From the NCBI GenBank assembly GCA_024637035.1, contig JAGXFW010000014.1, forward strand, positions 124,001 through 188,000: a stretch of DNA of 64,000 bases. Direction: 5' to 3'. This DNA comes from Actinomycetes bacterium (GTDB lineage Bacteria; Actinomycetota; Thermoleophilia; RBG-16-64-13). How positions within the stretch are numbered: position 1 is the stretch's first letter; each line of letters opens with the position of its first letter. The notes below the pieces were generated by a model. The model saw nothing but the letters and a program-made list of their open reading frames with translations. It was not told the DNA's origin and made no database searches. The translations under genes were made by a program, and so were the position numbers. Shown here one piece after another: positions 1 through 64,000 of this stretch.

Positions 1-601
1 CCTCGACCGTCAGCGGGAACTCGGGAATGAGGATGGCGTCGGCTCCCCCGGCCATGCCGGACATCACCGCGATCCAGCCGGTGTGCCTCCCCATGACCTC
101 AATGACCATCACCCGGTTGTGCGACTCCGCGGTGGAGTGCAGACGATCCACGGCTTCGGTTGCCACCGATACGGCGGTGTCGAAGCCGAAGGTGTAGTCG
201 GTGCCACCGATGTCGTTGTCGATGGTCTTGGGGACGCCCACCACCTGCAGACCGAACTCCGCGTGCAGGCGATTCGCGACACCCAAGGTGTCCTCGCCGC
301 CGATGGCAACCACCGCGTCGATGCCTCTGCCCTGGACAGTGGCCATCACACGCTCGGCGCCGCCCTCGTTCTTGAACGGGTTGGTGCGCGAGGTGCCGAG
401 GATGGTGCCGCCCTGGTGCAGGATGCCGCTCACCGCGCTCGGTCCGAGCAGCTTGAGATCGTCTTCTACGAGGCCGAGCCACCCGTTGCGGACACCGTAG
501 ACCTCCCACCCGTACTCCGCTCCCCCCCGCCGGGTCACGGCACGGATGACGGCGTTGAGGCCAGGACAGTCTCCGCCCCCTGTGAGCATGGCGATCCGCA
601 T
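1..601 (-). CDS. pfp: 6-phosphofructokinase, PPi-dependent type (3' end outside window)
   Basis: Phosphorylates fructose 6-phosphate in glycolysis (reversibly if PPi is the donor). The first 200 codons are present, beginning MRIAMLTGGGDCPGLN at ATG 601 with AGAGG upstream; the C-terminus runs off the left edge. The nucleotide-site motif reads GGEDTLG and the catalytic loop VPKTIDNDIGG. In this family Gly at the fourth position of GGDG and Gly before TIDND mark ATP users, while Asp and Lys at those places mark PPi users, so both positions here point to pyrophosphate. That assignment rests on family knowledge and is not proven. The sequence is fully open with normal high-GC codon use. Confidence 0.9.
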   Translation of the reverse strand, partial: MRIAMLTGGGDCPGLNAVIRAVTRRGGAEYGWEVYGVRNGWLGLVEDDLKLLGPSAVSGILHQGGTILGTSRTNPFKNEGGAERVMATVQGRGIDAVVAIGGEDTLGVANRLHAEFGLQVVGVPKTIDNDIGGTDYTFGFDTAVSVATEAVDRLHSTAESHNRVMVIEVMGRHTGWIAVMSGMAGGADAILIPEFPLTVE

Positions 602-723
602 CGGCTGAATCCTCTCTACAAGACCCCGCGTGAGGTCGCCCCCGCGTGAGGTCGAATTGACTCTGATACGTGGCTGAACCCCATTCCTACCATGGGCCGG
701 ACGCTACGTCCAGCAAAGAGAGG

Positions 724-1476
724 TCAGCGCCGCCTACGCGCCACACGCTCGAGCAGCGTGTCCCGGGCATCCTCCGAGAGACCGAACGAATCGACCTCGC
801 CCTTCAACCGCTCCAGCGACCCGTACCCGTCCAGATATCCGTTCACGCGAGCGGCGGCGGTGGAGTCGACGAAGTCGAGGTCGCGTGGGTACATCTGCGC
901 GAACTCGGCCATCAGGGCGCGTTCGCCTCGAAGACGGTGCTTCTGGTGGTAGTCCTCGGCCAGGTAGAAGCGCGGTGCGTCGACGATCTCGGTGTTCACG
1001 GTCTTGCCCAGCACCGCGGCTAGGTTGTCACGCGAGCGCTCGGCCACACGACGCTGCTCGCCATCATGCACGAACGCGGCGGACTTGTACTGTGTGGACC
1101 ACGAGGCGCGCCGCGGGTCGTGGCTGGTCCAGAACGTCTCCATCAGTTCTTCGAACGAGATACGCTGTAGATCGTAGTCCACTTGGAACACTTCGGCGTG
1201 ATCTCCGATCGAACGATACGTGGGGTCGCGCGTCGTGCCGCCCGCATAGCCCACTCTCGTGCGCACCACCCCGTCCAACGCCCCGAACTGGGCGTCCGGC
1301 CCCCAGAATCAGCCGAGGGCGAAGGTGGCGGTCTCGATCACATCGGGCACTTCGAGGTCGACCGCGGGCACCGGTCGAGAGGTCGGCAATCGGTCGATCC
1401 CCGATCGGTCGTCATCCCGCGCCGGAGCGATCCCGATATCCGTCCCGCCCCGAGACCTACCGAAGATCCCCATCAT
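724..1476 (-). CDS. msrA: Peptide methionine sulfoxide reductase MsrA, putative selenoprotein (TGA = Sec56)
   Basis: Reduces methionine-S-sulfoxide in proteins. Read from ATG 1476 (RBS GAGGGGAG), the frame is 250 codons with one internal TGA at 1311-1309. It falls in ATFALG-(TGA)-FWGPDAQFG, exactly where MsrA has its catalytic Cys (GCFWG). Homology continues on both sides in the same frame: [19 protein letters not shown], then [12 protein letters not shown] and [10 protein letters not shown]. There is no Cys anywhere downstream, as expected for forms without a resolving Cys. The start overlaps the msrB stop (ATGA), so the N-terminal part is translationally coupled to msrB. A perfect 6-bp hairpin lies 13 nt after the TGA. 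The alternative is a pseudogene or a TGC-to-TGA sequencing error. Confidence 0.85.
1278..1311 (-). promoter_or_regulatory. Candidate bacterial SECIS element of msrA
   Basis: The element includes the TGA (1311-1309). After 13 nt comes a perfect stem ACGCCC (1295-1290) / GGGCGT (1283-1278) closing the six-base loop AGTTCG. The loop begins 20 nt after the TGA, inside the 16-37 nt window known for bacterial SECIS hairpins, and contains an early G followed by T as such loops usually do. It is only a candidate because structure alone does not prove SelB binding. Confidence 0.6.
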
Positions 1477-1880
1477 TGCTCCCCTCGTGAGGTGAAGTCG
1501 AGCGACGCCGAGTTCATGCAGTAGCGCAGCCCGCTGGGCTCCGGACCGTCGGGGAACACGTGCCCCAGATGCGAACCGCACTGCGCGCACAGCACTTCGG
1601 TGCGCCGCATGAAGAAACTGTCGTCCGCACGCTCGACCACCCGTTCCGCCTCGACCGGCGTGAAGAAACTGGGCCAGCCGCTGCCGGAGTCGTACTTGGT
1701 CGTGGAATCGAACAGTTCGACCCCGCAGGCGGCGCAGCGATACACCCCGTCGCCCTTGAAATCGTGGTACTGACCGGTGAACGCGGGTTCCGTGCCCTTC
1801 TCGCGCAGGATCCGATACTGGTCGGGGCTCAGAAGCTCACGCCACTCGTCGTCTGTCTTGTTCTTGACATCTTGGGTCAT
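1473..1880 (-). CDS. msrB: Peptide methionine-R-sulfoxide reductase MsrB
   Basis: Reduces methionine-R-sulfoxide; cytosolic partner of MsrA. The 135-residue protein has the zinc-binding pairs CAAC (about residue 50) and [12 protein letters not shown], the substrate-site GSGWPSFF, and the catalytic Cys in [12 protein letters not shown] (family form RYCINS). All expected Cys are present, in contrast to the TGA in the adjacent msrA. Its stop overlaps the msrA start by four bases, so the two are one operon. Length is normal for a stand-alone MsrB. Confidence 0.95.
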
Positions 1881-1889
1881 CGCATGCTC

Positions 1890-2375
1890 CTAGAGGCCCC
1901 CTTCCAGCGGGACCTCACACGTTGTTCCAGGTTCTATGCTCTTTTTTCCCAGGAACGGCCGCGGCGAATCACGCGGACCGACGAACGGCGGGCCCGGTAC
2001 ACCCAGTAGTCCCAGGCCGGTGATGGCCGGCACATCCGAAAGGCGGGGTCCCGGCATACGGACGGCGACCGCGTAGACGCCCAGCACCAGCGACGCCACG
2101 AGAAACCGGAGCAGCGCGATCTCGCCCGGCGTGTACGCCACAAGGGCCGCCTTGATCCCTGGGAACGCGGAGGCCCAGAACACCACGGTCGCGCCCACGG
2201 CCGCCAGGGCCCGGGGGTCGAGTCGATCGCTTTCGGCATGCGCGCCCGGCCGTCGGGTCGAGTCACCCGTGGAGCCTTGGTCGCCCCCGGAGCCCCGCGC
2301 GCCTGCGTTCGTGCCGCCGCCGGCGGGGCCTTGGGCGCCCCCGGTCTGTGCGGGCGCGTCGTCCGGGACCGTCAT
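1890..2375 (-). pseudogene. EamA/DMT-family transporter, C-terminally truncated
   Basis: Starts at ATG 2375 overlapping the ilvE stop (ATGA). After a low-complexity Gly/Ala/Asp leader of about 55 residues it shows the opening of an EamA permease (FWASAFPGIKAALVAY, then GEIALLRFLVASLVLGVY, then AITGLGLLGV). The similarity stops there, and the last about 35 residues (from PGPPFVGPRDS) are polar and unrelated. EamA proteins normally have ten membrane helices and about 280-300 residues; only two to three helices remain in 161 codons. It is probably a deletion remnant that keeps ilvE and msrBA transcriptionally linked. Confidence 0.6.
1913..1928. repeat. 16-bp repeat, copy 1
   Basis: CCTCACACGTTGTTCC occurs here, upstream of msrB on the minus strand, and again exactly at 9987-10002 upstream of the NapH-like gene. 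Function unknown; it may be a shared regulatory site or chance. Confidence 0.35.
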
Positions 2376-3397
2376 GCCTCGGGCACGACCTCCGTCCAAC
2401 CATAGATGTCTTCCGCTTCACCGGTCTGGATGGCCAGAAGACGTTCGTAGAGCGCGGTGACGGTGGGGCCTGCCGTGCCACCGGTGCAGTAGACATGCTC
2501 GACACCCTGATAGGTGACGCTCTCCACCGGGGAGATGATCGCCGCGGTGCCCAGGGCGCCCGCTTCGTCGAAGTCGGCCAACTCCTCCACGGACACGGGT
2601 CGTTGTTCCACCTTCAGACCCATGTCGCGCGCCAGTTGCTGAACGCTCATGTTGGTGATGCTCGCGAGGATGGACGGACTCGCCGGCGTGATGAACGTGT
2701 CGCCCTTGATGGCGAAGAAGTTCGAAGAGCCGGACTCGTCGATGTATGTGCCCGTCGCGGCATCGAGGTAGAGCACTTCCGCGTACCCATCAGTCCGCGC
2801 AGCGACGGTGGCGCGCATGCTCGCGGCGTAGTTCCCGGCAGCCTTGACGTCACCCACCCCACCCGGTCCGGCTCTGCGGATCTCCTCCTCCACACGGAGC
2901 CTCACCGGGATGAAGCCCGACTTGTAGTAGGGCCCGACCGGCGTGACGAACACCGCGAACAGGAACTCGGTGCTCGGCTTGACGCCCACCTCCGCTCCGC
3001 TCCCGATCTCGAACGGGCGCACGTACAGGCTGGCTCCACTGCCGTGGGGCGGCACGAAACGGCGGTTGGCGCGCACCACACTGTGCACCGCTTCCCGGAA
3101 GATCCCTACAGGCACGGGCTCCATCAAGAGCTTGCGAGCCGAGCGTTGGAGGCGATCGGCGTTGTCGCCGACGCGGAACATCTGCACCTGCCCGTCGGGC
3201 CGCTCGTACGCCTTGAGTCCTTCGAATATGGCCTGACCATAGTGCAGGCACACCGCCGCCATGTGCACGGGGATGTACTCGTCGGACGTCAGCTCGCCCG
3301 CGGACCACGCACCGTTCTTGAACCAATAGCGTACGTTCGCGTCGGTGTGCTGGAAGGCGAAGGGCAGGTTGGGGAAATCTAGATCGGCCCGGTCCAT
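2372..3397 (-). CDS. ilvE: Branched-chain amino acid aminotransferase
   Basis: PLP enzyme transferring amino groups between glutamate and Leu/Ile/Val. 341 residues from ATG 3397, chosen because MDRADLDFPNLPFAF aligns with the family start and AGAGGGG lies just upstream; a longer frame upstream has no support. Diagnostic segments include HYGQAIFEGLKAYERPDG, the fold-IV PLP lysine in KAAGNYAASM, EVLYLDAATGTYIDESGSSNFF and the C-terminal VEHVYCTGGTAGPTVTALYERL. It heads a minus-strand cluster with the EamA remnant and msrBA, coupled by a 4-nt overlap. Branched-chain and not D-amino-acid or ADC lyase activity is inferred from these motifs. Confidence 0.95.
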   Translation of the reverse strand: MDRADLDFPNLPFAFQHTDANVRYWFKNGAWSAGELTSDEYIPVHMAAVCLHYGQAIFEGLKAYERPDGQVQMFRVGDNADRLQRSARKLLMEPVPVGIFREAVHSVVRANRRFVPPHGSGASLYVRPFEIGSGAEVGVKPSTEFLFAVFVTPVGPYYKSGFIPVRLRVEEEIRRAGPGGVGDVKAAGNYAASMRATVAARTDGYAEVLYLDAATGTYIDESGSSNFFAIKGDTFITPASPSILASITNMSVQQLARDMGLKVEQRPVSVEELADFDEAGALGTAAIISPVESVTYQGVEHVYCTGGTAGPTVTALYERLLAIQTGEAEDIYGWTEVVPEA

Positions 3398-3704
3398 GGA
3401 GACCCCTCTTACATAGTGGTGGTGAGCTACTCTCGAACGGCATCCGCCGGGTCGTACACGACCGCGCGCGGCTGTTCCTCTCATACCGTCAAGGCTACCC
3501 CGGCCGGACGATACGAGCAAGAGCAGGGGGACGCCGGTGGACGCTTCACGACGGCCCCGACTCGCCGAGGGGCTTGCAATCCGTCCGACTTTGTATTCTC
3601 CTCTAACAGGCGAGCGCGCACGAACGAGGGCGCGCAATCAGCCAGGGAGGGTGTCGACGGCCAGTCGGTCGACGGCCGGGGGCCGAGCCGATAAGGAGGG
3701 TACC
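3398..3704. other. Divergent intergenic region ilvE / S8 protease
   Basis: About 300 bases between two outward-facing genes. It should hold both promoters; a TATTCT-like hexamer lies at 3594-3599 on the plus strand but no convincing -35 is spaced correctly. The open frames here look like shadows. A strong AAGGAGG ribosome binding site (3693-3699) marks the GTG start at 3705. Confidence 0.5.
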
Positions 3705-6269
3705 GTGAGCATAGGTTCGACGGCTGAGGGTTGGTACATCCTACGCGGGGAGACCCAGGCGGGTCCGTACAACTGGGAGCAGCTGCACGGATTCTGCCGG
3801 GAGGGCCACGTTGCATCCGACGACCTGGTGTGGCAGGCCGAGATGCCGGGGTGGCTGCCTGCTTCGTCCGTCCCTGGGCTGTTCCCGGCGGGCGCGGCGA
3901 CCACCGCCTCACAAACCGCGGCCGGCGCGCCTTCACAGGGCCATCCGACGACTCCGCGGACCCTCTCCGGCACCCCTGGCAAGAAGCGCGGCTGGGTGAT
4001 CCCGCTCGTCGCCGCCCTAGTGGCCGTCGTGGTGCTGGGCGGGGCAGTCGGCGGCTACTTCCTCCTGCGCGGCGGCGGGGACGGCGGCGACTTCGCCGGC
4101 GGCGGAGGCGGAAGCGGCGGCTCCGACCTAGGCGCGGCCTCCTACACCCCACCCACGCCGGCCGACCTCGTCGAGACGGAAGCCTGGGGCCGCGTACCCA
4201 TCAACCAGATGGGCGTGGTGCTCCTCGACGGTAAGGATCGGGGCGACGCGGACAAGCTGGCCGCCGAACTCGGCGGCACCGTCGTGGGCGAGCTGGAGTT
4301 CATCAACCTGTACCAGCTGCAGGTGCCCGCGACCTCCGAAGCGGAACTCACGGCCCTCATCGATCGAGTTGCGGTCATGGAGGGTGTGGAGTCCGCCTTC
4401 CCCAATCAGGAGACCTTCCGCGATGAGGAGATCTGGGGAGTGCGCTCCAGCCCCCTCGACGATCCCGTCTACGCCGGGGACAACGCCAAGCCCTACACCA
4501 TGATCGGCGTGCAGCGCGCCTGGGACCTCATCCGCGGCTCGGGTCGCGACATCTCTGCCGTGCAAGTGGGTGTGGTAGATGACGGCCTCTACAAGGGTCA
4601 GCAGGAGTTCGACGGCAAGAGCGCCATCGCAGGGGGCGAAGCCGGCGACGAACTCGGGGCGCCGACCAAGGACGACGCTGGGAATGACGATGTCTACGGC
4701 AGTCACGGCACGGCTGTCGCTGGGATCATCGCCGCCAACCCCGACAACGGCGGACAGACCGGTGTGGCCTCGGTTCTGGGCGACAAGCTGAAGGTGGTCA
4801 GCACGAATATCTGGGGACCGAAGTACGGTGTGAACACCCCCGTCGCACCCGACCCCAACGATCCCACCCAGCACACGTTCAGCGACGGCACGTTCAGCCT
4901 GGGAGATCTGCAGGCTTTGAAATACCAGGTCGAGCAAGGGTCGACGGTGATCAACTGTTCCTGGGGCAATTCGAATGCTCACCCCAGCGTCGCCGCCACA
5001 TACAAGAAGTTCTTCGAGAAGATGGCCCAAGAGAAGCCGGGCGTGATCTTCGTGTGCTCGGCCGGCAACGACGGTAAGGCTCTCGACGGGAAGAAGCGCT
5101 TCCCGAGCGGGCTGAACCTCCCGAACATGATAACGGTCGGCTGTCTCGAAAGCGACGGATCCAAGATCGACTATAGCAACACGATCGGCGAGGACTTCGA
5201 AGTGACTCTCGGAGCGCCTGGACACCGGGTCGTCTCTGGGGTCGACCCCAAGACGGGCGAGGTCTCGAACGAATGGGGCGGCACCAGCTTCGCCACGCCG
5301 CAGGTCACAGCGACCGCCGCGATGATGAAGTCCCTGAACCCCGAACTCACCGCTGCTCAGATCAAAGAGATCCTCACGCAGACAGCCGCCCCGGGTGTCA
5401 CTGACGACGAGAAACAGATGAGCGTGCCCTTCCCCCACGATGAGCTCGGAGCCGGCGTGTTGAGCACCGACTTCGCCATCGCGAAGGTGATCTACGATCT
5501 GAAGAACCCCAGCGCAGCGGGCAAACCCACCGATAGGGCGACCCTCGAGAAGTTCCTGGAAGAGATACAGAACCAAGGCGTGATCGACGCCGTCGCCGTC
5601 ACCACCGACGACCCCGACTCGTACGACGTGCGCGGAATCGTGAAAGCGCTCGGAGACAAGGGTGCCGACATCTCCATCACGCTGTCCGGCCAGGGCGCCA
5701 TCGGCGGCACGACCACGCAGAAGCTGGACGCTCCCGGCGAGGTCACCTGGGGAGTCACGGTAGCCGATGAATCGGCCACCATCACCGTGCGCCGCGCGGA
5801 CAACGGCGCCGCCAGCGTCATCACCATCGAGAACATCGATCTGAACGGAGCCTGGGCCGGCACCTTCACGATCACCGCGATCGAGATCCCCGATGAGGTG
5901 TACGAGTCGGCGCGCGCCGGCGAAGAGGAAGGTTGCGATCTCGCGATACTGGAGGCGTTGAAGGCGCTCGAAGGCCAGACCATGCCGATGACCATGGACA
6001 TCACGGCGGACGAAGGAGGCACTGGGCAGGCGACCGTGTTCCTCGACTCTTCGGGCCTCAACGAGGATGGCACCGCGGGTGACCCGATAACCGCCCCCAT
6101 CCAGTGGAGCAGGGGGAGCTTCAATATGGATATCTCGGCGGAGGGCGGTTCCGGTGCCTTCTCCGGGCGCCCGTCCAAACAGGGCGACACGTTGGTGCTC
6201 TCCGGGAGCTTCGTCTCGTCCAACGAAGGGATCACCATGCGCGGTGCCTGGACCGTGACCAAGCAGTAG
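3705..6269 (+). CDS. GYF_2-domain, membrane-anchored subtilisin-like (S8) serine protease
   Basis: 854 residues from GTG 3705 (AAGGAGG upstream). Order: an N-terminal GYF_2/DUF4339-like module (WYILRGETQAGPYNWEQL to WLPASSVPGLF, about 7-65), a Ser/Pro linker, one membrane segment (WVIPLVAALVAVVVLGGAVG, about 99-120), a Gly-rich stretch, a propeptide-like region, then a subtilase domain. The catalytic triad is Asp292 (VVDDG), His334 (GSHGTAVAG) and Ser528 (GGTSFATPQ). The about 250 C-terminal residues are beta-rich and unassigned. There is no signal peptide, so the GYF_2 part should be cytosolic and the protease outside. The following lgt-like gene starts 29 nt downstream. Confidence 0.88.
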   Translation: MSIGSTAEGWYILRGETQAGPYNWEQLHGFCREGHVASDDLVWQAEMPGWLPASSVPGLFPAGAATTASQTAAGAPSQGHPTTPRTLSGTPGKKRGWVIPLVAALVAVVVLGGAVGGYFLLRGGGDGGDFAGGGGGSGGSDLGAASYTPPTPADLVETEAWGRVPINQMGVVLLDGKDRGDADKLAAELGGTVVGELEFINLYQLQVPATSEAELTALIDRVAVMEGVESAFPNQETFRDEEIWGVRSSPLDDPVYAGDNAKPYTMIGVQRAWDLIRGSGRDISAVQVGVVDDGLYKGQQEFDGKSAIAGGEAGDELGAPTKDDAGNDDVYGSHGTAVAGIIAANPDNGGQTGVASVLGDKLKVVSTNIWGPKYGVNTPVAPDPNDPTQHTFSDGTFSLGDLQALKYQVEQGSTVINCSWGNSNAHPSVAATYKKFFEKMAQEKPGVIFVCSAGNDGKALDGKKRFPSGLNLPNMITVGCLESDGSKIDYSNTIGEDFEVTLGAPGHRVVSGVDPKTGEVSNEWGGTSFATPQVTATAAMMKSLNPELTAAQIKEILTQTAAPGVTDDEKQMSVPFPHDELGAGVLSTDFAIAKVIYDLKNPSAAGKPTDRATLEKFLEEIQNQGVIDAVAVTTDDPDSYDVRGIVKALGDKGADISITLSGQGAIGGTTTQKLDAPGEVTWGVTVADESATITVRRADNGAASVITIENIDLNGAWAGTFTITAIEIPDEVYESARAGEEEGCDLAILEALKALEGQTMPMTMDITADEGGTGQATVFLDSSGLNEDGTAGDPITAPIQWSRGSFNMDISAEGGSGAFSGRPSKQGDTLVLSGSFVSSNEGITMRGAWTVTKQ

Positions 6270-6297
6270 AGCCCGACGGACCGAGGAGGGCGGTCGG

Positions 6298-7203
6298 ATG
6301 CATCCGACCTTGGTGGACATCGAGATCGGCGGGTGGGCGCTCCATCTGAGCGCCTACTCGACGATGCTCGTACTAGCGGGGATCGTCGGCCTCACCGCGA
6401 CGACGTTGGTGGCCGGCCGTCTGGGCCTGCCCCGGCGCCGCGTGTTCGCCCTTTTCGCGGCGGTGTTGACCGCCGGAGTGGTGGGCGCCCGGCTGTTCCA
6501 CGCCGCCACCAACCTGCAGTTGTACGCCGCGGAGCCTGCCAGGCTCTGGTCCACCGGCGCCACGGGGTTCGCGCTCTACGGCGGTCTGGTGACCGGAGCG
6601 CTCACCGGAGTCGTGCTCGCCCGCGGCATGCGGCTGCCCGCGTGGCGACTGGCGGATGCCGCCGCTGTGGGCATGGGGCTCGGCATCGCGATCAACCGCG
6701 TGGGATGCTTCCTCCAGGGATGCTGCTACGGTCACCCCACCGAGCTGCCCTGGGGCGTGGTGTTCCCGCCCGGGAGCCCAGCCTGGGCGCGTCAGATGAT
6801 GGAGGGGGACCCGGGCGTGGGCGGCGACGGACTGCTCGCCAACCTGCTTGGCAGGGGAGCGGCGTTGACCAACCACCCAGTCCAGCCGACCCAGCTCTAC
6901 GAACTGCTCGCCGCGCTGGGCGCGGTCGGGCTGGTAGTCTTCCTGTTGCGTCGGAACGCCCGCGCGGGGGCCCCCTTTCTCGCCGCCGCGCTGTGGTTCA
7001 CCGCCTTCCGCATGGCGAACGCGCAACTCCGTTGGACGCCGACGACCCTCACCGCGCCGGCCTGGTTCTACCCGGCTTTCTACCTCGCGCTTCTCGCGCT
7101 GTTCGCCGGGCTGCTGGTCTGGCGCCTGAGTCGTGCGCCCGTGTGCCGGGAAGAGCAAGCACCGTCCGCGACAACCGCCGGCAGGCCCATAGCTTCGATG
7201 TGA
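6298..7203 (+). CDS. Prolipoprotein diacylglyceryl transferase (Lgt) family membrane protein
   Basis: Polytopic membrane protein of 301 residues with the Lgt architecture: short N-terminus, several hydrophobic helices, GARLFHAATNL, the central INRVGCFLQGCCYGHPTELPWG and HPVQPTQLYE. Canonical Lgt moves diacylglycerol onto lipobox Cys. This protein has the Cys-rich GCFLQGCCYG signature of the Lgt-like subgroup in place of the classic HGGLxG/GRxGNF motifs, so true lipoprotein transferase activity is uncertain. Preceded by GGAGGGCGGTCGG and only 28 nt from the protease, suggesting co-transcription. Confidence 0.85.
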   Translation: MHPTLVDIEIGGWALHLSAYSTMLVLAGIVGLTATTLVAGRLGLPRRRVFALFAAVLTAGVVGARLFHAATNLQLYAAEPARLWSTGATGFALYGGLVTGALTGVVLARGMRLPAWRLADAAAVGMGLGIAINRVGCFLQGCCYGHPTELPWGVVFPPGSPAWARQMMEGDPGVGGDGLLANLLGRGAALTNHPVQPTQLYELLAALGAVGLVVFLLRRNARAGAPFLAAALWFTAFRMANAQLRWTPTTLTAPAWFYPAFYLALLALFAGLLVWRLSRAPVCREEQAPSATTAGRPIASM

Positions 7204-7219
7204 GCGAGAGAGCCATGCC

Positions 7220-7981
7220 TCACCCGAATCGCACGCACCTCCGGCTCACCGTGCGATTCTCGAAACCCTCGATGGGGAAGCTGACCTCGTCCCCGCCGGC
7301 GGCGCCGGCCGCTACCAGGATGGGCCGGAAGTGCTCCGGAGTCGGATGCGCCCGGCGCGGATCCGGGGCACGTTCCCGCCAGGCCGCCAGGCCGTCGTGG
7401 TCCTTGGCGCTCAACACATCGGCCACCCAACGGTCGAACTCGAGCACGTGGCCGGGGATCGGCTCGTCCTCGAGGAACGAGACGCCCCGCAGGTCGTGCA
7501 CGAGGTTGCCCGTGGCGAATATGAACACGGCTTCGTCGCGCAGCGGGGCGAGCGCCACCCCAACGGAGTACAGCTCCTCCTCCGTCATGTGCCGCGGCAT
7601 GGAGATCTGCAGGAGCGGCACGTCGGCTTCCGGCCACATGTGGAGTAGCGGCACCCACGCCCCGTGATCAACCGCGCGATCGGACCGCACCACGTGCACC
7701 AACGGGGCGAGCAGGCCGGCCACGCGGTCGGCCAGTTCCGGGGCTCCCGGCGCGGGATACTGGAGGCGGTACATCTCCTCAGGGAAGCCGTAGAAGTCGT
7801 AGAGGAGTCCCTGGTGGCGGATGACGCGGCCTATGGTGACGGGTGAGTCCTCCCAGTGCGCCGACACGGTGAGTATGGCCCGCGGTCGCGGCAGAGACGC
7901 GCCCCACTCGGCCCAAAGCTCCCCCTTCGCCTGATCGAGGACGCTCATGGGGTTGCCGTGGCCGACGAAGCCCACTGGCAT
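7220..7981 (-). CDS. Class III extradiol ring-cleavage dioxygenase, LigB/DODA type
   Basis: 253 residues starting MPVGFVGHGNPMSVLDQ; a TTG at 8002 is an alternative start. The family uses non-haem iron or zinc; here the ligand motifs GHGNPM (His near residue 9), SAHWEDSPVTIG and the later DHGAWVPLLHMWPEADVPLLQIS are intact, as is FATGNLVHDLRGV. Members open catechol-type rings (4,5-DOPA dioxygenase in plants; E. coli YgiD is a homologue). The true substrate is unknown. It lies directly downstream of the TfoX-like gene on the same strand, with a slight overlap of the longer possible frame. Confidence 0.9.
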   Translation of the reverse strand: MPVGFVGHGNPMSVLDQAKGELWAEWGASLPRPRAILTVSAHWEDSPVTIGRVIRHQGLLYDFYGFPEEMYRLQYPAPGAPELADRVAGLLAPLVHVVRSDRAVDHGAWVPLLHMWPEADVPLLQISMPRHMTEEELYSVGVALAPLRDEAVFIFATGNLVHDLRGVSFLEDEPIPGHVLEFDRWVADVLSAKDHDGLAAWRERAPDPRRAHPTPEHFRPILVAAGAAGGDEVSFPIEGFENRTVSRRCVRFG

Positions 7982-8025
7982 GCGGAGGGTGTGGTCGCTC
8001 AAGGTCGCCGGCCCGCCATTCTGCG

Positions 8026-8391
8026 CTAGCCGCTCTTCTTCGGGGCCTGTTTGGGCCCCTTCTTCGGCATACCTCTTGGAGGCTTCTTCGGAGCCGAATG
8101 GGCCACCGTCATGGCCTCTCTGGCCCACTCCCCCAGACGGGTCGGGTCCTCCAGAACGTCACCCGGCACCTCGTAGTAGGGCATGCGGCCGTACGATTCC
8201 GAGCCGGCCGCCTCGTAGGTGGCGCGAGTGGTGTCGTCCACCTTGAAGTAGAGGGACGCTCCCGAGATCAACGCGAACATCACTTCCTGATCGAACAGGC
8301 CCCATCCCCCGAACATCGAGCGGCTCGTGACCTCGCCGAACGGGCTCAATAGCTCCAAAGCGAAATCGTGGAATCCCTGGTCCTTAGCCAC
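8026..8391 (-). CDS. TfoX N-terminal-domain protein
   Basis: 121 residues from GTG 8391 with AGGAGG seven bases upstream. The body matches the TfoX N-terminal domain: FHDFALELLSPFGEVTSRSMFGGWGLF, then FALISGASLYFKVDD and GRMPYYEVPGDVLED. This domain was named for a competence regulator, but short stand-alone copies are common and have no settled function. The last 25 residues are Lys/Pro-rich (PKKPPRGMPKKGPKQAPKK), a basic tail that could bind nucleic acid. Likely co-transcribed with the dioxygenase gene. Confidence 0.85.
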   Translation of the reverse strand: MAKDQGFHDFALELLSPFGEVTSRSMFGGWGLFDQEVMFALISGASLYFKVDDTTRATYEAAGSESYGRMPYYEVPGDVLEDPTRLGEWAREAMTVAHSAPKKPPRGMPKKGPKQAPKKSG

Positions 8392-8595
8392 CGCACGACC
8401 TCCTGACGTGGTGATTCGGGCAAGACACTGACTATGGGTCTACCCGCTGTCTGCACGCGTACCCGCTTGCAGGTGTACCCGCGCGGGTGGTCTGAGACAC
8501 TCCCATCGGTCTCAAGACACCGCTGGGAGTAGGGCGTGCGCTAGGACGGTAGAACCCCCCGTGTAGCCATCCCCCGCGTCCTACGGAGGATCCCC

Positions 8596-9084
8596 ATGAA
8601 GCGCACTCGACCCGGCCCCGGCCAAGAATCGGTATGGGACTACCCTCGCCCACCACGTGTGGAGGCCACGCTACGTCACGTCGTGGTGATGCTCGGAGGC
8701 CGGGCCATCGCCGAGACCCGACGCGCCCTCCGCGTGCTCGAGACCAGTCATCCGCCTACGTACTACATCCATCTCGAAGACATCCACGCCGGCGCGTTGA
8801 CCTCCACGTCCGCGCGCACCATATGCGAGTACAAAGGGGTCGCTCACTACTTCGACGTGTCCCAGGGGGATCGGCGCGAAGAGGTCGCGGCGTGGCACTA
8901 TCCCGAGCCGCGTGCGGGCTATGAAGACCTCGCTGGTCACGTGGCCTTCTACCCAGGGCGCATGGATGCCTGCTACATCGACGGCGAACTCGTGAGCGCC
9001 CAGTCGGGCGGCTTCTACGCCGGCTGGATCACAGCGGATATCGTGGGCCCCTTCAAGGGCGACCCGGGCACCTCGGGGTGGTAG
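8596..9084 (+). CDS. DUF427 family protein
   Basis: 162-residue soluble protein of the DUF427 family. Recognisable segments are RHVVVMLGGRAIAETRRALRV, PPTYYIHLEDI, CEYKGVAHYFDV, AAWHYPEP and the end of the fold with GHVAFYPGRMDACYIDGE. The family has a compact beta fold and no proven activity. It begins 14 nt after a CGGAGGA site (8575-8581). The 200 bases upstream contain GC-rich inverted repeats (around 8490-8525) but no gene. Confidence 0.85.
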   Translation: MKRTRPGPGQESVWDYPRPPRVEATLRHVVVMLGGRAIAETRRALRVLETSHPPTYYIHLEDIHAGALTSTSARTICEYKGVAHYFDVSQGDRREEVAAWHYPEPRAGYEDLAGHVAFYPGRMDACYIDGELVSAQSGGFYAGWITADIVGPFKGDPGTSGW

Positions 9085-9092
9085 TGCGGCCT

Positions 9093-9860
9093 CTAGAGCA
9101 TGCCCGGTGGCGTCAGCCCGGCCGCATCGCCGACATCTGAGAGGCTGAAGCCCAGGGTCCCGACCGGATCCGCCATGAAGTCCCGATACAACCGATAGTG
9201 CCCGGTCTCCTCGTAGGCGGTCTCGCGCACACCGGAGCCGTCCAGCCCGAAGAGCTGAGCCCCGGGCAGCGCCATGAGGATGGGCGAGTGAGTCGCGATC
9301 AGGAACTGCGCGTGACCGTCCGCCGCGTAGCGGTGCAGCATCCTTGCCAACTCCAGCTGACTGGCCGGAGAGAGGGCGGCTTCCGGCTCGTCGAGGGCGT
9401 AGAGGCCCCTGATCGCATACCGCCCCTCGAAGAAGGTGAGCATGCCCTCACCGTGCGACTGGTTCAACAGGGTGCGTCCACCAAAGTACTTGAGTTGCCC
9501 TGGGTCGACGAGGGACACATCGTCAAGGAACTCGGCCCGTTGCCGGAACGACTCGGCATTGAAGAAACTGCCCGAGACCCGGCCGGATGTCCACTCGAGG
9601 TCGAGATACTCGTAGAGCGTGTTCTCGTATGGGTTCTTATGCGCGATGTGGCGCTTGGATGGTGTCCACACGGGGATATCGGCACGCTGCACGACCGCTT
9701 CCAGAAGCGTGGACTTACCCGAACCGTTCTCCCCCACGAACATCGTGATGGGCGACTCGAAGCGAAGCTCGAGCCGTTCGCGAAGCCAACCCAGATCGAA
9801 GGGATAGCAGTCGCGTCGCGGGAAGTCCTCCGCGCGTACGATGACCCGGTTCACCCACAT
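9093..9860 (-). CDS. AAA-family ATPase (ABC/SMC-like, single domain)
   Basis: 255-residue P-loop ATPase of the AAA_21/AAA_23 type found in OLD-like and SMC-like proteins. Walker A is FVGENGSGKSTLLEA (about residue 44), the signature-like region is NQSHGEGMLTFF, Walker B is GLYALDEPEAALSP, and the H-loop is FLIATHSPILMAL. It has no coiled-coil arms and no TOPRIM nuclease, so the partner and process are unknown. Start ATG 9860 follows GGAGG closely. It stands alone, divergent from the NapH-like gene. Confidence 0.88.
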   Translation of the reverse strand: MWVNRVIVRAEDFPRRDCYPFDLGWLRERLELRFESPITMFVGENGSGKSTLLEAVVQRADIPVWTPSKRHIAHKNPYENTLYEYLDLEWTSGRVSGSFFNAESFRQRAEFLDDVSLVDPGQLKYFGGRTLLNQSHGEGMLTFFEGRYAIRGLYALDEPEAALSPASQLELARMLHRYAADGHAQFLIATHSPILMALPGAQLFGLDGSGVRETAYEETGHYRLYRDFMADPVGTLGFSLSDVGDAAGLTPPGML

Positions 9861-9986
9861 GGCGCCTCCAACTCCGCTCGGCGAGCACGCGCACCAGCCT
9901 ACTCCCTCGCACAGGAACAGGGCAAGCAACGAAGAGGGCAAGCCACGAAGGCCATCACAGACTTCTAACACGACCAGGTGCACTTC

Positions 9987-10002
9987 CCTCACACGTTGTT
10001 CC
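9987..10002. repeat. 16-bp repeat, copy 2
   Basis: Second exact copy of CCTCACACGTTGTTCC (first at 1913-1928). Here TTGTTC followed 18 bases later by TATGTG could form a weak promoter for the gene at 10046. Confidence 0.35.
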
Positions 10003-10045
10003 TAGCCTGTCTCCTACCGTATGTGCTCGCCGGAGGAGGCAGGTC

Positions 10046-11389
10046 GTGAAGCTAGGTGCAGGTGCAAGACCGTGGAAATGGGTGCGCAGAGCGGCCCAGG
10101 CGACGGTGGTAGTGATCATCGGATGGCTCGGATATCGCCACACGTTGCTGGGGGGCGGGGCGGGTGGATCCGCGCCACTCGACGCTTTCTGCCCGTTCGG
10201 CGCCATCGAGACGCTCCCCAGCCTGCTCACCACCGGCACGTTCCTGAAGAAGACCGCCATCTCCGGTTTCATCGTCCTCGGGGCGGTCGTGGGCGCCACG
10301 ATGGTCGGGCGCGCATCGTTCTGCGGGTGGCTCTGCCCGCTCGGAACGGTGGTCGAGTGGGTGCACCGAGCGGCCCGCTTCCTCGCCAGGGTGGCGGGTG
10401 GGATCCCCGGCGCTGGGCGCCTGGGCAAGGCCGCCTCTCGGTGGGGAGCACGACGCGCCCGTCGCGGGGCGTGGCTTCGGTCCGAGCGTGGCCGAGCGTG
10501 GGACCGGCGCCTTCGCTACCTGCGCTACGGCGTCCTCGCGCTCATCCTGGCTACCACCTTCACCGGCGGCCGTCTGGTCTTCGAAGCCTACGACCCGTTC
10601 AAGGCGGTGTTCCACTTCCAGATCGAGACGGCCCTCACCCTCGGGGTCCTCGTGCTGCTGCTCGTCACAAGCCTGCTCGTCGAGCGGTTCTGGTGTCGCT
10701 ACTTGTGCCCGCTCGGAGCGGTCGTCTCCCTTGGGAGTCGCCTGTCACCAGCGGGCGTCACTCGGGATAGCGGGGCCTGCACCGACTGCGGCCGCTGCGA
10801 CGCGGCCTGCGGCATGGGCATCGATGTGTCACACGTGGAACGGGTCACGAGCGGTCAGTGCAGCCTGTGCGGCGACTGCACGGACGCATGCCCTGTTGAG
10901 GGGGCTCTGCACACCACTTGGTCTGCGCCCGCCGGCGGCGGTCACGCCGCGCGCCGTCTTCTCGGCGCCGCACCCGATCGGATCCGTCGCGGTTTCGCAT
11001 CGGCCGGATCGGGCGCACGGCCGGCCATGGCGGTGATCCTCTTCGCGGCGGTCATCGCAGGATCCATGGCGACGGGCGCATGGCAGACACGAGCCGAGGC
11101 GGGCGGCGGAGCGGGAGCCGGGTCAGAAGCGGTCGTCGGCTCAGACCACGAAGGCGAATCGCTGCCCACCGACGGCAGCGCCCAGGCGACAGAGATCAAG
11201 GGACGCATGACCGTGCGAGAAGTGGCAGATGCCTTCCACGCCGATCCCGTCGAGGTACTCGCTGCCCTCGGAGCACCGCCGGACACGGATCAGGGACTCA
11301 GCGTCAAAGCAGTGGCGGGCACGTACGGGGGGTCAGTGGACGATCTTCGGGCGTGGTTGGGATCCGGCGTGGTGCCGCCTGCCCCCTGA
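10046..11389 (+). CDS. NapH/MauN-type 4Fe-4S polyferredoxin membrane protein
   Basis: 447 residues from GTG 10046 (GGAGGAGG upstream). It has several membrane helices interleaved with the paired FCPFGAIE, CGWLCPLGTVVEWV and CRYLCPLGAVVSL motifs typical of NapH-type electron-transfer proteins. Two ferredoxin clusters follow: CTDCGRCDAACGMGIDV and CSLCGDCTDACPVEG (about residues 246-290). A further hydrophobic segment (MAVILFAAVIAGSMATGAWQ) leads to a C-terminal tail resembling small DNA/protein-binding modules (MTVREVADAFHADPVEVLAAL). It probably passes electrons across or along the membrane. No catalytic subunit is adjacent, so the acceptor is unknown. Confidence 0.88.
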   Translation: MKLGAGARPWKWVRRAAQATVVVIIGWLGYRHTLLGGGAGGSAPLDAFCPFGAIETLPSLLTTGTFLKKTAISGFIVLGAVVGATMVGRASFCGWLCPLGTVVEWVHRAARFLARVAGGIPGAGRLGKAASRWGARRARRGAWLRSERGRAWDRRLRYLRYGVLALILATTFTGGRLVFEAYDPFKAVFHFQIETALTLGVLVLLLVTSLLVERFWCRYLCPLGAVVSLGSRLSPAGVTRDSGACTDCGRCDAACGMGIDVSHVERVTSGQCSLCGDCTDACPVEGALHTTWSAPAGGGHAARRLLGAAPDRIRRGFASAGSGARPAMAVILFAAVIAGSMATGAWQTRAEAGGGAGAGSEAVVGSDHEGESLPTDGSAQATEIKGRMTVREVADAFHADPVEVLAALGAPPDTDQGLSVKAVAGTYGGSVDDLRAWLGSGVVPPAP

Positions 11390-11476
11390 TCTCGCCCCGA
11401 TGCTGATCCGGGCCTCACGCGTGCCGTCCGTGGTGGCACCGCCCACATTTTTTTTCCGCCAACTGTAATACCCGGC

Positions 11477-11526
11477 CCCTTTCTCGGTTGTACGAATAGG
11501 ACGCACCACAACGAACCGAGAAAGGG
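11477..11526 (+). promoter_or_regulatory. Hairpin occluding the ribosome binding site of the LPFTG gene
   Basis: CCCTTTCTCGGTT (11477-11489) pairs perfectly over 13 bases with AACCGAGAAAGGG (11514-11526), around a 24-nt loop. The right arm contains most of the Shine-Dalgarno sequence GGGAGG (11524-11529) of the gene starting at 11536. If the leader is transcribed, the stem would hide the ribosome binding site; as DNA it could also be an operator. Confidence 0.6.
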
Positions 11527-11535
11527 AGGCCCACG

Positions 11536-12183
11536 ATGACAGCGAAGCCGAACACCACGAGAGGCGCGACAGCGGTCCTGACACTGGCCACGATGCTGAT
11601 CCTCCTCATGGCGATGGCCGCACCGGCCATGGCGCTGAGCGGAGTCCATCTCCCGGCGCTGCCCGACATGAACGCCGTCCAAGTGAACCCCGAGATCATC
11701 CAGCACCTGCAGCCCGTCGCCCCCGCGGCGCCCCAGTTGGACCCGAGCCTGATCCCGGGCCTCGAACCGATCGTGCCCCTGGTCCCCCCCGGCGATATCG
11801 AACTGCTCCCCGTTGACCCGATCATCCCGCCTCTGGTCCCTGCGGACCCGCCTGCAGTCCCCGTTGATCCGGTGGACCCGCCTGCGGCTCCTGCGGATCC
11901 GGTGGACCCGCCCGCAGTCCCCGTGGATCCCGAGGACCCGCCTGCGGCTCCTGCGGATCCGGTGGACCCGCCCGCCGACGATCCCGCGGACGAACCGACT
12001 GACGAACCAGCCGACCAACCGACTGACGAACCGGCCGACCAACCGGCCGACCAGCCCGCCGACGAGCCCATGCTCCCCTTCACCGGCGGCGACAACACCC
12101 CGTACCTCATCGCCGGCGCGGCCATGGCCCTCTTCGGACTGAGCGCCATCCGCCGCAGGCGCGACGAGTCCGACCGCGACTGA
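11536..12183 (+). CDS. LPXTG-type (LPFTG) cell-wall-anchored Pro/Asp-rich repeat protein
   Basis: 215 residues, exported and sortase-anchored. An N-terminal signal peptide (hydrophobic LTLATMLILLMAMAAPAMA, cleavage near residue 34) is followed by a short unique part. Then come Pro-rich repeats: DPPAVPVDPVDPPAAPADPV blocks, then acidic DEPADQPTDEPADQP repeats. The sorting signal is LPFTG (180-184), a hydrophobic helix and the basic tail RRRRDESDRD. The repeats extend the chain through the wall and carry no enzymatic domain. The sortase gene follows immediately, which makes it the natural substrate. Confidence 0.92.
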   Translation: MTAKPNTTRGATAVLTLATMLILLMAMAAPAMALSGVHLPALPDMNAVQVNPEIIQHLQPVAPAAPQLDPSLIPGLEPIVPLVPPGDIELLPVDPIIPPLVPADPPAVPVDPVDPPAAPADPVDPPAVPVDPEDPPAAPADPVDPPADDPADEPTDEPADQPTDEPADQPADQPADEPMLPFTGGDNTPYLIAGAAMALFGLSAIRRRRDESDRD

Positions 12184-12202
12184 CACAACACCCCGAGGTC
12201 CT

Positions 12203-12235
12203 GTGAAGGGGGCGCCAACCCGGTGCCCCTTTCAC
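12203..12235 (+). terminator. Stem-loop between LPFTG gene and sortase
   Basis: GTGAAGGGGGCGCC and GGTGCCCCTTTCAC form a 14-bp stem with G-U pairs and the loop AACCC. There is no T-run after it, so it is more likely a partial terminator or mRNA-stabilising hairpin than a strong stop. Confidence 0.5.
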
Positions 12236-12318
12236 GCCCCCAGCAGAACCGCGAACCATCCCGAGAACGACGAGAAGACACGGAAGCCGCACACGGAAGA
12301 GCACCAAGGGAGGCGACC

Positions 12319-13041
12319 ATGACCACAACCCCGACAGCACTCGGATGGCCGAAAGAGCCCGTCGACCTCGCCGGGCAGTCCCCGTCGCTGGAACGGTCGG
12401 TCAGCACTGAAGACGCGTTGCGTGTGGACCTGGCCCGCAGGCAGAAGGGGCAGAAGAGGCGGAAGCGCCAGAGACGGCACGACCTGATGCTGGCCGGCAT
12501 CATGGTACTCGCCGGCATCGCCGTGATGTTCTACCCGAAGCTCACCGACGTGCGCTACGAGTTCGCCCAGTGGCGCCTCTCCCTCGCCGCTATCGCCGCG
12601 CCGGTCTTGTCGACGACGGGAGACAGCGCCGGCGGCGGGGTCGCGCTCCCCGAGGGCGTCGTGGCCCGGCTGGAGATCCCGGCGATCGGCCTGCAAGCCT
12701 ACGTGGTCGAGGGAACCCAGAAATCCCAACTCACGAAGGGACCCGGTCACTACCCCGGTACGCCGCTCCCCGGCGAGAGCGGCAACGTTGCCATCGCGGG
12801 ACACCGCACCATGTACGGGCACGTGTTCCACGACCTGCACCTGCTCGAGGCGGGCGACGTGATCCGCACGGCGACCAGCGCCACGACCGCCACCTACCGA
12901 GTAGTCGAAATCCGCGTCGTGAGCCCCCGCGACACCCACGTGGCGGCCGCCACCGATGACAGCCGTCTCACCCTCACCACGTGCAACCCCATAGGCAGCG
13001 CGGCCCAAAGGTTGGTTGTCGTCGCCGAGCTCGACGACTAG
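12319..13041 (+). CDS. Class E sortase
   Basis: Transpeptidase that links LPXTG/LAXTG-type proteins to the peptidoglycan. 240 residues from ATG 12319, selected for its GGGAGG site. An N-terminal basic cytosolic stretch (RRQKGQKRRKRQRRH) and one anchor helix precede the catalytic domain. Catalytic residues visible are His162 (GHRTMYGHVF), Cys222 (TLTTCNP) and Arg231 (QRLVVVAEL). Lone class E enzymes usually act as housekeeping sortases in high-GC actinobacteria. Neighbours are its likely substrate upstream and a membrane-bound sigma factor 1 nt downstream. Confidence 0.93.
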   Translation: MTTTPTALGWPKEPVDLAGQSPSLERSVSTEDALRVDLARRQKGQKRRKRQRRHDLMLAGIMVLAGIAVMFYPKLTDVRYEFAQWRLSLAAIAAPVLSTTGDSAGGGVALPEGVVARLEIPAIGLQAYVVEGTQKSQLTKGPGHYPGTPLPGESGNVAIAGHRTMYGHVFHDLHLLEAGDVIRTATSATTATYRVVEIRVVSPRDTHVAAATDDSRLTLTTCNPIGSAAQRLVVVAELDD

Positions 13042-13042
13042 G

Positions 13043-14770
13043 ATGGAACGCATGGGGGCATTCGCCGACACAGCCGCAGCCACCGCCGACGCCGCGCTGG
13101 TCGCAGCCGCGCGCGACGGGCAGCAGTCCGCGTTCGCCGAACTCTTCGAACGCTACCAACAGCGCATCTACAACTACGCGTACGGCATCGCCGGCAACCA
13201 CGAGGACGCCGGCGACATCGCCCAGGACGCGTTCGTTCGCGTCTTCCAGGCGCTGCCTCGGCTCACAGGAGAGCTGAACTTCTCCGCCTACCTGTACCGG
13301 ACGGCTCATAACACGGCCATCGACGCCGTGAAGCACCGCACCCGATTCGTGGCGCCCGACCTGCTCGATCTGCAGATGGAACCCGCCCTGCGGGCCGACC
13401 CCGAGCGGGTCACCCTCCTCCGGGAGCAGCAAGAGCAGACGTGGCAGGCCACCTTCGAACTCAGCGACAACCACCGCGCCATCCTCGCCCTCCGCGAACT
13501 GCACGACCTCTCCTACCAGGAGATCGCGGACGTCATGGGGATGAAGCGGGCGACAGTAGGCGCACTGCTCTCGCGGGCGCGCCTGAAGTTCAAGGAGGCG
13601 TTCAGGATGTCCTCCATCGACACCGAGAACCTGGTGAAGGAGTGCCGCGACATGCTGCCGCTCCTCTCGGCCTACCTCGACGACGAACTCGACGCGCCGG
13701 AGCGTGACCACGTAGGAACCCACCTGGAGGCGTGCGCATTCTGCGGCCTCGCGCTGGAAGAGATGACCGAGTCCTCGCGCAGCTACCGGGCACTGGCGCC
13801 GATCGCACTACCATTGGCCTTCCGCGATTCTGCCTGGGCGAGCGTGCGCGAACGGCTGACCACCGACGCCGCGAGCCGGGCGACCGCCGCCGCCGGCGCT
13901 GCCGACGCCACCGGCGCCCCCGAATCTGCCGACGCCTGGGTATCCGGGGGGGCTCTCCCCCCGGCGAACGGCGGAGCCCCGGAGGCACCACGGGGAAGGG
14001 TATCCAGAGTGGTGGCCGGTGTCCTGGTCACCGCCGCCGTGGTGTTCTTCGGAGTGTCCATGGCCGGAGGCATCGCCGCCTACCGAGCCTACCAGGCCTC
14101 CACCACCACGACGGTGGCCGCTTCGACGGTCAACGTCGCCGACGGCCAGAGCGATGTCGGGGTACTCGCGTCCGATGACGACAGATCCACGTCCACGGTC
14201 GCACCGGGTTCGAGCGAGCCGACTGTGATCAGAACGTCCACCACCGACCCGTCCACCACTGACCCACCGGCCACCCGGGCGCCGACAACCCGACCTTCGA
14301 CCACCCGCACGACGGCCGCCCTCTCAACGACGCCGGTGACATCGGCGGCCACCACGACCTCAGTCACCCGCACCATCGGCACCGTGACGAGCACCACCAG
14401 GCCGACGCTCACCCTCGACACCACGCCGCCGCCGACCCCGGCCCTCATCTCACCCAGCAATGGTGCCGTCATCGAGAGTAGGACGCTGAAGCTGGTGTGG
14501 CAGGCGGTCAAGGATCCGAGCGGCGTGCTCTACCGGGTCGAGGTGCAACGGTTCGACGGCAAGACCTACGTGCCGGCCCAGACCTACACCGACCTCACGG
14601 TCACCAGCGTCGGACGCACCATGGCGGCTTCCGCCGAGCGCTGGCGCGTGTCGGCCGTCGACGGACGGGGCAACTGGAGCACCCCGAGTCGGTGGTGGAG
14701 CGTCTCCCGGCAGCTCGTCATCGTAGTGCCGATGACCATGTTGACCACGACCACCTTCATGCTCTATTGA
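13043..14770 (+). CDS. Membrane-tethered ECF sigma factor fused to zinc-finger, TM helix and extracellular domain
   Basis: 575 residues. Sigma region 2 (about 22-92: FAELFERYQQRIYNYAYGIA, DIAQDAFVRVFQALPRL) and region 4 (about 133-185: HDLSYQEIADVMGMKRATVG) are complete. An anti-sigma-like zinc finger follows, with H227-x3-C231-x2-C234 after CRDMLPLLSAYLDDELDAPE. Then come a linker, one membrane helix (RVVAGVLVTAAVVFFGVSMA, about 322-345), a Thr/Ser-rich stretch of about 100 residues and a fibronectin-III-like domain (PALISPSNGAVIESRTLKLVW to RWRVSAVDGRGNWS). ECF groups with long membrane-spanning extensions are known in actinobacteria. The layout suggests an envelope sensor holding its own sigma domain at the membrane. 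ATG 13052 is an alternative start. Confidence 0.9.
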   Translation: MERMGAFADTAAATADAALVAAARDGQQSAFAELFERYQQRIYNYAYGIAGNHEDAGDIAQDAFVRVFQALPRLTGELNFSAYLYRTAHNTAIDAVKHRTRFVAPDLLDLQMEPALRADPERVTLLREQQEQTWQATFELSDNHRAILALRELHDLSYQEIADVMGMKRATVGALLSRARLKFKEAFRMSSIDTENLVKECRDMLPLLSAYLDDELDAPERDHVGTHLEACAFCGLALEEMTESSRSYRALAPIALPLAFRDSAWASVRERLTTDAASRATAAAGAADATGAPESADAWVSGGALPPANGGAPEAPRGRVSRVVAGVLVTAAVVFFGVSMAGGIAAYRAYQASTTTTVAASTVNVADGQSDVGVLASDDDRSTSTVAPGSSEPTVIRTSTTDPSTTDPPATRAPTTRPSTTRTTAALSTTPVTSAATTTSVTRTIGTVTSTTRPTLTLDTTPPPTPALISPSNGAVIESRTLKLVWQAVKDPSGVLYRVEVQRFDGKTYVPAQTYTDLTVTSVGRTMAASAERWRVSAVDGRGNWSTPSRWWSVSRQLVIVVPMTMLTTTTFMLY

Positions 14771-14790
14771 CCCGCTCGAGGAGACGACTC

Positions 14791-15591
14791 GTGACCAACC
14801 TCACCGCCAACGGCATCGCCGTCGATTACGAACTCACCGGCCCTGCCGACGCGCCGGTGGTCACACTGAGCCACTCCCTCGCCACCGACTTCCACATGTG
14901 GCGGCTGCAGCAACCCGCTCTGGTCGCCGCCGGCTACCGCGTGCTGCGCTACGACACCCGCGGCCACGGCGGCACCGACGCGCCGCCCGGCCCGTACTCC
15001 CTGGAACTCCTCGCCGACGACGTCGTCGCCCTCCTCCGCGCCCTCGGCATCGAGCGCACCCACTTCGTGGGTATCTCCATGGGTGGCATGATCGGCCAGA
15101 CTCTGGCCCTGAGCCACCCCGCACTCATCGCGAGCCTCGTGCTCTGCGACACGGCCGCCTCCCTGCCCCCGGAGGCCGGGCCGATCTGGGACGAGCGCAT
15201 CGAGATCGCCCGCACTTCCGGTATGTGGGCACACGTGGAGGGAACGATCGAGCGCTGGTTCACCCCCGCCTTCGCGGCCGCGCGTCCGGACGTGGTCGAA
15301 CCGATCCGGGGCGCCATCGGGTCCACCCCGGTGGAGGGCTACGCCGGGTGCGTCGAAGCCATCAAAGGGCTCGACCTCCTCGAGCGCATCTTCGCCATCG
15401 CGGCGCCGACACTGGTGATGGTGGGAGCTCAGGACCCCGGCACCACGCCGGACGCCGCTCGTGCCATCCAGGAGCGCATCCCGGGAGCGGGACTCGTGGT
15501 GATCGAGTCGGCGTCGCACCTCTCCAACCTCGAGCAGCCCGAGGTCTTCAACCGGGCGCTGCTGGACTTCCTCGGGCGTACGTCGAGCTAG
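14791..15591 (+). CDS. Alpha/beta hydrolase, 3-oxoadipate enol-lactonase (PcaD)-like
   Basis: 266 residues from GTG 14791 (GAGGAGACGACTC upstream). Alpha/beta hydrolase fold with nucleophile elbow GISMGGMIG, oxyanion loop SHSLATDFHMW, acid in MVGAQDPGTTPDAA and catalytic His in ESASHLSNLEQPEVFN. The closest family by motif is the enol-lactonase/PcaD group, but no other protocatechuate genes are nearby, so the substrate is not assigned. It starts 20 nt after the sigma-factor gene and ends 9 nt before the exporter, so all are probably one transcript. Confidence 0.88.
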   Translation: MTNLTANGIAVDYELTGPADAPVVTLSHSLATDFHMWRLQQPALVAAGYRVLRYDTRGHGGTDAPPGPYSLELLADDVVALLRALGIERTHFVGISMGGMIGQTLALSHPALIASLVLCDTAASLPPEAGPIWDERIEIARTSGMWAHVEGTIERWFTPAFAAARPDVVEPIRGAIGSTPVEGYAGCVEAIKGLDLLERIFAIAAPTLVMVGAQDPGTTPDAARAIQERIPGAGLVVIESASHLSNLEQPEVFNRALLDFLGRTSS

Positions 15592-15600
15592 GGCCGAGCG

Positions 15601-16911
15601 ATGGCCACACGCGCAAGCTACCCGGGCCCTGACATCGGGAAGAGGCCGCCGCACGCTAGTCGCGTCCCGTTCTACGCCTTTCTGGTCGCCAACGCCGTCT
15701 CTCTAGTAGGCAACAACATCACCATGGTGGCCGTACCGTGGTTCGTTCTGGTGACCACCGGAAGTGCCGCCAAGACCGGGATGGTAGGCTTCTTCACAGC
15801 CCTACCGGCCGTCATTTCCGGGATCTTCGGCGGCACACTTGTGGACCGGATAGGGCATCGCCGCATGAGCATCGTGGCCGACCTGGCCAGCGGAGCCACC
15901 GTCCTGCTCATCCCCCTGCTTCACAACACCGTGGGGCTCCATTTCTGGCAACTGCTGCTCATCGTCTTCGCGAGCGCGCTGCTGGACGTGCCCGGCAACA
16001 CCGCACGCTACGCCCTGCTGCCCGATGTCAGCGCAGCCGCCGGCGTGTCTCTCGAGCGAGCCAATGCGGCCCAGCAGATGATCCACCGAGGAGGGATGCT
16101 GGTAGGGCCCGCGCTCGCCGGCGTCTTGATCGCTTGGTTGGGCACAAGCAACGTGTTGTTGATCGACGCGGCCACCTTCGCTTTTTCGGCCGGCCTCTTC
16201 TTCCTCGCGGTGGCGGCGCCACAACCGGTGGCGCGAGAGTCGAAAGAGGCCGACGAGAGCTACCTCTCCCAACTCAAGACAGGCCTAAGGTATCTCCGTA
16301 CCGATCGTTTGATCCGGACGATCATCGTCGTCGTCTCCATCACCAACTTCCTCGACGCCCCCGTGTTCGCGGTCCTACTTCCCGTCTACGCCCAGGAGAC
16401 CCTGGGAGCCGCCACGGGGCTCGGATTCATGATCGCCGCCTTCGGTGCCGGAGCCGTCCTCAGCGCACTCGCCTTCGGCGTCATGGGGTCGCGCCTACCT
16501 CGGCGGCTCACCTTCATCACCGCTTTCGCCGCGGCCAGCACGCCCTTCTGGGTGCTCGCGGCATCGCCGCCGTACCTTGTGGCCGCTGCTTCACTGTTCG
16601 TGGGCGGCCTAGCGGCAGGTTCGCTCAACCCTCTGATCCTGACCGTGGCCCAGGAGCGGATACCCCGCGAGTTGCGCGGTCGAGTCTTCGGCTTGGTGAT
16701 GGCGGTGGCGTTCGCAGCAGCCCCCTTGGGCATGCTGCTGGCGGGCTACCTGGCCGAGACCATCTCCGTCACGACCACCCTGCTCGTCGTCGCCATAGCC
16801 TACGTCGTGGTGACCACCGCCCAGTACGCCAACCCGGTCTTGCGCGAGATGGACCACCCTCCTCAGGTTCCTCCGCATCAGGCACGTGCAGACGCGGCGA
16901 CGCCGGAGTAG
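15601..16911 (+). CDS. MFS transporter, DHA3 / enterobactin-exporter-like
   Basis: 436-residue twelve-helix-type major facilitator. Typical signatures are FYAFLVANAVSLVGNNITMVAVPWFVL, GGTLVDRIGHRRMSIVADLASG (loop 2-3 motif), DVPGNTARYALLPDVSAAAGVSLERANA and RIPRELRGRVFGLVMAVA. Such proteins export drugs, siderophores or metabolites by proton antiport; the cargo is unknown. It ends the 11.5-16.9 kb co-directional cluster, then faces the minus-strand HicAB operon 44 nt away. Confidence 0.9.
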   Translation: MATRASYPGPDIGKRPPHASRVPFYAFLVANAVSLVGNNITMVAVPWFVLVTTGSAAKTGMVGFFTALPAVISGIFGGTLVDRIGHRRMSIVADLASGATVLLIPLLHNTVGLHFWQLLLIVFASALLDVPGNTARYALLPDVSAAAGVSLERANAAQQMIHRGGMLVGPALAGVLIAWLGTSNVLLIDAATFAFSAGLFFLAVAAPQPVARESKEADESYLSQLKTGLRYLRTDRLIRTIIVVVSITNFLDAPVFAVLLPVYAQETLGAATGLGFMIAAFGAGAVLSALAFGVMGSRLPRRLTFITAFAAASTPFWVLAASPPYLVAAASLFVGGLAAGSLNPLILTVAQERIPRELRGRVFGLVMAVAFAAAPLGMLLAGYLAETISVTTTLLVVAIAYVVVTTAQYANPVLREMDHPPQVPPHQARADAATPE

Positions 16912-16955
16912 TCGCATCAAGAGCCGCAGCTACTCTGGCCTATCGAACCTCTCTC

Positions 16956-17195
16956 CTAGGCCGGAGCCTCGCTCTCCGCGGGCGCGAACTCGACCGAGGT
17001 CAACGGCATCGCCCGGATAACCAGTCGGGTGAGATCTGCCACCGACGATGCGTGGTCGATATCGATCCCCACCAGACCGCCGTCCTCATCCAGATCGAGG
17101 ACCACACCGGGAGCCACCTCCCGAGAATCGGCGCTCGGCTTCTCGGCGAGATCGATGTAGAGGGAGTCGGTGTCCTGGTAGTAGTGGGATCTCAT
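16956..17195 (-). CDS. DUF2283 protein, third gene of a hicAB operon
   Basis: 79 residues of the DUF2283 family, recognised by the pattern YYQDTDSLYIDLAEKPSADS then VAPGVVLDLDEDGGLVGIDIDHAS. The family occurs in toxin-antitoxin settings, usually after a DUF4258 gene as at 34.5 kb in this window. Its start overlaps the hicB stop by four bases, so it is translated as part of the HicAB unit. Its role is unknown; it may stabilise or replace the antitoxin. Confidence 0.8.
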   Translation of the reverse strand: MRSHYYQDTDSLYIDLAEKPSADSREVAPGVVLDLDEDGGLVGIDIDHASSVADLTRLVIRAMPLTSVEFAPAESEAPA

Positions 17196-17596
17196 CGCGC
17201 TGCCGCAGGGAGGTCGCGATCCTCGAAGGAGGGGCCGGTCCTTTGGAGGGAACGCTCTCCGCGGATGCCCAATCCCTCGGCAACCAAGCTGACGATCAAG
17301 GTGTTGAGTGAGACGCCTTCGTACCCGGCGCGGACCACCAGAGCCTCATGCATGGAGACGGGAACGCGCACGCGGAACTGACCGCTGAACACCGGCATCT
17401 CCAGGGGTGCGGGCACCTGGAGACCTTCTTCGCTCATCGCATCAACTAAGGCCTCCGCCGCCTGCTCCACTTCCCGGACCGCGTCCTCCGCGGTCTCGCC
17501 ACAAGCACTCAATCCCCTCAGTTCCGGAATCGTAGCCACGTAGCCGCCATCCTCGTTACTCCACATGAGGTTCACCGCATAGCGAAAGCGCATCAC
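17192..17596 (-). CDS. hicB: HicB-family antitoxin (HicB fold plus ribbon-helix-helix)
   Basis: 134 residues. N-terminal partly degraded RNase-H fold typical of HicB (FRYAVNLMWSNEDGGYVATIPELRGLSACGETAEDAVREVEQAAEAL), then a C-terminal ribbon-helix-helix segment (GQFRVRVPVSMHEALVVRAGYEGVSLNTLI) that should bind the operator. It neutralises the HicA ribonuclease and represses its own promoter. It overlaps both neighbours by 4 nt. Confidence 0.88.
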   Translation of the reverse strand: MMRFRYAVNLMWSNEDGGYVATIPELRGLSACGETAEDAVREVEQAAEALVDAMSEEGLQVPAPLEMPVFSGQFRVRVPVSMHEALVVRAGYEGVSLNTLIVSLVAEGLGIRGERSLQRTGPSFEDRDLPAAAR

Positions 17597-17847
17597 CGCT
17601 CCTTCAGAAGTCCGTACTCCTCGACGAGCGCTACCAACTGCCGCACCTGATATGGCTTCGCCTCGCCTCCTTGATTCTGCAGGTTCACAAGCACACCCCG
17701 ATAGTCTCGATGGCGGAAGATGTGATGTGATCCACTCACCCGCACTTCTACGAACCCGACCTCTTCCGCGAGCCGCACGATCTGGGTGAATCGAACATTC
17801 GCGGGGTTCCGGCGAACCCTCGCGTACAGCCGCAGGACATCAACCAT
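17593..17847 (-). CDS. hicA: HicA-family mRNA interferase toxin
   Basis: 84 residues, first gene of the hicA-hicB-DUF2283 operon. The HicA/YcfA dsRBD-like fold carries the catalytic His in VSGSHHIFRHRDYRG, followed by VNLQNQGGEAKPYQVRQLVALVEEYGLL. HicA cleaves mRNA on translation arrest when HicB is degraded. A 15-20 residue N-terminal extension (MVDVLRLYARVRRNPANVRF) precedes the usual start, typical of this subgroup. Paired 11-bp repeats lie just upstream. Confidence 0.88.
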   Translation of the reverse strand: MVDVLRLYARVRRNPANVRFTQIVRLAEEVGFVEVRVSGSHHIFRHRDYRGVLVNLQNQGGEAKPYQVRQLVALVEEYGLLKER

Positions 17848-17857
17848 GGGTATGGAT

Positions 17858-17880
17858 CATATGGTACCGCATATGGTACC
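17858..17880 (-). promoter_or_regulatory. Direct-repeat operator of the hicAB operon
   Basis: CATATGGTACC occurs twice in tandem (17858-17868 and 17870-17880), one base apart, 11 bp upstream of the hicA start. Each half contains the partial palindromes CATATG and GGTACC. The 12-bp spacing is what a ribbon-helix-helix antitoxin dimer pair could bind. Inference from position and repeat only. Confidence 0.65.
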
Positions 17881-18022
17881 ACTGAGCAAACTCTGATGTG
17901 CCACGACCGTCTCTCCCCCCCTCGACTCGAGGGATGTCGCATGGTCACCGAGCAATCGCGCTGGATAGATCATCGCGCCCGAAAGCCCCCGTGTCCCTCA
18001 GACCTTGGTCCCATCTTGGCAG

Positions 18023-18036
18023 CGAACAAATGTTCG
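18023..18036 (+). promoter_or_regulatory. LexA (SOS) box 1 of dnaE2
   Basis: CGAACAAATGTTCG is a perfect-arm match to the Gram-positive LexA box CGAAC-N4-GTTCG, 117 bases before the first in-frame start codon of the polymerase gene. Confidence 0.8.
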
Positions 18037-18090
18037 TATACACTACGCCTCCCCCCACTTCTGTCCGAGGGGATCGGTACAGTGTTCTAG

Positions 18091-18104
18091 CGAACATACG
18101 TTCA
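18091..18104 (+). promoter_or_regulatory. LexA (SOS) box 2 of dnaE2
   Basis: CGAACATACGTTCA matches the LexA box except for the last base. Two boxes 68 bp apart (6.5 helical turns) suggest tight SOS repression of the polymerase gene. Confidence 0.8.
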
Positions 18105-18139
18105 CACTAGGGAGCAACATACGATGCATTTTCTGATAA

Positions 18140-21100
18140 TTGCACGTTTCCTTGCTATGCCGTCGAACCGGTCGTGAGAGCCTCGACATACACGTGTGGA
18201 ACCCGACTGTGAGCGGCGCCGGGCTGAACGATCTCCCGATCCGGCGCATCCCGCCCAGTCATGACTACATCCGGCGCGACGGCACGGGGCCCAAGGACGG
18301 CTGGGCCCGCGGCCCGGCGGACCCCGGGCCGGCTCCCACCCGCGACGCCACCCCTCCCACGCCGGGCGCAGGCCCCACCAGCCACCGACCGCCGCGGAAG
18401 GATGACAGCGCTCCGCCCCCCCACGACGATCACCCTCCCGGCGACTCAGGCACCGGGTCTCACGGTGGCACCGCGGCCGCCCCGTTCGTGCACCTGCACG
18501 TGCACTCCAACTTCAGCTTCCTCGACGGAGGCAGCCGCATCGATGAGTTGGTCGAGCGGGCGGTGGAGTTGGGGCAGCCCGCCCTCGCCCTCACCGATCA
18601 CGACGGCCTCTACAGCGCCGTGCGCTTCGCCAAGGCCTGCCTGCGCCGCGGCGTGCATCCCATCTTCGGGGTCGAGGTGTGCGTGGAACCTCTGGCGGGG
18701 GAACCTCCCGCCGGCGGTGACACAGCGATGCCATCCGACGAGAGTGGCGACGCCCCGCCTCTCTCCAGCCCTCAGCACCCCTACCACCTGGTGCTGCTCG
18801 CCGAGAGCCGCGAGGGCTACGCCAATCTCTGCCGATTGGTCTCCGCCGCCCACCTGGCGATCCCCGAGCGCGACCGTCCCCCCACCCTCACCGCCGCCCA
18901 GTTACGCGAACGGCGCGAGGGCGTCATCTGCCTCACGGGATGCCGTCAGGGAGAGGTGGGCCGCCTGGTCGACGCCGGCCGCGATGACGAAGCCCGCCGC
19001 GCCCTCGGTGTGCTCCGCGACATCTACGGCTCCGACCACCTCTTCGTCGAGGTGCAGCACTTCGGCTACCAACCGCATCGAGAGGCCGAGGCCGGTCAGC
19101 ACGGAGCCTCCGTCTACCACAAGGAGCGCGGCGAAGACGGGCGTCTGCGCCATTTCCGCGACGACGGCCGCCCCGCGGGCGGCGGCGCCTCGGGTGGAGC
19201 CTCCGAGTGCCGAGCCCCCCGTGATCCCGGGAATCTGCGCCCACAGTCCCGCCGCGGATCCGGACCCGGCGACGACTTCCCTTCCGCCTATCGTGCAAGT
19301 CTATTGCGTCATCAGATATTTGCAACGTCTCGTGCATCCAAGGGGCGGACGGGTGCCCACACACGCCCTCGCCCCGACCTCCCCGAGGGTCATCCTCAGC
19401 GTCTAAACCCCGCCGATTACGACGTAGGCTTCCATCCCGAGGGTCCCGCCTGGGCCCTGGCCTGCTTCACCTACTGCGACCGATTACTGCAACTGGCCCG
19501 GGAATACGGCCTCCCCGCTCTCCTCACCACCGACGCCCACTACGCCCGGCCCGACGATCGGGCCACGCACCTGGTCTGCCGCGCCGCCGGTCGCGACCAG
19601 CCGCTCTCCGGCTACCCCCCCACCGTGCCGGGAGTCTGCTGCCTTCGCCCTCGAGCTGAACTGGAGGTCGAGCTTCAGCCCCTCATCGACTTGCATTGTC
19701 ATTGCATTGCAACTTCTGTTGCAGTTTCGAGTGATGAGGAAGGCGCGGGAGGGATGGCGGCGGAGGCGGGTAGTGGCGGTGCCGACTCAGAGCCGGCGGA
19801 TAGAGTGGCGGTGGGCGTGGCGGCGCACCCGGGCCCACCCCTCCTCCTTGACTCCCCCCTCGACATCCCCGCCCGGATCGCCTCCCGCTGCCAGGTGGAT
19901 CTCGAACTCGGCACCTACCACTTCCCCGAGGTGGCTCTCCCTCCCGATGAGACCGCTTACTCCCTCCTGGCCAAGCGCTGCTTCCGGGGCATCGAGCGCT
20001 TCTACCGGCCGGTGCCGCCCCGGGCGGTGGAGCTCCTCGACCACGAACTCGCCATGATCGAGCAGATGGGCTTCGCCCACTACTTCCTGGTGGTGCACGA
20101 CATCGTGCGCTGGGCCCGGGCCCGGGGCATCGCCTGTTCGGGACGGGGGTCGGCCGGCAACTCCCTGGTGTGTCACGTGCTCGACATCACCGCCTCGGAG
20201 CCCATCCGTCACAACCTGCTCTTCGAACGGTTCCTCAACCCGAACCGCCGCGAGATGCCCGACATCGACGTGGATTTCTGCAGCACCCGCCGCGACGAGG
20301 TGATCGACCACATCTACGAGACCTTCGGCGAGAACAACGTGGCCGTGGTGGCCAACGTCAACACTATGTCGCCGCGCGTGGCCGTGCGCATCGTCGCCGA
20401 GGCGGTGGGCTTCGCTCCCACCGAGATCAACACCCTCGCCAAGAACGTGCCCCGCCACGGCGACGCCGCCAAGATGCGCGACTACCTGGCCGGCGAGTGG
20501 CCCGAGCTGGCCGAGAGCCCGCTGCAGGACGAGTCCAGCTACGGACCCCTGCTCGACCTAGTGGCGCGCCTCGACGGCTACCCCATCCACCTGGGCACGC
20601 ACCTGGGGGGCTTCGTCATCGCCGACAAGCCCATCACCTACTACGCCCCCCTGCAGTGGGCGGCCAAGGGGGTGGCGGTGGTGCAGCTGAACAAGGACGA
20701 CGTGGCCGACCTCGGCTTGGTCAAGATGGACATCCTCGGCCTGCGCACCCACTCGGCCGTCTCGGAGACGGTGCACATCGTGCGTCGGCGCACCGGCCTC
20801 ACACTCGACCCCTACGCCCTCACCCCCGCCGACCCCGCCGCCTACGAGATCATCTCGAACGGCGGCTCCATCGGCCTCTTCCAGCTGGAGTCGGCCGGTC
20901 AGCGCAACCTGGCCTCGCGCCTGCAGGAGCGCACCTTCGACGACATCATCGCCGCCATCGCCCTCTACCGTCCCGGCCCGCTGGAGGCCGAGATGATCGG
21001 TCCCTTCATCGACCGCCGTTGGGGATACGAGGAGGTCAGCCTGCCCCACCCCTCCCTGGCGGAGGCTCTGGGCGACACCTACGGGGTCATCCTCTACCAG

Positions 21101-22948
21101 GAGCAGGTGCTCCGCGTGGCTCAGCTGGTGGCCGGGTTCACTCCCGCCGAGGGCGACTCCCTACGCCGCGCCATGACCCGCGAGAAGAGCCGCGAGGAGA
21201 TGGCCAAGATCGGCGCCACCTTCGTGCACCACGCTATGGCCCGCGACGTGCCCGAGGAGGCGGCCCGCGAGGTCTTCCGCCAGCTGGAGGGCTTCGCCGC
21301 CTACGGTTTCAACAAGAGCCACTCGGTGTGCTTCGCCGTCATCAGTTACGCCACCGCCTACTTGAAGGCCCACTACCCGGCCGAGTTCCTCTGCGCCGTG
21401 CAGAACAACCAGCCCATGGGCTTCTACACCCCGCGCACGGTGCTCAACGACGCCCGCCGCTTCGGCCTCGCGGTGCGCCCCTTGGACATCAACCTCTCCG
21501 GGCGAGGCTTCACCGTGGAAGACGAGGAGCCCCCCGACCCCCGCGTCTACGACCCCTTCCTCCCCGCCTGGACCGCCGCCCACGACTGGGGCCTCACTCC
21601 CGCCGACCTGGCCGACCTCGAGACCGTACACGGCGAAGGCGGAGTCGGCGAGCCCATGCAGGCAGGAGGAGCTTCTTTTCTTCTCAAGAATGATGCGTTG
21701 CCGGCGCCGGCAACCACGCCACCCACCCCGGCCGAGCCACCGCCCGCGACCGGAGGCCACGCCACCCTCGCCACGAACGCCACCCCCGCCACGAACGCCA
21801 CCCCAGCCACGAACAGCGACCCTCACCCCGGTGATCCCCACCCCGGCGATCTCATCCTCCCCCACGCCGACCGCGCCCGGGCTCGGGCCGGGGTGGCCCC
21901 CGACGCCTGCCTGGCTCCGGAGGGAGCCCTCGCTCCCGGCGCGGGCCAGGCCCTGCGGGTGGGTCTGCGCTACCTCAAGCAGATGTCGGAGCGAGCCCTC
22001 CGGGCCATCGAGGAGGAGCGCCGCTTCGCCCCCTTCGCGAACTTCGAAGATTTCTATCTGCGCACCCGCGTGGAGTATCCGGTGGCCGAGAACCTGATCC
22101 GGGTGGGCGCCTTCGACTCGCTCGAACCCGATCGCACCGAGCTCCTCTGGCGCCTGCCTCTGCTCCACGACCGCCGCGAGGCGCTCGCCGCCGGCGGAGG
22201 CGGCAACCGGGGGCAGCTGCGGGCCTTCTTCTCCGAGCCGGTACGCTCAGGGCTCACCCGCGACTGGACCACCGAGGACAAGGTGCGCGTCGAGCTCGAA
22301 CTCCTGGGGCTCACCGTCACCTGCCACCCCCTCGATCTCTACCGGGAGCAGCTGGACGCCCTGGGCGTCACCCCCAGCTACGGCCTGCCCACCCTGGGCG
22401 ACGAGGTGCCGGTGACCGTGGCCGGCGTCTACGAGCGAGCCCAGAACCCCTGGATGCGCTCCGGCCGGCGCACCATGTTCCTCACCCTCGAGGATGCCTA
22501 CGGCCTCTTCGAATGCGTGGTCTTCGAGAGCAAACTGGCGAGGTACGCCCCGGTGGTGGCCCGCGCCACCTACTTCCTCGTCCGCGGCCGCCTGCAGAAC
22601 AACCGCAAGCGCGGCCTGGCCATCGTGGTGGAGGAGATCCGCGACCTGGAGGAGGTGCTCACCGGCATGCAGCAACGGGCGGCTGCCGCAGCCGCCAAGA
22701 TGGTGTCCATGACGGCCGGCGCCGGGACCGCCGGGACGGAGGGCGCGAACCTCACCTCAGACAAGCGGCCCGCCCGCCTCGGCCAGATCGTGGAACGGCC
22801 CACCTTCGCCGAGCACAAGCTCCTGGTGGCGGAACGCAAACAGACCCGCGTCGGCCACGAGCCGGAGGTCTACGGGCTGGGCACCAGCGACGGGAGGAAG
22901 CGGCCGCCCGGCGCAGGGACGTCGGCTATACCCAAGAAGGTGGGGTGA
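18140..22948 (+). CDS. dnaE2: Error-prone DNA polymerase III alpha subunit, DnaE2 type, with large insertions
   Basis: Translesion polymerase of the SOS response. Order: low-complexity N-terminus (about 115 residues), PHP domain (VHLHVHSNFSFLDGG, LALTDHDGLYSA), polymerase core with GRGSAGNSLVCHVLDI and the catalytic PDIDVDFCSTRRDEV, EKSREEMAKIG, FNKSHSVCFAVISYATAYLK, and the DnaE2-typical QPMGFYTPRTVLNDARRFG. A helix-hairpin-helix region and C-terminal OB fold (VTVAGVYERAQNPWMRSGRR) follow. At 1602 residues it is about 500 longer than usual DnaE2 because of three inserts: within PHP (near 19150-19420), near 19700-19850, and an Ala/Thr/Pro/Asn repeat near 21690-21870. The true start is unclear (TTG 18140, GTG 18194 or 18209); none has a good ribosome binding site. 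Confidence 0.9.
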   Translation: MHVSLLCRRTGRESLDIHVWNPTVSGAGLNDLPIRRIPPSHDYIRRDGTGPKDGWARGPADPGPAPTRDATPPTPGAGPTSHRPPRKDDSAPPPHDDHPPGDSGTGSHGGTAAAPFVHLHVHSNFSFLDGGSRIDELVERAVELGQPALALTDHDGLYSAVRFAKACLRRGVHPIFGVEVCVEPLAGEPPAGGDTAMPSDESGDAPPLSSPQHPYHLVLLAESREGYANLCRLVSAAHLAIPERDRPPTLTAAQLRERREGVICLTGCRQGEVGRLVDAGRDDEARRALGVLRDIYGSDHLFVEVQHFGYQPHREAEAGQHGASVYHKERGEDGRLRHFRDDGRPAGGGASGGASECRAPRDPGNLRPQSRRGSGPGDDFPSAYRASLLRHQIFATSRASKGRTGAHTRPRPDLPEGHPQRLNPADYDVGFHPEGPAWALACFTYCDRLLQLAREYGLPALLTTDAHYARPDDRATHLVCRAAGRDQPLSGYPPTVPGVCCLRPRAELEVELQPLIDLHCHCIATSVAVSSDEEGAGGMAAEAGSGGADSEPADRVAVGVAAHPGPPLLLDSPLDIPARIASRCQVDLELGTYHFPEVALPPDETAYSLLAKRCFRGIERFYRPVPPRAVELLDHELAMIEQMGFAHYFLVVHDIVRWARARGIACSGRGSAGNSLVCHVLDITASEPIRHNLLFERFLNPNRREMPDIDVDFCSTRRDEVIDHIYETFGENNVAVVANVNTMSPRVAVRIVAEAVGFAPTEINTLAKNVPRHGDAAKMRDYLAGEWPELAESPLQDESSYGPLLDLVARLDGYPIHLGTHLGGFVIADKPITYYAPLQWAAKGVAVVQLNKDDVADLGLVKMDILGLRTHSAVSETVHIVRRRTGLTLDPYALTPADPAAYEIISNGGSIGLFQLESAGQRNLASRLQERTFDDIIAAIALYRPGPLEAEMIGPFIDRRWGYEEVSLPHPSLAEALGDTYGVILYQEQVLRVAQLVAGFTPAEGDSLRRAMTREKSREEMAKIGATFVHHAMARDVPEEAAREVFRQLEGFAAYGFNKSHSVCFAVISYATAYLKAHYPAEFLCAVQNNQPMGFYTPRTVLNDARRFGLAVRPLDINLSGRGFTVEDEEPPDPRVYDPFLPAWTAAHDWGLTPADLADLETVHGEGGVGEPMQAGGASFLLKNDALPAPATTPPTPAEPPPATGGHATLATNATPATNATPATNSDPHPGDPHPGDLILPHADRARARAGVAPDACLAPEGALAPGAGQALRVGLRYLKQMSERALRAIEEERRFAPFANFEDFYLRTRVEYPVAENLIRVGAFDSLEPDRTELLWRLPLLHDRREALAAGGGGNRGQLRAFFSEPVRSGLTRDWTTEDKVRVELELLGLTVTCHPLDLYREQLDALGVTPSYGLPTLGDEVPVTVAGVYERAQNPWMRSGRRTMFLTLEDAYGLFECVVFESKLARYAPVVARATYFLVRGRLQNNRKRGLAIVVEEIRDLEEVLTGMQQRAAAAAAKMVSMTAGAGTAGTEGANLTSDKRPARLGQIVERPTFAEHKLLVAERKQTRVGHEPEVYGLGTSDGRKRPPGAGTSAIPKKVG

Positions 22949-23016
22949 ACCTCCGCGCACCGGTCCTACGTGCCGCTCGGCCGAGCTCCCGTGCGTTAGG
23001 ACGCAGAAGAGATCAC

Positions 23017-23352
23017 CTAGGGAGAAGGAGCGAGGGGCCCGAGGGCAGCACCCAGTGCCGGCAGGTCTCGAGCAATAGTCATCCACACTTCCTGGAGATC
23101 GACGTCGTCGTATCCGTGAATGAGCTTGTCGCGCATGCCGGCTATCAGCTTCCACGGCACTTGAGGATGCTCCGACTTGAAGCCGGTCGAGAGGCGCTTG
23201 ACCGCCTCACCGATCACAAGGAGCTGATGAAGGACCGCGGACTGCGTCTTGACGTCCTCTAGGAAGGCCGCCTCGGTCATCCCGTCCACGAACTCCTGCG
23301 CAAGGAGGGTCGCCCGGACGACGTCTAGGAGAACGGCCTCATCTCGCGGCAT
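23017..23352 (-). CDS. hepT: HepT-like ribonuclease toxin (DUF86)
   Basis: 111 residues from ATG 23352, overlapping the upstream nucleotidyltransferase gene by 14 bases. The all-helical HEPN fold has the RNase motif R-x4-H-x-Y as RDKLIHGYDDVD, followed by the family ending VDLQEVWMTIARDLPALG. HepT cleaves RNA and is silenced when its partner MntA adenylylates the Tyr in that motif (shown for characterised HepT/MntA pairs). Toxin second, antitoxin first, as usual for the pair. Confidence 0.9.
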   Translation of the reverse strand: MPRDEAVLLDVVRATLLAQEFVDGMTEAAFLEDVKTQSAVLHQLLVIGEAVKRLSTGFKSEHPQVPWKLIAGMRDKLIHGYDDVDLQEVWMTIARDLPALGAALGPLAPSP

Positions 23353-23653
23353 AGAACAGCTCAGCGGAGGAGAGGATCTCGTCACGCCGGATCCGGTTCG
23401 GACTGGCCTCCACAGCGCGCCGGCTGACCAAGTCGATATCGCGGCCTAGTATCGCGGACAGCTCGTGGGTCATGGCGATGTGGTCGAGCAAGCTCCAGTC
23501 GGCGCCTGGCTCGAACGTCACCAGGAGATCGATATCGCTGCCCGGTTGGAGATCACCTCGCGCCGCAGAGCCGAACAACGACAACTGCGTGATCCTCCAG
23601 GCCTCGCAAAACCGGACCAAGACATCATGGTCAATGTGATCGATGCCTATCAC
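23339..23653 (-). CDS. mntA: MntA-like minimal nucleotidyltransferase antitoxin
   Basis: 104 residues from GTG 23653 (GGCGAGG upstream). Polymerase-beta-type nucleotidyltransferase with the catalytic motif LFGSAARGDLQPGSDIDLLV (G-S-x10-D-x-D) and the later DIDLVSRR third acidic site. It should AMPylate HepT, encoded by the overlapping downstream gene. A longer frame upstream to 23920 has no family similarity and is probably not translated. Confidence 0.88.
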   Translation of the reverse strand: MIGIDHIDHDVLVRFCEAWRITQLSLFGSAARGDLQPGSDIDLLVTFEPGADWSLLDHIAMTHELSAILGRDIDLVSRRAVEASPNRIRRDEILSSAELFYAAR

Positions 23654-23780
23654 GATAGCCTCGCCACTACAGCTCTCCCCGGCATGAAGATATTCCCTTG
23701 CTCCAGAGCATTGTAGCGAAGGGGGTTGCGCGGAACAAAGCGGACGGTGTCCAAGCGCCTGGGGAGAGCTGGCGTAAGGT

Positions 23781-23993
23781 TCAGGAAACGGCGATGTACT
23801 CGGCTGACGCTCGCGACTCTGGGATTGGGAGCCGGTCCTCGCGGAGGCCTTCGACATGCATCTGAACGGCTTCGGCCATGCGCTGCCTGAGTACCTGACG
23901 TGAGCCGCCGGTGGCCACACACCCGGGGAGGTCGGGCGAATAGGCCGAATAGCCAGCCTCCACCTGCTCGATCACGATAAGGAACCTGTGCAT
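23781..23993 (-). CDS. Orphan HicB-like antitoxin
   Basis: 70 residues from ATG 23993 (AAAGGG upstream). HicB fold: MHRFLIVIEQVEAGYSAYSPDLPGCVATGGSRQVLRQRMAEAVQMHVEGLREDRLPIPES. No HicA lies on either side: upstream is a PIN toxin, downstream MntA/HepT. A longer TTG start at 24062 would overlap the PIN stop. It may be a solitary antitoxin or the leftover of a lost pair. Confidence 0.8.
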   Translation of the reverse strand: MHRFLIVIEQVEAGYSAYSPDLPGCVATGGSRQVLRQRMAEAVQMHVEGLREDRLPIPESRASAEYIAVS

Positions 23994-24058
23994 GGCTACC
24001 CTTTCTTCAGGCCGGCCTGCTTGAAAACGCTGGACGATCGACGGCGGTACCTCCTTGC

Positions 24059-24466
24059 TCAATCCAACCCCACCAAGAACTCCTCGGGCGTAACGGCCGC
24101 TACTGGCGAACCTGCGAAGTCACGCACATTGCGGGTCACGATCAGTGAAGATCCGTTGGATTCCGCAGCTGCCGCCACCACAGCATCCTCGAAATCGTCC
24201 CAACCAAGCGCCCGCGCCCGGATCAGTTCCTCCCGGCCAACGGGGGCAACACCGAAATGCGTGAGGAGCCAGTCCACCAACCGCTGCGCCGCCGAGGTGC
24301 TCTGGTACTTCTCCACAACGTAGTGCAGCGTGGTGAACACATGCGCGGGAAGGCTCGCATCGACCTGCCGCCGAACGATGCGGTCAAGCACAGCGGCGGA
24401 CGCGGAGTAGTGGGGCTCACTCTTCTGGATGACATCCAGAACTATGTTCAGATCGACGAGGATCAT
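24059..24466 (-). CDS. PIN-domain ribonuclease toxin (VapC-like)
   Basis: 135 residues. PIN fold with the first acidic residue in MILVDLNIVLDVIQ (family usually DTN; here DLN), an internal Glu around RLVDWLLTHFGV, the acidic pair WDDFEDAVVAAAAES and the final RNVRDF. It belongs to the PIN_3 subgroup that pairs with small ribbon-helix-helix antitoxins. Its start overlaps the antitoxin stop by 4 nt. Confidence 0.88.
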   Translation of the reverse strand: MILVDLNIVLDVIQKSEPHYSASAAVLDRIVRRQVDASLPAHVFTTLHYVVEKYQSTSAAQRLVDWLLTHFGVAPVGREELIRARALGWDDFEDAVVAAAAESNGSSLIVTRNVRDFAGSPVAAVTPEEFLVGLD

Positions 24467-24708
24467 CGAGAGTGCTTGACCAGCTGGTGACGGCGATGCT
24501 CATCCTCCACGTCGATGTCACTCGGAACAAGGCCGGTGATCTCGTCCAACGCCGGGGACGGCGAATAGTTTTCGAGTTCGCGCATACGCCGCAGATACCG
24601 ATCGATCACCTCGGTCACGGTCAGGCCGTGCGCACGTGCGTAGTCTTTGACGAATCTCACGTCACGCTGAGGCAGGCGGATGGTCAGTTTCACGGTATCA
24701 GCCGGCAT
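24463..24708 (-). CDS. Ribbon-helix-helix antitoxin paired with PIN toxin
   Basis: 81 residues. N-terminal ribbon-helix-helix pattern VKLTIRLPQRDVRFVKDYARAHGLTVTEVIDRYLRRM, resembling DUF6364 antitoxins, then an acidic toxin-binding tail (SDIDVEDEHRRHQ). AGGAGG lies just before ATG 24708. The promoter has a consensus TATAAT and flanking direct repeats (separate entry), fitting autoregulation. Confidence 0.85.
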   Translation of the reverse strand: MPADTVKLTIRLPQRDVRFVKDYARAHGLTVTEVIDRYLRRMRELENYSPSPALDEITGLVPSDIDVEDEHRRHQLVKHSR

Positions 24709-24727
24709 CGGACCTCCTCGTACGGCT

Positions 24728-24781
24728 CACTTGACCTGATTATACGGCACCCAGCAGGACGGCGCATCCCGCACTTGACCT
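24728..24781 (-). promoter_or_regulatory. Promoter with flanking AGGTCAAGTG repeats
   Basis: On the minus strand a perfect -10 TATAAT (24744-24739) lies between two copies of AGGTCAAGTG (24737-24728 and 24781-24772), 44 bp apart. The inner copy lies between the -10 and the ribosome binding site of the antitoxin gene, so both are placed to be operator half-sites. Confidence 0.6.
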
Positions 24782-25215
24782 CATGCAACAAGCGGGTTCC
24801 GCACCTTGAGGGCGGGGAACCGGCCGAAGTCCCGATCCGCGGTCCACAACTCCCGCACCCCGTGATGCAGACAGACGGCGGCCACGCGGGCGTCATGCAC
24901 GAGCGGGCCCGCGATCCTGCCCCCCAGCGCGACCTCCTGCAACACGTCCCAGTATCCTCGAGCCTCGCCGAGCATGACCACACTGGGCGACTCCATCCAG
25001 GCGGCCACCTGATCCAACGCCTGATCGAGTGGTGTGGGGGGCAGGAAGATGCGCGGGTGCGTCACCACCGCGAGGAACTCGTGTACACATGACCAGGTGA
25101 GCGCCCAGGGATCCGAACCCTCCGCCAGACGACGCAGACACTCCGACGCTGGCTCGAACCACTCGCTGTCCGCTCGGTGGGCGTACACCAGGAGGTTGGT
25201 GTCTATCGCGATCAC
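24781..25215 (-). CDS. vapC: PIN-domain toxin (VapC family, TA-system VapC)
   Basis: 144 residues from GTG 25215, overlapping the antitoxin stop (GTGA). PIN residues: MIAIDTNLLVYAH (start read as Met), Glu in WSCVHEFLAVVTHPRIF, GPLVHDARVAAVC (acidic Asp) and WTADRDFGRFP. The THPRIFLPPTPLDQA segment marks a VapC subgroup seen again at 28.4 kb. It probably cleaves tRNA or rRNA as other VapC proteins do; the target is unknown. Confidence 0.9.
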   Translation of the reverse strand: MIAIDTNLLVYAHRADSEWFEPASECLRRLAEGSDPWALTWSCVHEFLAVVTHPRIFLPPTPLDQALDQVAAWMESPSVVMLGEARGYWDVLQEVALGGRIAGPLVHDARVAAVCLHHGVRELWTADRDFGRFPALKVRNPLVA

Positions 25216-25457
25216 TCGCCGCGCCCCTGATAGATGAGGCCCCTGATCTGGTCCCACCGCTCGAGTTCGACACCCGGCTGCACCCCGTCCCCCCGAAAGT
25301 GGACGGAGCGCAGCTTGAACCCGGCCGGTCGACTGTGCTGCTCGACCACAAGGCGCAGCCCCTCCTCGACAAGGCGCCTCAGAGTGGTGCCCTCTTCGGC
25401 CGCGACTGTCTTGGCTTGTTCAAGCAGGGGAGTCGGGATATCGATGGTAGTCTTCAT
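25212..25457 (-). CDS. vapB: VapB-type antitoxin (DUF2191-like), master copy
   Basis: 81 residues from ATG 25457 with AGGA upstream. Ribbon-helix-helix start MKTTIDIPTPLLEQAKTVAAEEGTTLRRLVEEGLRLVVEQ, then the toxin-binding tail FRGDGVQPGVELERWDQI. It is coupled to the VapC downstream. A nearly identical copy without a toxin lies at 27220-27510. Confidence 0.9.
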   Translation of the reverse strand: MKTTIDIPTPLLEQAKTVAAEEGTTLRRLVEEGLRLVVEQHSRPAGFKLRSVHFRGDGVQPGVELERWDQIRGLIYQGRGE

Positions 25458-25480
25458 ATTCCTAACCATATCACGACTAC
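25213..25480. repeat. Duplicated vapB segment, copy A
   Basis: About 265 bp running from the vapB stop region through the gene and about 25 bp of its promoter is repeated at 27267-27535 with scattered substitutions only. The similarity breaks inside the stop codon on one side and about 25 bp upstream of the start on the other. Confidence 0.85.
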
Positions 25481-25507
25481 TGGGTCGACTGCACCGGGCG
25501 AGAGGGC

Positions 25508-25581
25508 GGCTGCGTAGCCTTCAGCGAGCCTCTCAGTTCGCCTAGGTGGCCGGCGTGTAGATCGAGAGCGCGCAGGACCTC
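25508..25581 (-). pseudogene. Remnant of an AbrB-type antitoxin with internal deletion
   Basis: On the minus strand this piece reads EVLRALDLHAG joined directly to HLGELRGSLKATQP. The intact AbrB antitoxin at 27990-28277 has VRRALDIHTG and RHLGELRGALKATRP separated by about 18 residues. The middle of the gene is therefore deleted, and there is no start and no PIN partner. It sits upstream of the vapBC pair and explains part of the otherwise empty 25470-25615 gap. Confidence 0.7.
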
Positions 25582-25615
25582 TGCACCATGTTGATCGGCG
25601 CGAGCCACTGCGCCC

Positions 25616-26491
25616 CTAGCTCACGACCAGATCTACCACGGTCGTTTCCAACGCCGCGGCGAGCCGCTCCAGGGTTTCGAGCGATGCGGCATGCGCCCCT
25701 CCCTCCAGGCGGGCGATGTTAGGTCGCCTGATGCCCGTTAGATCTGCCAACTGCTGCTGGGTCAATCCCCTCTTCTTCCTCTGGGCGCGGACCCGGCCGG
25801 CAATACGACGAGCCGATTCCTCACGAGTTGCGAAGACAGCGGGCCCGGCCCTGTGGTAGTCGTAGTTTTCGTCGGCCCAGTGCAGGACGTAGTCCCACGG
25901 CACCTCGAACCGGTTGCCGGACGACTGAAGCATCGATGCGGCACTTCCATTCAAGAGGAGCGTGATCTCATTGACCGCGCTGCCATCCGCCGACGGCAGC
26001 GCGCTGAGCGGCAGGGAGTACCTACATCCATCGGCAAACGTGAACGACAGAACTCTGCCGGACTTGACGAACGTGACGTCGATGATGCGGCGCGGGTCAG
26101 AAGGCCTGCCGATGTCCGCCAGCCGCTTCCGGACCGGACCGACGATCTCCTTAGAGATGTCCACGACATAGGAGACGGCCGGGAGAGGGCCGAACGAGGC
26201 GACCTGACCCAGATCCTCGGCCAGCCACACGTAGGTACCTTCTTGCGCGTGCGCCCCTCCAAAGGCCGGCTGATCGCCGCCTTCCGGCAGGACGGAACCG
26301 AGGTCGATGATCCAAAGGGATGTCCGGTGCAGACGAGGAACCTCGGCCAGGGAGGCAAAGACTTCGGCGTCACCTCCCGTCTCCACAAGCAGAAGATCGC
26401 GGATCTCGGGGCGACCCGTGACAACGGCCGTCATCCCTGCGAGCCCTCCTTGTACGGGATGGCGGGACTTGGCCTCGATTCCGGCCATCAC
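25616..26491 (-). CDS. XRE-family regulator fused to a DUF2442 domain (antitoxin-like)
   Basis: 291 residues. The first about 125 residues resemble no family I know (TGRPEIRDLLLVETGGDAEV to KRLADIGRP). A DUF2442-like domain follows (DVTFVKSGRVLSFTFADGCRYSLPLSAL to VPWDYVLHWADENYDY, about 138-210). A C-terminal XRE helix-turn-helix closes the protein (QRKKRGLTQQQLADLTGIRRPNIARLEGGAHAASLETLERLAAAL). DUF2442-XRE proteins accompany DUF4160 in predicted type II toxin-antitoxin pairs. The DUF4160 gene is directly upstream with overlapping stop/start. This part should be antitoxin and repressor. Confidence 0.8.
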   Translation of the reverse strand: MMAGIEAKSRHPVQGGLAGMTAVVTGRPEIRDLLLVETGGDAEVFASLAEVPRLHRTSLWIIDLGSVLPEGGDQPAFGGAHAQEGTYVWLAEDLGQVASFGPLPAVSYVVDISKEIVGPVRKRLADIGRPSDPRRIIDVTFVKSGRVLSFTFADGCRYSLPLSALPSADGSAVNEITLLLNGSAASMLQSSGNRFEVPWDYVLHWADENYDYHRAGPAVFATREESARRIAGRVRAQRKKRGLTQQQLADLTGIRRPNIARLEGGAHAASLETLERLAAALETTVVDLVVS

Positions 26492-26691
26492 CGATCCTCC
26501 AGGAGGTAGCCGAACCTCCGGAGCGCCTTCCTCAGGTTCTTGGTCATGTCAAAGTCGTCCATCTTGCGCTGTCCCTCCACGTCCCACCGGCCCACTTCGT
26601 GGTCCCTGCGGTCGTAGATGTGCACGTGAAGCGGGGGATGATCAGCCTCCCACGAGACGAGTGTGTAGCCGAAGGCCCTCTTTCGACCCAT
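26488..26691 (-). CDS. DUF4160 protein, predicted toxin of the DUF4160/DUF2442 pair
   Basis: 67 residues from ATG 26691 (GGAGAGG upstream). DUF4160 pattern: GYTLVSWEADHPPLHVHIYDRRDHEVGRWDVEGQRKMDD, with the characteristic HPPLHVHI. The biochemical activity of this family has not been shown as far as I know. A 16-bp palindrome lies 28 bases upstream. Confidence 0.8.
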   Translation of the reverse strand: MGRKRAFGYTLVSWEADHPPLHVHIYDRRDHEVGRWDVEGQRKMDDFDMTKNLRKALRRFGYLLEDR

Positions 26692-26719
26692 CGGCCCACC
26701 TCTCCGGGGCAATCCCTAT

Positions 26720-26735
26720 GTATCATGGATGATAC
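26720..26735 (-). promoter_or_regulatory. Palindromic operator of the DUF4160 / XRE-DUF2442 operon
   Basis: GTATCATGGATGATAC is an inverted repeat with 7-bp arms and a GG centre, immediately before the operon. The XRE protein encoded second in the operon is the obvious candidate to bind it. Confidence 0.65.
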
Positions 26736-26962
26736 CATGGAGGACCCGGATGAGGAACGCGACACCGGCCACCTGGACGGGCCCTCGTTGGGCCCTTCGT
26801 TGGCCCCTTGACACTGCAACGGTAGAATTCCAGCAATCGATCTGCCATCCGACCTTGGGCCCAGATAGGCTCCGACGGAAGTGGTCTTCCCAGCGTGAAA
26901 CAGCGATGACAGACGCCGTGATGCGCTCGCAGCCGACTGGCGCATCCCCCGGGGAGAGACTG

Positions 26963-27255
26963 ATGAGCCAAGCAGAACCCTACCGTGTGGCACGCGCAAT
27001 TAGAGCGCGATACGAAGCGATCACCGGCATTACCGACCGCTTCTGCGACGAGAACCTGAACGGGGAATACGCGGAGCTGTTGCCGAAAGTTGGCGGCCGC
27101 GGTCAGCCGCAAGAGGTCTTTGCTGCTCAATACAGGACGTGAGCGTTCGTGGGCGGCGGGAATCGCTTAAGCGCTCGGCCAAATCAACTTGCTGTTCGAC
27201 AAGGACAGCGATTCACTCGTCAGGGAACAGACCGTCCGGCGGGGCGGCTACGCCA
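26963..27255 (+). pseudogene. DUF6398-like gene, frameshifted and truncated
   Basis: Begins MSQAEPYRVARAIRARYEAI and continues TGITDRFCDENLNGEYAEL. At about 27079-27081 the frame must shift by one base to continue CRKLAAAVSRKRSLLLNTGR then RERSWAAGIA. An in-frame TAA (27168-27170) interrupts GIA-stop-ALGQINLLFDKDSDSLVREQ. The pieces together resemble DUF6398 proteins. The 3' end is replaced by the duplicated vapB segment. Two lesions and a lost end make it a pseudogene. Confidence 0.7.
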
Positions 27256-27510
27256 CGAGCGGGTGCACTCGCCGCGGCCCTGATAGATGACGCCCCTGAT
27301 CTGGTCCCAGCGCTCGATTTCGATACCCGGCTGCACCCCGTCCCCCCGGAAGTGGGCGGAGCGCAGCTTGAACCCGGCGGGTCGGCTGTGCTGCTCGACC
27401 ACAAGGCGCAGTCCCTCCTCGACAAGGCGCCTCAAGGTGGTGCCCTCTTCGGCCGCGAGCGTCTTAGCTTGCTCAAGCAGGGGAGTCGGGATATCGATGG
27501 TAGTCTTCAT
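27220..27510 (-). CDS. Orphan VapB-type antitoxin, duplicated copy with extended C-terminus
   Basis: Near-copy of the antitoxin at 25212-25457: MKTTIDIPTPLLEQAKTLAAEEGTTLRRLVEEGLRLVVEQ and FRGDGVQPGIEIERWDQI. The original stop is lost at the duplication edge, so translation runs on by about 15 residues (CTRSWRSRPAGRSVP) antisense to the DUF6398 remnant. No VapC follows. It could still cross-neutralise the 24.8-kb toxin. Confidence 0.8.
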   Translation of the reverse strand: MKTTIDIPTPLLEQAKTLAAEEGTTLRRLVEEGLRLVVEQHSRPAGFKLRSAHFRGDGVQPGIEIERWDQIRGVIYQGRGECTRSWRSRPAGRSVP

Positions 27511-27535
27511 ATTCCTAACCATATCGCGCCTGCTG
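27267..27535. repeat. Duplicated vapB segment, copy B
   Basis: Second copy of the 265-bp segment at 25213-25480, same orientation, about 2.05 kb away. It includes the gene and its promoter-proximal bases (TATGGTTAGGAATATG on the minus strand). Confidence 0.85.
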
Positions 27536-27588
27536 GATCGATTGCAGGTCACCAGAGCGACCGCGTTGGGGGCCGGGTGGAGGCGCAC

Positions 27589-27993
27589 TCAGCCCGGCAG
27601 CACCCACTCCACATCGAGACCCGCGAAGTCCCTATCGAACGAACACACGGCCTCATCCTTCGATCGAGCTACCTCGGCTAGGTACGCATCAACGAAGTCC
27701 ACACTGGAGCGGGCCATCGACTCGAGCGCGGCGATGACCAACCTGCCGTCTTCTGCCTGGACGCCGTCAGCACGGAGTAGGGCGATGAGCGCTTCCGCCA
27801 CGCTCTCACGAGAGTGCCCATAGTAGGAGAGGAGGACCCAGACCGTCTCTGCAACGACAAGCGACGCCACGCGAAGCAGAACCTCGCCCGCCTCCGCCCT
27901 CGCCGCGAGTTCCGCCGTTTGAGCGGACATCTCCGGAGGGTCATCCGTGAGGAGACGCACGATCACATTCGCGTCGACCCAGAGCGGGATCAC
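27589..27993 (-). CDS. vapC: PIN-domain toxin paired with AbrB antitoxin
   Basis: 134 residues from GTG 27993, overlapping the antitoxin stop by 4 nt. PIN pattern: LWVDANVIVRLLTDDPP (first Asp), VASLVVAETVWVLLSYYG (Glu), SSVDFVDAYLAEVA (Asp) and CSFDRDFAGLD. The family cleaves RNA; the specific target is unknown. The SSVDFVDAYLAE form is typical of AbrB-linked VapC proteins. Confidence 0.9.
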   Translation of the reverse strand: MIPLWVDANVIVRLLTDDPPEMSAQTAELAARAEAGEVLLRVASLVVAETVWVLLSYYGHSRESVAEALIALLRADGVQAEDGRLVIAALESMARSSVDFVDAYLAEVARSKDEAVCSFDRDFAGLDVEWVLPG

Positions 27994-28277
27994 CCGCCCT
28001 CCTGCGCCGGGCGCCGTGCCTCCCCGGCACCCGACTGCCGGGCCTCAGCGCGTCGACGGGCTGTCTCCTCCCGAACCGCGTCTCGCCCCGGAAAGGGCCG
28101 CGTAGCCTTCAACGCCCCTCGCAGTTCGCCTAGGTGCCTGCGTCGTTCTGGCCGCACGCGGATCTCGTCCCCATGCACCTCGAACACGAGTTCGTCCCCG
28201 GTGTGAATGTCGAGGGCGCGCCGGACGTCGATTGGCACGGTCACTTGTCCCTTACTTGTCAGTCTCGTCCTTGACAT
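27990..28277 (-). CDS. vapB: AbrB/SpoVT-type antitoxin (VapB)
   Basis: 95 residues. Swapped-hairpin AbrB domain: MSRTRLTSKGQVTVPIDVRRALDIHTGDELVFEVHGDEIRVRP, then a tail HLGELRGALKATRPFPGRD that should wrap the PIN toxin. AAGGAGG lies before ATG 28277. A decayed relative is at 25508-25581, showing that this antitoxin type was once present in more copies here. Confidence 0.9.
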   Translation of the reverse strand: MSRTRLTSKGQVTVPIDVRRALDIHTGDELVFEVHGDEIRVRPERRRHLGELRGALKATRPFPGRDAVREETARRRAEARQSGAGEARRPAQEGG

Positions 28278-28296
28278 CTTCCACCTCCTTACTAAG

Positions 28297-28325
28297 AGAA
28301 TATGCCCTTACTTCGCGGGCGTCAA
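28297..28325 (-). promoter_or_regulatory. Sigma-70-type promoter of the abrB-vapC pair
   Basis: On the minus strand TTGACG (28325-28320), a 17-bp spacer and TATTCT (28302-28297), 20 bp before ATG 28277. AAGTAAGGG and TAGTAAGG repeats near the -10 may be AbrB half-sites. Confidence 0.65.
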
Positions 28326-28377
28326 GGTAGTCCATTCGCATCCGCCCCCTGGCCCGCACACACGACCGGAGCGGCGA

Positions 28378-28821
28378 CTATTCGCCGGCATGGCCTGACA
28401 GCGGATGGCGCCATCGTAGGCCCGGAAAGCGCGCGAAGTCCCGGTCGGTGGTGATCCACTCGCTACCCGACTCGATAGCCAGCGCGGCCAGGTACGCATC
28501 TGGCACCAGGGGGCCCTTCGCATTCGCGCTGCGGCACAAGTTCACGAAGAGGTCCCAATGGCGCGGGCCGGGCGCGATACTGAGGTAGTTCGGCTGCGTG
28601 CGCAATGCCTCCACGGCCGCCACGGCATCCTCGAGGGGAGTTGGCGGGACAAAGATGCGTGGATGAGTCACCACCCGCAGGAAGCCGCTCAGCACCAGAT
28701 CCGGCACGGCGAAGGGCGCGTCGCCGGCGACCGTCTCCTCCAGCCACCGGCGGTAGGCCGCGTGGTCGGGCGTGTCCTCACGGTGAGAGTAGACGAGAAC
28801 GTTGACGTCGATCAGCAGCAC
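28378..28821 (-). CDS. vapC: PIN-domain toxin (VapC family)
   Basis: 147 residues. PIN pattern MLLIDVNVLVYSHREDTPDH (DVN in place of DTN), VLSGFLRVVTHPRIFVPPTPLEDA, GPLVPDAYLAALAIESG and WITTDRDFARFPGLRWRHP. It belongs to the same subgroup as the 24.8-kb toxin, sharing THPRIF-PPTPL and TDRDF-RFP, and is paired with the same kind of antitoxin 10 nt upstream, but the two are clearly diverged and not recent copies. Confidence 0.9.
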   Translation of the reverse strand: MLLIDVNVLVYSHREDTPDHAAYRRWLEETVAGDAPFAVPDLVLSGFLRVVTHPRIFVPPTPLEDAVAAVEALRTQPNYLSIAPGPRHWDLFVNLCRSANAKGPLVPDAYLAALAIESGSEWITTDRDFARFPGLRWRHPLSGHAGE

Positions 28822-28831
28822 GTCTCGGAGA

Positions 28832-29089
28832 CTACCGGAGCCGGTCGAGACCCGAGGACTGATCCATCAACTCCTGCAGTCCGGCGGAATCGTCGAGATC
28901 GACCCCAGGAAGAACTCCCTGCCCGCGGAACGTGGGCATCCGGAACGGGTGGCGCTCATGCACTTCCTGCCGGATGAGCGATGCCCGGAGGGCGTCTTCT
29001 ATCACCTGGCTGAGGGTGCGTCCGCTGGACGCTGCGACACGTTTCGCCTCGGTCAAGAGGTGATCAGGGATGCTCACGGTCGTCCTCAT
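28832..29089 (-). CDS. vapB: Ribbon-helix-helix antitoxin (DUF2191-like)
   Basis: 85 residues. MRTTVSIPDHLLTEAKRVAASSGRTLSQVIEDALRASL is a ribbon-helix-helix start; FRGQGVLPGVDLDDSAGLQELMD is the toxin-binding tail, parallel to the FRGDGVQPGVEL tail of the 25.2-kb antitoxin. The perfect 10-bp palindrome CATCATGATG (29112-29121) lies 23 bp upstream of the start and may be its operator. Confidence 0.88.
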   Translation of the reverse strand: MRTTVSIPDHLLTEAKRVAASSGRTLSQVIEDALRASLIRQEVHERHPFRMPTFRGQGVLPGVDLDDSAGLQELMDQSSGLDRLR

Positions 29090-29111
29090 GCATCAAAGCA
29101 TACTCTCTCTG

Positions 29112-29121
29112 CATCATGATG
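29112..29121 (-). promoter_or_regulatory. Palindrome upstream of the 28.8-kb antitoxin
   Basis: CATCATGATG, a perfect palindrome, lies beside an ATGCATCAAAGCAT inverted repeat nearer the start codon. Probable autoregulatory site by position only. Confidence 0.45.
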
Positions 29122-29264
29122 TATAGGTGCCCGTCTCGGCGTGATCACGGCACCGTCAGGGTACGACCGCGGGAATCGATTCACCATCGGACTTTGGTTC
29201 GAGGCTGGGAGCCAGCCCCCGTGACGCCGGCCTCCCCGTGCCGCCGGTCTCGGGGCCCGAACGG

Positions 29265-29693
29265 TCAGGCCATGGGCTCGAGCTTCGCGGGCGCCGGCTG
29301 CTGGATACCGATACGGTTGCCCTCGGAGTCGATGAAGGAGGCGATGATGCCCACCATGTCACCCATGTCCGTCGGAGGCGAGACGATCTGCCCACCCGCC
29401 TCCTCCACCCGTTTCACCATAGCGTGGATATCGCCCATGGAGCTCAGGTAGATCTGAGTGCCCTCGGTCGAACTCGGCGTGAACCCCTCACCCATCACCA
29501 AGTCGAAGGCCACCGGCCCCATGCTCGGCGGCGGGACGGCCACCGGCATCCCGGGGAACGGCTGGAACAACTCGGTCATCAGCACGCGCCCGTAGAACTT
29601 CATGGCGCGTTCCATGTCGATGACCGGGATGTCGGCCCACACCAGTATGCTCGACATGTTCGGGTCATTGGGCATGATCGAGTCGGGTGGCAT
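29265..29693 (-). CDS. VOC (glyoxalase/bleomycin-resistance) superfamily protein
   Basis: 142 residues from ATG 29693 (GGGAG upstream). VOC fold: SSILVWADIPVIDMERAMKFYGRVLM, FDLVMGEGF, GTQIYLSSMGDIHAMVKRVEEAGGQIVSPPTDMGDM and ASFIDSEGNRIGIQQ. It has both beta-alpha-beta-beta-beta repeats of a single VOC domain. Substrate unknown. It is one of the few non-toxin genes within the island. Confidence 0.88.
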   Translation of the reverse strand: MPPDSIMPNDPNMSSILVWADIPVIDMERAMKFYGRVLMTELFQPFPGMPVAVPPPSMGPVAFDLVMGEGFTPSSTEGTQIYLSSMGDIHAMVKRVEEAGGQIVSPPTDMGDMVGIIASFIDSEGNRIGIQQPAPAKLEPMA

Positions 29694-29879
29694 GCTCGCT
29701 CCCTTGGGTGAGGCTATAGGACTGCGAATGTGAAACTGGATATCCCCGTTACGCTCCGGTTCGATGCGCCGCGACGCCACCTCCCCCCCGTTCAGACACG
29801 TTCGAGAACGACGACCTGCTTCTCACTTTGGTCGAAACAGGTACCGCCCGGTGACCGTGAGGCCAATGGCCGAACAGGG

Positions 29880-31061
29880 TCAGCTGCGGCCTTCCGCATC
29901 TCGCACCCGGTCCGCGAGGGCAACGAGCAGAGCGTCCCGCTGATTCTCAACCGGCTGCTCCGGGTATATGCCGTCTCGCGCAACCCCCGCGGTCATGGCG
30001 ACCAGAGACATGAGACGGGGACCCGCCGCGTACCGCCGCGTCCTCCCGGCGCCGAGAGCCCGCAAGAGACCGGCTGCATCCATGCGGGCAAGGTCGTTCG
30101 TTGCCGTGGCCACGGAGACGTCGGCCAGATCGCGGTAGTACCGGTTTCCAACCTCCCGACCCATGAAGGCGTCGTACAGGGCATTCGCCAGCCGTGGATC
30201 GGCGCGGAGTTCGTGACGCACGAGTTCCTCGAGCACCAACCACAGATGCCGCTCGGTAGACATGCGCAGCGAGAGTGCCTCCACCTGCAGAGTCTGAGCC
30301 CTCACGTGGGCCGCCACGAACGGGGTCACGTCGATCCCGGGATCCCACTCGTTCCCGAGGCAGCCGAACGCAGCGTAGTAGTCGTCTCGGTGCCTCCCCC
30401 ACCACTCCTCCAGACTCGTGAACTCAGGACCCCTGAAACCGCCGCGGTGCATCATCAACGATGCGAGGATGCGGGCCGTGCGCCCGTTCCCGTCGGAGAA
30501 CGGGTGGATACCGGCCAGCCGCACGTGGATCAACGACGCCGCAACGGGCACGGGGACCTCCCCGGCCGACTGCGCCCATTCCGCCAGATCTGATACCAGG
30601 TCCGGAACCGACTCCGGAGGCGGCGGCAGATAGACCGCCCGTTTGGCGGTCGCGTCCACCAACCGGTTCTGACCGGTGCGAACCCTCCCGGCGCCGTGAG
30701 AATAGTCGCCGGCGAGGACGCGATAGTGGATGCCCAGAATGAGCTCCGACTGCCAGCGGAAATCGGGGTCGTCGGCACGCCGCAGGACAAAGTTCATCGC
30801 GTCGCGATATCCCTCGACAAGTCCGGCATCCTCGGCCGATACCGACCGCGGGCGATCACCCGCAAGTATGCGCCTCACCTCGTCCACGGTGACCGCGACG
30901 CCTTCCATGGACGTCGAGGCGGCCACCGCCTCGGCCTCGAGTTCCCGACGGGTCCGCCCCAACCAGACCCGCAGACGGGGCTGCGCGTCCAATCTCGCCC
31001 TCAACTCGTCCAAACGGACCAAATCGGCCCGGATGCAATCTGTCAAGTGAAAGGAGTACAT
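29880..31061 (-). CDS. Fic-domain AMP-transferase with N-terminal inhibitory motif
   Basis: 393 residues. The Fic core motif HPFSDGNGRTAR (catalytic His186) is intact. Upstream is the class-II inhibitory helix motif STSMEG (49-54, blocking Glu53). The order is DUF4172-like N-terminus, Fic domain, then a winged-helix C-terminus (VGNRYYRDLADVSVATATNDLARMDAAGLL) that can bind DNA. Such proteins transfer AMP to target proteins and are kept off by the Glu. No separate antitoxin is needed. A strong palindrome lies just upstream of its start, suggesting self-regulation. Confidence 0.92.
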   Translation of the reverse strand: MYSFHLTDCIRADLVRLDELRARLDAQPRLRVWLGRTRRELEAEAVAASTSMEGVAVTVDEVRRILAGDRPRSVSAEDAGLVEGYRDAMNFVLRRADDPDFRWQSELILGIHYRVLAGDYSHGAGRVRTGQNRLVDATAKRAVYLPPPPESVPDLVSDLAEWAQSAGEVPVPVAASLIHVRLAGIHPFSDGNGRTARILASLMMHRGGFRGPEFTSLEEWWGRHRDDYYAAFGCLGNEWDPGIDVTPFVAAHVRAQTLQVEALSLRMSTERHLWLVLEELVRHELRADPRLANALYDAFMGREVGNRYYRDLADVSVATATNDLARMDAAGLLRALGAGRTRRYAAGPRLMSLVAMTAGVARDGIYPEQPVENQRDALLVALADRVRDAEGRS

Positions 31062-31073
31062 CGAATATCTCCT

Positions 31074-31097
31074 AATCTCCTATGAGTTTAGGAGATT
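31074..31097 (-). promoter_or_regulatory. Palindrome upstream of the fic gene
   Basis: AATCTCCT (31074-31081) and AGGAGATT (31090-31097) are perfect 8-bp inverted arms around an 8-base spacer, 12 bp from the fic start. A third ATCTCCTA copy (31067-31074) adjoins it. Fits binding by the winged-helix end of the Fic protein. Confidence 0.6.
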
Positions 31098-31163
31098 ATA
31101 CGCCATGAGGTCGCGATCTCCTGCGCGGCGGGCTCGCGTGGCGTGTGTGTACCGGTGCTCCCG

Positions 31164-31580
31164 TCATGCCTCGGTTCGACGCGTCGGATCGAGCAGGTCG
31201 ACCTGGAAGTAGCGGCTGTAGGCGCGGTCCCTACTGATCAGACCGAAGCCTTCCACAGCCGCGTGCGCCCCAATCAGGAAGTCGGCGAGTATCCGTTCCC
31301 GTCCGCCGCCGGCCCGCCGATAAGCGTTGAAGGCTCGACCCGCCAGGAAGGCCGCCTCCCAGGGGATCCCATCTCGACGGAAGATGCTCTCGGGCACGAG
31401 TTCGTCGAGCTCCTCGATCGAATCCACGAACGCGCCCACCTCAGCGAACACGATCGGGTTCACCACCAGAGCCCCGACTTCCGCGGTCTCCTCCAGGGCA
31501 CGGCGGGACAGTTCGCCGAACTCAGGATCGGCCCCGATGACGTCGAGGATGACGTTCGTGTCGACCAACCACTCCTTCAC
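31164..31580 (-). CDS. vapC: PIN-domain toxin paired with AbrB antitoxin
   Basis: 138 residues. PIN residues: MKEWLVDTNVILDVIGADPEF, IVFAEVGAFVDSIEELDEL (Glu), ILADFLIGAHAAVEG (Asp) and ISRDRAYSRYFQVDLLDP. Coupled to the antitoxin by a 4-nt overlap (31577-31580). Typical MazE/AbrB-linked VapC length. Confidence 0.9.
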   Translation of the reverse strand: MKEWLVDTNVILDVIGADPEFGELSRRALEETAEVGALVVNPIVFAEVGAFVDSIEELDELVPESIFRRDGIPWEAAFLAGRAFNAYRRAGGGRERILADFLIGAHAAVEGFGLISRDRAYSRYFQVDLLDPTRRTEA

Positions 31581-31792
31581 GGGCGGAGCAGCTTCATGAG
31601 TTCGTCCGTGCCAACATCGAAGCTCTTGCGCCCGTAGAGGCGCTGCACCGCCTCCCGCCGCGCGCCGCCGCGATGCACCAAGAGGACCGCGCCCTCCTGG
31701 ACGATGAACTCCACCTCGGTCTCGGGCTCGAACCCGAAGCGGTCACGGATGCTCTTCGGAATGGTCACTTGACCACGTTCGGTCACGCGCAT
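31577..31792 (-). CDS. vapB: AbrB-type antitoxin
   Basis: 71 residues: MRVTERGQVTIPKSIRDRFGFEPETEVEFIVQEGAVLLVHRG is a complete AbrB DNA-binding fold, and LYGRKSFDVGTDELMKLLRP is the toxin-binding tail. First gene of the pair. Confidence 0.88.
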   Translation of the reverse strand: MRVTERGQVTIPKSIRDRFGFEPETEVEFIVQEGAVLLVHRGGARREAVQRLYGRKSFDVGTDELMKLLRP

Positions 31793-31985
31793 GGCTGGTC
31801 TCCTGTCACCCGGTCTCTGTCGCGCGAGCTTCTCCCGTCACCGAAACCGCGGCGCTCAGATATGAATACGTATTCGTATCCTAGCATTGTCGAGATGAGA
31901 TCTTGGCGCAGGGGACAGCGTATGATGGGGGCGGAGCGGCGGCATTGGTCCTTGGGCCCAGATGGGCACCCATAGGAGGTGCGAC

Positions 31986-32210
31986 TTGAACGACGCAGTC
32001 GAGCAACTTGCCAGACTCGACACCGGACGCAACCTGGACCTGAGCATGCACAACGGAATCCTGGTCAGCACCAAGACGGCTTTCGCCTGCGGAGACGACC
32101 GCTATAGTATCTTCCACGCCGTTGACGGAACGTTGGTCACCTTCACGCGCGAAGGCATACGTGAGGTGCTGGAAGGAACGCGCGATCCGCGCGATGGAGA
32201 CGAGGGATAG
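31986..32210 (+). CDS. Small hypothetical protein with TTG start
   Basis: 74 residues. AGGAGG (31975-31980) lies five bases before TTG 31986, which decides the start. Sequence features: LNDAVEQLARLDTGRNLDLSM, STKTAFACGDDRYSIFHAVDGTLVTFTREGIREVLEG. I do not recognise the family. It is transcribed toward the DUF2075 gene end and stands alone between the abrB-vapC pair and the ATPase. Confidence 0.5.
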   Translation: MNDAVEQLARLDTGRNLDLSMHNGILVSTKTAFACGDDRYSIFHAVDGTLVTFTREGIREVLEGTRDPRDGDEG

Positions 32211-32246
32211 TCCGGAGTCACGATCACCGAGCGCCTCTAGGACCAC

Positions 32247-34229
32247 CTAGTTGAGCCCCTTCAACCCCATCTCGACGAGCGACGCGTATGTCGCGTCCAG
32301 GCGGCAGTGTCCCTTGGGCACCCAGATGACGACCCCATCGCGACCTCTCGTTAGCAGCACACGGTAGCTGTTGATGCGCAGTTGATGGGGATCGCGCGCG
32401 CGACTTCTCGGGCTCGGTCGGGTATGCCAAGAGTCTCCACCCCACCAGAGATCCTTCCCCCAGCAGAAGACCGGTAGGTCAAGCTCCAAGCCTTGGCACT
32501 GGAACTCGGAGACCGGAACCGCCAGCTGACAGCACGATCGAACTTGGTCCGGGTCATCGTAGAACCACTTGTGCACCTGCACCTTCTGGCCGGCTAGATA
32601 TCCCGCATCAATTCCATACTCCTCGAGACCCGCCTTCGATGAGGCCAGCAGCCCGTATCGGCTGTCGCGTTCTCCGGCATAGCGCTCCCGGACGTACTGC
32701 TTCGCCAGCTCGAGTTCTCGCGTTACGTACAGGTCAAAGCCCTGGGTATCGAGACCGCGACTGACCTCCGCGGCCGCTTCGAGATCATCGGTGAGGAGCT
32801 TCTCAACCCAAAGCTGCACGTCTTCCGCAAGGTGGGTCCGAAGTGACATCGTAAGATCGAGATGATCATTGAGTTCCATTCTGACGGCACCCGAGAAGAC
32901 GTTCGCGAGCTTGGTGGGGCAATGGACCACCCAGTCGCCCCCTGCACCGGAAATGGCCTCGTTCCACTGCGCCAGGCCTGCCTCTTCGCCGATGTGAATC
33001 TCTTGTCCCTGTCCTACGAGGCCCACCATTAGCGCCCACGGCTTCCGAGCTCCGATGCGAAGGAAATCCTCCGGTTCGCTGTACAACCGCTGCTTGGTCG
33101 CGGACTGTCCTGCATCCCACGCTCGCTGCGCCTCGTCGTAGACCCACACCTGCTCTTCTGGCACACGCACGCCGCTCGCACCGTAGTCCTTCAGATATCC
33201 ATGGACGTCTTGAACGAATACCCCGCTCTTCAGCGCGTACCGCAGCACCTTCACCAGCGGCCCATTCCCAGAAAGATACACAGCCGTCCGGCGGCTGCCG
33301 GTGTCGCCAAAGTGGTTCTGGTAGACGAACTGTAGGCCGACCAGGGTCTTGCCCGATCCAGGAACGCCGGTGACCAGGGCAAGGTGGTGCTCTCCATTCA
33401 CGCGTGCGGCCTCAGCCGAACGGACGAGTTCGGCCACGGTCTCCGGAATGCCGGCGCTGGACGCCCTGCGGATATGAGGCAGTTCTTCGTGTTCGAAGAT
33501 GCGCCGAGCCGCAGAGACGAGCGAGGGAAGCGGCTCATAATCGGCGGTCAGCCACGCTTCGACATCAAGTGGCTCGGCCGGAGACCGCAAAAAGAGAGCA
33601 AGAAGGACATCGGCCAGGGTGGCCGGACCAGTTATGGTGACCTTGTATGGGGAGGGCTGCTGCTCCCGAGGGTCGAGACGTGCAGGGGGTTCGCCACGGC
33701 TCTCCCGACCGCTGGGCTTCTCGTCCAAGCTCCGGGTGAGAACGAGCACTGGGTCGACCAGCTTATCGTGGGAGGCGGCATGATACTCGGATAGGTCCCG
33801 CGCGTAGGCGGCCACCTGGTCGATGTGAGCTGCCTGGGGTCGATCGGCATCCTTGAACTCCAAGACGATCACCTCGGAGCCTGTGAGAACGACAACGTCG
33901 GGGCGACGGCCGCGCTCCCGTGGGAGTTCGTACTCGAAGATGATGTGCCATTCGCTTGCATCGAACTCTCGGGCGAGAGCGTCGCGGAGGGCCGCCTTCA
34001 GCACGGCGAACTCGTTCCGCCAAGCGGTGATCTGGAGGCCGTCAGGGCCCAGACCCATGCAACGGCGGAGGTGGGCGGACAGCGCCTCTACAAAGGGCTC
34101 CTCCGCCAGGACGAGGAAGTCGTCCACCGAGCCGTGCCAGCCGGCTGGCGTCCGTTCGTCCCCTACCCCGCGCCCGTCGGTGCCGGTCTTGTCAAGTTCT
34201 CGCACGAGTCCCCCAAGGCTGACTGCCAA
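32247..34229 (-). CDS. PD-(D/E)xK nuclease - DUF2075 ATPase/helicase-like protein
   Basis: 660 residues (start TTG 34229, uncertain). N-terminal part has a restriction-type nuclease pattern: RRPDVVVLTGSEVIVLEFKD (Asp, then E-x-K) followed by HIDQVAAYARDL. The DUF2075 domain has Walker A GVPGSGKTLVGLQ, Walker B VWVYDEAQRAWD, a TMSLRTH motif, and the C-terminal QGLELDLPVFCWG and RVLLTRGRDGVVIWVP (helicase-like motifs V-VI). Single-gene nuclease-helicase proteins of this make-up are often phage-defence candidates. That function is inference, supported by the toxin-rich setting. Confidence 0.85.
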   Translation of the reverse strand: MAVSLGGLVRELDKTGTDGRGVGDERTPAGWHGSVDDFLVLAEEPFVEALSAHLRRCMGLGPDGLQITAWRNEFAVLKAALRDALAREFDASEWHIIFEYELPRERGRRPDVVVLTGSEVIVLEFKDADRPQAAHIDQVAAYARDLSEYHAASHDKLVDPVLVLTRSLDEKPSGRESRGEPPARLDPREQQPSPYKVTITGPATLADVLLALFLRSPAEPLDVEAWLTADYEPLPSLVSAARRIFEHEELPHIRRASSAGIPETVAELVRSAEAARVNGEHHLALVTGVPGSGKTLVGLQFVYQNHFGDTGSRRTAVYLSGNGPLVKVLRYALKSGVFVQDVHGYLKDYGASGVRVPEEQVWVYDEAQRAWDAGQSATKQRLYSEPEDFLRIGARKPWALMVGLVGQGQEIHIGEEAGLAQWNEAISGAGGDWVVHCPTKLANVFSGAVRMELNDHLDLTMSLRTHLAEDVQLWVEKLLTDDLEAAAEVSRGLDTQGFDLYVTRELELAKQYVRERYAGERDSRYGLLASSKAGLEEYGIDAGYLAGQKVQVHKWFYDDPDQVRSCCQLAVPVSEFQCQGLELDLPVFCWGKDLWWGGDSWHTRPSPRSRARDPHQLRINSYRVLLTRGRDGVVIWVPKGHCRLDATYASLVEMGLKGLN

Positions 34230-34278
34230 CCATCATACAACCGATGTCGTATGGAACATCAACAGGGGACGCGCTACC
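34230..34278. promoter_or_regulatory. Divergent promoter region, DUF2075 / DUF4258
   Basis: Only 49 bp separates two outward-facing genes. The minus strand has TGTATGAT (extended -10) immediately before the TTG start. CATAC and GTATG (34236-34255) form a short inverted repeat that could bind the antitoxin of the DUF4258/DUF2283 pair. Confidence 0.45.
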
Positions 34279-34545
34279 GTGCACCGCACGGAACCCGGTC
34301 TCGTATTCACCCAGCACGCGCACGACGTCATCGAGGAAAGGCTGATCGATCCGGCCCGGGCGGCACTGACGGTGCACTCGCCCGAGGCGACCCTGCGAGA
34401 TGCACGCGACTCGGAGATCACCCATGCCTTGCGGCGCGTTCCCGAGCACGGGAACCGGGTGCTGAGAGTCGTCTATAATCACACCGTCGACCCTCCGCGG
34501 GTCGTGACCGCGTACTTCGACCGCACCCTGAAGGGGAAGCTGTGA
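34279..34545 (+). CDS. DUF4258 protein, predicted toxin
   Basis: 88 residues from GTG 34279 (AGGGG upstream). DUF4258 pattern: FTQHAHDVIEERLIDPARAALTVHSPEATLRD, then HGNRVLRVVYNHTVDPPRVVTAYFDR, ending in the typical basic tail. DUF4258 is related in fold to RelE/BrnT-like small RNases and commonly precedes DUF2283. Stop and next start overlap (GTGA). Confidence 0.82.
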   Translation: MHRTEPGLVFTQHAHDVIEERLIDPARAALTVHSPEATLRDARDSEITHALRRVPEHGNRVLRVVYNHTVDPPRVVTAYFDRTLKGKL

Positions 34546-34742
34546 AGGTTCGCTTTGACGAAGAGGCGGACGCGCTCTACGTGCGGCTGGGCGACTCGAG
34601 CATTGTGGAGTCGGAGGAGCTGAGGCCGGGGCTCATCGTCGACCTCGACGAGCAGGGCGAGGTCGTGGGCCTGGAGATCCTCGACGTCGCGAAGCGCGTC
34701 CCCACGGCCGATCTGAAGCACATGGACTTCGAGGTCGGGTAG
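34542..34742 (+). CDS. DUF2283 protein, predicted antitoxin of DUF4258
   Basis: 66 residues. MKVRFDEEADALYVRLGDSSIVESEELRPGLIVDLDEQGEVVGLEILDVAKR is the standard DUF2283 pattern. Coupled to the DUF4258 gene by 4 nt. A diverged homologue closes the hicAB operon at 16.9 kb. Confidence 0.85.
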   Translation: MKVRFDEEADALYVRLGDSSIVESEELRPGLIVDLDEQGEVVGLEILDVAKRVPTADLKHMDFEVG

Positions 34743-34799
34743 GTTCCGCGCCCCACACGGAACCGGCGGTCCGCCCGCCCCGCCGCGCGCCCCCGCCCC

Positions 34800-36107
34800 T
34801 CACCCCAGATTGGGCAACGGATTCGCCACCCCGCGCCGCATGCGCAGCGCGACCAGCAAGCTCAGGCCGGCACCCACCAGACACACAACGGCCACCTCGC
34901 CCACCGCCGTCCGGATCCCCTGGTGCTCGGCCAGCGTGCCCAGCAGGAGGCTGCCGAGGGGCGTGGTGCCGATGAAGAGTAGCGCGTACATCGACATCAC
35001 TCGTCCCCGCAGCTCGCCGGGCACGATCAGCTGCAGGCGGCTGTTGGCCCCGGTGTGGAACAGAATGCCGAAGAAGCCTAAGGCCACAAGCAGTGCGAGG
35101 GCCATCGTCTGCCCGGGCGCGAGAGCGAGCAAGAACAGCACGACGCTGAAGCCCCCAGCCCCCACCAGGACCGTCCGCCGCGTCGGCCGGCCTCGGGAAG
35201 CGACGAACACCGCCGCACAGAGCGATCCCGCCCCCATAGCCGCGGTCAGCGCGCCTAGACCTTCGGGCCCCGAATCGTACGCGTACCGCGCCAGCAAGGG
35301 GAGCATCACGGTGAAGTTGTAGCCGAAGGCACCGATGAAGGCCACCATGCCGAGGATCAGCGCCACGTCCGGAGTGCGGGCGGCGTCGCGGAACCCGTCA
35401 CCAAGCTGTCGCACGACCCCGGCCCGAGCGGCACGCGGCCCCGGGTGCAGGTCCGCCGTACGCAGGAGCGCGAACGCCGCCAACACGGGCACGAAGCTCA
35501 CCGCGTTCAGCCAGAAGCAGATCGCTACACCCACCGTGGAGACCAAGACTCCCCCCACGGCCGGCCCCAGGATGCGGGCCAGGTTGAACTGGGTTGAGTT
35601 GAGAGCCACAGCGTTCTGTACGTCGGCCGGGCCCACCATCTCGACGACGAACGCCTGGCGCGTGGGGATGTCCACCGCCTCGGCTATGCCCCGCACCAGC
35701 GCCAGCGCGTAGACCAGGGACATGCTGATCGCGCCGGCGGTGGTGAGAACTGCCATGGCGAAGGCCTGCACCATCAGCACGGACTGCGTGGTCGCGAGAA
35801 GGCGGCGCTTGGGCAGCCGGTCCGCGAGCAGTCCGCCGAACAGGGAGAGCACCAGCGTGGGCCCGAAGCGCATGGTCATGGCGATTCCGAGTCTCACCGG
35901 CGAGCCGGTCAGATCGAGCACCAGCCAGGCGAGAGCTACGTCGGCCATCCACGTCCCCACCAAACTGACGAGCTGGCCCGTCCAGAACAAGCGGAAGTTG
36001 CGGTGCTTGAGAGAGCGCGAGGTGGCGGCGACGTCGCGGCGCACGCGGCCGGCGGCACGGGCGACGGCACCGGAGGGCGCCGTGGAGGATCGAGAGCGGA
36101 TGGTCAC
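34800..36107 (-). CDS. MFS transporter, DHA3 type
   Basis: 435 residues with the DHA3 signatures LKHRNFRLFWTGQLVSLVGTWMADVALAWLVLDLTGSP, GGLLADRLPKRRLLATTQ, NSTQFNLARILGPAVGG and VPGELRGRVMSMYALLFIG. Exporter for unknown compounds. Start GTG 36107 has no clear ribosome binding site. It separates the main island from the decayed mntA-hepT and second hicBA modules. Confidence 0.88.
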   Translation of the reverse strand: MTIRSRSSTAPSGAVARAAGRVRRDVAATSRSLKHRNFRLFWTGQLVSLVGTWMADVALAWLVLDLTGSPVRLGIAMTMRFGPTLVLSLFGGLLADRLPKRRLLATTQSVLMVQAFAMAVLTTAGAISMSLVYALALVRGIAEAVDIPTRQAFVVEMVGPADVQNAVALNSTQFNLARILGPAVGGVLVSTVGVAICFWLNAVSFVPVLAAFALLRTADLHPGPRAARAGVVRQLGDGFRDAARTPDVALILGMVAFIGAFGYNFTVMLPLLARYAYDSGPEGLGALTAAMGAGSLCAAVFVASRGRPTRRTVLVGAGGFSVVLFLLALAPGQTMALALLVALGFFGILFHTGANSRLQLIVPGELRGRVMSMYALLFIGTTPLGSLLLGTLAEHQGIRTAVGEVAVVCLVGAGLSLLVALRMRRGVANPLPNLG

Positions 36108-36164
36108 GGAAAGGGATGATACTCCCCGGTCATCCGACGGGTCCGGGAGAGCGCGCCGGGTACG

Positions 36165-36331
36165 TCAGCCTTCCGGAGCGTCCTCGCCGGCGATCTCGCG
36201 TTCGAGTTGGTCGAGCGGCGGCAGAAGCAACGTGAGGCTCACCAGGAGCGGAGGCAACTCGAGTTCGACCACCCGCCACATCTCTTGTGCATCGATGCTC
36301 TGGCAAGATAGACCCGCTGGTCCTTCGTCAC
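36165..36331 (-). pseudogene. hepT remnant with internal deletion
   Basis: GTG 36331 overlaps the mntA stop (GTGA) and starts TKDQRVYLARA, a HepT N-terminus. After about 12 codons, a change of frame leads straight into SIDAQEMWRVVELELPPLLVS, the HepT C-terminal pattern. The central helices and the R-x4-H-x-Y active site are missing. This gene can no longer make an active RNase. Confidence 0.7.
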
Positions 36332-36597
36332 AGCGGCACGGCCTCGCGCACGATCTTCCGACGGAGCAGCCAGTAGATGCCTTGTTCGGTGACCACGTCG
36401 ACATCCTGGCCGAGCAGCTCTTCGAGTTCGGCAATCAGCGCGATACGGTCCAGTAGGCCATGTTCGCCATCGAAATCGACGAGCAGATCGACATCACTGT
36501 CTTCCGTTTCCTCCCCGCGCGAGTGGGAACCGAACACGCGCACGTTCTTGGCGCCGTGGGAGGCGGCGATGTCGATGATCTCGGCGCGGCGCGCCAT
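36328..36597 (-). CDS. MntA-like nucleotidyltransferase antitoxin (partner decayed)
   Basis: 89 residues from ATG 36597. Catalytic motif VFGSHSRGEETEDSDVDLLVDF is intact, followed by DVDVVTEQGIYWLLRRKIVREAVPL. The gene directly downstream is a hepT with its core deleted, so this antitoxin lacks its toxin. It may act on the intact HepT at 23.0 kb or be on its way to loss. Confidence 0.88.
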   Translation of the reverse strand: MARRAEIIDIAASHGAKNVRVFGSHSRGEETEDSDVDLLVDFDGEHGLLDRIALIAELEELLGQDVDVVTEQGIYWLLRRKIVREAVPL

Positions 36598-36796
36598 CAG
36601 CAGACTATCTGGACGAACCCACGAACACGACGTCGGGGTTTCTGATTGCCGCCGGAGATGCGGGTCGAGCGATTGCCTGATGGTATATCCGAGGCGCAAC
36701 CAAAGTCCCATGGAAGCTGGAACTCGGGCGGACTAGCATAGCCACCAGGCCGCCGGCCGTGCTAGATTCCAAGTGCTCGTTTCGAAAGAGGTCAAC

Positions 36797-37039
36797 ATGG
36801 AGTGTCCCATGCGTGGCGAATTCACCGCTATATACGAGCACGACGCCGACTGGTACGTTGCATACTGCCCCGAGATCCCCGGGGCGAACGGCCAGGGTCG
36901 AACCAAGGAACAGGCACGGGAAAGCCTCTCGGATGCCATAGCCTTCATTCTGGAAGATCGGCAGGAGGACGGCCTCCGAGGAGTGCCTCCCGATGCCGAG
37001 CGCGAAACGATCACGGTCGAGATCCGCGGCGCACTCTAG
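36797..37039 (+). CDS. hicB: HicB-family antitoxin
   Basis: 80 residues from ATG 36797 (AGAGG upstream). HicB fold: RGEFTAIYEHDADWYVAYCPEIPGANGQGRTKEQARESLSDAIAFILEDRQEDG. No ribbon-helix-helix part, unlike the 17-kb HicB. Here the antitoxin gene precedes the toxin, the reverse of the first pair. Confidence 0.9.
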   Translation: MECPMRGEFTAIYEHDADWYVAYCPEIPGANGQGRTKEQARESLSDAIAFILEDRQEDGLRGVPPDAERETITVEIRGAL

Positions 37040-37051
37040 TCCCTCGCGTCG

Positions 37052-37237
37052 GTGAAACGAAACACCCTTCTCCGGTACCTCCGGCTTCACGGCTGCGTGC
37101 TGAAGCGCGAGGGTCGTTCTCATTCACTGTGGACGAATCCCGCGACGGGAGCGATCGAGGCTGTGCCCCGCCACACAGAGATCCCGAACGCCTTGGCGCA
37201 CAAGATCCGCCGCGGGTTGAACGTTCCACCCCTGTGA
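37052..37237 (+). CDS. hicA: HicA-family mRNA interferase toxin
   Basis: 61 residues from GTG 37052, 12 nt after hicB. Short HicA fold MKRNTLLRYLRLHGCVLKREGRSHSLWTNP with the catalytic His in GRSHSLW and the ending TEIPNALAHKIRRGLNV. It should degrade mRNA when free of HicB. Confidence 0.9.
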   Translation: MKRNTLLRYLRLHGCVLKREGRSHSLWTNPATGAIEAVPRHTEIPNALAHKIRRGLNVPPL

Positions 37238-37316
37238 TCTGAGCCAGGAACGCGCTGGCGTGGTCTGACGAATCGTCCCCAGGGGTTTCCCCCCGACCCT
37301 CCCGTGGTACTATTAC

Positions 37317-37337
37317 GATACGCAACCGTTCCGTATC
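37317..37337 (+). promoter_or_regulatory. TetR-type operator palindrome upstream of the DHA2 exporter
   Basis: GATACG (37317-37322) and CGTATC (37332-37337) form perfect inverted arms nine bases apart, just before AAGGAG of the exporter gene. A TetR-family gene follows the exporter, so this is its most likely binding site. Confidence 0.65.
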
Positions 37338-37348
37338 TATAAGGAGTC

Positions 37349-38941
37349 ATGATGACACAACCCTACCCACGTCGACGGCTGGCTCTCGTCGTTCTCGCGC
37401 TGAGCCTGCTGGTCATCGGCATGGACAACACCATCCTGAACGTAGCTCTGCCGACGCTCGTGAACGACCTCGGCGCCACGGCCAGCCAGCTTCAGTGGAT
37501 CGTGGATTCGTACGTGCTCGTCTTCGCCGGCCTGCTGCTCACCATGGGCGCGCTGGGTGACCGCTTTGGACGCAAGCTGGCACTGCAGGCCGGGCTGGTC
37601 ATCTTCGTACTCGCCTCGGTCGCGTCCGCCTTCGCGCCTACGGCCAACGTGCTGATCGCCACCCGGGCCCTCATGGGCATCGGCGGAGCCCTCATCATGC
37701 CCTCGACCCTGTCTATCATCACTGCCATGTTCCCGCCAAAGGAGCGGGGCCGGGCCATCGCGGCCTGGGCGGCCACGGCTGGTCTGGGCATCGTCGCGGG
37801 GCCCGTCATCGGCGGGTGGTTACTCGAACACTTCTCGTGGGGGTCGGTGTTCTTGGTGAACGTTCCGATCGTCGCTGTGGCCCTCGTCGCAGGATTGGCG
37901 CTCGTGCCCGAATCCAAAGACCCGCACGCCACTCCGCTGGATCCGGTGGGCGCACTTCTCTCGATCGCGGGGCTCACCGCGCTCGTGTACGGCATCATCG
38001 AGGCTCCCGACACTGGTTGGACCGCCGCGGTCACCCTTCTGACATTCGGTGCGGCGGTAGTCTTGCTGGGCGCTTTCGTGCTCTGGGAGTTGCGGACCAC
38101 CCACCCCATGCTGCAGATTGACTTCTTCCGCAACCCGCGGTTCAGCGCGGGGAGCGCGGCGATAACGGTGGTCTTCTTCGGCTTGTTCGGAACGATCTTC
38201 GTGCTCACCCAGTACCTGCAGTTCGTGCTTGGCTATTCGGCGCTCCAGGCCGGCCTGCGCGTTACCCCGGTCGCGGTGCTCGTGATCGCCGCGCCGACCG
38301 CCGCCCGTTTGGTGGAGCGAATCGGGACGAAGGCCGTCGTGGCCGCGGGGCTGACGATCGTGGCTACGGGATTGTTGCTCATCAGCAGGGTGGACGTGGG
38401 CGACGGCTACGGCACCCTGGCCTGGTCGCTGGCGATCATCGGATTCGGCATGGGAGCGACCATGGCGCCGGCGACCGAATCGATCATGGGTTCGCTGCCG
38501 CTGGCCAAGGCAGGTGTGGGATCCGCGATGAACGACACCACCCGCATGGTAGGCGGTGCGCTGGGCGTTGCCGTGATCGGGAGCGCACTCTCTTCCTCGT
38601 ACAATTCGGCGATCCAACCCGCGCTGCGCGCCCTGCCGCCTCAGGCGGCGGCCCTCGCCGGCGACTCGGTGGGAGCGGCTCTCGAAGTGGCTCGGCGTGC
38701 CGGACCGCTCGGCGCGGAACTCGCCGACGCGGCACGCGCCGCCTTCGTACACGCGATGGGCGACGCACTGCTCATCGGAGCGGGGGTCGTGGCGGTCGGC
38801 GCAGTCGTCGTGCTCGCCTGGCTGCCCTCCCGGGCGCGCCTGGAGCCCACTGTTGAGAAGCCGGGTGAGACGCTCCCTGAAGTAGCCGAGCTCGGTGGAG
38901 TCGCGCGCCCCGTGGAACCCTGCCTCGACAGCAATGCCTGA
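37349..38941 (+). CDS. DHA2-family (14-helix) multidrug MFS exporter
   Basis: 530 residues, EmrB/QacA type. Signatures: LVIGMDNTILNVALPTLVNDL (motif D1), GALGDRFGRKLALQ (motif A), RALMGIGGALIMPSTLS (motif B) and GPVIGGWLLEHFSWGSVFLVN (antiporter motif C). It pumps drugs or similar compounds out with proton exchange. ATG 37352 fits the AAGGAG spacing better than 37349. The downstream TetR gene overlaps its end by 8 nt. Confidence 0.92.
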   Translation: MMTQPYPRRRLALVVLALSLLVIGMDNTILNVALPTLVNDLGATASQLQWIVDSYVLVFAGLLLTMGALGDRFGRKLALQAGLVIFVLASVASAFAPTANVLIATRALMGIGGALIMPSTLSIITAMFPPKERGRAIAAWAATAGLGIVAGPVIGGWLLEHFSWGSVFLVNVPIVAVALVAGLALVPESKDPHATPLDPVGALLSIAGLTALVYGIIEAPDTGWTAAVTLLTFGAAVVLLGAFVLWELRTTHPMLQIDFFRNPRFSAGSAAITVVFFGLFGTIFVLTQYLQFVLGYSALQAGLRVTPVAVLVIAAPTAARLVERIGTKAVVAAGLTIVATGLLLISRVDVGDGYGTLAWSLAIIGFGMGATMAPATESIMGSLPLAKAGVGSAMNDTTRMVGGALGVAVIGSALSSSYNSAIQPALRALPPQAAALAGDSVGAALEVARRAGPLGAELADAARAAFVHAMGDALLIGAGVVAVGAVVVLAWLPSRARLEPTVEKPGETLPEVAELGGVARPVEPCLDSNA

Positions 38942-39608
38942 GAACTCGAGCCTCCTCCCCGGTTCCGATCTCCCAGGGTCCGATCACCCGGCTTCCGATT
39001 CCCCCAGCACCACCCGACCCCCCGGGCGCCCGCGAAGCGCCCGGGCCGACCGAGTCATCCTCGAAGCCGCCATTGACGCTTTCATAGAGGAAGGCTTCGA
39101 GGGCATGAGCATGGAAGGGGTCGCCACCCGTGCGGCGGTCGGCAAAGCTACCATCTACCGCCGCTGGCCCTGCAAGGACGACCTCCTTCTCGCGGCGATC
39201 GAGAATCTGTTCGAGGACTTCCATGTCGAGAACACCGGCGATGTGCGCGCCGACCTCACGGCGGTGGCACGGCAGGCTCACGTGTTCCTCACCCAGACGA
39301 AGGCCGGCGAGGTTCTCCCGCGCATGGTGGGGCACGTCACCATGGGCACCCCACTCGGGCGCGCCTACGCCGAGAAGATCATGGGGCCCCGAGCGGAGGC
39401 CGCGCGCCAGGTGATCCAAGCCGCCAAGGACCGAGGCGAACTGCGCCCCGACCTCGACAGCCGATTGGCTGTGGCGTCGCTGGTGGGCTCGCTCATCTTC
39501 CTACGGATCACCTCGACGCTGCCCAGCGCCGGGGACGAACTGGCGGACAGGTTGGTTGGTCAGCTGCTGGACGGCATGGGAGCGAGGCCGGTCGACGAGG
39601 ATCGCTGA
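38934..39608 (+). CDS. TetR/AcrR-family regulator of the DHA2 exporter
   Basis: 224 residues from ATG 38934, inside the exporter's last codons. Helix-turn-helix: ILEAAIDAFIEEGFEGMSMEGVATRAAVGKATIYRRWPCKDDLL. The C-terminal ligand domain is like TetR_C_16 proteins (VASLVGSLIFLRIT). A disordered Ser/Pro-rich N-terminus of about 35 residues precedes it. Co-transcription with the exporter and the upstream palindrome argue for local, ligand-released repression. Confidence 0.92.
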   Translation: MPENSSLLPGSDLPGSDHPASDSPSTTRPPGRPRSARADRVILEAAIDAFIEEGFEGMSMEGVATRAAVGKATIYRRWPCKDDLLLAAIENLFEDFHVENTGDVRADLTAVARQAHVFLTQTKAGEVLPRMVGHVTMGTPLGRAYAEKIMGPRAEAARQVIQAAKDRGELRPDLDSRLAVASLVGSLIFLRITSTLPSAGDELADRLVGQLLDGMGARPVDEDR

Positions 39609-39614
39609 ACCGCC

Positions 39615-40856
39615 TCAGGCGCGCTCGATAGGTCTGCGGCGCACGTGCATACCGTGCATCGCGATGGCGATCGCTGCCGGCAGCAGAGCCACCCAGTAGA
39701 CCCCGCTGAGGGATATCCACGAGGCGAGGAGCCCGCCTCCGATGGACCCGACCGCGATCCCTAGGTCATACGCGAAGAAGAAGGCCGCCATGGCGGCCCC
39801 GCGCCGGGCGGGAGCGACCCCGTGCACGGTCAGCGCCTGCAGGCTCGGCTGGGAGGTGCCGTATCCGGCGCCGTAAACGACTCCGGCCGCCATGAGACCG
39901 ACGAAGCTGTCGGCCAGTGCCAGGATGACGAGACCCGCGGCGACAAGCACCAACCCCAGCGTCGCCGTACGCAGATAGCCCCACCGGTCGGCCAACCGAC
40001 CGCTCAGAGGGCGCACCACAGCGAGCACGACCGCGAACACAGCGAAGAACGGACCCACGTTGCCGATGCCGCGCTCCTCCCCATAGAGCGCGATGAAGGC
40101 AAGGATGGGCGCGTAGGTCATGGTCAGGAGGAAGACGCCCGTGGCCGGGAAGAGCGAGGAGCGCTCGAACAGCGTACGCACGGAGAGTCGGCCGCCCCCA
40201 CGCTCGACTCGGGGAACCCGGATGAGGCTCGCCAGAAGCAGAGCGGCGGCCGTCAGACCGGCGGCGAGCAGGAAGAGCGACGTGAAGTCGCCGTCGTCGC
40301 TGAGGGCGATGCCGACGGCGGGCGCGACCGCCATGGGGAGTCCCATCGCCAGCGTGAAGTAGCCCATGCCCTCCCCCAACCGCGCACGCGGCGCGAGGTC
40401 GGAGGCCAACGTGCCGGCGGCGGTGGTCTCGAACCCGAAGCCGGCACCATGGATCAGTCGCAGCACCAAAAGCAGTCCGATGCCCACCACCCACTCGTGG
40501 GCGAGGATGGTGAAGACGGAGAGGAGCAACCCGATGAAGAGGATCGCTCGGCGGCCGTACGTGTCGAGGGCCCACCCGGTCACCGGACGGACCACCATGG
40601 CCGCGAACGTGAAGAGCCCGAGCACGAGGCCGGCGGCGGTCTCACCTCCACCCAGATCCGCAACGAACAGGGGCAGGGTGGGCAGCACCAGGTAGACACC
40701 GAAGAAGTAGAACAGTTGGGAACCCAGCAGGAACATGAAGTCGCGGGTCCAGAGCGGCAGACGCGGCGCGCCCTCGGACTCCCCGATCCCCGGCGGCAGG
40801 AACGGGGCGACGGGGCTCAGGTCGGGCACGACGGATTCGGGGGTGCTCGGCGGCAT
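39615..40856 (-). CDS. MFS transporter, DHA1 type
   Basis: 413 residues. FYFFGVYLVLPTLPLFVADLGGGETAAGLVLGLFTFAAMVVRPVTGWALDTYGRRAILFIG (shown by motif A near residue 85), LIHGAGFGFETTAAGTLASDLAP and GAGYGTSQPSLQALTVHGVAPARRGAAMAAFF identify it. Family members export drugs, sugars or metabolites. It ends head-to-head with the TetR gene 6 nt away. Confidence 0.88.
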   Translation of the reverse strand: MPPSTPESVVPDLSPVAPFLPPGIGESEGAPRLPLWTRDFMFLLGSQLFYFFGVYLVLPTLPLFVADLGGGETAAGLVLGLFTFAAMVVRPVTGWALDTYGRRAILFIGLLLSVFTILAHEWVVGIGLLLVLRLIHGAGFGFETTAAGTLASDLAPRARLGEGMGYFTLAMGLPMAVAPAVGIALSDDGDFTSLFLLAAGLTAAALLLASLIRVPRVERGGGRLSVRTLFERSSLFPATGVFLLTMTYAPILAFIALYGEERGIGNVGPFFAVFAVVLAVVRPLSGRLADRWGYLRTATLGLVLVAAGLVILALADSFVGLMAAGVVYGAGYGTSQPSLQALTVHGVAPARRGAAMAAFFFAYDLGIAVGSIGGGLLASWISLSGVYWVALLPAAIAIAMHGMHVRRRPIERA

Positions 40857-41031
40857 CGGGCGATTCTATCGTAAGGCCCCGGGGAGCGAGCCGCGACGGC
40901 CGACGCGACCGGGCTTCGACCCGCAGAGGGTCGTCTTCGGGGACGCGTCGTTGACCCGTTCACCCACGGAAGACGGCACGTCGCCGGGTTCGTCGACCGG
41001 CCCCCCTTCTCCCCAAAGCTGCAGCCGACCA

Positions 41032-43245
41032 TCAGGCTCGGGGGCCTGCACCCGCCCCTTCGCGCATGCTGAGTGAGACGCGCTTGCGCTGGAGGTCCAC
41101 GGAGAGCACCGTCACCATGACCCGCTGCTGCACGGTAACCACCTCCGCCGGGTCGCGAATAAAACGATCGGCGAGCTGGCTGATGTGCACGAGGCCATCC
41201 TGGTGCACCCCTACGTCGACGAAGGCGCCGAAGGCGGTGACGTTGGTCACGATACCGGGCAGGCGCATGCCCTCCTCGAGGTCCTCCAGTGACTCGACCC
41301 CGTCCGCGAAGCGGAACACCTCAAAGGCCTTGCGGGGGTCGCGGCCCGGCTTCTCCAGCTCGGCCACGATGTCGCGCAAGGTGGGGAGCCCGACGGTGTC
41401 GCTGACGTAGCGGGTGGGCTCGATGCGGGCACGGAGCCCTGCGTCGCGCAGAAGATCGGCCACCTTGACGCCCAGGTCGGCGGCCATGGCCTTGACCACC
41501 GGGTAGCTCTCGGGGTGCACGGCGCTCGCGTCGAGGGGTTCGGCGCCTTCGCGCACGCGGAGGAACCCCGCGGCCTGTTCGAAGGCCTTGGGCCCGAGCC
41601 GCGGCACCTTCTTCAGCTGGGCCCGGGAACGGAACGGGCCCTCCTCGTCACGGTAGGCCACGATGTTGGCGGCCAGCTGCGGACCCAAGCCCGAGACGTG
41701 GCTGAGCAGCGAAGGGCTGGCGGTGTTCACTTCCACCCCGACCCGGTTGACCGCGGTGCCCACCACGTCGTCGAGGCTGCGGCGAAGGGCGGTCTGGTCG
41801 ACATCGTGCTGGTACTGCCCCACCCCGATGGACTTGGGGTCGATCTTCACGAGCTCGGCCAAGGGGTCCTGGAGCCGCCGGCCGATGGACACCGAGCCAC
41901 GCACGGTGATGTCGTGGTCGGGCAGCTCCTCGCGGGCCACCTCAGAAGCCGAGTAGATGGACGCCCCGCTCTCGTTCACCATGACCACCACTACGTCGCG
42001 CCCCAGGCCGAGTTCGAGGACGAAGGTCTCGGTCTCGCGCCCGGCGGTGCCGTTGCCCACCGCCACGGCTTCCACGCCGAAGCGGGACACCAGGCCGCGG
42101 ATGGTCTCCCCCGCCTGTGCCCGGGCACCCTTCGACTGGTGCGGCTGCACGTTGTCGTAGTGCATGAGCTTCCCCTGCGGGTCGAGCACGGTGACCTTGC
42201 AGCCCGTGCGGAACCCCGGGTCGATGGCGAGCACCGTCTTGCCTCCGAGTGGCGGAGCGAGGAGCAGTTCGGCGAGGTTGGAGGCGAACACCCGGATGGC
42301 CTCTTCGTCGGCCCGGGCCTTCAGTTCGGCGCGCGCCTCGGTCTCCAGGCTCGGGCCCAAGAGACGCTTGAAGGCGTCGCGCAGCGCCGTGCGCACCTCT
42401 TCGACGGCTGGGACGGCCGCGCCGGGCTTGGCGGCTCCCGAGGTAGGCGCCGCGGGGCGCAGGAAGCGGCGCTCCATGATGCCGTGGGCCTTCTCGTCGG
42501 GCACATCCACGCTCACACGCAGGAAGCCCTCCGTCTCACCGCGCAGAAGGGCGAGAACCCGGTGCGAAGGAGCGCGGGCGGCGAGCTCCTCCCATTCGAA
42601 ATAGTCGCGGAACTTGGCCCCCGGCTCCTCCTGGCCCTTCGCCACGTGACTCCGCAGAACGGCTTCCCGCTCGTAGAGCGCCCGCGTTCGACTGCGCACC
42701 TCGGCGTCCTCGGTAGCGGTCTCGGCGATGATGTCGCGGGCGCCGGCCAGGGCTTCTTCCACGCCGGGCACGTCGTTCTCAGCGTCGACGAACGCAGCCG
42801 CCGAAGCGGCGGGGTCGAAGTCGGCGTCGCCGGTGGCGGCAGCCGCGAGCAGCAGGCCCGCCAACGGCTCCAGCCCACGTTCGCGGGCGGCGGCGGCGCG
42901 GGTGCGGCGCTTGGGCCTGAAGGGCAGGTAGTGGTCTTCCAGCTCCACCATGGTGGCAGCGCCCCGTACGGCTGCCTCCAGTTCCGGTGTGAGGAGCTCC
43001 CGCTCTGCGAGCGACCCGAGGATGCTGTCCCGGCGCTTCTCGAGGTCCTCGAGGCGGGCGAGTCGATCGCGCACGGCGGCGATCTGCACCTCGTCGAGGG
43101 AGCCGGTCGCCTCTTTGCGATAGCGGGCGATGAAGGGCACCGTCGCGCCGCCGGCGAGCAACTCAGCCACGGCCGAGGTCTGCGCCGGCCGCAGGTCGAG
43201 TTCCGCAGCGACCTTGTGCGTGAGGGATGTGGTCGAGGTGCTCAT
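41032..43245 (-). CDS. tex: Tex family transcription accessory / S1 RNA-binding protein
   Basis: 737 residues from ATG 43245. N-terminal Tex region (TVPFIARYRKEATGSLDEVQ, LEDHYLPFRPKRRTRA), YqgF-like RNase-H domain (VLAIDPGFRTGCKVTVLD, AVGNGTAGRETETF), helix-hairpin-helix repeats (SKSIGVGQYQHDV context, NTASPSLLSHVSGLGPQLAANIV, FRSRAQLKKVPRLGPKAFEQAAGFLR) and a C-terminal S1 domain (MRLPGIVTNVTAFGAFVDVG to VSLSMRE). It binds RNA and influences transcription and virulence genes in species where studied. Complete and of normal length. Confidence 0.95.
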   Translation of the reverse strand: MSTSTTSLTHKVAAELDLRPAQTSAVAELLAGGATVPFIARYRKEATGSLDEVQIAAVRDRLARLEDLEKRRDSILGSLAERELLTPELEAAVRGAATMVELEDHYLPFRPKRRTRAAAARERGLEPLAGLLLAAAATGDADFDPAASAAAFVDAENDVPGVEEALAGARDIIAETATEDAEVRSRTRALYEREAVLRSHVAKGQEEPGAKFRDYFEWEELAARAPSHRVLALLRGETEGFLRVSVDVPDEKAHGIMERRFLRPAAPTSGAAKPGAAVPAVEEVRTALRDAFKRLLGPSLETEARAELKARADEEAIRVFASNLAELLLAPPLGGKTVLAIDPGFRTGCKVTVLDPQGKLMHYDNVQPHQSKGARAQAGETIRGLVSRFGVEAVAVGNGTAGRETETFVLELGLGRDVVVVMVNESGASIYSASEVAREELPDHDITVRGSVSIGRRLQDPLAELVKIDPKSIGVGQYQHDVDQTALRRSLDDVVGTAVNRVGVEVNTASPSLLSHVSGLGPQLAANIVAYRDEEGPFRSRAQLKKVPRLGPKAFEQAAGFLRVREGAEPLDASAVHPESYPVVKAMAADLGVKVADLLRDAGLRARIEPTRYVSDTVGLPTLRDIVAELEKPGRDPRKAFEVFRFADGVESLEDLEEGMRLPGIVTNVTAFGAFVDVGVHQDGLVHISQLADRFIRDPAEVVTVQQRVMVTVLSVDLQRKRVSLSMREGAGAGPRA

Positions 43246-43346
43246 TGGCCGAGGTAGGTTCGCAGACCTGGGCGGCGGCGACAAGGGGGTGGTGACTCCC
43301 GGGGCGGCGCGGGGCGGCGCAATACGACGCCGCGCGCCGACGGACA

Positions 43347-43769
43347 CTAGCCGTCCAGATACCTCACCACAGACTCGGCGAAGCGGCTGAAATCGTCGAA
43401 ACGGCGGGCGTTCCGATCGAGTTCGGTGACGTCCAGAGCCACGTACTCGTGCTGCAGGATGTTGCGGAAACCCGCCATAGGGGCCAGCTCGAGAGCGAAG
43501 TCCCGGGACAGCACACCGTGCTCACCAAGCTTCTCCAGCACTTCTCGGTAGCACCCGGGCAGGCCCCAGCCCTCCGCCGCCACGATATGGCTGCCGATGT
43601 CGAGCACAGTCTGGATGGCCAGGTACAGGCACCGCTCCACGGCGCGTCGCCGCACTGTGTTCTCGGGTGCCACCAGGGCATCCGCATCGGGAGGCAGGGC
43701 GTCACGCAACTCGCCCAGCACGCCACTCAGCGCGTCGAGTCTCGCATAGATCAGGCTCTCATCGAGCAA
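43347..43769 (-). CDS. hepT: HepT-like ribonuclease toxin (DUF86)
   Basis: 140 residues. The RNase motif R-x4-H-x-Y is present as FRNILQHEYVALD. The body matches DUF86: RRAVERCLYLAIQTVLDIGSHIVAA, YREVLEKLGEHGVLS. Overlaps the upstream RHH-MNT gene by 11 bases. Longer than the 23-kb HepT and of the other subgroup. Confidence 0.9.
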   Translation of the reverse strand: MLDESLIYARLDALSGVLGELRDALPPDADALVAPENTVRRRAVERCLYLAIQTVLDIGSHIVAAEGWGLPGCYREVLEKLGEHGVLSRDFALELAPMAGFRNILQHEYVALDVTELDRNARRFDDFSRFAESVVRYLDG

Positions 43770-44409
43770 TCAGCTCACCCCCCAGGATGCGGTTCCGCAG
43801 CGCGCTGTTGTAGACACTCTCGAGAGGCAAGTGGTCGAGATATCGCTGCAGGACGCCGACCTCGAACCGGATCCTGGCCGGATCCTCTGCGCCCGCGGCG
43901 ACGAGGCCGTCCCGTACGGCCCCGAAAGCGAGTGCCGGAGGTGCCGTGTTGAGGATCACGACATCCACTCTGGGCACCCCCAGGGCCACCGGCAACCGAG
44001 AACTCAACTCGGCGAGTCGGGCATCCGCACGCCCAGCGGAAGCGATCCCCCAGCTTTCGTCCGAATATCGGGCCAGTAGAAGGGCGACATCCACATCACT
44101 CAAAGGTCCAGCTGTGCCGGTGACCTGAGACCCGAACAGATAGGCCGCGACTATGTCACCCTGCCCCGCGCAGAAGGCCCGCAGGCGATCGACCAGAACC
44201 TCCAGAGCAACATGGCATCCGCCTGCACCCGACTGGGCACCGGCTCGGCCCGGAGCGGGCGCCGGTTCGAGGTCGGCCTCCTGGGTCCGAAGCCACACCT
44301 TCAGGGCTTCGCGGATCACCCCGCTGCGAGAGTAGTGGCCCAGGCGGGCATGCCCGTCCACCGCCGACACGAGATCCGGCGGCATGGTGATGTTCAATCG
44401 ACGATCCAT
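43759..44409 (-). CDS. Ribbon-helix-helix / minimal nucleotidyltransferase fusion antitoxin
   Basis: 216 residues from ATG 44409. N-terminal ribbon-helix-helix (MDRRLNITMPPDLVSAVDGHA, YSRSGVIREALKVWL), a Pro/Ala-rich linker, then an MNT nucleotidyltransferase with AYLFGSQVTGTAGPLSDVDVALLL and RVDVVILNTAPPALAF. MntA proteins are usually about 100-140 residues without a DNA-binding part. The fusion joins operator binding and HepT modification in one chain. The hepT gene follows with an overlap. Confidence 0.88.
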   Translation of the reverse strand: MDRRLNITMPPDLVSAVDGHARLGHYSRSGVIREALKVWLRTQEADLEPAPAPGRAGAQSGAGGCHVALEVLVDRLRAFCAGQGDIVAAYLFGSQVTGTAGPLSDVDVALLLARYSDESWGIASAGRADARLAELSSRLPVALGVPRVDVVILNTAPPALAFGAVRDGLVAAGAEDPARIRFEVGVLQRYLDHLPLESVYNSALRNRILGGELIAR

Positions 44410-44446
44410 TATGGCTCCAGTATAGTGAGCGGTCGGACACCGTGCA

Positions 44447-44461
44447 ACACACTCCGTGTGT
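44447..44461 (-). promoter_or_regulatory. Inverted repeat upstream of the RHH-MNT/hepT operon
   Basis: ACACAC-TCC-GTGTGT is a perfect palindrome with 6-bp arms, 38 bp upstream of ATG 44409. Likely target of the N-terminal ribbon-helix-helix domain, by position. Confidence 0.5.
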
Positions 44462-44581
44462 ATTGCATGTGTACAGGCCTGCTCGCTCGAGTCGTGCCGT
44501 CGCGGATGATGCGCCACGGTAGTATGGTCACCGGCCTCGCGCTGCGAACCGGGATGCCGACGACTTCGGGGGGATACGGTT

Positions 44582-45493
44582 TTGGACCTACCACGCATCG
44601 GATTCATCGGCCTCGGCGTGATGGGCTCGCCCATGGCCGGCCACCTCGCCCGGGCGGGCTACCCGCTCACCGTGCACGACGTGGACGCCTCGAAGGCGGA
44701 GGCCGTTGCAGCCGAACACCAGGGCGTCAGGATCGCGCCCGACCCCCGATCGGTCGCCGAGGCCGCCGATATCGTCATCACCATGCTGCCCTCCGGGGAG
44801 TACGTGCACGAAGTGGCTCTTGGAGATGCCGGTCTGATAGAAGGCTTCTCTCCGGGTTCGCTGCTGCTCGACACTTCCTCCTGCGAACCCTGGCTGACAG
44901 TGAGGACAGCCGCCGCCCTCGCCGGGGTGGGCGTGGACATGGTCGACGCCCCGGTCTCCGGCGCCCTGATGGGGGCACGCGCGGCGGAACTCGTCTTCAT
45001 GGTGGGCGGCGCCGCAGACGCGGTCGAGCGCGTCGCGCCGCTCCTCGAACTCCTAGGGAAGCAGTCGTTCCATCTCGGCCCGGTGGGCGCCGGACACGCG
45101 ATGAAGTGCATCAACAACATGATCACGGCGATGACGTTCATGGCCACTGCCGAAGGCCTGGCAGTCGGAGCCCGTTTCGGCCTCGATCCAGATGTCATGA
45201 CCGATGTCCTGAACGTTTCCACGGGTATGTCGTGGATCAGCCAGACCCATATCAAGCAACGAATCACAAACCGCGCCTTCGACGACCCCTTCAAGCTCGC
45301 GTTGATGGTGAAGGACATCGGCATCGCCATGGAGCTGGCGGCACGCGAGGAGCTGTCGCTGCCACTGTCCAACCGGGGCCATGAACTCTGGGCGTCGGCC
45401 GGGCACGCCGCCGACGAAGGCGCCAGCATCAGCGAGATGGTGCGCTGGCTGGAGCACGAGACCGGCGTCCAGATCGGAGGAGAACCGTCGTGA
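44582..45493 (+). CDS. 3-hydroxyisobutyrate dehydrogenase-like beta-hydroxyacid dehydrogenase
   Basis: 303 residues from TTG 44582. NAD(P)-binding GFIGLGVMGSPMAGHLARAG, substrate loop DAPVSGALMGARAAELVFMVGG, catalytic Lys region GHAMKCINNMITAM and DPFKLALMVKDIGIAMELA identify the family. These enzymes oxidise short beta-hydroxyacids such as 3-hydroxyisobutyrate or tartronate semialdehyde. Its stop overlaps the start of an iron-alcohol dehydrogenase, so the two may act in sequence on an alcohol/semialdehyde pair. Confidence 0.9.
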   Translation: MDLPRIGFIGLGVMGSPMAGHLARAGYPLTVHDVDASKAEAVAAEHQGVRIAPDPRSVAEAADIVITMLPSGEYVHEVALGDAGLIEGFSPGSLLLDTSSCEPWLTVRTAAALAGVGVDMVDAPVSGALMGARAAELVFMVGGAADAVERVAPLLELLGKQSFHLGPVGAGHAMKCINNMITAMTFMATAEGLAVGARFGLDPDVMTDVLNVSTGMSWISQTHIKQRITNRAFDDPFKLALMVKDIGIAMELAAREELSLPLSNRGHELWASAGHAADEGASISEMVRWLEHETGVQIGGEPS

Positions 45494-46644
45494 GATTCGA
45501 TCTGCCCACAAGCTGGCGTCACGGGCGCGGACTCGCTGCTCACACCGGAGACGTGCTCAGCGACCTGGGGTGCTCGCGTACCCTCCTCGTCACCGATCGC
45601 GCGCTCGTCGATGGCGGGATCCTCGCCCCGGTGATCACGTCGCTGGAGTCCCGGGGCATCGAATACGTCGTGTGCGACGAGGTCACCACCGAGCCGACCG
45701 TAGCCCTCTTCGAGCGCCTCCACCAGAAGTGGGACCTCACTGGGTTCGATTCGGTGCTCGCCGTGGGTGGAGGGAGTGTCATCGACGCGGCCAAGGGACT
45801 GGCGATCGTCGCAGAGTTCGGCGGCCACATCCGCGACTACGCCGGATTCGGTGCCGTTCCCGCCCCACTCAGCCGCAAGATCGTCGCCGTGCCCACAACC
45901 GCCGGCACGGGCAGCGAGATCTCCGACGGCTCCGTCTGGATCGACGAGGCCCGCCGCACGAAGTTCCTCGTGCTGAGCACCCTCATCTGCCCCACGGTGG
46001 CGATAACGGACCCCCTGATGACCCGCTCCATGCCGCCGCAGATCACCGCGAACAGCGGTATCGACGCCCTGACTCACGCAATCGAGTCGTACCTGTCGGT
46101 GGACGCGAGCGAGGCGACCGCGCCCTTCTCCTTGCGTGCCATGGCACTGATCGCCGGCGGGCTGCGTCGGGCCTACGCCCACGGCGACGACCTCGACGCG
46201 CGCGAAGCCGTACAAGTCGGCGCCACCATGGCCATGATGGCCGGCATGAACGCCCACATGGGGCTGTGTCACGCCCTCGCCATGCCGCTCTGCGGGCTCT
46301 ATCCCCTCCCGCACGGCGAAGCCTGTGCGTTGACGCTCCCGTACGTGCTCGAGTTCAACGCCGTCGTGGCGGGCGACAAGGTGGCCGACATCTTCGAGGC
46401 GCTCGGCTTGCGCGCGAGCGATGGCGCGGGCGACGGCGGGGGCGACGGCGATTCGTCCGCCTACGCGCGCCTCACCCGGTTCGCGAACGACATCGGCCTG
46501 AAGGCGCGGCTCGGTGATCTCGGCTACCGCGACGAGCACCTGGAGGTCATCGTGCGCGAGACTCGGAACAGCGCGCAGCATCGGTTCAATCCGAGGGAGG
46601 CCTCCCCGGAAGAACTCGCGGCGCTGGTGGAACGGATGATCTGA
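45490..46644 (+). CDS. Iron-containing (type III) alcohol dehydrogenase
   Basis: 384 residues from GTG 45490. NAD motif VLAVGGGSVIDAAKGLAI, signature AVPTTAGTGSEISDGSVW, and metal ligands in GIDALTHAIESYLS and GLCHALAMPL / YPLPHGEACALTLP (His residues). A Gly/Asp-rich loop (DGAGDGGGDGDSS) interrupts the C-terminal helical domain. Oxidises or reduces alcohols/aldehydes with NAD(P). Coupled by 4 nt to the 3-hydroxyisobutyrate dehydrogenase-like gene. Confidence 0.92.
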   Translation: MRFDLPTSWRHGRGLAAHTGDVLSDLGCSRTLLVTDRALVDGGILAPVITSLESRGIEYVVCDEVTTEPTVALFERLHQKWDLTGFDSVLAVGGGSVIDAAKGLAIVAEFGGHIRDYAGFGAVPAPLSRKIVAVPTTAGTGSEISDGSVWIDEARRTKFLVLSTLICPTVAITDPLMTRSMPPQITANSGIDALTHAIESYLSVDASEATAPFSLRAMALIAGGLRRAYAHGDDLDAREAVQVGATMAMMAGMNAHMGLCHALAMPLCGLYPLPHGEACALTLPYVLEFNAVVAGDKVADIFEALGLRASDGAGDGGGDGDSSAYARLTRFANDIGLKARLGDLGYRDEHLEVIVRETRNSAQHRFNPREASPEELAALVERMI

Positions 46645-46754
46645 GGCCGGAGCCCCCCGCGCCTCAGACGCTTCTCCGACTAGGCGCGGTTCGATCGGTC
46701 GCCACAGAGGTAGGTAGTAGGGGCGCACCCCGAAACACGACCCGAGGCGGACCC

Positions 46755-47936
46755 GTGGCAGACATCGAGATCTACACGAAGGAATGGTGCCCCTACTGCG
46801 CCCGAGCCAAGGTGCTACTGCGCTCCAAGGGACTCGAGTTCCGCGAGATCGATGTCACCGCCGGAGGCGAGCTCGAGGCAGAGATGATCGAGAGGGCCGG
46901 GCTCCGCACGGTGCCGCAGATCTTCATCGACGGCGAGAGCATCGGCGGCTACGACGCGCTGGCCACGTTGAACGCGACCGGCGAACTCGACCGGCGACTC
47001 GGTCTGGCTGTGATGGACGCGCGCGAGGTGTACGACGTAGTCGTGGTGGGCGCCGGCCCGGCAGGATTGGTGGCCGCCCTCTACACCAGCCGCAAGAACC
47101 TCTCGACGGCGCTTGTGAGTCTCGACGTGGGGGGCCAGGTGGGCACCACTCGGGAATTGGCCAACTACCCGGGCATCCGAAGCATCACAGGGCCGGACCT
47201 GGTCAAAGAGATGTACGCCCAACTGGAGGAACACCCGCTCGACCAGATGATCGGGGAGCGGGTGGTCGGTGTGCGTCCGATGCCGGGTATCCTGATCTGT
47301 GACACCGAGTCGGGCAAAGAAGTCTGCGGAAAAGCCGTGATCATCGCAACCGGGGCGCAGAAACGCCTCCTCGGAGTGCCCGGGGAGACGGAGTTCACCG
47401 GGCGCGGGGTGGTGTACTGCTCCACCTGCGACGGGCCGCTCTTCCGCGACCTGACCATCGCAATCGTGGGCGGAGGGAACTCCGGACTCGAGGCGGCGAT
47501 CGAGATGGACGGCATCGCCAAGGCGGTGTACGTGGTATCCAGGGGTCCGCTATCGGGCGACGAAGTGTTGCGAGACAAGGTGGTCGCATCGCCGGCGACA
47601 CGCCTCACCGGCTACGAGCCGGTCGAGATCCACGGTGAGAACGCCGTGACCGGCCTGACCATCCGCGAGATCGGCACCGGCGTCGAGAGACGTCTCGAGG
47701 TCGAAGGGGTGTTCGTGGAGATAGGCTACACGGCCCATTCCGCCTTCGTGCTCGACCTGCTCGACACGAACGACGCCGGCGAGATCGTCGTAGACGCGCA
47801 TGGTCAGACGGGAGTACCGGGCGTATTCGCGGCGGGCGACGTGATCGACATACACGACAAGCAGATCGTCATGGCGGCCGGGCAGGGCGCCCGGGCGGCG
47901 TTGGCGGCCTTCGAGTACCTGGTCAAACGCGCCTAG
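46755..47936 (+). CDS. Glutaredoxin - thioredoxin reductase fusion
   Basis: 393 residues from GTG 46755. Residues 1-80 are a glutaredoxin (IEIYTKEWCPYCARAKVLL with C12-PY-C15; LRTVPQIFIDGESIGGYDAL). From about 93 a thioredoxin-reductase-type flavoprotein follows: VVVVGAGPAGLVAALYTSR (FAD), CSTCDGP redox pair (C222/C225), AIVGGGNSGLEAAIEMDG (NADPH) and GVFAAGDVIDIHDKQIVMAAGQGARAALAAFEYL. The N-terminal Grx could take electrons directly from the CSTC pair, as the Trx-like domain does in AhpF. No free thioredoxin gene is near. Confidence 0.93.
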   Translation: MADIEIYTKEWCPYCARAKVLLRSKGLEFREIDVTAGGELEAEMIERAGLRTVPQIFIDGESIGGYDALATLNATGELDRRLGLAVMDAREVYDVVVVGAGPAGLVAALYTSRKNLSTALVSLDVGGQVGTTRELANYPGIRSITGPDLVKEMYAQLEEHPLDQMIGERVVGVRPMPGILICDTESGKEVCGKAVIIATGAQKRLLGVPGETEFTGRGVVYCSTCDGPLFRDLTIAIVGGGNSGLEAAIEMDGIAKAVYVVSRGPLSGDEVLRDKVVASPATRLTGYEPVEIHGENAVTGLTIREIGTGVERRLEVEGVFVEIGYTAHSAFVLDLLDTNDAGEIVVDAHGQTGVPGVFAAGDVIDIHDKQIVMAAGQGARAALAAFEYLVKRA

Positions 47937-47991
47937 GCCGCGGTCAGGCATGGCTGCCTACCGAAGCGAAGGCTGTTAGACTCTTGCCCCC

Positions 47992-49992
47992 ATGGGACTC
48001 GCACTCCTCACCGACCTAGTCGCGATACTCGGCGCCGCCGTCGTGGTGGCCTTCGTCTTCGCGCGGTTGAAGCTGCCCGTGATCGTGGGGCTGTTCGTGG
48101 CCGGTATGGCCATCGGGCCGGACGGGCTCGGACTGGTCTCCGACGCACACGAACTCGAGGCGGCCGCGGAGATCGGCGTGGTGCTGCTGCTCTTCGCCAT
48201 CGGTATCGAGTTCTCCCTACGCGAACTGGTGTCGATCAAGGACATCGTGCTGGTGGGGGGGTCGCTGCAGATCGGGCTGACCGCCCTTGCCGGGTTCGGG
48301 GTCTCCATGGCGCTCGGCCGCACGATGACGGAGGCGGTGTTCCTGGGGTTCTTGATGGCTCTGAGCAGCACCGCCATCGTCCTGAAGACCCTGCAACAAC
48401 GGGCTGAGATAGACGCGCCGCACGGCCGGGGCGCCCTCGGGGTGCTCATCTTCCAGGACATCATGGTCGTGCCGCTCACCCTCCTGGTGCCGCTCCTGGC
48501 GGGCGACGTCGCCATGTCGGGCTCGCCCCTCACCTTGATCGCCAAGATCGTGGGCGTGGTGATCGCCGTCACGGTCGGAGCCCGGTGGGTGGTGCCCTGG
48601 ATCCTGCAGGAGATCGCCCGACTGGGGAGTCCGGAGGTGTTCCTGATCGCGGTGCTCGTGATCGGACTCGGCGTCGCGGCGGCAGCCGGGCATATCGGTC
48701 TGTCGATGGCGCTGGGGGCGTTCGTAGCGGGGTTGGTGATCTCCGAATCGGAGTACGCCCACCAGGTGCTCGGGAACGTGCTGCCCTTCCGTGACGTACT
48801 GCTGAGCTTCTTCTTCGTCTCGGTGGGGATGCTGCTCGACGTCTCCTTCTTGGCCCAGTACTGGTGGATCCTCCTGTTGGCAGCGCCCGTGGTCATGTTC
48901 GGGAAGGCGCTGTTCGCCACCCTGGCGATCCTCGCCCTACGCTATCCGCTGCGCACCGCCCTGATCACCGGGCTCTCGCTGGCTCAGGTGGGGGAGTTCG
49001 CCTTCGTCCTCGCCGCGGTCGGTGCCCAGTCGGGCATCCTGGCGGACGAGGTTCGCCAAGGATTCCTCGCGGTCTCGGTGCTCTCCATGGCCGCGACCCC
49101 CTTCCTGATCGCCTACAAGGACAAGATCGCCGAGATCGTGCTCCGACTGCCCGTGCCCGAGAAACTCCGTCTGGGCGGGCGCCAGGAGACCGAGCCTCAG
49201 GCGACGCCGCTCCGCGACCACCTGGTGATCATCGGCTTCGGCCTCAACGGGAGGAACCTCGCCCGGGCCGCCCGGGGCGCGAGCATCCCCCACGCCATCC
49301 TGGAACTGAATCCCCGGTCGGTGACGAGCGCGCAACAAGCCGGAGAACCGATGTTCTTTGGCGACGCGACGAGTGAGGCGGTGCTCGAGAAGATCGGAGT
49401 GCCTTACGCGCGGGTGGTCGCCGTGGTCATAAGCGACCCGGTCGCCACCCGCCGGATCGTCGCCCTGGTGCGCCGACTCTGCCCCGATGCCTACCTCATC
49501 GCGCGCACACGGTACGTCTCGGAGGTCCCGCTCCTCCTCGAGTTGGGGGCCAGCGAGGTCGTGCCCGAGGAATTCGAGACCGCGGTGGAGATCTTCACCC
49601 GCACGCTGCAACAGTACCTTGTGCCGCTCGCTGATATCGAGCAGGCGGCAGCGGACATCCGCGCCGACGGGTACGGGTTCCTGCGCCTACCGCTCGACGA
49701 GGGCCGGCCATGGAGGAAGATCGAATCGGCGCTGCCGGGTGTCGAGGTGTCGACGCTACAGATAGGCGCCGACGTCGAGGCGGTCGGCCGCACGCTCGTA
49801 GAACTCGATCTGCGGCGGAGGCACGGGGTCACCCTCCTCGCGCTCAGCCGTGAGGGCGACCTGGTGTCCAACCCGGCTGGCGAGACCCGCTTCGAGGAGG
49901 GCGATGTCGTGGTGCTGCTCGGCCAGTCGGAGGACGTGGTGCGCGCCCGCACCCTCTTCGCCCCCTGCGCCAACGGGGGCGACGTCTGCTAG
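47992..49992 (+). CDS. CPA2-family cation/proton antiporter with TrkA-N and TrkA-C domains (KefB-like)
   Basis: 666 residues. Membrane part with about a dozen helices (GLALLTDLVAILGAAVVVAFVF, LFVAGMAIGPDG, GFLMALSSTAIVLKTLQ, ALGAFVAGLVISESEYAHQV). A RCK/TrkA-N nucleotide-binding domain (LVIIGFGLNGRNLARAARGA) follows, and a TrkA-C domain ends it (GRTLVELDLRRRHGVTLLAL). Exports K+ or Na+ for protons under NAD(H) or related control. No KefF/G partner is adjacent. Ordinary length and full domain set. Confidence 0.92.
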   Translation: MGLALLTDLVAILGAAVVVAFVFARLKLPVIVGLFVAGMAIGPDGLGLVSDAHELEAAAEIGVVLLLFAIGIEFSLRELVSIKDIVLVGGSLQIGLTALAGFGVSMALGRTMTEAVFLGFLMALSSTAIVLKTLQQRAEIDAPHGRGALGVLIFQDIMVVPLTLLVPLLAGDVAMSGSPLTLIAKIVGVVIAVTVGARWVVPWILQEIARLGSPEVFLIAVLVIGLGVAAAAGHIGLSMALGAFVAGLVISESEYAHQVLGNVLPFRDVLLSFFFVSVGMLLDVSFLAQYWWILLLAAPVVMFGKALFATLAILALRYPLRTALITGLSLAQVGEFAFVLAAVGAQSGILADEVRQGFLAVSVLSMAATPFLIAYKDKIAEIVLRLPVPEKLRLGGRQETEPQATPLRDHLVIIGFGLNGRNLARAARGASIPHAILELNPRSVTSAQQAGEPMFFGDATSEAVLEKIGVPYARVVAVVISDPVATRRIVALVRRLCPDAYLIARTRYVSEVPLLLELGASEVVPEEFETAVEIFTRTLQQYLVPLADIEQAAADIRADGYGFLRLPLDEGRPWRKIESALPGVEVSTLQIGADVEAVGRTLVELDLRRRHGVTLLALSREGDLVSNPAGETRFEEGDVVVLLGQSEDVVRARTLFAPCANGGDVC

Positions 49993-50084
49993 CACGCCCC
50001 GGTACCGCACGCCCCGCGGTACCGCACCCCACCTCCGCACCGCACCCCGCCACGGGGTCGCTCGGCGCCTTGGAGGCACTCGTC
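49993..50084. repeat. GC-rich tandem repeats between antiporter and Lon-N gene
   Basis: CACGCCCCGGTACCG and CACGCCCCGCGGTACCG follow one another, then CACCCC/CACCGC blocks. Convergent genes meet here. It may form transcription-blocking structure; no T-run is present. Confidence 0.4.
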
Positions 50085-50885
50085 TCAGTCACCCTTGCCG
50101 TTCCCCCGGATCGCCTCACGACGGCTCTCGATCAATTCGAGCTTGGGGATCAGCGTCTCCAGGTAGCCGGTGATCAGAGCCACCCGCTCGGACTCGCTTC
50201 GGGATTCAAGCAGTCGCTGCCTGAGACCGATCTCGAAGTCCAGATCGGCGGCGATCCGATATGAGCGTTGGGTCTGGCCGCTTTCTTCGCCACCGTCTTC
50301 ATCGACAAAGGCATCTTCGCCGGCAAGCGCTTCTGCGTCGGCAAGCGCTTCGTCATCGACCGGCGCCACAGCTTCATCGCCGATCGCTTCGTCGCCCCCC
50401 CGCGCGGCCTCGAATCGCCGGAGCAGCTCACTTAAAGGAGTAGGGGCATCCGGGGTATCGACCTCACCAAGGTCGGCCGGCTCCGACGCCTCGGTGGGCT
50501 CTTCGGCCCGCTCTTCGGCCGGCTCCTCTCCCGACGCCTCATCCGGCTCCTCCTCGAGGTATTCCACGGCGACTCCCAAGGGCTCCTCGTCGGCGTCATC
50601 GGGAACATCGATCGCCAGGATCCGAAAGGGGGTCCCCCCGCGCACCACGATGTTGGATCTCCCGTCGGGGAACTCCTCGAGCACAGCCACCAGCCGCGCC
50701 AGACAACCCACGGCTGCGACGCCGTCGCCCAATCGAAGGACCACTCCGAAGGGCTCCCCATCTTCCAGGCAGCGCGACACGAGCTTCTTGTACCGCTCCT
50801 CGAAGATGTGAAGGGGCAGAAGCTCTCCGGGCAGTAGGACGAGTTGAAGCGGAAACAACGACAGTCGCTCGGGCAGAAGGTCCAT
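50085..50885 (-). CDS. LON-peptidase N-terminal (substrate-binding) domain protein
   Basis: 266 residues from ATG 50885. Lon-N domain: LSLFPLQLVLLPGELLPLHIFEERYKKLVSRCLEDGEPFGVVL, GCLARLVAVLEEFPDGRSNIVVRGGTPFRIL. A middle stretch of about 100 residues is very acidic and low-complexity (EEEPDEASGEEPAEERAEEP and more). The ATPase and protease domains of Lon are absent. The C-terminal helices (YLETLIPKLELIESRREAI) match Lon-N proteins. It may recognise unfolded substrates; the function is unproven. Confidence 0.88.
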   Translation of the reverse strand: MDLLPERLSLFPLQLVLLPGELLPLHIFEERYKKLVSRCLEDGEPFGVVLRLGDGVAAVGCLARLVAVLEEFPDGRSNIVVRGGTPFRILAIDVPDDADEEPLGVAVEYLEEEPDEASGEEPAEERAEEPTEASEPADLGEVDTPDAPTPLSELLRRFEAARGGDEAIGDEAVAPVDDEALADAEALAGEDAFVDEDGGEESGQTQRSYRIAADLDFEIGLRQRLLESRSESERVALITGYLETLIPKLELIESRREAIRGNGKGD

Positions 50886-50981
50886 GCTCTCGTACCTACC
50901 CTCGGGGCACCGGTTCACACACCCTAACCTTGCCCGTGCCACCCGCGCGCGCATCCCTAGGCGCCTGCGGCACTACCGTCC

Positions 50982-51722
50982 CTAGTCGCCCGACACCGGG
51001 TCTTGTCTCGCCTCGAGATTCCGGCGCCGCCTGAAGTTGAGCACCTCGATGCCCAGAGCGAACGCTATGGCGAAGTAGATGTACCCTCGCTCGATGTGGC
51101 GACCGAAGCCGTCCATGAAGAGCATGACACCTATGAGCAGCAGAAAGCTCAACGCAAGGATCTTGACGCTCGGATGGTGGGTGATGAAACGCGAGAGCGG
51201 TGGGGCATAGAACATCATCACCCCGATGGCGGCGGCGATCGCGATCACGATGATGACTATCTGCGAGGTGAGACCTACGGCCGTGAGCACGGAATCGATG
51301 GCGAAGATGATGTCGATCACCAGGATCATCGCGATGACCCCTGCGTACGACCCACGGGGCTTGGCCACGGCGCGCTCGTGGTCCTTGACCTCCGTGGTCT
51401 CGAATATCTCGCGTACAGACTTGTATACGAGGAACAGACCACCCGAGATCAGCACGAAGTCGGCCACGCTGAATTCATGGCCGAAAGCGGTGAAGAGAGG
51501 TTCCTCGAGCTTGAGAAGGTACGAGATCCCGAGCACGAGCGCCACCCGTCCGAAGAGCGCCAGCCCAAGACCGAGGCGCTGTGCGCGGGGACGCTGCTCC
51601 TCGGGAAGGGACTCAGTCACGATCGCGATGAAGATCACGTTGTCGATGCCCAGCACGATCTCAAGCACCAACAACGTGAGCAGCGCCACCAGTGCTTCAC
51701 CGGTGAAGAGCCCCTCGAACAC
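50982..51722 (-). CDS. TerC-family integral membrane protein
   Basis: 246 residues with the TerC signature LLVLEIVLGIDNVIFIAIV and the matching second repeat IAMILVIDIIFAIDSVLTAVGLT; about seven helices. TerC/Alx proteins are linked to tellurite resistance and Mn2+ export. I looked upstream for a yybP-ykoY Mn riboswitch and saw none. Preceded by GGGGAGG. Confidence 0.92.
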   Translation of the reverse strand: MFEGLFTGEALVALLTLLVLEIVLGIDNVIFIAIVTESLPEEQRPRAQRLGLGLALFGRVALVLGISYLLKLEEPLFTAFGHEFSVADFVLISGGLFLVYKSVREIFETTEVKDHERAVAKPRGSYAGVIAMILVIDIIFAIDSVLTAVGLTSQIVIIVIAIAAAIGVMMFYAPPLSRFITHHPSVKILALSFLLLIGVMLFMDGFGRHIERGYIYFAIAFALGIEVLNFRRRRNLEARQDPVSGD

Positions 51723-52085
51723 CGTCTACCTCCCCTTGTCGTCGGCCCAACGCACGACACCCTGGGCTCCGATCGCAGGATACCACCGGCACGCGGGACA
51801 GCGCCGTCGCGAATACGACCGCGCCTGATCGAAGCCTTGCCGCGATCAGAAACGAGTGGAGGGCGCGGATGCGAGTCCCGGCCCTCCGTCGGTCAAGGAA
51901 GCGTTGCTTGGATCGCGCCTAGGAGGCTGTTGAAGATCGAAGCTTTGGCCGCCAGAACGCACTGGACGGCGCGATGCGGCGTCCTCGGTCGCGCACGTAG
52001 CGCTGCTACGAGCGCTCCCTCTCGTCCTTGCCTCACGCGTGCCCATCGCGCCCCGGCGGCGAAGCGTCCATTCTTCAACAGCCTG
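51723..52085. other. Gene-free stretch containing a fold-back element
   Basis: The first 200 bases (51723-51923) hold nothing I can identify beyond the TerC ribosome binding site. The rest is the inverted-repeat element described separately. Open frames across it have no family similarity and arise from its GC-rich palindromic sequence. Confidence 0.5.
51924..52084. mobile_element. MITE-like fold-back element with 12-bp terminal inverted repeats
   Basis: Perfect ends AGGCTGTTGAAG (51924-51935) and CTTCAACAGCCT (52073-52084) enclose about 161 bp. Inside, GCTTTGGCCGCC faces GGCGGCGAAGC, CGCGATG faces CATCGCG, and the centre GTAGCGCTGCTAC is itself palindromic, so the whole unit can fold into one long hairpin. 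No transposase is encoded. It ends 1 bp from the stop of the small winged-helix gene and might act as its terminator. Confidence 0.7.
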
Positions 52086-52262
52086 CTACGCCGGCTGCCA
52101 AAAGCACCGCTTCGGGGAGACGATCTCACTGGTCTTCTTCAGATCGGCCATGGCCTTGTCGACCACCTTGCGGTCGAGTCCGGTGAGTTCCACGACCTTG
52201 CCGGCGTTGACGGGCTCGCCCGCCTGCTTCATCGCTTCCAGTACCTGCTGTGTGGGTTCCAT
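52086..52262 (-). CDS. Small winged-helix protein (58 residues)
   Basis: Begins at ATG 52262 with GGAGG at -8 and ends at 52086. Sequence features: VLEAMKQAGEPVNAGKVVELTG, LDRKVVDKAMADLKK, then TSEIVSPKRCFWQP. This is a helix - turn - recognition helix - beta wing pattern of a minimal winged-helix domain. It lies 31 nt downstream of the dynamin gene, so it is likely co-transcribed. DNA binding is inferred from the fold pattern only. Confidence 0.75.
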   Translation of the reverse strand: MEPTQQVLEAMKQAGEPVNAGKVVELTGLDRKVVDKAMADLKKTSEIVSPKRCFWQPA

Positions 52263-52293
52263 TGTCGAGACCTCCGTACGAGTGATCGGGCTT

Positions 52294-54075
52294 CTAGAGA
52301 CGCTCCACCCGGCGCGAGAGTTCTTCGAACTCGCGCGCGGAATCCGCGAGGTGCGTCTGCATCTGGTCGAGGCGCTCTCGCTCCGAGCGCACGAACCGAG
52401 TATAGGGTGCGACCGCCTCCCTGATGCGGAAGGCGCTCCGCTCGATCTCCTGGTCGAACGAAGCTGTGAGCATGTGCATGAGCTCCTCCCGGAGCTCCCC
52501 GATCTTCTCCGACAGCTCGGTCTTGGCTTTGCGGCGCCGGTTCGGAAGCACGAACAGTCCGAGCGTAGCCATGGTGCCGGCGGCGAGCGCGCCGGTCACG
52601 TCAACGAGTTGCGTAGTCGCCAGGATGGTGATCACAGCGCCCAGGCCAAGTGCACCTACTTCCAGCACGGCGATGCCGGCCACGGCGCTCTGAACGGAGT
52701 CGGCCAGGCGTGTCGACTCGAGATCGCGGTCGTAACCGTCGATGGTGCGTTGGGCGGCGCGGCCGACCGTGTCGAGGAGTTGGCCGCGATCGTAGTCGAA
52801 GCTGCCGATCTCGCCGATCACGCGATCGGGGTGGTTGGACCGGCGGCGGCTCAGGTGCTCTCCAACTGTCTGCCATTGGCGCAACTCGGCGCCGATGACC
52901 CAGTCGATGATCTCCTCCACCTTCTTCTCGATCTGCTTGGGAGCATCGGCGATCACTTTGCGCTCGAACTCAGCCTTGATCTTCGACTTGTTGATCAGGT
53001 CGAATGTGCGCGTGATGCGGATGGTCTCTTCGAAGAAGTCATTGCCGCGCTTCTCGAATTCGTGCAGCACGTTGTCGACATCGGTGAGGCGAAAGCGGAA
53101 CTCCCGCGTGAGGTCTTCCTGATAGAGGTCGAGTTGCCGCTCGATGTCGTCGAGCGCGGTGAAGTCGCCCTGCAGCAACTCGATACGCCCCTCGACCGCC
53201 TCGGAGTAGCGCCGGTTCAGACTCAGGCCCACCCCGAGCGGGTTGAGGAGTTTCAGCCGGACCCGCTCGGTCTCGTCAAGTGTCTCGACCACGTACTCTT
53301 CGAGGGCACGAAAGCGGCTACGGACCATGAGGTCTTGGTTGGCGGCTGCGGCAGCGCCTGGCGCACCTTCGCCTCCACCATCACCTTCGCCTCCGCCGAG
53401 TTTCGCCTCGAGCGCGAGCCGCGACGACACGGCGAACACCACCGGCGCGAAGCCGAGCAGACGATCGGCGTTCTCGACGATGAAACGCTCGATCTCGGCG
53501 ATGTCGTCATCGCCGCGGAGGATGTCCACCTTGTTGACCACGAACACGATCTTCTTGCCCCATTCGCGGATCGCTTCGATGAAGCGGCGTTCGCTCTCTG
53601 TGAACGGGCGGTCGGCCGAGGTGACGAAGAGCACCAGGTCGGACCGGGGCACGAACTTCTGAGTGATGGCCTCGTGGTCCCGATCCAGGGCGTTGGTGCC
53701 CGGGGTATCGACGATCTGCACCTGACGGAGCAGCTCCACCGGAGCGACTATCCTCACCACGCCGTCGGCGCCATCGTCGCGGGCCACGGTGGGTCCGTAC
53801 GAAAGCGAGTGGATGCGCGTGGTCGTGGGCGTGACTCCCTGTTCGAGCAGTTCGCTGCCCAAGAGAGCATTGATGAAGGTGCTCTTGCCGGCGTTGAACT
53901 CACCCGCCACGACCACCAAGAAGAGTTCGTCGAGTTGGTGGATTGAGGCCTCGAGCGTGGCTTGGTCGTCGCGGGCGGCCTCGTACCGGGCCAGAGCCAC
54001 CTGGAGCCCCGCGAGCAGGCGCCGCACCTCGGCGAGGAGCTGCTCGTGACTATGAGTGAGGATCTTATTCAGCAC
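52294..54075 (-). CDS. Bacterial dynamin-like GTPase
   Basis: 593 residues. GTPase motifs: G1 VVAGEFNAGKSTFINALLG, G2 GVTPTTTRIHSL, G3 QIVDTPGTNALD, G4 FVVNKVDIL. Long helical stalk regions surround a hydrophobic pair (VAGIAVLEVGALGLGAVITILATTQLVDVTGALAAGTMATLGLFV, about 446-495) that could insert in the membrane. The C-terminus is coiled (LDQMQTHLADSAREFEELSRRVERL). Bacterial dynamins remodel or protect membranes, some against phage or antibiotics. One gene only, not the usual tandem pair. Confidence 0.9.
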   Translation of the reverse strand: MLNKILTHSHEQLLAEVRRLLAGLQVALARYEAARDDQATLEASIHQLDELFLVVVAGEFNAGKSTFINALLGSELLEQGVTPTTTRIHSLSYGPTVARDDGADGVVRIVAPVELLRQVQIVDTPGTNALDRDHEAITQKFVPRSDLVLFVTSADRPFTESERRFIEAIREWGKKIVFVVNKVDILRGDDDIAEIERFIVENADRLLGFAPVVFAVSSRLALEAKLGGGEGDGGGEGAPGAAAAANQDLMVRSRFRALEEYVVETLDETERVRLKLLNPLGVGLSLNRRYSEAVEGRIELLQGDFTALDDIERQLDLYQEDLTREFRFRLTDVDNVLHEFEKRGNDFFEETIRITRTFDLINKSKIKAEFERKVIADAPKQIEKKVEEIIDWVIGAELRQWQTVGEHLSRRRSNHPDRVIGEIGSFDYDRGQLLDTVGRAAQRTIDGYDRDLESTRLADSVQSAVAGIAVLEVGALGLGAVITILATTQLVDVTGALAAGTMATLGLFVLPNRRRKAKTELSEKIGELREELMHMLTASFDQEIERSAFRIREAVAPYTRFVRSERERLDQMQTHLADSAREFEELSRRVERL

Positions 54076-54219
54076 CAGACGGCTCCCCGGTCGACGAGGT
54101 CATCACGGCCAAAGATACCACGCTAGCCTCGCGATCCTGCCTCGGGGCGGTCCTCCCGGCGGTCCTCACGGCGGTCCTCGCGCTGTTGCCCAGCCTCGGT
54201 TCCGGCCGAGCGGAGGAGT

Positions 54220-54702
54220 CTAGTTGCCGTCGAGGCCGCTGCGCACGAGTTCCTGGAATACGACGGGGTCCAGGACGTAGGCCAGCGCCAAGGTGCCCAC
54301 AAGGATGTTCACCGAGAGCCAACGCGTATAGCGGCCCCGAGTGCGCACCAACAAGATCATGGCGCACACCGCCATCACTGCCGGTCCGACAAGCTTGATA
54401 TCCCCCAGAGGCACGCGGTAGCCGGCGACCGTGCGCTCCGAGGTCCCCAGGAACGCCGCCAGATCGAAACTCACTCCGAAGATGACCAAGAGGAACTCAA
54501 GAACGAGTGTGGCCAGCAGCGCGCGAGACGCCCAGCGGGTCGTCTCGCCTTCGGTGCGGTACACCTGGTAGGCCACACTCCCGGTGAGGGCGATGAGCAA
54601 CACGAGAGGGCTCTTCGCCAGCAGCCCGATCAAGGCCCCCACCACGACGATGATCGAGAGGACGAGACAGATCGTTCCGGCGTGCTTCGTCGGCTTGGCC
54701 AA
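54220..54702 (-). CDS. Small integral membrane protein of unknown function
   Basis: 160 residues from TTG 54702, chosen because AAGGGGGATC lies just upstream; the longer frame to 55215 lacks support and overlaps the aquaporin gene. Four hydrophobic segments: GTICLVLSIIVVVGALIGLLA, PLVLLIALTGSVAYQVY, LLATLVLEFLLVIFGVSFDLAAF and VGPAVMAVCAMILLV, with a last one at the C-terminus. I do not recognise the family. Confidence 0.7.
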   Translation of the reverse strand: MAKPTKHAGTICLVLSIIVVVGALIGLLAKSPLVLLIALTGSVAYQVYRTEGETTRWASRALLATLVLEFLLVIFGVSFDLAAFLGTSERTVAGYRVPLGDIKLVGPAVMAVCAMILLVRTRGRYTRWLSVNILVGTLALAYVLDPVVFQELVRSGLDGN

Positions 54703-54990
54703 CAGATCCCCCTTCGAGCGTGAACTCGACGATCGGACACCGTCACCCGATCGCCCCGGTTCGCACAGCCTACCACCCGCCCGCTGAACTCGAAGCTCCT
54801 TTTCGGCACAAAGAACCGCTACGCCTCCTCGCCTCCGGGAAAGGTTCTCGCGTGCCTCGCCCGCCCGTGGTATTCTTTTACACATATAACTGACCACGTC
54901 ATCTAGCGGAGCATTCGGTGCCCTGGAAGGACCGCGCGCCTCGCATGTTCTCAGGCGACGGTTGGTCCTAGGCGGGGAAACGGTGACCTC

Positions 54991-55728
54991 ATGAAGAGCG
55001 TTCGCGCATGCCTGGCAGAGTTCATCGGGACGTTCGCTCTGGTGTTCGCGGGCGCGGGAGCCATCATGTCCGGTGCGGCTACCGGCTCTCCCAACCAAAT
55101 CGGGATCGCGCTGACGTTCGGGTTGACTGTCATGGTGGTGGTCTACGCACTTGGTCACGTTTCGGGCGCCCACATCAACCCCGCCGTCACCATCGCCTTT
55201 GCGGCGATCGGCCACTTCCCGTGGCGCCGGGTGCCCGGATACGTGGCCGCCCAGTCGGCCGCCGCGATCGCGGCGGCCGCCATCCTGCGGATATCTTTGG
55301 GCCCGGTGGCCGGGGTGGGCGCGACACTGCCGACGGTGACTCCCACGAACGCCCTGGTCCTTGAGGCCATACTCACCGGCATCTTGATGGTGGTGATCGT
55401 GTCGGTGGCGACGGATGCGCGAGCCGTGGGGGGCATCGCCGGCGCCGCTATCGGCGCCACGGTCGGGCTCGCGGCCCTGTGGGCCGGACCACTCACCGGG
55501 GCCTCCATGAACCCGGCGCGCTCACTCGGGCCCGCCCTGGTGAGTGGCGATCTGAGTGCGATCTGGGTCTACCTGGTGGGTCCCGTCGCGGGCGCGCTCG
55601 CGGGAGGCATAGCCTACCAGGTCGTGGCCGGACGCAAGGCCGCGCCGGGACTCGGCGAGATCACAGAGTTCATGCGCGCTCACGTGGGCCCAAGAAGCCT
55701 ACGAGCCGGCCGGCCGGATCGATCCTAG
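54991..55728 (+). CDS. MIP/aquaporin-family channel
   Basis: 245 residues, six helices, both NPA boxes present: VSGAHINPAVTIAFA and LTGASMNPARSLGPALVSG. The N-terminus ACLAEFIGTFALVFAGAGAI is classic. The residue five after the second NPA region and the small length fit the aquaporin more than the glycerol-facilitator branch, but selectivity is not certain. Followed tail-to-tail by a PadR gene (4-nt overlap of ends). Confidence 0.93.
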   Translation: MKSVRACLAEFIGTFALVFAGAGAIMSGAATGSPNQIGIALTFGLTVMVVVYALGHVSGAHINPAVTIAFAAIGHFPWRRVPGYVAAQSAAAIAAAAILRISLGPVAGVGATLPTVTPTNALVLEAILTGILMVVIVSVATDARAVGGIAGAAIGATVGLAALWAGPLTGASMNPARSLGPALVSGDLSAIWVYLVGPVAGALAGGIAYQVVAGRKAAPGLGEITEFMRAHVGPRSLRAGRPDRS

Positions 55729-56240
55729 GAGCCCTCGCGGCCCTCGCGGCCCTTTGAGTCCAGTGGGCCTTTCGCGCCTTTCCGGTCTTCGCTGCCCGCC
55801 CCGATCTCGCCCCTTCCACCGTCGCGCCGTAGTTCCTCGAAGTCCTCGAGGAACGCCTGGATGGCGTCACGATGACCCCTCAGTGTGTCGGCCCACCGGT
55901 CCAAGCAGGCGTCGCCCAGGTTGGTTAGGCTATAGAGGCGCCGGGCCGGCCCGCCCCCTTCCGTGTCCCACTCGGAGGTGACCAGGTTGAAGCGTTCCAT
56001 GCGGCGCAACGTGCGATACAGACCTCCGGAGTCAGGGCCCGTCTCACCGCCTAGGGGCATGGAGCGGAGGCGCTCCGCCATGTCGTAGCCGCTCAGGCAC
56101 TCGTGTTCCGCGATCGCAAGCAGGGCGGCGGGTGAGGTGAACTTCCCGATGTTCTTCCCCGTGCAGGCGCAGTCGTCTAGATCGCAGACCTCATCTGGTT
56201 CTCGCGCAACTGACTCCTGCGTGTGGTCTTCGTGGTCCAT
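55725..56240 (-). CDS. PadR-family regulator with Cys-rich N-terminus
   Basis: 171 residues from ATG 56240. Winged helix: SPAALLAIAEHECLSGYDMAERLRSM, SGGLYRTLRRMERFNLVTSEWDTEGGGPARRLYSLTNLG. Before it lies CDLDDCACTGKNIGKF, with three Cys in six residues that could bind metal or sense redox. The C-terminal tail is charged and low-complexity. Target unknown; it lies convergent with the aquaporin gene. Confidence 0.88.
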   Translation of the reverse strand: MDHEDHTQESVAREPDEVCDLDDCACTGKNIGKFTSPAALLAIAEHECLSGYDMAERLRSMPLGGETGPDSGGLYRTLRRMERFNLVTSEWDTEGGGPARRLYSLTNLGDACLDRWADTLRGHRDAIQAFLEDFEELRRDGGRGEIGAGSEDRKGAKGPLDSKGREGREGS

Positions 56241-56432
56241 GGCACCTGTCTCCCGAACACGTGTGCGCCGCTGCTTCATATCTTAGCGCAAGGCAGAGCG
56301 CTCCCCGCGAAGGGGCGGACTCATGAAGGAGCGAAGCACATGGTCCTAGCGGTGCCGCCCGAGGACCTTCGTCGCCCCCCGGGCGAGTTCACCCTTGGCA
56401 TCCAGGTCGCGTTGCACGGTCTTTGCCCACCG

Positions 56433-57704
56433 TCACGCGGCAGGCCCGGGTAGCGGAGGCATCACCACCACCGCGTTGCAGCCTCTTGCCTTTGCCAGTA
56501 GCAGCGCCTCTTCAGCAAGGCGAAGGGCGCCGTCGACATCAATGGCTCCACAGTTCGCGGCAGCAACACCGATGCTCATCGTGACAGGGATCTCCCCTTT
56601 GCTCGTCGTCACAGAGGTGCTCGAGACCGAGGCGCGAAGCCGCTCGGCAACGCTGGCGGCTGTAGCCAGAGAAGTCTCCGGGAGGAGCATGAGGAACTCC
56701 TCCCCTCCGTAGCGCCCCGCGAGGTCATACGAACGGACACAGGTGCCGAGCCGCCGTGCGACCTCGCGGAGCACCTCGTCACCCGCTTCGTGACCGTACT
56801 CGTCGTTCACCAGTGTGAGGCGGTCCACGTCGGCGAAGATCACGCCGAGGGCGCCGACCAGAGGTCGCTCCGCCAGGCGTGCCATACGGCTGCACTCCTC
56901 GACTGCGCGCTCGTAGATCGCCCCCCGACTGCTGAGACCGGTGAGGTTGTCAGTGCTCGACTGGGCCAAGAGCTGCCGCTCACGAATATCGAACCGACGA
57001 GTCGCCCCCCTGAGGACATAGAGTGAGAGCGCAACCAGGATGGAGATGACCACCAGGATCATCACGGTGATGTAGGCGACCACCGCCCGGAGTTCGCGGA
57101 TCGTGCCGGTTATATCTTGATAGACCTCGAACGAACCGACGACCTGGCCCTGTCGGTCGAAGATCGGAACGTAGGTCTCGACCACGTCGCGATCGAACCT
57201 GGTCTCTTCCTGCAGGTCGATGACCTCGTCCTTGCTCTCGAGCTTCGAATCGACCGTGCCGGCAAGCGCCCGGCCCAGCCGCTCGTTCTCTTGGTCGATG
57301 ATGCCAATTATCTTCGCATCGGTGCTGTACACGATGCGTGCCTCGGTGTCGTAAACCTTGATCTTGACGATGTCGAAGGGCTCGACGATTTGATCGAGCT
57401 GCGCATCGAGTCGGACGGCATCGTCTTTGGTCACGTCGAGCACGAGGCGCCCACCCGCTTCCTCAGACAAGAGGTCATCCGCGTGACTCACCACTATGGC
57501 CATGCCTAGGCGCGTTGCCAGATCCTCGGCCTCATGGATGACTCGGTCCGAGAGCACGAAGAAGACGCCCAGAGACACCAGCACCACGGCGGCCAACCCA
57601 CCCACGACGGAAACCCAGATCGCGCGACGCATGACTCGCGCCCCCGAAGTCCTCAGCTTGGCGTCGAGCGGTGCGTCAGGCGCGGATCCCCTGGAAATCT
57701 TCAT
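56433..57704 (-). CDS. Membrane-bound diguanylate cyclase (GGDEF)
   Basis: 423 residues from ATG 57704 (GAGGCG upstream). An N-terminal membrane helix (AIWVSVVGGLAAVVLVSLGVFF), an about 170-residue extracytoplasmic sensor of PAS/Cache type (VKIKVYDTEARIVYSTDAKIIG, YVPIFDRQGQVVGSFEVYQDI), a second helix (VAYITVMILVVISILVALSLY) and the GGDEF domain (IFADVDRLTLVNDEYGHEAGDEVLREVA; active site GRYGGEEFLMLLPET). It should make cyclic-di-GMP in response to an outside signal. No RxxD inhibitory site is evident. Confidence 0.92.
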   Translation of the reverse strand: MKISRGSAPDAPLDAKLRTSGARVMRRAIWVSVVGGLAAVVLVSLGVFFVLSDRVIHEAEDLATRLGMAIVVSHADDLLSEEAGGRLVLDVTKDDAVRLDAQLDQIVEPFDIVKIKVYDTEARIVYSTDAKIIGIIDQENERLGRALAGTVDSKLESKDEVIDLQEETRFDRDVVETYVPIFDRQGQVVGSFEVYQDITGTIRELRAVVAYITVMILVVISILVALSLYVLRGATRRFDIRERQLLAQSSTDNLTGLSSRGAIYERAVEECSRMARLAERPLVGALGVIFADVDRLTLVNDEYGHEAGDEVLREVARRLGTCVRSYDLAGRYGGEEFLMLLPETSLATAASVAERLRASVSSTSVTTSKGEIPVTMSIGVAAANCGAIDVDGALRLAEEALLLAKARGCNAVVVMPPLPGPAA

Positions 57705-57905
57705 CTGAATCGCCTCAAGATGTCCCGAACCTCCCCGAACGCCAGTCAGTGTCGCCACAAGGCTTTGCCTGTACGACTCATAGTATCGACACTACGCGCA
57801 CTGAACCATAGCCCCTCAGGATCGCGTACGCCGGGGACTCCGGCCTCGGGGCGCAAAGGCGGGGCGCTGCTCCGACCCGAAGTCTTGATTTCCCCTCGTG
57901 CGCGG

Positions 57906-57936
57906 AGTACCATTCATTGCGTAGTACCATTCATTG
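57906..57936 (+). promoter_or_regulatory. Tandem operator repeats upstream of the padR-DUF1700-like operon
   Basis: AGTACCATTCATTG occurs twice (57906-57919, 57923-57936), repeat unit 17 bp. The second copy is followed by TGTACTAGTGTTC, so inverted GTAC/AGT elements also occur. The site sits 35 bp before the regulator gene. Binding by the PadR protein encoded there is the natural inference. Confidence 0.65.
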
Positions 57937-57970
57937 TGTACTAGTGTTCGATGCGTTGTATTAAGGAGGC

Positions 57971-58318
57971 ATGACGTTGGACAGCTTCTCCTCCTGGGTG
58001 GCTCAGCTCAGAAAGGGAGTGGTCGAGCTGCTCGTGCTGCGGCTACTCGCGGCCCGTGGCCCCTTGCATGGGTATGCCATATCCCGTCACCTACAGGAAT
58101 TGGGGGAGACCGTGGCAGGCGAGAGCACTGTCTACCCCGTGCTCAAACGACTCGAGGCCGAGAGCCTTGTGACCGGCGCCTGGCTCCAGGAGGGCGACGC
58201 CCCCCCACGCAAAGACTACGAAGTGACCGAGGCCGGCCGGGAGTTCCTGGTCAGAGCATCGGAGCAGTGGCAGACACTCCACAACGCACTCAGGCTTCTC
58301 GAGGAGGAGACGCGATGA
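57971..58318 (+). CDS. PadR-family transcriptional regulator
   Basis: 115 residues. PadR winged helix: WVAQLRKGVVELLVLRLLAARGPLHGYAISRHLQELG, STVYPVLKRLEAESLVTGAW, RKDYEVTEAGREFL. AAGGAGG stands only one base before ATG 57971 but seven before TTG 57977, so the TTG may be the real start. Coupled by 4 nt to a membrane protein gene, the usual PadR-DUF1700 arrangement. Confidence 0.92.
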   Translation: MTLDSFSSWVAQLRKGVVELLVLRLLAARGPLHGYAISRHLQELGETVAGESTVYPVLKRLEAESLVTGAWLQEGDAPPRKDYEVTEAGREFLVRASEQWQTLHNALRLLEEETR

Positions 58319-59430
58319 ACCCCGCCCATGACGCCCGCCTCGATGGCGATCCTAGAAGCGCGCTCCTGGACGACTACCTCACGCGACTCGAGGAGGCGCT
58401 CGAGTTGCTCGGACCGGTCGAGGCAGCCGAGATCCGCACAGAGGTCGCCTCGTACCTCTCTGAGGCCGCGCGCGACGGTCGGGTCGACGAGGTGCTCGGT
58501 ACGATGGGTGCCCCGGAATCGTTCGCCGCGGGCATCCTTTCCGAGCGCGGGATGCTCGCTCCGCCCAGCCCCTTGCCGATGCCAAGCAACGCCCGCACCA
58601 CGGTGGCCGCCGTCGTGGACGTCGTGGTCGCGTTGGCCCCGCTTGCGCTGGCGTTGCCGCTGACACTCGTGGTCCCCGTGTTCTCCTCTTCCACGGGCGT
58701 CACCACACTCACTTGGATAGGGCGCTTCGTCGCGGCCGGGGTCCTGTTGGTCACGATCGGCGTGTGGCCCTGGTACTACTGGCGCGGCCGCAAACGCCCG
58801 GGACGGAACCAAAGCGTCGGAAGGAACGTCGCGGGACTCAGACTCGTCCGGGCGGGTGGCGAGCTGCGGGTGGTGCGGACGAACGACATGCCGCACGGGC
58901 GGCGAGGCATGGCACGTACGGGAGCAGTCATCGGATTCCTCGTGGCCTTGTGGATCGTGGGAGGCATGGCGTACCTGCTTGGCTACGCCGTCATCCGTGG
59001 CCCATACACGCCACCCGACCTCACCCTCAGCGTCGTCGCGCAAGACGCCGGCAGCGCGGTCGGAATGACCACGCAGCTCACGGCGGCGATCGTGCAGGCG
59101 ATCTCCGCGGGGCAGGCCACGGGAGCACCACCCCCCGACCTCCTGGAGGGAACAGCGCTCCAAGAGTATCCCGAGCTCCTCGAATCGGCGAAGGCCAACG
59201 CGGCCGAGACGTACGAAACACAGTGGATCTCCGAGACGACGTACGTCGACCCGGAGTCCCCGTTCCTCTCCGACGCCACGTTCCGTGTCGAAGGGGTCGA
59301 GCACGGAGACCACAACCGCACGTTGCGCTTCACCGTGCGCAAACACACCGAGTTCACGGATGACGGCATGTCCGGTGTCACCACCTACCGGATCTCGCAC
59401 ATCGAGATCGGTGAGAGCTGGGCGCCGTGA
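58315..59430 (+). CDS. DUF1700/RDD-like membrane protein regulated by PadR
   Basis: 371 residues. An N-terminal HAAS-like helical region (LDDYLTRLEEALELLGPVEAAEIRTEVASYLSEAARDG) as in DUF1700 proteins, then an RDD-like membrane part (TTVAAVVDVVVALAPLALALP, FVAAGVLLVTIGVWPWYYW, SVGRNVAGLRLVRAGGELRVV, GAVIGFLVALWIVGGMAYLLGY). The about 150-residue C-terminal part is extracytoplasmic, with no recognised domain (AAIVQAISAGQATGAPPPDLL to YRISHIEIGESW). Co-translated with padR. Function unknown; envelope stress is plausible. Confidence 0.82.
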   Translation: MNPAHDARLDGDPRSALLDDYLTRLEEALELLGPVEAAEIRTEVASYLSEAARDGRVDEVLGTMGAPESFAAGILSERGMLAPPSPLPMPSNARTTVAAVVDVVVALAPLALALPLTLVVPVFSSSTGVTTLTWIGRFVAAGVLLVTIGVWPWYYWRGRKRPGRNQSVGRNVAGLRLVRAGGELRVVRTNDMPHGRRGMARTGAVIGFLVALWIVGGMAYLLGYAVIRGPYTPPDLTLSVVAQDAGSAVGMTTQLTAAIVQAISAGQATGAPPPDLLEGTALQEYPELLESAKANAAETYETQWISETTYVDPESPFLSDATFRVEGVEHGDHNRTLRFTVRKHTEFTDDGMSGVTTYRISHIEIGESWAP

Positions 59431-59514
59431 GGACACCAGCGGCTCTCACCCGGCGCGACAGGCATTGGCGAACGTGACGGACTCAGCCGCCGCGCGAACC
59501 GGTATCATCTCGTC

Positions 59515-60675
59515 GTGACCGATCGGCCGAACAACATGCCATCTCCCGACTTCGACCGGGTCGTGGACCGCACAGGCACGGCCAGTCTGAAGTGGGGTCG
59601 CTACGGGCCGGATGTGCTTCCACTTTGGGTGGCCGATATGGACTTCGAGGCGCCCGCGCCGGTGATCGAAGCCGTGCAGACCCTCGCGTCGCACGGTGTC
59701 TATGGCTACGCGCACATGCCGGACTCCTTGCTCGAGGCGATCACGACCCATCTCGCGGCGACATACTCCTGGGCTGTGCACCCCGATTGGATCGTGTATA
59801 CCCCCGGCGTCGTGCCCGCGCTGAACGTCGTCTGCCGGGCCTACGCAGGGCTCGGCGAGGGCGTCATGACGCTCATTCCCGCCTATCCCCCGTTCCTAGA
59901 GGCTCCACCGAACCAGGAGCGGCGTCTCCAGACGGTGTCCGCGCGCCTCGATGAGACCGGTCGATGGCGCATGCCGCTCGAAGAGATGGAGCGGGTGGTG
60001 GATGGGTCGACGCGCGTACTGCTCCTCTGCCACCCCCAGAACCCCCTCGGGCGGGCATGGGAGCGCGCCGAACTCGAGATAGTGGTGGATTTCTGCCGCC
60101 GGCACGACCTGGTGCTCTGCTCCGACGAGATCCACTGCGACCTGTTGCTCGACCTCGTGGAACACGTTCCCGCCACCCTGGTCGCCCCAGACGCCGACGC
60201 GTTCACTGTCACCCTGATGTCGCCCAGCAAGACCTTCAACGTGCCCGGCCTCAACTTCGCGTACGCGATCATTCCGGATGCCCGGCTTCGGCAGGCCTTC
60301 AAACAGGCGGCCAGGGGCCTCTTCTCGCTGCCCGGCTGCTTCTCGGTGGTGGCGGCCGAAGCCTGCTATCGCGGGGGCGGGCCGTGGCTCGCGGCCCTTC
60401 TCGAGTACCTACGAGGCAACCGCGCCGTGATGGAGGAGTGGGTCGCCGGTCTGGGTTCCGGGATCACCACGACGCACGTGGAGGCCACGTATCTGGCATG
60501 GCTCGACGTTCGCGCGTTGGGATCGGAAGATCCAGCCGCCCACTGCGTGGCGGCCGGCGTGGGGCTCTCCGACGGCCGGGCGTTCGGCACGCCCGGGTTC
60601 CTGCGGCTCAACTTCGGGTGCCCGCGCAGTACGCTGGAGACTGCCCTGCGGCGACTGGACGACGCCTTGGGTTAG
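59515..60675 (+). CDS. PatB/MalY-family PLP-dependent C-S lyase / aminotransferase
   Basis: 386 residues from GTG 59515. Fold-type I PLP enzyme: SLKWGRYGPDVLPLWVADMDF at the start (the PatB/MalY signature), VLLLCHPQNPLGRAW, VLCSDEIHCDLLLD (PLP Asp) and the Schiff-base Lys in MSPSKTFNVPGLNFAY. Such enzymes split cystathionine or cysteine to release thiols, and MalY also has a regulatory role. The exact substrate is unknown. Confidence 0.92.
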   Translation: MTDRPNNMPSPDFDRVVDRTGTASLKWGRYGPDVLPLWVADMDFEAPAPVIEAVQTLASHGVYGYAHMPDSLLEAITTHLAATYSWAVHPDWIVYTPGVVPALNVVCRAYAGLGEGVMTLIPAYPPFLEAPPNQERRLQTVSARLDETGRWRMPLEEMERVVDGSTRVLLLCHPQNPLGRAWERAELEIVVDFCRRHDLVLCSDEIHCDLLLDLVEHVPATLVAPDADAFTVTLMSPSKTFNVPGLNFAYAIIPDARLRQAFKQAARGLFSLPGCFSVVAAEACYRGGGPWLAALLEYLRGNRAVMEEWVAGLGSGITTTHVEATYLAWLDVRALGSEDPAAHCVAAGVGLSDGRAFGTPGFLRLNFGCPRSTLETALRRLDDALG

Positions 60676-60778
60676 GACTCGCCGGAGGGCTTGTCGGCCG
60701 CCGCCCTCGTCGGCCGCGGCTCTTGCCGACGATGCCGCGCTCCGGGAGTCCGTCGGCGCCGGCACGGCGCCGAGGACC

Positions 60779-61792
60779 TCAGGCCTCGGGGCCAGACTCC
60801 TCGGGCCCGGACTCCTCGGGGTAGAGCCCCCTCACGCGGGCGTGCAACCGGGCGAGGCCGAGGAGCGTGTCGATGTGCGGCGCCGAGACCCCGACCTTGG
60901 CGGCGATCTCGGCTACAACGGTCACGAGGGCGTCCAGTTCCACCGCCTTCCCGGCTTCGACGTCGCGCAACATCGAGGTCTTGAACGCGCCGAGTTCCCT
61001 GGTCAGTGCGTTCCGCTCTTCTCCGCTCTGGGCGATGGGGCACCCGATCTTATCGCCTGTCGCCGAGGCTTCGGCCATGACCCCGAGGCAGAACCGGTTC
61101 ACCAGGGGGTCGTCGAGGATCCGGTCGCACGTGGCCCCGGTGAGACCCGAGATGGGGTTCATGGTCATGTTGCCCCAGAGCTTGTACCAGATCTCGGATT
61201 GGATGGACGGGACGACCCGGGTTTCGATGCCTGCGCCGGCAAGCATGTCCGCCACGGCGCGCAGCCGTTCCGAATCGCCGCCGGAGGGTTCCCCGATCAT
61301 GACCAGGTTTCCCGCCACGTGACGCACCAAGCCGGGCTCGGCCACGGCGCAACTCATATGCACCACGCCTCCCAGGACATGGTGAGTGGGGATCGCATCC
61401 GCGATCGCTCCCCCCGCGTCAACGGCCTCGAGGCGCATGCCCTCGAACTCCCCACCGAACCCGTCGAAGAACCACCACGGCACTCCATTCATGGCGGTGA
61501 GCACCACCGTCTCCGGGCCGAGGAGCGGAGCGATGCCCGCCGCCACTTCTTTCATCGCGGTCGCCTTCACGGACACGACGACGAGGTCCTGCGTACCGAG
61601 TTCGGCCGGATCGTCCGACACCTGCACCAGTACCGTGTGCAGGTCATCGCCCATCTGCAGACGCCAGCCTCCCTCGCGCACGGCGGCCAACGTGTCGCCG
61701 CGGGCTACGGCGCACACTTCGTTCCCTGCTATCGCCAGCCGGACGCCTAGATACCCACCGATCGCGCCCGCTCCATACACGCATACCTTCAC
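60779..61792 (-). CDS. panE: 2-dehydropantoate 2-reductase (ketopantoate reductase) family
   Basis: 337 residues from GTG 61792, overlapping the previous gene by 4 nt. NADP motif VKVCVYGAGAIGGYLGVRLA, catalytic region LVVVSVKATAMKEVA, YKLWGNMTMNPISGLTGATCDRIL (catalytic Lys and Asn) and the ApbA C-terminal fold with APHIDTLLGLARLHARV. The end has a short direct repeat EESGPEESGPEA. Coupling to a UroD-family gene and not to pan genes suggests a possible non-pantothenate substrate. Confidence 0.85.
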   Translation of the reverse strand: MKVCVYGAGAIGGYLGVRLAIAGNEVCAVARGDTLAAVREGGWRLQMGDDLHTVLVQVSDDPAELGTQDLVVVSVKATAMKEVAAGIAPLLGPETVVLTAMNGVPWWFFDGFGGEFEGMRLEAVDAGGAIADAIPTHHVLGGVVHMSCAVAEPGLVRHVAGNLVMIGEPSGGDSERLRAVADMLAGAGIETRVVPSIQSEIWYKLWGNMTMNPISGLTGATCDRILDDPLVNRFCLGVMAEASATGDKIGCPIAQSGEERNALTRELGAFKTSMLRDVEAGKAVELDALVTVVAEIAAKVGVSAPHIDTLLGLARLHARVRGLYPEESGPEESGPEA

Positions 61793-62843
61793 GTCGCCCC
61801 CTGTCCGATATCTCGTACGGCCTCGATGAAGGCCTCGATGTTCGCCCTGGGGGTGAAGTCTACGTCGTAGGCGGGGGACAACACCAGGCCCGCGGGGCCG
61901 ATCTCCGCGACGCTCCGCGCCACCTCGCGCCGGATCTCGTCGGGAGTGCCGGTGTCCCACAACGCGGCGGTGCCCACCGTTCCCCAGAAGGCCGGGCGCG
62001 GCCCCAGGGCACGTCTGATCGCGGCAGCGTCCATGCAATCGGGCGCCAACGGATTCACTACGTCCACTCCGATCTCTACGAGTTCGGGGGTCAGACGCGT
62101 GAAGTCGCCGTCGGAGTGATAGAACACCCGCACCTCCGGTCGCACCTGCCTAGCCGTTTCGATCAGCTGGATCATCCGCGGCTTGAAGAAGCGCTGCCAT
62201 GTGGCCGGACTGATGAGCATGCCGTGCGAACCTGCGACGTCGTCGTCGAGGAGGAGCACGTCCACCCCAGCCTCGACGATCGCCACGCAATTGCGAAGCG
62301 ACATGGCGGTCAGCTGGTCCAGCAAGTAGTCCACAAGGGCGGGACGCTCCAGAAGGTCGGCCATGAAACGCTGGAAACCGCGGAGCCGGTACGCCGACTC
62401 GAACAACTCTCCGCCGAGGTGAGGAGGCGCGCCGGCAACGGCCAGCCCGCGATCCTGCAGGCGCCGCACCTCGGCGGGCAGGCCTTCGTGACGCCTCGGG
62501 TCGGTGAGGCCCGCCGCGATCCGTTCGACGAACTCCCCTATAGCGCCGCCGCGGGCCAGCGGATGTGCGCCGGGACTCTCGGGATGGTAGAGCCCCATTC
62601 CTCATAGACCCGCAGCTGAGCCACGCTGCCCACGTGGACGTCCGGGGGCAGCGAATCGAGATACGAGAAGAAGTCCTCCTGATCCGGCGAAGGATCGAAT
62701 CCCACGAAGCGCACGTCGGTGTCGAAGAGTTCGTCGCCGTCGCGGGCGCCGAAGAGCGGTTGCTGGAAGAAACCAAGCGCGCACGGGATGGCGTCGGGCC
62801 GGTCGCCCGCCAGCGCGGCGAGCACTCTGTCGCGAGGAGTCAC
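61789..62843 (-). pseudogene. Uroporphyrinogen decarboxylase (UroD/corrinoid methyltransferase) family gene, frameshifted
   Basis: From GTG 62843 (GGAGGG upstream) the frame reads TPRDRVLAALAGDRPDAIPCALGFF to VAQLRVYEEWG and then loses similarity. The match resumes one frame over with LYHPESPGAHPLA, RFMADLLERPALVDYLLDQL and DVVNPLAPDCMDAAAIRRALG, to 61789. The switch falls in the G-run at 62593-62596; one extra G would give a single intact frame of about 350 residues. Members move methyl groups or decarboxylate uroporphyrinogen. Either a recent mutation or a homopolymer sequencing error; the downstream half could start at ATG 62598. Confidence 0.8.
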
Positions 62844-62912
62844 CGAGAGTTCCCTCCTCTCTTCGGATGACGGGCGGCGCCAGGCGGGCGACTCGCCTGA
62901 CTCACGAATCAA

Positions 62913-63827
62913 TCACGAACCAGGCGCGCTGCGCTTCGCCTCAAGTTCGTCGATGGTCTTCGGCCAGCTGTCCTTCAGCAGTCTCGAAAGCGCCCGATCG
63001 GCGAGCACCCGGCCTCCGGCCTGGCACCGAGGGCAATAGTTGCTCTCGTTCTCAGCGTACACGATTCGCTGCACGAGCGTGCCGCAGACCGGGCACGGAA
63101 GCCGATAGCGCCCGTGCACCGCCATATCCGGTCGGAACGCGGTGACCTTCTCGGGGAAGCCCTCCCCCATCTCATCGATCAGGGACCGAGTCCACTCTGA
63201 GAGGACGCTGAGCGTAGCCTGGTGGAGTCGGGTGGACTCTTCTTCGGTCAGCCCAGCGGTCTGTTTGAAGGGAGACAGACCCGCACGATGGAGGATCTCG
63301 TCGGAGTAGGCGTTCCCGATGCCGCTCATGATGCGCGGATCGGTGAGCGCGCGCTTCAAGGTGTGGTTCTCGTGGCTCAGAGCCTCCCGGAATCGCTCCG
63401 TTGAAGCCGACATCACCTCGAGACCACCCGGGTCCAGAGCGTTCAGAGCGCCGCGCCCGACCACCACATGCAGTGAGGCCCGCCTCTTTTTCCCCGCCTC
63501 GGTGAGGAGCAAGGCGCCGCCGGGGAAGTAGAACGCAGCCAGTCCCCGACCGCGGGGTACGGCAGCATCCGGCTCCTTCCAGTGGAGGCGACCCGCGATC
63601 ATGAGGTGGATCACGAGGAACAGCTCGGGATCCCCTTCGAGGACGATCACGATGCGTTTTCCCAACCGCTCGACGCCCGTCACCGTGCGACCCTCCGCTG
63701 CTTCCAGCGGAGGTTCGAATGTCCGCAGAAGGAACGGGTTCGCCAGCGTGACACGTAGAAGTCGCGCCCCGACGATGCGCGAACCGAGAGCAGCGAGGTA
63801 GGCTTCGAGATCTGGGAGCTCCGGCAT
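62913..63827 (-). CDS. Fpg/Nei-family DNA glycosylase
   Basis: 304 residues. Catalytic N-terminus PELPDLEAYLAAL (Pro2, Glu3), central helix-two-turn-helix with RALTDPRIMSGIGNAYSDEILHRAGLSP, and a C-terminal zinc finger CPVCGTLVQRIVYAENESNYCPRCQAGG. Removes oxidised bases and nicks the strand. PELPDLE, and not PELPEVE, together with GKRIVIVLEGDPELFLVIHLMIAGRL puts it in an actinobacterial side branch, so 8-oxoG preference is not assured. Confidence 0.92.
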   Translation of the reverse strand: MPELPDLEAYLAALGSRIVGARLLRVTLANPFLLRTFEPPLEAAEGRTVTGVERLGKRIVIVLEGDPELFLVIHLMIAGRLHWKEPDAAVPRGRGLAAFYFPGGALLLTEAGKKRRASLHVVVGRGALNALDPGGLEVMSASTERFREALSHENHTLKRALTDPRIMSGIGNAYSDEILHRAGLSPFKQTAGLTEEESTRLHQATLSVLSEWTRSLIDEMGEGFPEKVTAFRPDMAVHGRYRLPCPVCGTLVQRIVYAENESNYCPRCQAGGRVLADRALSRLLKDSWPKTIDELEAKRSAPGS

Positions 63828-63842
63828 GGCGGCCTCGACGGC

Positions 63843-64000
63843 CTACACGCCGAGGAGGCCCGTGATCTCCGAGAGCGACGCGAGGTAGTGATCGGGCGGC
63901 GCGGCCGCGAGCGCCTCTCTGGTGCTCTCGCCGCCCGCGATGATGGCGACGGCCACTCCCGCGTCGCGCGCAGCGGCCACGTCGGTACGACTGTCGCCTA
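63843..64000 (-). CDS. HAD-family phosphatase, C-terminal end only
   Basis: 52 codons are visible, ending at TAG 63843; the gene enters from the right edge. GDSRTDVAAARDAGVAVAII is the HAD motif IV region (G-D-S-x-x-D) of phosphoglycolate-phosphatase-like enzymes, and ALAAAPPDHYLASLSEITGLL is the usual ending. The substrate cannot be told from this part. Confidence 0.85.
   Translation of the reverse strand, partial: GDSRTDVAAARDAGVAVAIIAGGESTREALAAAPPDHYLASLSEITGLLGV

Follow-up and report, generated by a model that had tools for sequence, protein, structure and literature searches.

A perfect 13-bp hairpin overlapping the Shine-Dalgarno site of a sortase-substrate gene: possibly a fixed leader stem-loop

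RNA thermometers such as ROSE and fourU hold the Shine-Dalgarno (SD) sequence within a hairpin. The 5' stem-loops of ompA and aprE are further parallels, and the stability of the ompA and ermC mRNAs is described as requiring a strong, ribosome-bound SD (PMC7509114, in the passages drawn on here). Hairpins overlapping the 16S-binding site do not qualify as modules in the standby model (PMC3936740, in the part cited here). The leaders of wall-protein genes are also places where c-di-GMP riboswitches and small RNAs act (PMC4933901 and PMC4214639, as far as the excerpts used go).

The leader of a gene for an LPFTG surface protein was analysed within a window, that is the whole stretch of DNA of 64,000 nucleotides, and compared with these systems. 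Like the leaders of Escherichia coli ompA and Bacillus subtilis aprE, it is short and carries a strong stem-loop close to its presumed 5' end, with a strong SD directly after the stem and an exported protein as product. The comparison, one of layout, also revealed a difference, as the stem base overlaps the SD here, whereas ribosome binding aids stability there (PMC7509114, same passages). Of the traits of a stabiliser, the stable stem and the strong SD are present, and the predicted accessibility of the SD is lowered by the overlap. A partly closed SD speaks against an ompA-type stabiliser, given the need of ompA and ermC for a ribosome-bound SD (PMC7509114, as excerpted). The locus also resembles the SD-sequestering attenuators and standby-site hairpins, with part of the SD closed at the base of the stem. 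The standby model, as worded in the cited part of PMC3936740, is not directly applicable, because the hairpin overlaps the 16S-binding site. The coordinates of the features are summarized in Table 1.

Table 1. Features of the leader, the region before it and the genes after it (positions in the window)
Feature	Position	Strand	Basis or remark
Weak terminator-like hairpin (5 pairs) and run of 8 T	11430-11455	+	After ferredoxin-type gene
TGTAAT, candidate -10 box	11464-11469	+	By eye, in a local AT-rich stretch
GGC, able to pair with 11529-11531 past a 2-nt bulge	11474-11476	+	Folds starting at or before 11474
Left (5') arm of 13-bp stem, CCCTTTCTCGGTT	11477-11489	+	Sequence, inverted-repeat search
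Loop, 24 nt, internal pairing predicted weak	11490-11513	+	Folding
Right (3') arm of 13-bp stem, AACCGAGAAAGGG	11514-11526	+	Sequence, inverted-repeat search
GGGAGG SD site, first three bases inside stem	11524-11529	+	Sequence
Sortase-substrate gene, 215 aa	11536-12183	+	LPFTG, hydrophobic stretch and RRRR tail; Pro/Asp-rich repeats
Sortase	12319-13041	+	Pfam PF04203, E 9.7e-36
ECF sigma factor with zf-HC2 and membrane segment (by eye)	13052-14770	+	Domain matches

The initial annotation had proposed a perfect 13-bp hairpin ahead of the LPFTG gene that takes in part of GGGAGG, and both statements were confirmed. The arms are perfectly complementary and the 13 bp contain no mismatch, bulge or G-U pair. 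The SD is split by the stem, with GGG paired within the right arm and AGG immediately outside it, and 9 nt separate the stem end from the ATG. The repeat, its position and its overlap with the SD are direct observations. The leader was folded by minimum free energy (MFE) and by base-pair probabilities. The MFE of 11477-11535 was -22.4 kcal/mol (z -3.94), and none of 200 shuffles was equally good; the predicted stability, too, is shown. For RNA starting at 11474 or earlier, the stem reached 16 bp in the folds, with a 2-nt bulge inside it and most of the SD paired; the bulge was 11526-11527 in the MFE structure, and the pairing probabilities also permit 11527-11528. An intrinsic terminator was ruled out, because neither arm is followed by a T-run on either strand.

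The rarity of the 13-bp repeat depends on the reference, being common window-wide and rare directly upstream of a start. Perfect inverted repeats of 13 bp or more (loop up to 60) were present in 12 of 60 dinucleotide-shuffled whole windows, so the repeat by itself is unremarkable in 64 kb. This frequency, and the fact that no conserved leader was found among the relatives searched, would suit a functionless inverted repeat that arose by chance. The local comparison showed the opposite. When the 62-nt leader itself was shuffled, a stem of more than 10 bp arose in 0 of 3000 sequences, and 13 bp was reached in 0 of 3960 shuffled window leaders of the same length. With this observed local non-randomness a chance origin appears improbable. 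Among 334 distinct other leaders from the examined loci the longest perfect stem was 11 bp, seen in two cases whose 3' arms extend to -26 and -25. Within the window, the hairpin leader ranked first of 66 by z (-4.5) and eighth by raw folding energy. These leader statistics are background rates only, because they rest on simple automatic gene calls with some wrong starts, such as that of the sigma factor gene, which was placed too far downstream. A dispersed repeat was also ruled out, as the exact arm pair (10 bp each) occurs a single time in the genome.

The effect of the stem on the accessibility of the SD was predicted by folding. Opening of GGAGG in RNA with the whole left arm cost 8.4-10.2 kcal/mol when the fold ended at 11580 and 7.4-11.1 kcal/mol when it ended at 11590. 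For RNA starting inside or after the left arm the corresponding costs were 3.4-4.5 and 4.9-6.6 kcal/mol, the choice of 3' end altering the values by as much as about 2.6 kcal/mol. Shuffling of the left arm in RNA starting at 11470 gave a mean opening cost of 5.3 kcal/mol (sd 1.9) compared to 7.6 kcal/mol for the native arm, and 26 of 200 shuffles were at least as closed as the native. This control indicates that the predicted block due to the hairpin is real but moderate, the site being partly closed even without it. The suggestion that the hairpin hides the ribosome binding site is thus upheld as far as the opening cost rises with the left arm, but it is too strong for a site that stays moderately closed after the arm is shuffled. 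The duplex of the SD with the anti-SD tail, taken as a generic tail which may differ from that of the genome's own 16S, was -9.8 to -11.5 kcal/mol.

The temperature series bears on a thermometer, which would melt in the physiological range and free the SD. The leader is like ROSE and fourU in pairing the SD in a hairpin, here partially, and its AGG half outside the stem opened gradually in folds from 11475 and 11477, with A27 unpaired at 0.30-0.35 at 37 C and at 0.64-0.74 at 60 C. It is unlike them in having 13 bp free of mismatches and bulges and no predicted melting in the physiological range. In the same folds the left arm was more than 0.97 paired at 70 C and still 0.77-0.87 paired at 90 C, and the GG of GGAGG within the stem was at most 0.12 unpaired at 70 C. 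The 13-bp stem is therefore predicted to be too stable for temperature sensing; the thermometer put forward in the initial annotation was rejected on this series and is extremely unlikely.

A second proposal was that of a protein- or ligand-controlled switch. Here a protein, small RNA or ligand would open or lock the hairpin and so set the output of wall protein. The SD at the stem base and the 24-nt loop, which offers a binding surface, would suit such control, and there is precedent in wall-protein leaders (PMC4933901 and PMC4214639, in the excerpts used). The leader is like the c-di-GMP riboswitches before wall-protein genes in standing ahead of a sortase substrate. It differs from them in that no Rfam family reached its threshold and in its length, which would be about 60 nt for an RNA beginning close to the left arm and is probably too short for the known aptamers. 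The Rfam covariance models gave no gathering-level match across the window, and on 11300-11700 the only matches were two sub-threshold microRNA models (18.3 bits against 53 and 16.9 against 69). No homologous leader with a conserved loop or arms was found in the relatives searched. Nothing in these searches points to the proposal, and a trans-controlled switch is quite improbable. A lineage-specific form, with the SD hairpin opened by a protein or small RNA so that wall protein is made only with an active sortase or membrane-tethered sigma system, is very improbable.

The place of the hairpin in an RNA depends on the transcription start. The terminator-like site after the ferredoxin-type gene (hairpin itself at 11430-11442) is weak, with 1 such site found compared to 0.8 expected in shuffles, and a new transcription unit may begin downstream of it. 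The stretch 11445-11469 has a G+C content of 0.32 in a window of 66% G+C, and 0.07% of the 25-mers of the window are equally low. This AT-rich stretch and the T-run, just upstream of the left arm, fit a promoter starting the RNA near the arm. The TGTAAT, if it serves as the -10 box, would place the 5' end near 11475-11477, about at the left arm. The promoter search found no sigma-70 consensus promoter upstream of the LPFTG gene. The published motif of the ECF52 factor SCO4117 (PMC5826349, as given in the part consulted) matches 11485-11510, from which transcription would start in or beside the right arm. An ECF52-type promoter at this place was discounted and the match carries no weight, because the window has 155 occurrences of the motif compared to 157 expected. 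It is a reminder that the left arm may lie outside the transcript.

The main rival to a leader stem-loop is a DNA operator. On this reading a transcription factor would bind the repeat as DNA, in the promoter or the early transcribed part, and the hairpin in the RNA would be incidental. A perfect Watson-Crick repeat without G-U pairs suits DNA as much as RNA, a sigma factor gene lies downstream, and another operator-like inverted repeat, accompanied by a partial third copy, covers the SD of the Fic gene in the same window. A single 13-nt arm with at most one mismatch was found at three further sites of the genome, compared to none for the reversed-pattern control. Two of these sites lie within ORF calls, and the third is placed immediately ahead of what looks by eye like the start of a gene. 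Against the operator, a partner core (TTCTCGG or TCTCGGT) is absent from the 70 bases ahead of each of the three, and paired 7-nt cores occur at three places, as do those of the reversed control. The 16-nt arm with at most three mismatches gave 17 forward and 7 reverse sites compared to 12 and 6 for the control, and two 13-bp arms spaced 24 bp apart (centres 37 bp apart) would be an unusual layout for an operator. On these counts a regulon operator is not supported though possible, an operator serving this one gene is possible too, and the operator reading as a whole is rather unlikely.

The Fic gene (29880-31061, minus strand) carries the inverted repeat TAATCTCCTA/TAGGAGATTA at 31062-31098, and the copies, including the partial third one (GGAGATA), lie over its SD. 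The C-terminus of the Fic-domain protein weakly matches the transcriptional-regulator domain PF22168, below the cut-off. Judged from the sequence, the repeat looks like an autoregulatory operator, which is more plausible than an RNA hairpin. The case indicates that an SD-covering inverted repeat can resemble an RNA hairpin and yet more plausibly be an operator.

The genes downstream were assigned by domain matches, which bore out the order of LPFTG surface protein, sortase and membrane sigma factor given in the initial annotation. The N-terminus of the LPFTG protein resembles a signal peptide by eye, and the protein scored 14.6 bits with TIGR01167 in the protein scan (cut-off 15.9) and 17.8 bits in the genome search. 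The best NCBIfam model for the sortase was that of class E, NF033747, with 120 bits, below the cut-off of 160. The sigma factor gene has an alternative start at the in-frame ATG at 13043, and the outer part of its protein is Thr/Pro-rich. A sigma, zf-HC2 and membrane architecture has been described for the actinobacterial groups ECF48, ECF52 and ECF53 (PMC5826349 and PMC8999054, in the parts used), and the protein of the window resembles these in domain layout. The LPFTG, sortase and sigma genes would lie on one shared mRNA.

Among the genomes searched, the hairpin is lineage-specific. The inner 9 bp of both arms together were found in 1 of 399 class genomes, namely the source genome. Homologous leaders were sought through the sortase in 61 genomes, with 249 class genomes added at E <= 1e-28, through the ferredoxin-type neighbour in 18 genomes and through the LPXTG model in at least 18. 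The neighbourhoods of the examined loci revealed no LPFTG homologue whose leader was comparable, and the homologue search of the genome contigs gave one distant Chloroflexi match. Among the matches listed, the other sortases of the family and class showed at most about 50% identity over the catalytic part. The exception is a remnant in a genome of the same genus (G001), which retains about the last 50 sortase codons; these are 82% identical, and the matched frame contains one stop. The sigma gene of G001 is present without its sigma domains. When 11000-14770 was searched against this genome at the DNA level, with 40 of 180 first-look candidates scored, neither the LPFTG gene nor its leader gave a match.

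Alignment of G001 (locus L034, about 5860-7104) with 8100-14770 of the window revealed that the stretch from the gene at 8026-8391, which we take to be TfoX-like, to most of the sortase is missing. A further deletion removed the sigma and zinc-finger domains in frame and left the membrane and Thr-rich remnant. The corresponding sortase regions of two genomes of the same genus share a long hairpin (1918-1950 of L038 and 1971-2015 of L036), 13 bp perfect and 19 bp at 95%, in which the outer stem differs with the pairing kept. In L038 it is placed between converging ORFs, and it is probably a terminator.

Sortase substrates were also sought by their tail pattern in 98 of 105 loci, the seven left out covering the locus of the window itself. 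Four other substrate-like genes (L012, L071, L075 and L086) were obtained. Their leaders were folded at the first in-frame starts and then again at likelier starts, and over six start choices the longest perfect stem was 3-7 bp. The hairpin is thus not shown to be general for sortase-substrate genes, as these four lack a comparable leader. Three of the genes (L071, L075 and L086) encode small exported-looking proteins with a C-terminal FPFTG, hydrophobic stretch and Arg-rich tail, which are perhaps the substrates of other sortases in this family.

The hairpin is tentatively read, with a probability somewhat short of even, as a fixed, non-switching stem-loop of the 5' leader which dampens translation and/or protects the 5' end of the mRNA. 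It would be transcribed and folded in the cell, where it would dampen translation or stabilise the mRNA without being opened by a trans-acting factor. The leader hairpin would lower the access of the 30S subunit to the start of the wall-protein gene, and, with its 5' end paired, the mRNA may be less open to 5'-end-dependent decay. This reading is favoured because the perfect stem (z -3.9 to -4.5) abuts the SD, the product of the gene begins with a good signal peptide, and the length of the stem was unmatched in the 3000 shuffles of its own leader. It is also favoured by the opening cost of GGAGG, 7.4-11.1 kcal/mol with the full left arm compared to 3.4-6.6 kcal/mol in truncated RNA, and by the temperature insensitivity predicted for the stem. 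The lack of a consensus promoter in the search, the rank of only eighth by raw energy and the moderate effect of shuffling the left arm count against the fixed leader stem-loop.

The hairpin is real, though of an ordinary kind. In a 64-kb window of high G+C, a long inverted repeat becomes rare only once its position is considered, and the useful outcome is mostly negative, in that a perfect 13-bp stem is not thermometer-like in prediction. If functional, it would add another case of a leader hairpin that tunes a sortase substrate, and the general picture would be unchanged.

Follow-up and report, generated by a model that had tools for sequence, protein, structure and literature searches.

Fused ECF sigma factors have been described in several bacterial groups. 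The groups ECF48, ECF52 and ECF53 are actinobacterial and combine a fused zinc finger, one or two membrane helices and long extensions, with activation expected to occur by proteolysis (PMC8999054). The best-studied example of such a fused sigma factor is SCO4117 of Streptomyces coelicolor (ECF52), for which proteolytic activation has been proposed and autoregulation suggested, and whose truncated sigma part is active (PMC5826349). In Pseudomonas putida, IutY (ECF243) is a sigma factor fused to a membrane anti-sigma factor and freed by regulated proteolysis (PMC8999054). Among unfused systems, the ECF factor sigma-BldN of Streptomyces directly activates the chaplins, of which the long ones are sortase-anchored, and is controlled by its cognate anti-sigma factor RsbN (PMC4255298). 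The SigW/RsiW pair of Bacillus, which responds to envelope stress, likewise consists of two proteins.

The locus analysed here lies in a window of 64,000 nt (contig JAGXFW010000014.1, positions 124,001 to 188,000, forward strand) from an Actinomycetes bacterium assigned to RBG-16-64-13 in the class Thermoleophilia (GCA_024637035.1). At 13043..14770 (+), the window possessed a single uninterrupted reading frame of 575 aa with a GC3 of 0.77-0.94 throughout, the other two frames being closed by many stops. The encoded protein matched, above the gathering scores, Pfam Sigma70_r2 (PF04542; aa 34-101, 13142..13345 (+), 3.6e-18) and Sigma70_r4_2 (PF08281; aa 139-182, 13457..13588 (+), 2.2e-11), and scored 101 bits against TIGR02937 (cut-off 42.9); with regions 2 and 4 complete and region 3 absent, it is an ECF sigma factor. 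The same chain continued with a ZAS/zf-HC2 anti-sigma domain of the form C...HxxxCxxC (aa 201-234, 13643..13744 (+)), of which aa 201-232 matched PF13490 (2e-6, 28.2 bits against a gathering score of 22.2). The HxxxCxxC part begins at aa 227, and its zinc finger is a predicted metal site, the C/H/C/C ligands being kept in the window protein and in its homologues from another family of the class (f6). Further along came a single membrane helix with an Arg-rich N-terminal side (aa 323-341, 14009..14065 (+), hydropathy 2.4), a Thr/Ser/Pro-rich stalk dominated by Thr (aa 350-455, 14090..14407 (+)), whose length differs among species, and an outer beta-rich domain of ~120 aa (~aa 456-575, 14408..14767 (+)) ending in the conserved tail TTTT[FI]MLY. 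Pfam, hydropathy and direct reading thus bore out the earlier note, which had recognised ECF regions 2 and 4, an HxxxCxxC zinc finger, a membrane helix and a Thr-rich stalk in one protein and had placed its start 1 nt past the sortase gene (sortase stop TAG ending at 13041, ATG at 13043). Near the gene, the only Rfam match was a spurious one to mir-341, below the gathering score.

With sigma factor, zinc finger and membrane helix in one chain, the protein has a fused ECF-anti-sigma architecture, and the comparison with ECF groups bearing C-terminal extensions, suggested in the earlier note, showed that this architecture is already known from ECF48/52/53 (PMC8999054, PMC5826349). The likeness to ECF48 and ECF53 lies in the domain architecture (zinc finger and membrane helix fused to the sigma factor), whereas the texts read on these groups describe no link to a sortase, which here adjoins the fused gene (PMC8999054). 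SCO4117 likewise unites an ECF sigma factor, a pfam13490 zinc finger and a membrane helix with an outer domain that follows an extracellular stretch of low complexity. The linker of SCO4117 is Pro-rich, that of the window protein being Thr/Ser/Pro-rich with Thr dominant. The outer domain of SCO4117 is a carbohydrate-binding module (smart00776-type), a feature of ECF52 that was not detected in the window protein. SCO4117 also neighbours atrA and has CSGYN-17-SRHA as its proposed motif, in place of the sortase and LPXTG neighbours found here and the CGTAA-N17-CGTCATA element of f6. IutY differs in serving iron-siderophore cell-surface signalling in a Gram-negative host with a different sensor domain. 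Sigma-BldN and RsbN are encoded by two separate genes with a developmental role in sporulating actinomycetes, and the part of their account considered mentions no adjacent sortase gene (PMC4255298). The closest solved sigma factor was SigW (phmmer 6.9e-17), itself not fused, and the predicted fold of the sigma part was closest to SigW bound to RsiW (Foldseek TM 0.80-0.85) and not to holoenzyme-bound sigma factors; the zinc-finger part of the predicted structure had low confidence.

The outer domain had been described in the earlier note as FN3-like. A profile of two outer-domain sequences matched the insulin-receptor FN3 region (E=0.003), and a single-sequence AlphaFold model was all-beta with a pLDDT of 53; the 575-aa protein had no Pfam FN3 match, so that the FN3 likeness is weakly supported. 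Propeller-blade and lectin matches of the model (Z <= 7.3) were unspecific and were set aside, as the model is too poor for them to carry meaning. No carbohydrate-binding family appeared among the Pfam matches of the whole protein up to E 0.1. Outer domains varied between fused homologues of different families, as expected if they sense different surfaces.

Upstream of the fused gene, the window encoded a sortase (12319..13041 (+); Pfam Sortase PF04203, 9.7e-36; Shine-Dalgarno -11.3 kcal/mol) and, before it, an LPXTG-type wall protein (11536..12183 (+)) with a signal peptide, Pro-rich repeats, an LPFTG motif, a membrane helix and an RRRR tail. The best NCBIfam match of the sortase was class_E_sortase NF033747, whose curated cut-off of 160 bits it missed with a score of 120. 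The LPXTG_anchor and Gram_pos_anchor scores of the wall protein fell just under the curated cut-offs, its motif being identified by direct reading; with a sortase domain adjoining an LPXTG protein, the two genes form a sortase operon with a putative substrate, and the wall protein is likely both a substrate of the sortase and a member of the regulon described below. Just 5' of the LPXTG gene, the window also encoded a NapH-like membrane ferredoxin protein (10046-11389 (+)) that is not evidently connected with the sortase cluster, and further downstream three small overlapping genes (16956-17847 (-)) that, read from their translations, have the appearance of a DUF2283-type gene and a HicB/HicA-like toxin-antitoxin pair.

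The gene order in the window, LPXTG protein, sortase and fused sigma factor, was changed in f6 to fused sigma factor, sortase and LPXTG protein (L041, L064 and L065, and likewise L066 across a scaffold gap), and two further f6 loci (L067, L069) possessed the fused sigma factor and the sortase. An apparent single chain of 602 aa joining ECF, zinc finger, membrane helix and sortase in L066 was discarded, as its frame crosses an N run in the scaffold gap. A trio found in different gene orders is not the simple inheritance of a fixed neighbourhood, and the three functions staying together despite the changed order argues, from gene content and order, for a functional bond among the fused sigma, sortase and LPXTG genes. 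In the stretches examined around the more distant fused homologues L042-L047, a related sortase was absent, which limits the sortase link to two families. Among the papers returned by the literature searches and read, none ties a fused ECF factor to a sortase neighbourhood; the link to the sortase is the new part, the architecture itself being already known from ECF48/52/53 and SCO4117.

The earlier note had suggested looking for a shared promoter motif upstream of 11536 and elsewhere, and similar elements were indeed present there and in f6. The element CGTAA-N17-CGTCATA preceded the fused gene in 7/7 f6 genomes (with one base changed in L066, CGTTATA), as is typical of ECF autoregulation, and the same element also stood before the f6 sortase and LPXTG genes. 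Across the 108.8 kb of f6 loci, 18 matches were found at a spacer of 17 and one at 18, none at 20 other spacings, and the pattern had 0 matches in 30 simulated sets. The six f6 genomes lacking the fused gene had 0 or 1 exact site each. Genome-wide, a looser pattern was found before unlinked LPXTG genes in G032 (L101 3958), G063 (L106 955, minus strand) and, as a CGTCGTA variant, G051 (L103 4111, minus strand), and also before genes for secreted or lipoprotein-like products in G051/G052 and in G055. Sequence thus points to an autoregulated regulon in f6; no f6-type motif occurred upstream of the distant fused homologues L042-L049.

In the window itself, one weaker site was found: a candidate promoter, TGTAA-N17-GGTTGTA (11464..11492 (+)), 43 nt before the LPXTG gene and with the same 17-nt spacing as in f6. 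A matrix over the full 36 nt, built from 23 f6-type sites only and from none of the window, ranked 11464 (+) 1st of 127,930 window positions; when only the two conserved blocks were scored, the site ranked 26. The looser pattern had one other match in the window's genome, inside a coding region, so the target there may be a single operon. This pattern was drawn up with 11464 in view, so that the shuffles, which gave no matches, are not an independent test, whereas the f6-only matrix is. The case for the window's sigma factor reading 11464-11492 is therefore good but not conclusive.

Two side observations were made on sites of this type. A conserved block of ~90 nt (ACGGGGAAAGCACGAGTACCCGCC ... 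GAGCTCCATTTGACGGATGGAG) lay right behind CGTAA-N17-CGTCATA-type promoters (L064:6460-6560 (+), L065:6574 (-), L066:3593 (-), L106:877 (-) and L041:7346 (-)). Four helices make up its fold, which shows a few two-sided changes (96.5% of cells paired vs 30-45% when slid); the block had no Rfam family match and could serve the same regulon as a leader or regulatory RNA. In G032, a perfect promoter-type site (L101:1917-1945 (+)) was followed by a start resembling that of an LPXTG gene with ATC instead of ATG, possibly a decayed substrate gene.

Homologues were surveyed in a sample of 40-41 genomes of the same class, which covers the class in part. Six other families in this sample proved to have fused homologues, whose frames span ~490-720 aa, the closest being that of the f6 genome G032 (48% identity across sigma factor and zinc finger). 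All fused proteins clustered in the sigma-domain tree (91/91), and the window, f6 and three others formed a clade (100/98), a clustering from which the fusion is old and probably of one origin; the single row labelled separate within the fused cluster is cut off by the end of its contig before its frame closes. A whole-protein search of the genome contig collection returned nothing but sigma factors without the fusion or a match to low-complexity sequence, and the plasmid collection gave only partial matches to the sigma region, sometimes with the zinc-finger region, none spanning the whole protein. Two fused sigma factors of two other families (L042:8623-10779 and L043:9193-10797) lacked the zinc-binding His/Cys residues and kept the anti-sigma-like region, so their fused brake may work in a metal-free manner.

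The one congener compared, the sister species G001, still has the hydrolase downstream and, of the fused protein, the membrane helix, stalk and outer domain, the last being 67% identical. At this locus (L019:10263-11101), two deletions were observed, and the frame of the membrane-stalk-outer part was still open: an in-frame deletion of ~918 nt removes the sigma factor and zinc finger, and the other removes the LPXTG gene and the sortase except for about its last 50 codons. The dN/dS was 0.16 for the sortase remnant and 0.44 for the outer part, and the low value of the remnant indicates that the loss is probably recent. The joint loss of sigma factor, sortase and substrate is a further sign of their linkage, although the deletions may be an assembly fault.

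Taken as a whole, these data are probably best explained by a one-chain, autoregulated envelope-stress switch controlling a sortase and its substrates. The fused zinc-finger domain would hold the ECF sigma part at the membrane, as inhibition by this domain family suggests, and the outer domain on its Thr-rich stalk would sense a condition of the wall or surface. In response to a signal, the sigma factor would then be freed, most likely through cleavage near the membrane helix, by analogy with IutY, for which proteolysis is shown, and with ECF48/52/53, for which it is proposed (PMC8999054). The freed sigma factor would read (C/T)GTAA-N17-(C/G)GT(C/T)(A/G)TA, and its targets in the relatives would include, besides the fused gene and the sortase, LPXTG proteins and certain other secreted proteins. 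With its candidate site before the LPXTG gene, the LPXTG-sortase-sigma cluster of the window would be an operon that amplifies its own expression. The earlier note had proposed that the protein may sense wall state and control wall-protein anchoring, and this idea gained independent support from the trio in a second family with changed order, the N17 promoter common to its three gene types and the unlinked LPXTG genes that carry it; on such comparative grounds, the fused protein very likely governs the choice of proteins that become attached to the cell wall.

The joint between sigma factor and zinc finger bears on two alternatives. An internal Shine-Dalgarno sequence, AAGGAGG (13592..13598 (+)), lies 8 nt before an internal ATG (13607..13609 (+), aa 189), 12 aa before the zinc finger. 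No other ribosome site in the gene is as strong (duplex of -11.4 kcal/mol), the sortase and LPXTG genes having sites of equal strength, and ~2% of all window ATGs reach -10 kcal/mol; the upstream starts of the fused gene are weak (-2.2 and -6.4 kcal/mol) and probably coupled to the sortase stop. Such a site exactly where a separate anti-sigma factor would begin, together with the separate sigma/anti-sigma pairs present in the window's own family (G009, G011), could suggest that a sequencing or assembly error fused two genes, the circumstance under which the earlier note would have given up its one-gene reading. Against this, seven f6 genomes read through the joint in frame, with its R-M conserved, as do fused genes of further families; we give the error almost no credence for the window gene, and for the family these alignments have already refuted it. 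The alternative that the gene has dual products, a tethered sigma factor from 13043 and a free membrane anti-sigma factor from 13607 whose ratio regulates with or without proteolysis, is a less probable but serious rival. Met189 is invariant in the window protein and its seven f6 homologues, the codons AGA GAG GAG ... AGG before it are identical in 7/7 f6 genomes, where only 4/20 invariant Arg columns keep one codon, and of 215 stretches tested, few are as codon-conserved as the one across the joint. On the other side, aa 63-78 of L041 are equally codon-conserved for no obvious reason, so this evidence for a free anti-sigma factor is suggestive only; moreover, GAG codons are conserved in any case (9/13 Glu columns), the distant homologues L042 and L043 lack the Met, and the site may be a relic of an earlier two-gene pair. 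Within the autoregulated switch preferred here, the internal start at 13607 may supply extra free anti-sigma factor as a brake. Proteolysis or conformational change, which the earlier note had taken as the only means of release, would then not be the sole route to regulation, as the strong ribosome site at the joint could yield a separate anti-sigma factor.

ZAS zinc sites can act as redox sensors. The sigma factor could thus remain tethered and become active through a conformational switch, in which the zinc finger lets go, for instance upon oxidation of its C/H/C/C ligands, and the membrane-bound sigma factor recruits RNA polymerase; the ligands kept in the window and in f6 fit such a switch, and no protease site was identifiable in the sequence. 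This seems unlikely, as it would leave the outer domain and stalk with no role, the related fused proteins of L042 and L043 have no zinc ligands, and release by proteolysis is the mode proposed for ECF48/52/53 and demonstrated for IutY (PMC8999054). It is more improbable still that the sortase neighbourhood is incidental, with the f6 motif read by a different sigma factor that has the fused gene as one more target or as a bystander. Most fused homologues in other families are indeed not near a related sortase, and the f6 genome G057 retains one motif site while lacking the fused gene; the motif nonetheless stands directly before the fused gene in every f6 genome that has it and is nearly absent from those that do not, and the trio recurs in an altered gene order.

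Going further, the window protein and its f6 relatives might represent an undescribed group of one-chain sensors dedicated to the sortase pathway, in which the outer domain would monitor anchoring and the two products would provide a built-in threshold, a speculative proposal that we would not expect to hold in full. To our knowledge, the matching of sortase and substrate supply to wall state is poorly understood, and few targets are known for fused sigma/anti-sigma proteins. In the present case, a single locus together with its relatives allows the switch to be read off along with its target promoter and target genes. The promoter definition allows the regulon to be predicted in these relatives, and it becomes a testable question whether anchoring status feeds back on sortase expression via one membrane-tethered sigma factor.

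Follow-up and report, generated by a model that had tools for sequence, protein, structure and literature searches.

A recurring TGCA-box element in the variable loops of an oversized actinobacterial DnaE-type polymerase: candidate intragenic operators for an RpiR-family regulator

The locus described here raises the question of what the extra length of a DnaE-type polymerase is for. It lies in the window, i.e. the whole stretch of 64,000 nucleotides that was analysed, where a single open frame occupies positions 18140-22948 of the plus strand and encodes 1602 aa when counted from TTG 18140. A later start, GTG 18209, is the likely one and was picked because the residues that follow it, VSGAGLN..., are also present in the related locus L009; the protein would then comprise 1579 aa. 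A scan of the frame found the domains listed in Table 1, which place the protein among the C-family DnaE polymerases. For comparison, the DnaE1 frame of the same genome measures 1166 aa between its stops, and the proteins of three genes annotated as ImuC/DnaE2 have 1049-1087 aa, so the excess amounts to about 410-530 aa. A first-pass annotation of this DNA had put it at roughly 500 residues, within a reading frame that stays open, and our measurements agree on both points.

Table 1 Features of the polymerase locus (positions in the window).
Feature	Position	Strand	Basis and remarks
Promoter-like TTGGCA-N17-TACACT	18016..18044	+	encloses LexA box 1; 1 found vs 0.2 expected from shuffles
LexA (SOS) box 1, CGAACAAATGTTCG	18023..18036	+	pattern match; similar boxes upstream in relatives
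LexA box 2, CGAACATACGTTCA	18091..18104	+	pattern match; similar boxes upstream in relatives
Leader operator element (putative), four-part	18113..18156	+	AGCA-N8-TGCA-N12-TGCA-N8-TGCT, two mismatches
Short leader frame, MHFLIIARFLAMPSNRS and stop	18124..18177	+	by eye; GGAG upstream; out of the polymerase frame
dnaE-type polymerase gene	18209..22948	+	1579 aa from the likely start; PHP, DNA_pol3_alpha, finger, HhH_6, OB
Insert 1	19070..19402	+	aa 311-421, PHP domain loop; anchors, relatives, low pLDDT
Intragenic element 1, TTGCGTCATCAGATATTTGCAACGTCTCGTGCA	19304..19336	+	in insert 1; 2 mismatches vs the pattern
Insert 2	19616..19876	+	aa 493-579; anchors, relatives, low pLDDT
Intragenic element 2, TTGCATTGTCATTGCATTGCAACTTCTGTTGCA	19691..19723	+	in insert 2; no mismatch vs the pattern
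Insert 3	21521..21952	+	aa 1128-1271, between the finger and HhH domains

The same annotation had located three poorly conserved inserts in the protein, and had attributed odd base use to the one in the PHP domain. Alignment to DnaE chains of known structure gave matched blocks with unmatched stretches at these sites, and when the inserts were measured as the variable stretches between conserved anchors, the earlier coordinates fell within them. The inserts of the window span 87-144 aa between anchors; relatives carry inserts at the same three places but of differing lengths, and insert 1 ranges from 38 to 111 aa among 10 genes, its anchors not having been located in an eleventh. The low conservation was borne out. 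So was the odd base use: in 150-bp intervals, third-position GC is 0.54-0.56 at 19190 and 19265, 0.52 at 19640 and 0.68 at 21590, compared with mostly 0.8-1.0 in the remaining polymerase gene. For the PHP region, an AlphaFold prediction covering 537 residues and based on 9 sequences had a mean pLDDT of 52.8 and a pTM of 0.57 and supports only the PHP fold; Foldseek pairs the model with PDB chains of DnaE (E 6e-14). Disordered segments get low-confidence structure predictions, and inserts 1 and 2 were predicted at low pLDDT, confidence being also depressed by the shallow alignment; the inserts are variable and probably unfolded or disordered. Insert 3 contains a YDPF...WGLT-like block in the aligned relatives except G009, where the insert has only 32 aa, and its remainder is variable. 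It includes an 18-bp tandem repeat of 3.1 copies (21759-21814), to which the NATPAT stretch, correctly described earlier as repeat-like, belongs. Insert 3 looks like a plain variable linker from the finger to the HhH domain.

A contig scan returned 15 loci, among which L005-L016, from actinobacterial or Thermoleophilia assemblies, encode the same polymerase type with 61-91% identity (L015 and L016 are partial). Clear polymerase matches were found in 12 of the 18 genomes of the window's family, and a thirteenth, G016, has the start of one at a contig end. The earlier label of DnaE2 is a loose one, unsupported by family score, tree or gene neighbourhood. The frame reaches 784 bits with the NCBIfam DnaE2/ImuC model PRK05672, below the curated cut-off of 939, and 803 bits with the DnaE model PRK05673, below its cut-off of 1002. 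No imuA/imuB cassette was found among the ten neighbouring frames scanned, and a single Y-family (IMS) gene, on a different contig and DinB-like by eye, was found in the genome. The polymerase groups with neither reference set: in a core tree of 26 rows with three ImuC references, its clade includes a plasmid DnaE from Rubrobacter (98/94) and stands apart from both the ImuC/DnaE2 references and DnaE1, in a tree whose deepest forks are weak (91/92) and where long branches meet. For this reason we avoid the name DnaE2 and speak of a DnaE-type polymerase behind LexA boxes. G009, with a frame of 1240 aa, is the first to branch within the group. The nearest outside relative in the tree, the Rubrobacter marinus plasmid DnaE (L155), has lexA nearby and is annotated with only about 864 aa.

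Outside any domain, the N-terminal peptide LPIRRIPPSHDYIRRDGTGPKDGWARGP (18233-18316) is kept in L005, L007, L008, L009 and L012, has a different version in L006 and L013 and is absent from L010, L011 and G009; it is perhaps a docking peptide. The heptapeptide AIPKKVG (22925-22945) forms the C-terminus in the window, L005-L011 and L015, with AIPKRVG in L006 and L015, and the G009 polymerase ends without it. Downstream on the minus strand, a frame with DUF2442 and a Cro/C1-type HTH domain (25616-26491) lies near a frame with a nucleotidyltransferase domain (23339-23920).

The earlier picture of the inserts had missed a DNA element, TTGCA-N12-TGCA-N7-TTGCA, which insert 1 and insert 2 share in their A/T-rich cores and which recurs in the 5' leader and at other genes. 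With at most 3 mismatches of the 14 fixed bases, it is present in the coding sequence of all 12 orthologues that cover the region (the window, L005-L014 and L092), with 23 copies in total. At this threshold, insert 2 of G009 and of L005 gave no copy; none was found in insert 1 of L013, and the L010 copy at 6679 belongs to insert 1, whose anchor was not located there. A perfect element is retained even in G009, the shortest orthologue, with an insert 1 of 38 aa. A TGCA-type element was searched for in insert 3 and is absent, so operators leave part of the extra length unexplained. The element, its recurrence and its positions are well supported. An RNA hairpin is not supported: the consensus fold of the element has 3 pairs, and in no pair do both bases vary.

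In the leader, a further copy of the element follows two LexA boxes (Table 1). Box matches with at most one mismatch number ten in the whole window against a shuffle mean of 3.3, so single one-mismatch boxes are weak evidence alone. With at most 2 mismatches, the leader element occurs in 8 of the 12 orthologues; besides these, L092 has a copy whose left box is displaced by one base, and none was found in L006, L011 and L013. Its four-box form is seen in the window, L005, L009 and L014, and the distance from the leader to insert 1 varies between 642 and 1364 bp across orthologues (hand arithmetic). The leader element of the window overlaps the short frame listed in Table 1, which is possibly a leader peptide with a Shine-Dalgarno-like GGAG. 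Frames with similar starts occur in L005, L009 and L014; those of L007, L008 and L010 end, as judged by eye, on the presumed polymerase start codon.

A candidate binder emerged from another gene of the family. All 18 genomes contain an RpiR-family gene, with HTH_6 and SIS domains found on the G015 copy, to which the gene of the window's own genome (G000:C33:96305-97162) is 66% identical. In all 17 genomes where DNA upstream of rpiR is available, one element stands directly before the conserved coding part, with 1 mismatch each (G000:C33:97190-97222 in the own genome), a score that none of 3000 random 200-mers reached. By eye, this element overlaps a -10-like box such as TTGTATAAT, and in some genomes it may also overlap an upstream in-frame ATG. 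An operator on a regulator's own promoter is a usual sign of autorepression. Because the operator overlaps a -10-like box directly before its gene, the RpiR protein is the most likely binder, and it would probably repress itself; we infer binding from the position of the site and its co-conservation in 17 of 17 genomes.

A matrix trained on the 17 rpiR-promoter sites alone, without any dnaE sequence, was used to scan 11 polymerase loci (191 kb, of which dnaE and the 150 bp before it make up 50 kb; L014, with its broken frames, was excluded). The best 39 hits (28 distinct elements, some on both strands) all lie in dnaE or its 150-bp leader. Because a pattern derived from dnaE had served to locate the training sites in the first place, the independence of this test is incomplete, and hits in orthologous loci do not count as separate events. 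The first hit outside dnaE and its leader scores 4.2 bits, and at the threshold of the 25th hit, shuffles preserving local composition gave 0-2 hits per round over 20 rounds. With a matrix made from the four-part and carB sites, the first 42 hits fall in dnaE and the 150 bp before it, and 20 shuffles gave zero hits at the 25th-hit threshold. A third model, R2, was built from alignment A3, whose 36 rows (17 rpiR, 15 four-part and 4 carB) also contain no dnaE sequence; the four-part rows represent 14 of 16 sites in hand-picked orientation, both orientations being used for L051, with L057 and L059 left out. Over 216 kb from 13 sources, R2 gave 20 hits at E<=1, every one of them within dnaE or its leader, and no hit in L007, L013 and L136. 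At E<=0.1 and with stricter filters, it had hits in 17 of the 18 family genomes and in none of 23 others of the class. The only hit in the own genome at E<=0.1 is the rpiR site; for the own dnaE elements, E values of 7e-6 to 0.02 were obtained with R1 alone, a model trained on them.

Genome-wide, the element has 15 matches with at most 2 mismatches on both strands of the own genome, as against 5 for the reversed pattern. The four-part form, with at most 1 mismatch, was found at 20 sites in 12 of the 18 family genomes, where the reversed-pattern control gave 1 site; in 23 genomes from the rest of the class it was found once, against 6 for the control. Gene calls were made around 15 of the 20 sites, and open frames were seen around one more (L057). 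The element lies antisense inside carB in four genomes and before ilvC in three (Pfam for one genome in each case), and before mraZ in three, of which G005 was identified by Pfam and G004 and G011 by eye; all that G015 and G001 share with the mraZ cases is a UvrD-like neighbour. It is found at a sigma-70-family gene, which we take to be Spo0H-like, in two genomes (the G003 site is weaker) and, in the own genome, before a MutY-like HhH-GPD gene and, in weaker form, at a panE-like gene (Pfam); by eye, G001 has a gene in a similar position. Another intragenic case, L130:4020-4052, lies antisense within the region of genome G002 that codes for a J-domain protein.

Such sites at unrelated genes, some of them intragenic, would suit a different protein, e.g. 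a nucleoid, segregation or RHH-type one, of which rpiR would merely be one target. The ArgR operator, considered alongside an RHH-type binder, is of the TTGCAT type with boxes closer together. We regard another binder as unlikely, since the site before rpiR is present in every genome where it could be sought and sits on a -10-like box, no other gene was seen with it in so many genomes, and strong sites are few per genome. Beyond the family, 2 of 3 rpiR relatives checked from f6 keep the inner pair TTGCA-N12-TGCA upstream at the same place, and it is absent upstream of four rpiR relatives from f5 and f7.

It is also quite improbable that the elements are functionless, i.e. mobile or repeat-derived sequences or low-complexity drift in a tolerant loop, as might be supposed from the variable lengths and repeats of the inserts, the three element copies in insert 2 of L007 and the linker-like insert 3. 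The TGCA boxes are retained while the sequence between them diverges freely, a contrast inflated by the copies having been selected by their boxes; the element recurs at orthologous places, above all before rpiR, and an Rfam scan of 17900-23000 gave no match up to E 1.

A further possibility is that the inserts matter as protein, through a repeated peptide, [LM]HxxxxAxx[IV]A, by which the polymerase would dock and which is kept in frame. The codon phase is the same for all 21 intragenic elements whose frames are readable, 20 of the 21 are best read in sense, and a similar peptide occurs in most orthologues. Such uniformity might resemble a peptide or RNA element, and common descent can explain it. 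Within the elements, 47 of 53 Ala codons are GCA, as against 129 of 1903 (7%) outside (L014 excluded), which argues that nucleotides, not residues, are kept; the codon pattern thus points to selection on the nucleotides. In addition, the leader copy in the window does not share the polymerase frame, the element is antisense in carB and stands in non-coding DNA before rpiR, and insert 1 of L006 reads better antisense. The peptide motif was dropped on codon use, the antisense carB copies and the out-of-frame leader copy, and we consider this reading very improbable. The Cys/His-containing HCHCIATS stretch pointed out by the first-pass annotation is present but proved to be the in-frame translation of the element at 19691, and nothing was found in favour of a metal site there.

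Finally, we give next to no credence to inteins, introns or assembly frame errors, which the abrupt changes in similarity and base use, and the earlier suggestion that the inserts might be removed as intervening elements, had brought up: relatives from other assemblies carry insertions of variable length at the same places, with frames open across them in L005-L012 and G009, scans of the polymerase against Pfam and NCBIfam up to E 1 found no intein family, splicing domain or homing endonuclease, the Rfam scan found no match, and no frame error was apparent in the insert regions on reading all three frames. Inserts shared with relatives were among the refuting conditions set by the annotation itself, and on that condition the intervening-element reading fails. 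The L014 polymerase gene (Thermoleophilia FR_37, a 4.6-Mb contig) is fragmented into several frames, possibly through its assembly; a second C-terminal polymerase piece, L016, lies elsewhere on that contig, and the split gene and this piece perhaps reflect indel errors or a duplication.

From these results, a mechanism involving RpiR may be proposed. Inserts 1 and 2 would be loops of the PHP region, specific to the lineage and probably disordered, whose DNA carries copies of an operator composed of TGCA boxes, spaced 12, 16 and 12 bp in the full form, with another copy in the leader downstream of the LexA boxes. It is probable, in our judgement, that the protein tolerates these loops and that they carry intragenic operators, RpiR being the most likely binder, so that the polymerase would answer to both DNA damage and metabolic state. 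By binding in the leader as well as within the gene, RpiR would repress the polymerase, either by looping or by blocking RNA polymerase; the variable distances between leader and insert 1 favour flexible looping or a roadblock over a fixed arrangement. A phosphosugar-type signal would relieve this repression and leave LexA in control, so that mutagenic repair would be gated by metabolic state plus LexA. The presumed effect of the elements on polymerase expression is proposed by analogy with RccR. A bolder proposal, that the loops were acquired and kept chiefly as DNA landing sites for a growth-state regulator, providing a mutagenic SOS polymerase with a second, metabolic brake over 1.6 kb of the gene, is a tentative one, and we lean slightly against it.

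Known systems show partial parallels. The RpiR-family protein RccR of Pseudomonas fluorescens uses operators of two palindromic half-sites with a spacing of either 15 or 28 bp, and has a site at its own gene and another 292 bp after the start codon of pckA, so that two operator spacings, an own-gene site and an intragenic site resemble the rpiR/dnaE case (PMC5489143). Its half-sites are TGTAGT/ACTACA instead of TGCA, however, its targets are carbon-metabolism genes, and the accessible part of that paper describes no protein insertions housing the sites (PMC5489143). HexR, of the same family, binds TTGT-N7-8-ACAA, i.e. short inverted half-sites with a spacing near that of TGCAA-N6-TTGCA, but differs in sequence and targets and has two boxes where three or four are found here (PMC5489143). 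Binding sites inside genes are also reported for E. coli sigma54, apparently not housed in extra protein loops as far as that account extends (PMC4591121). The ImuA-ImuB-DnaE2 (ImuC) mutasome likewise has a second DnaE-type polymerase behind LexA boxes; the present gene differs in belonging to a separate clade and in having no imuA/imuB in its neighbourhood. A targeted search found no literature linking dnaE2 to RpiR, and a search on 'intragenic operator' combined with related terms found nothing.

If the proposal is true, changes in protein length can be driven by regulatory DNA and not by protein function, coding insertions being selected for what their DNA binds, and this would be a trap for readers who take insertions as domains. 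It would also predict a regulon in this uncultured actinobacterial family, with rpiR and dnaE as widespread members and mraZ, ilvC, carB and the panE-like, sigma-70-family and MutY-like genes as further members in 1-4 genomes each, and it would tie DNA-damage mutagenesis to growth state.
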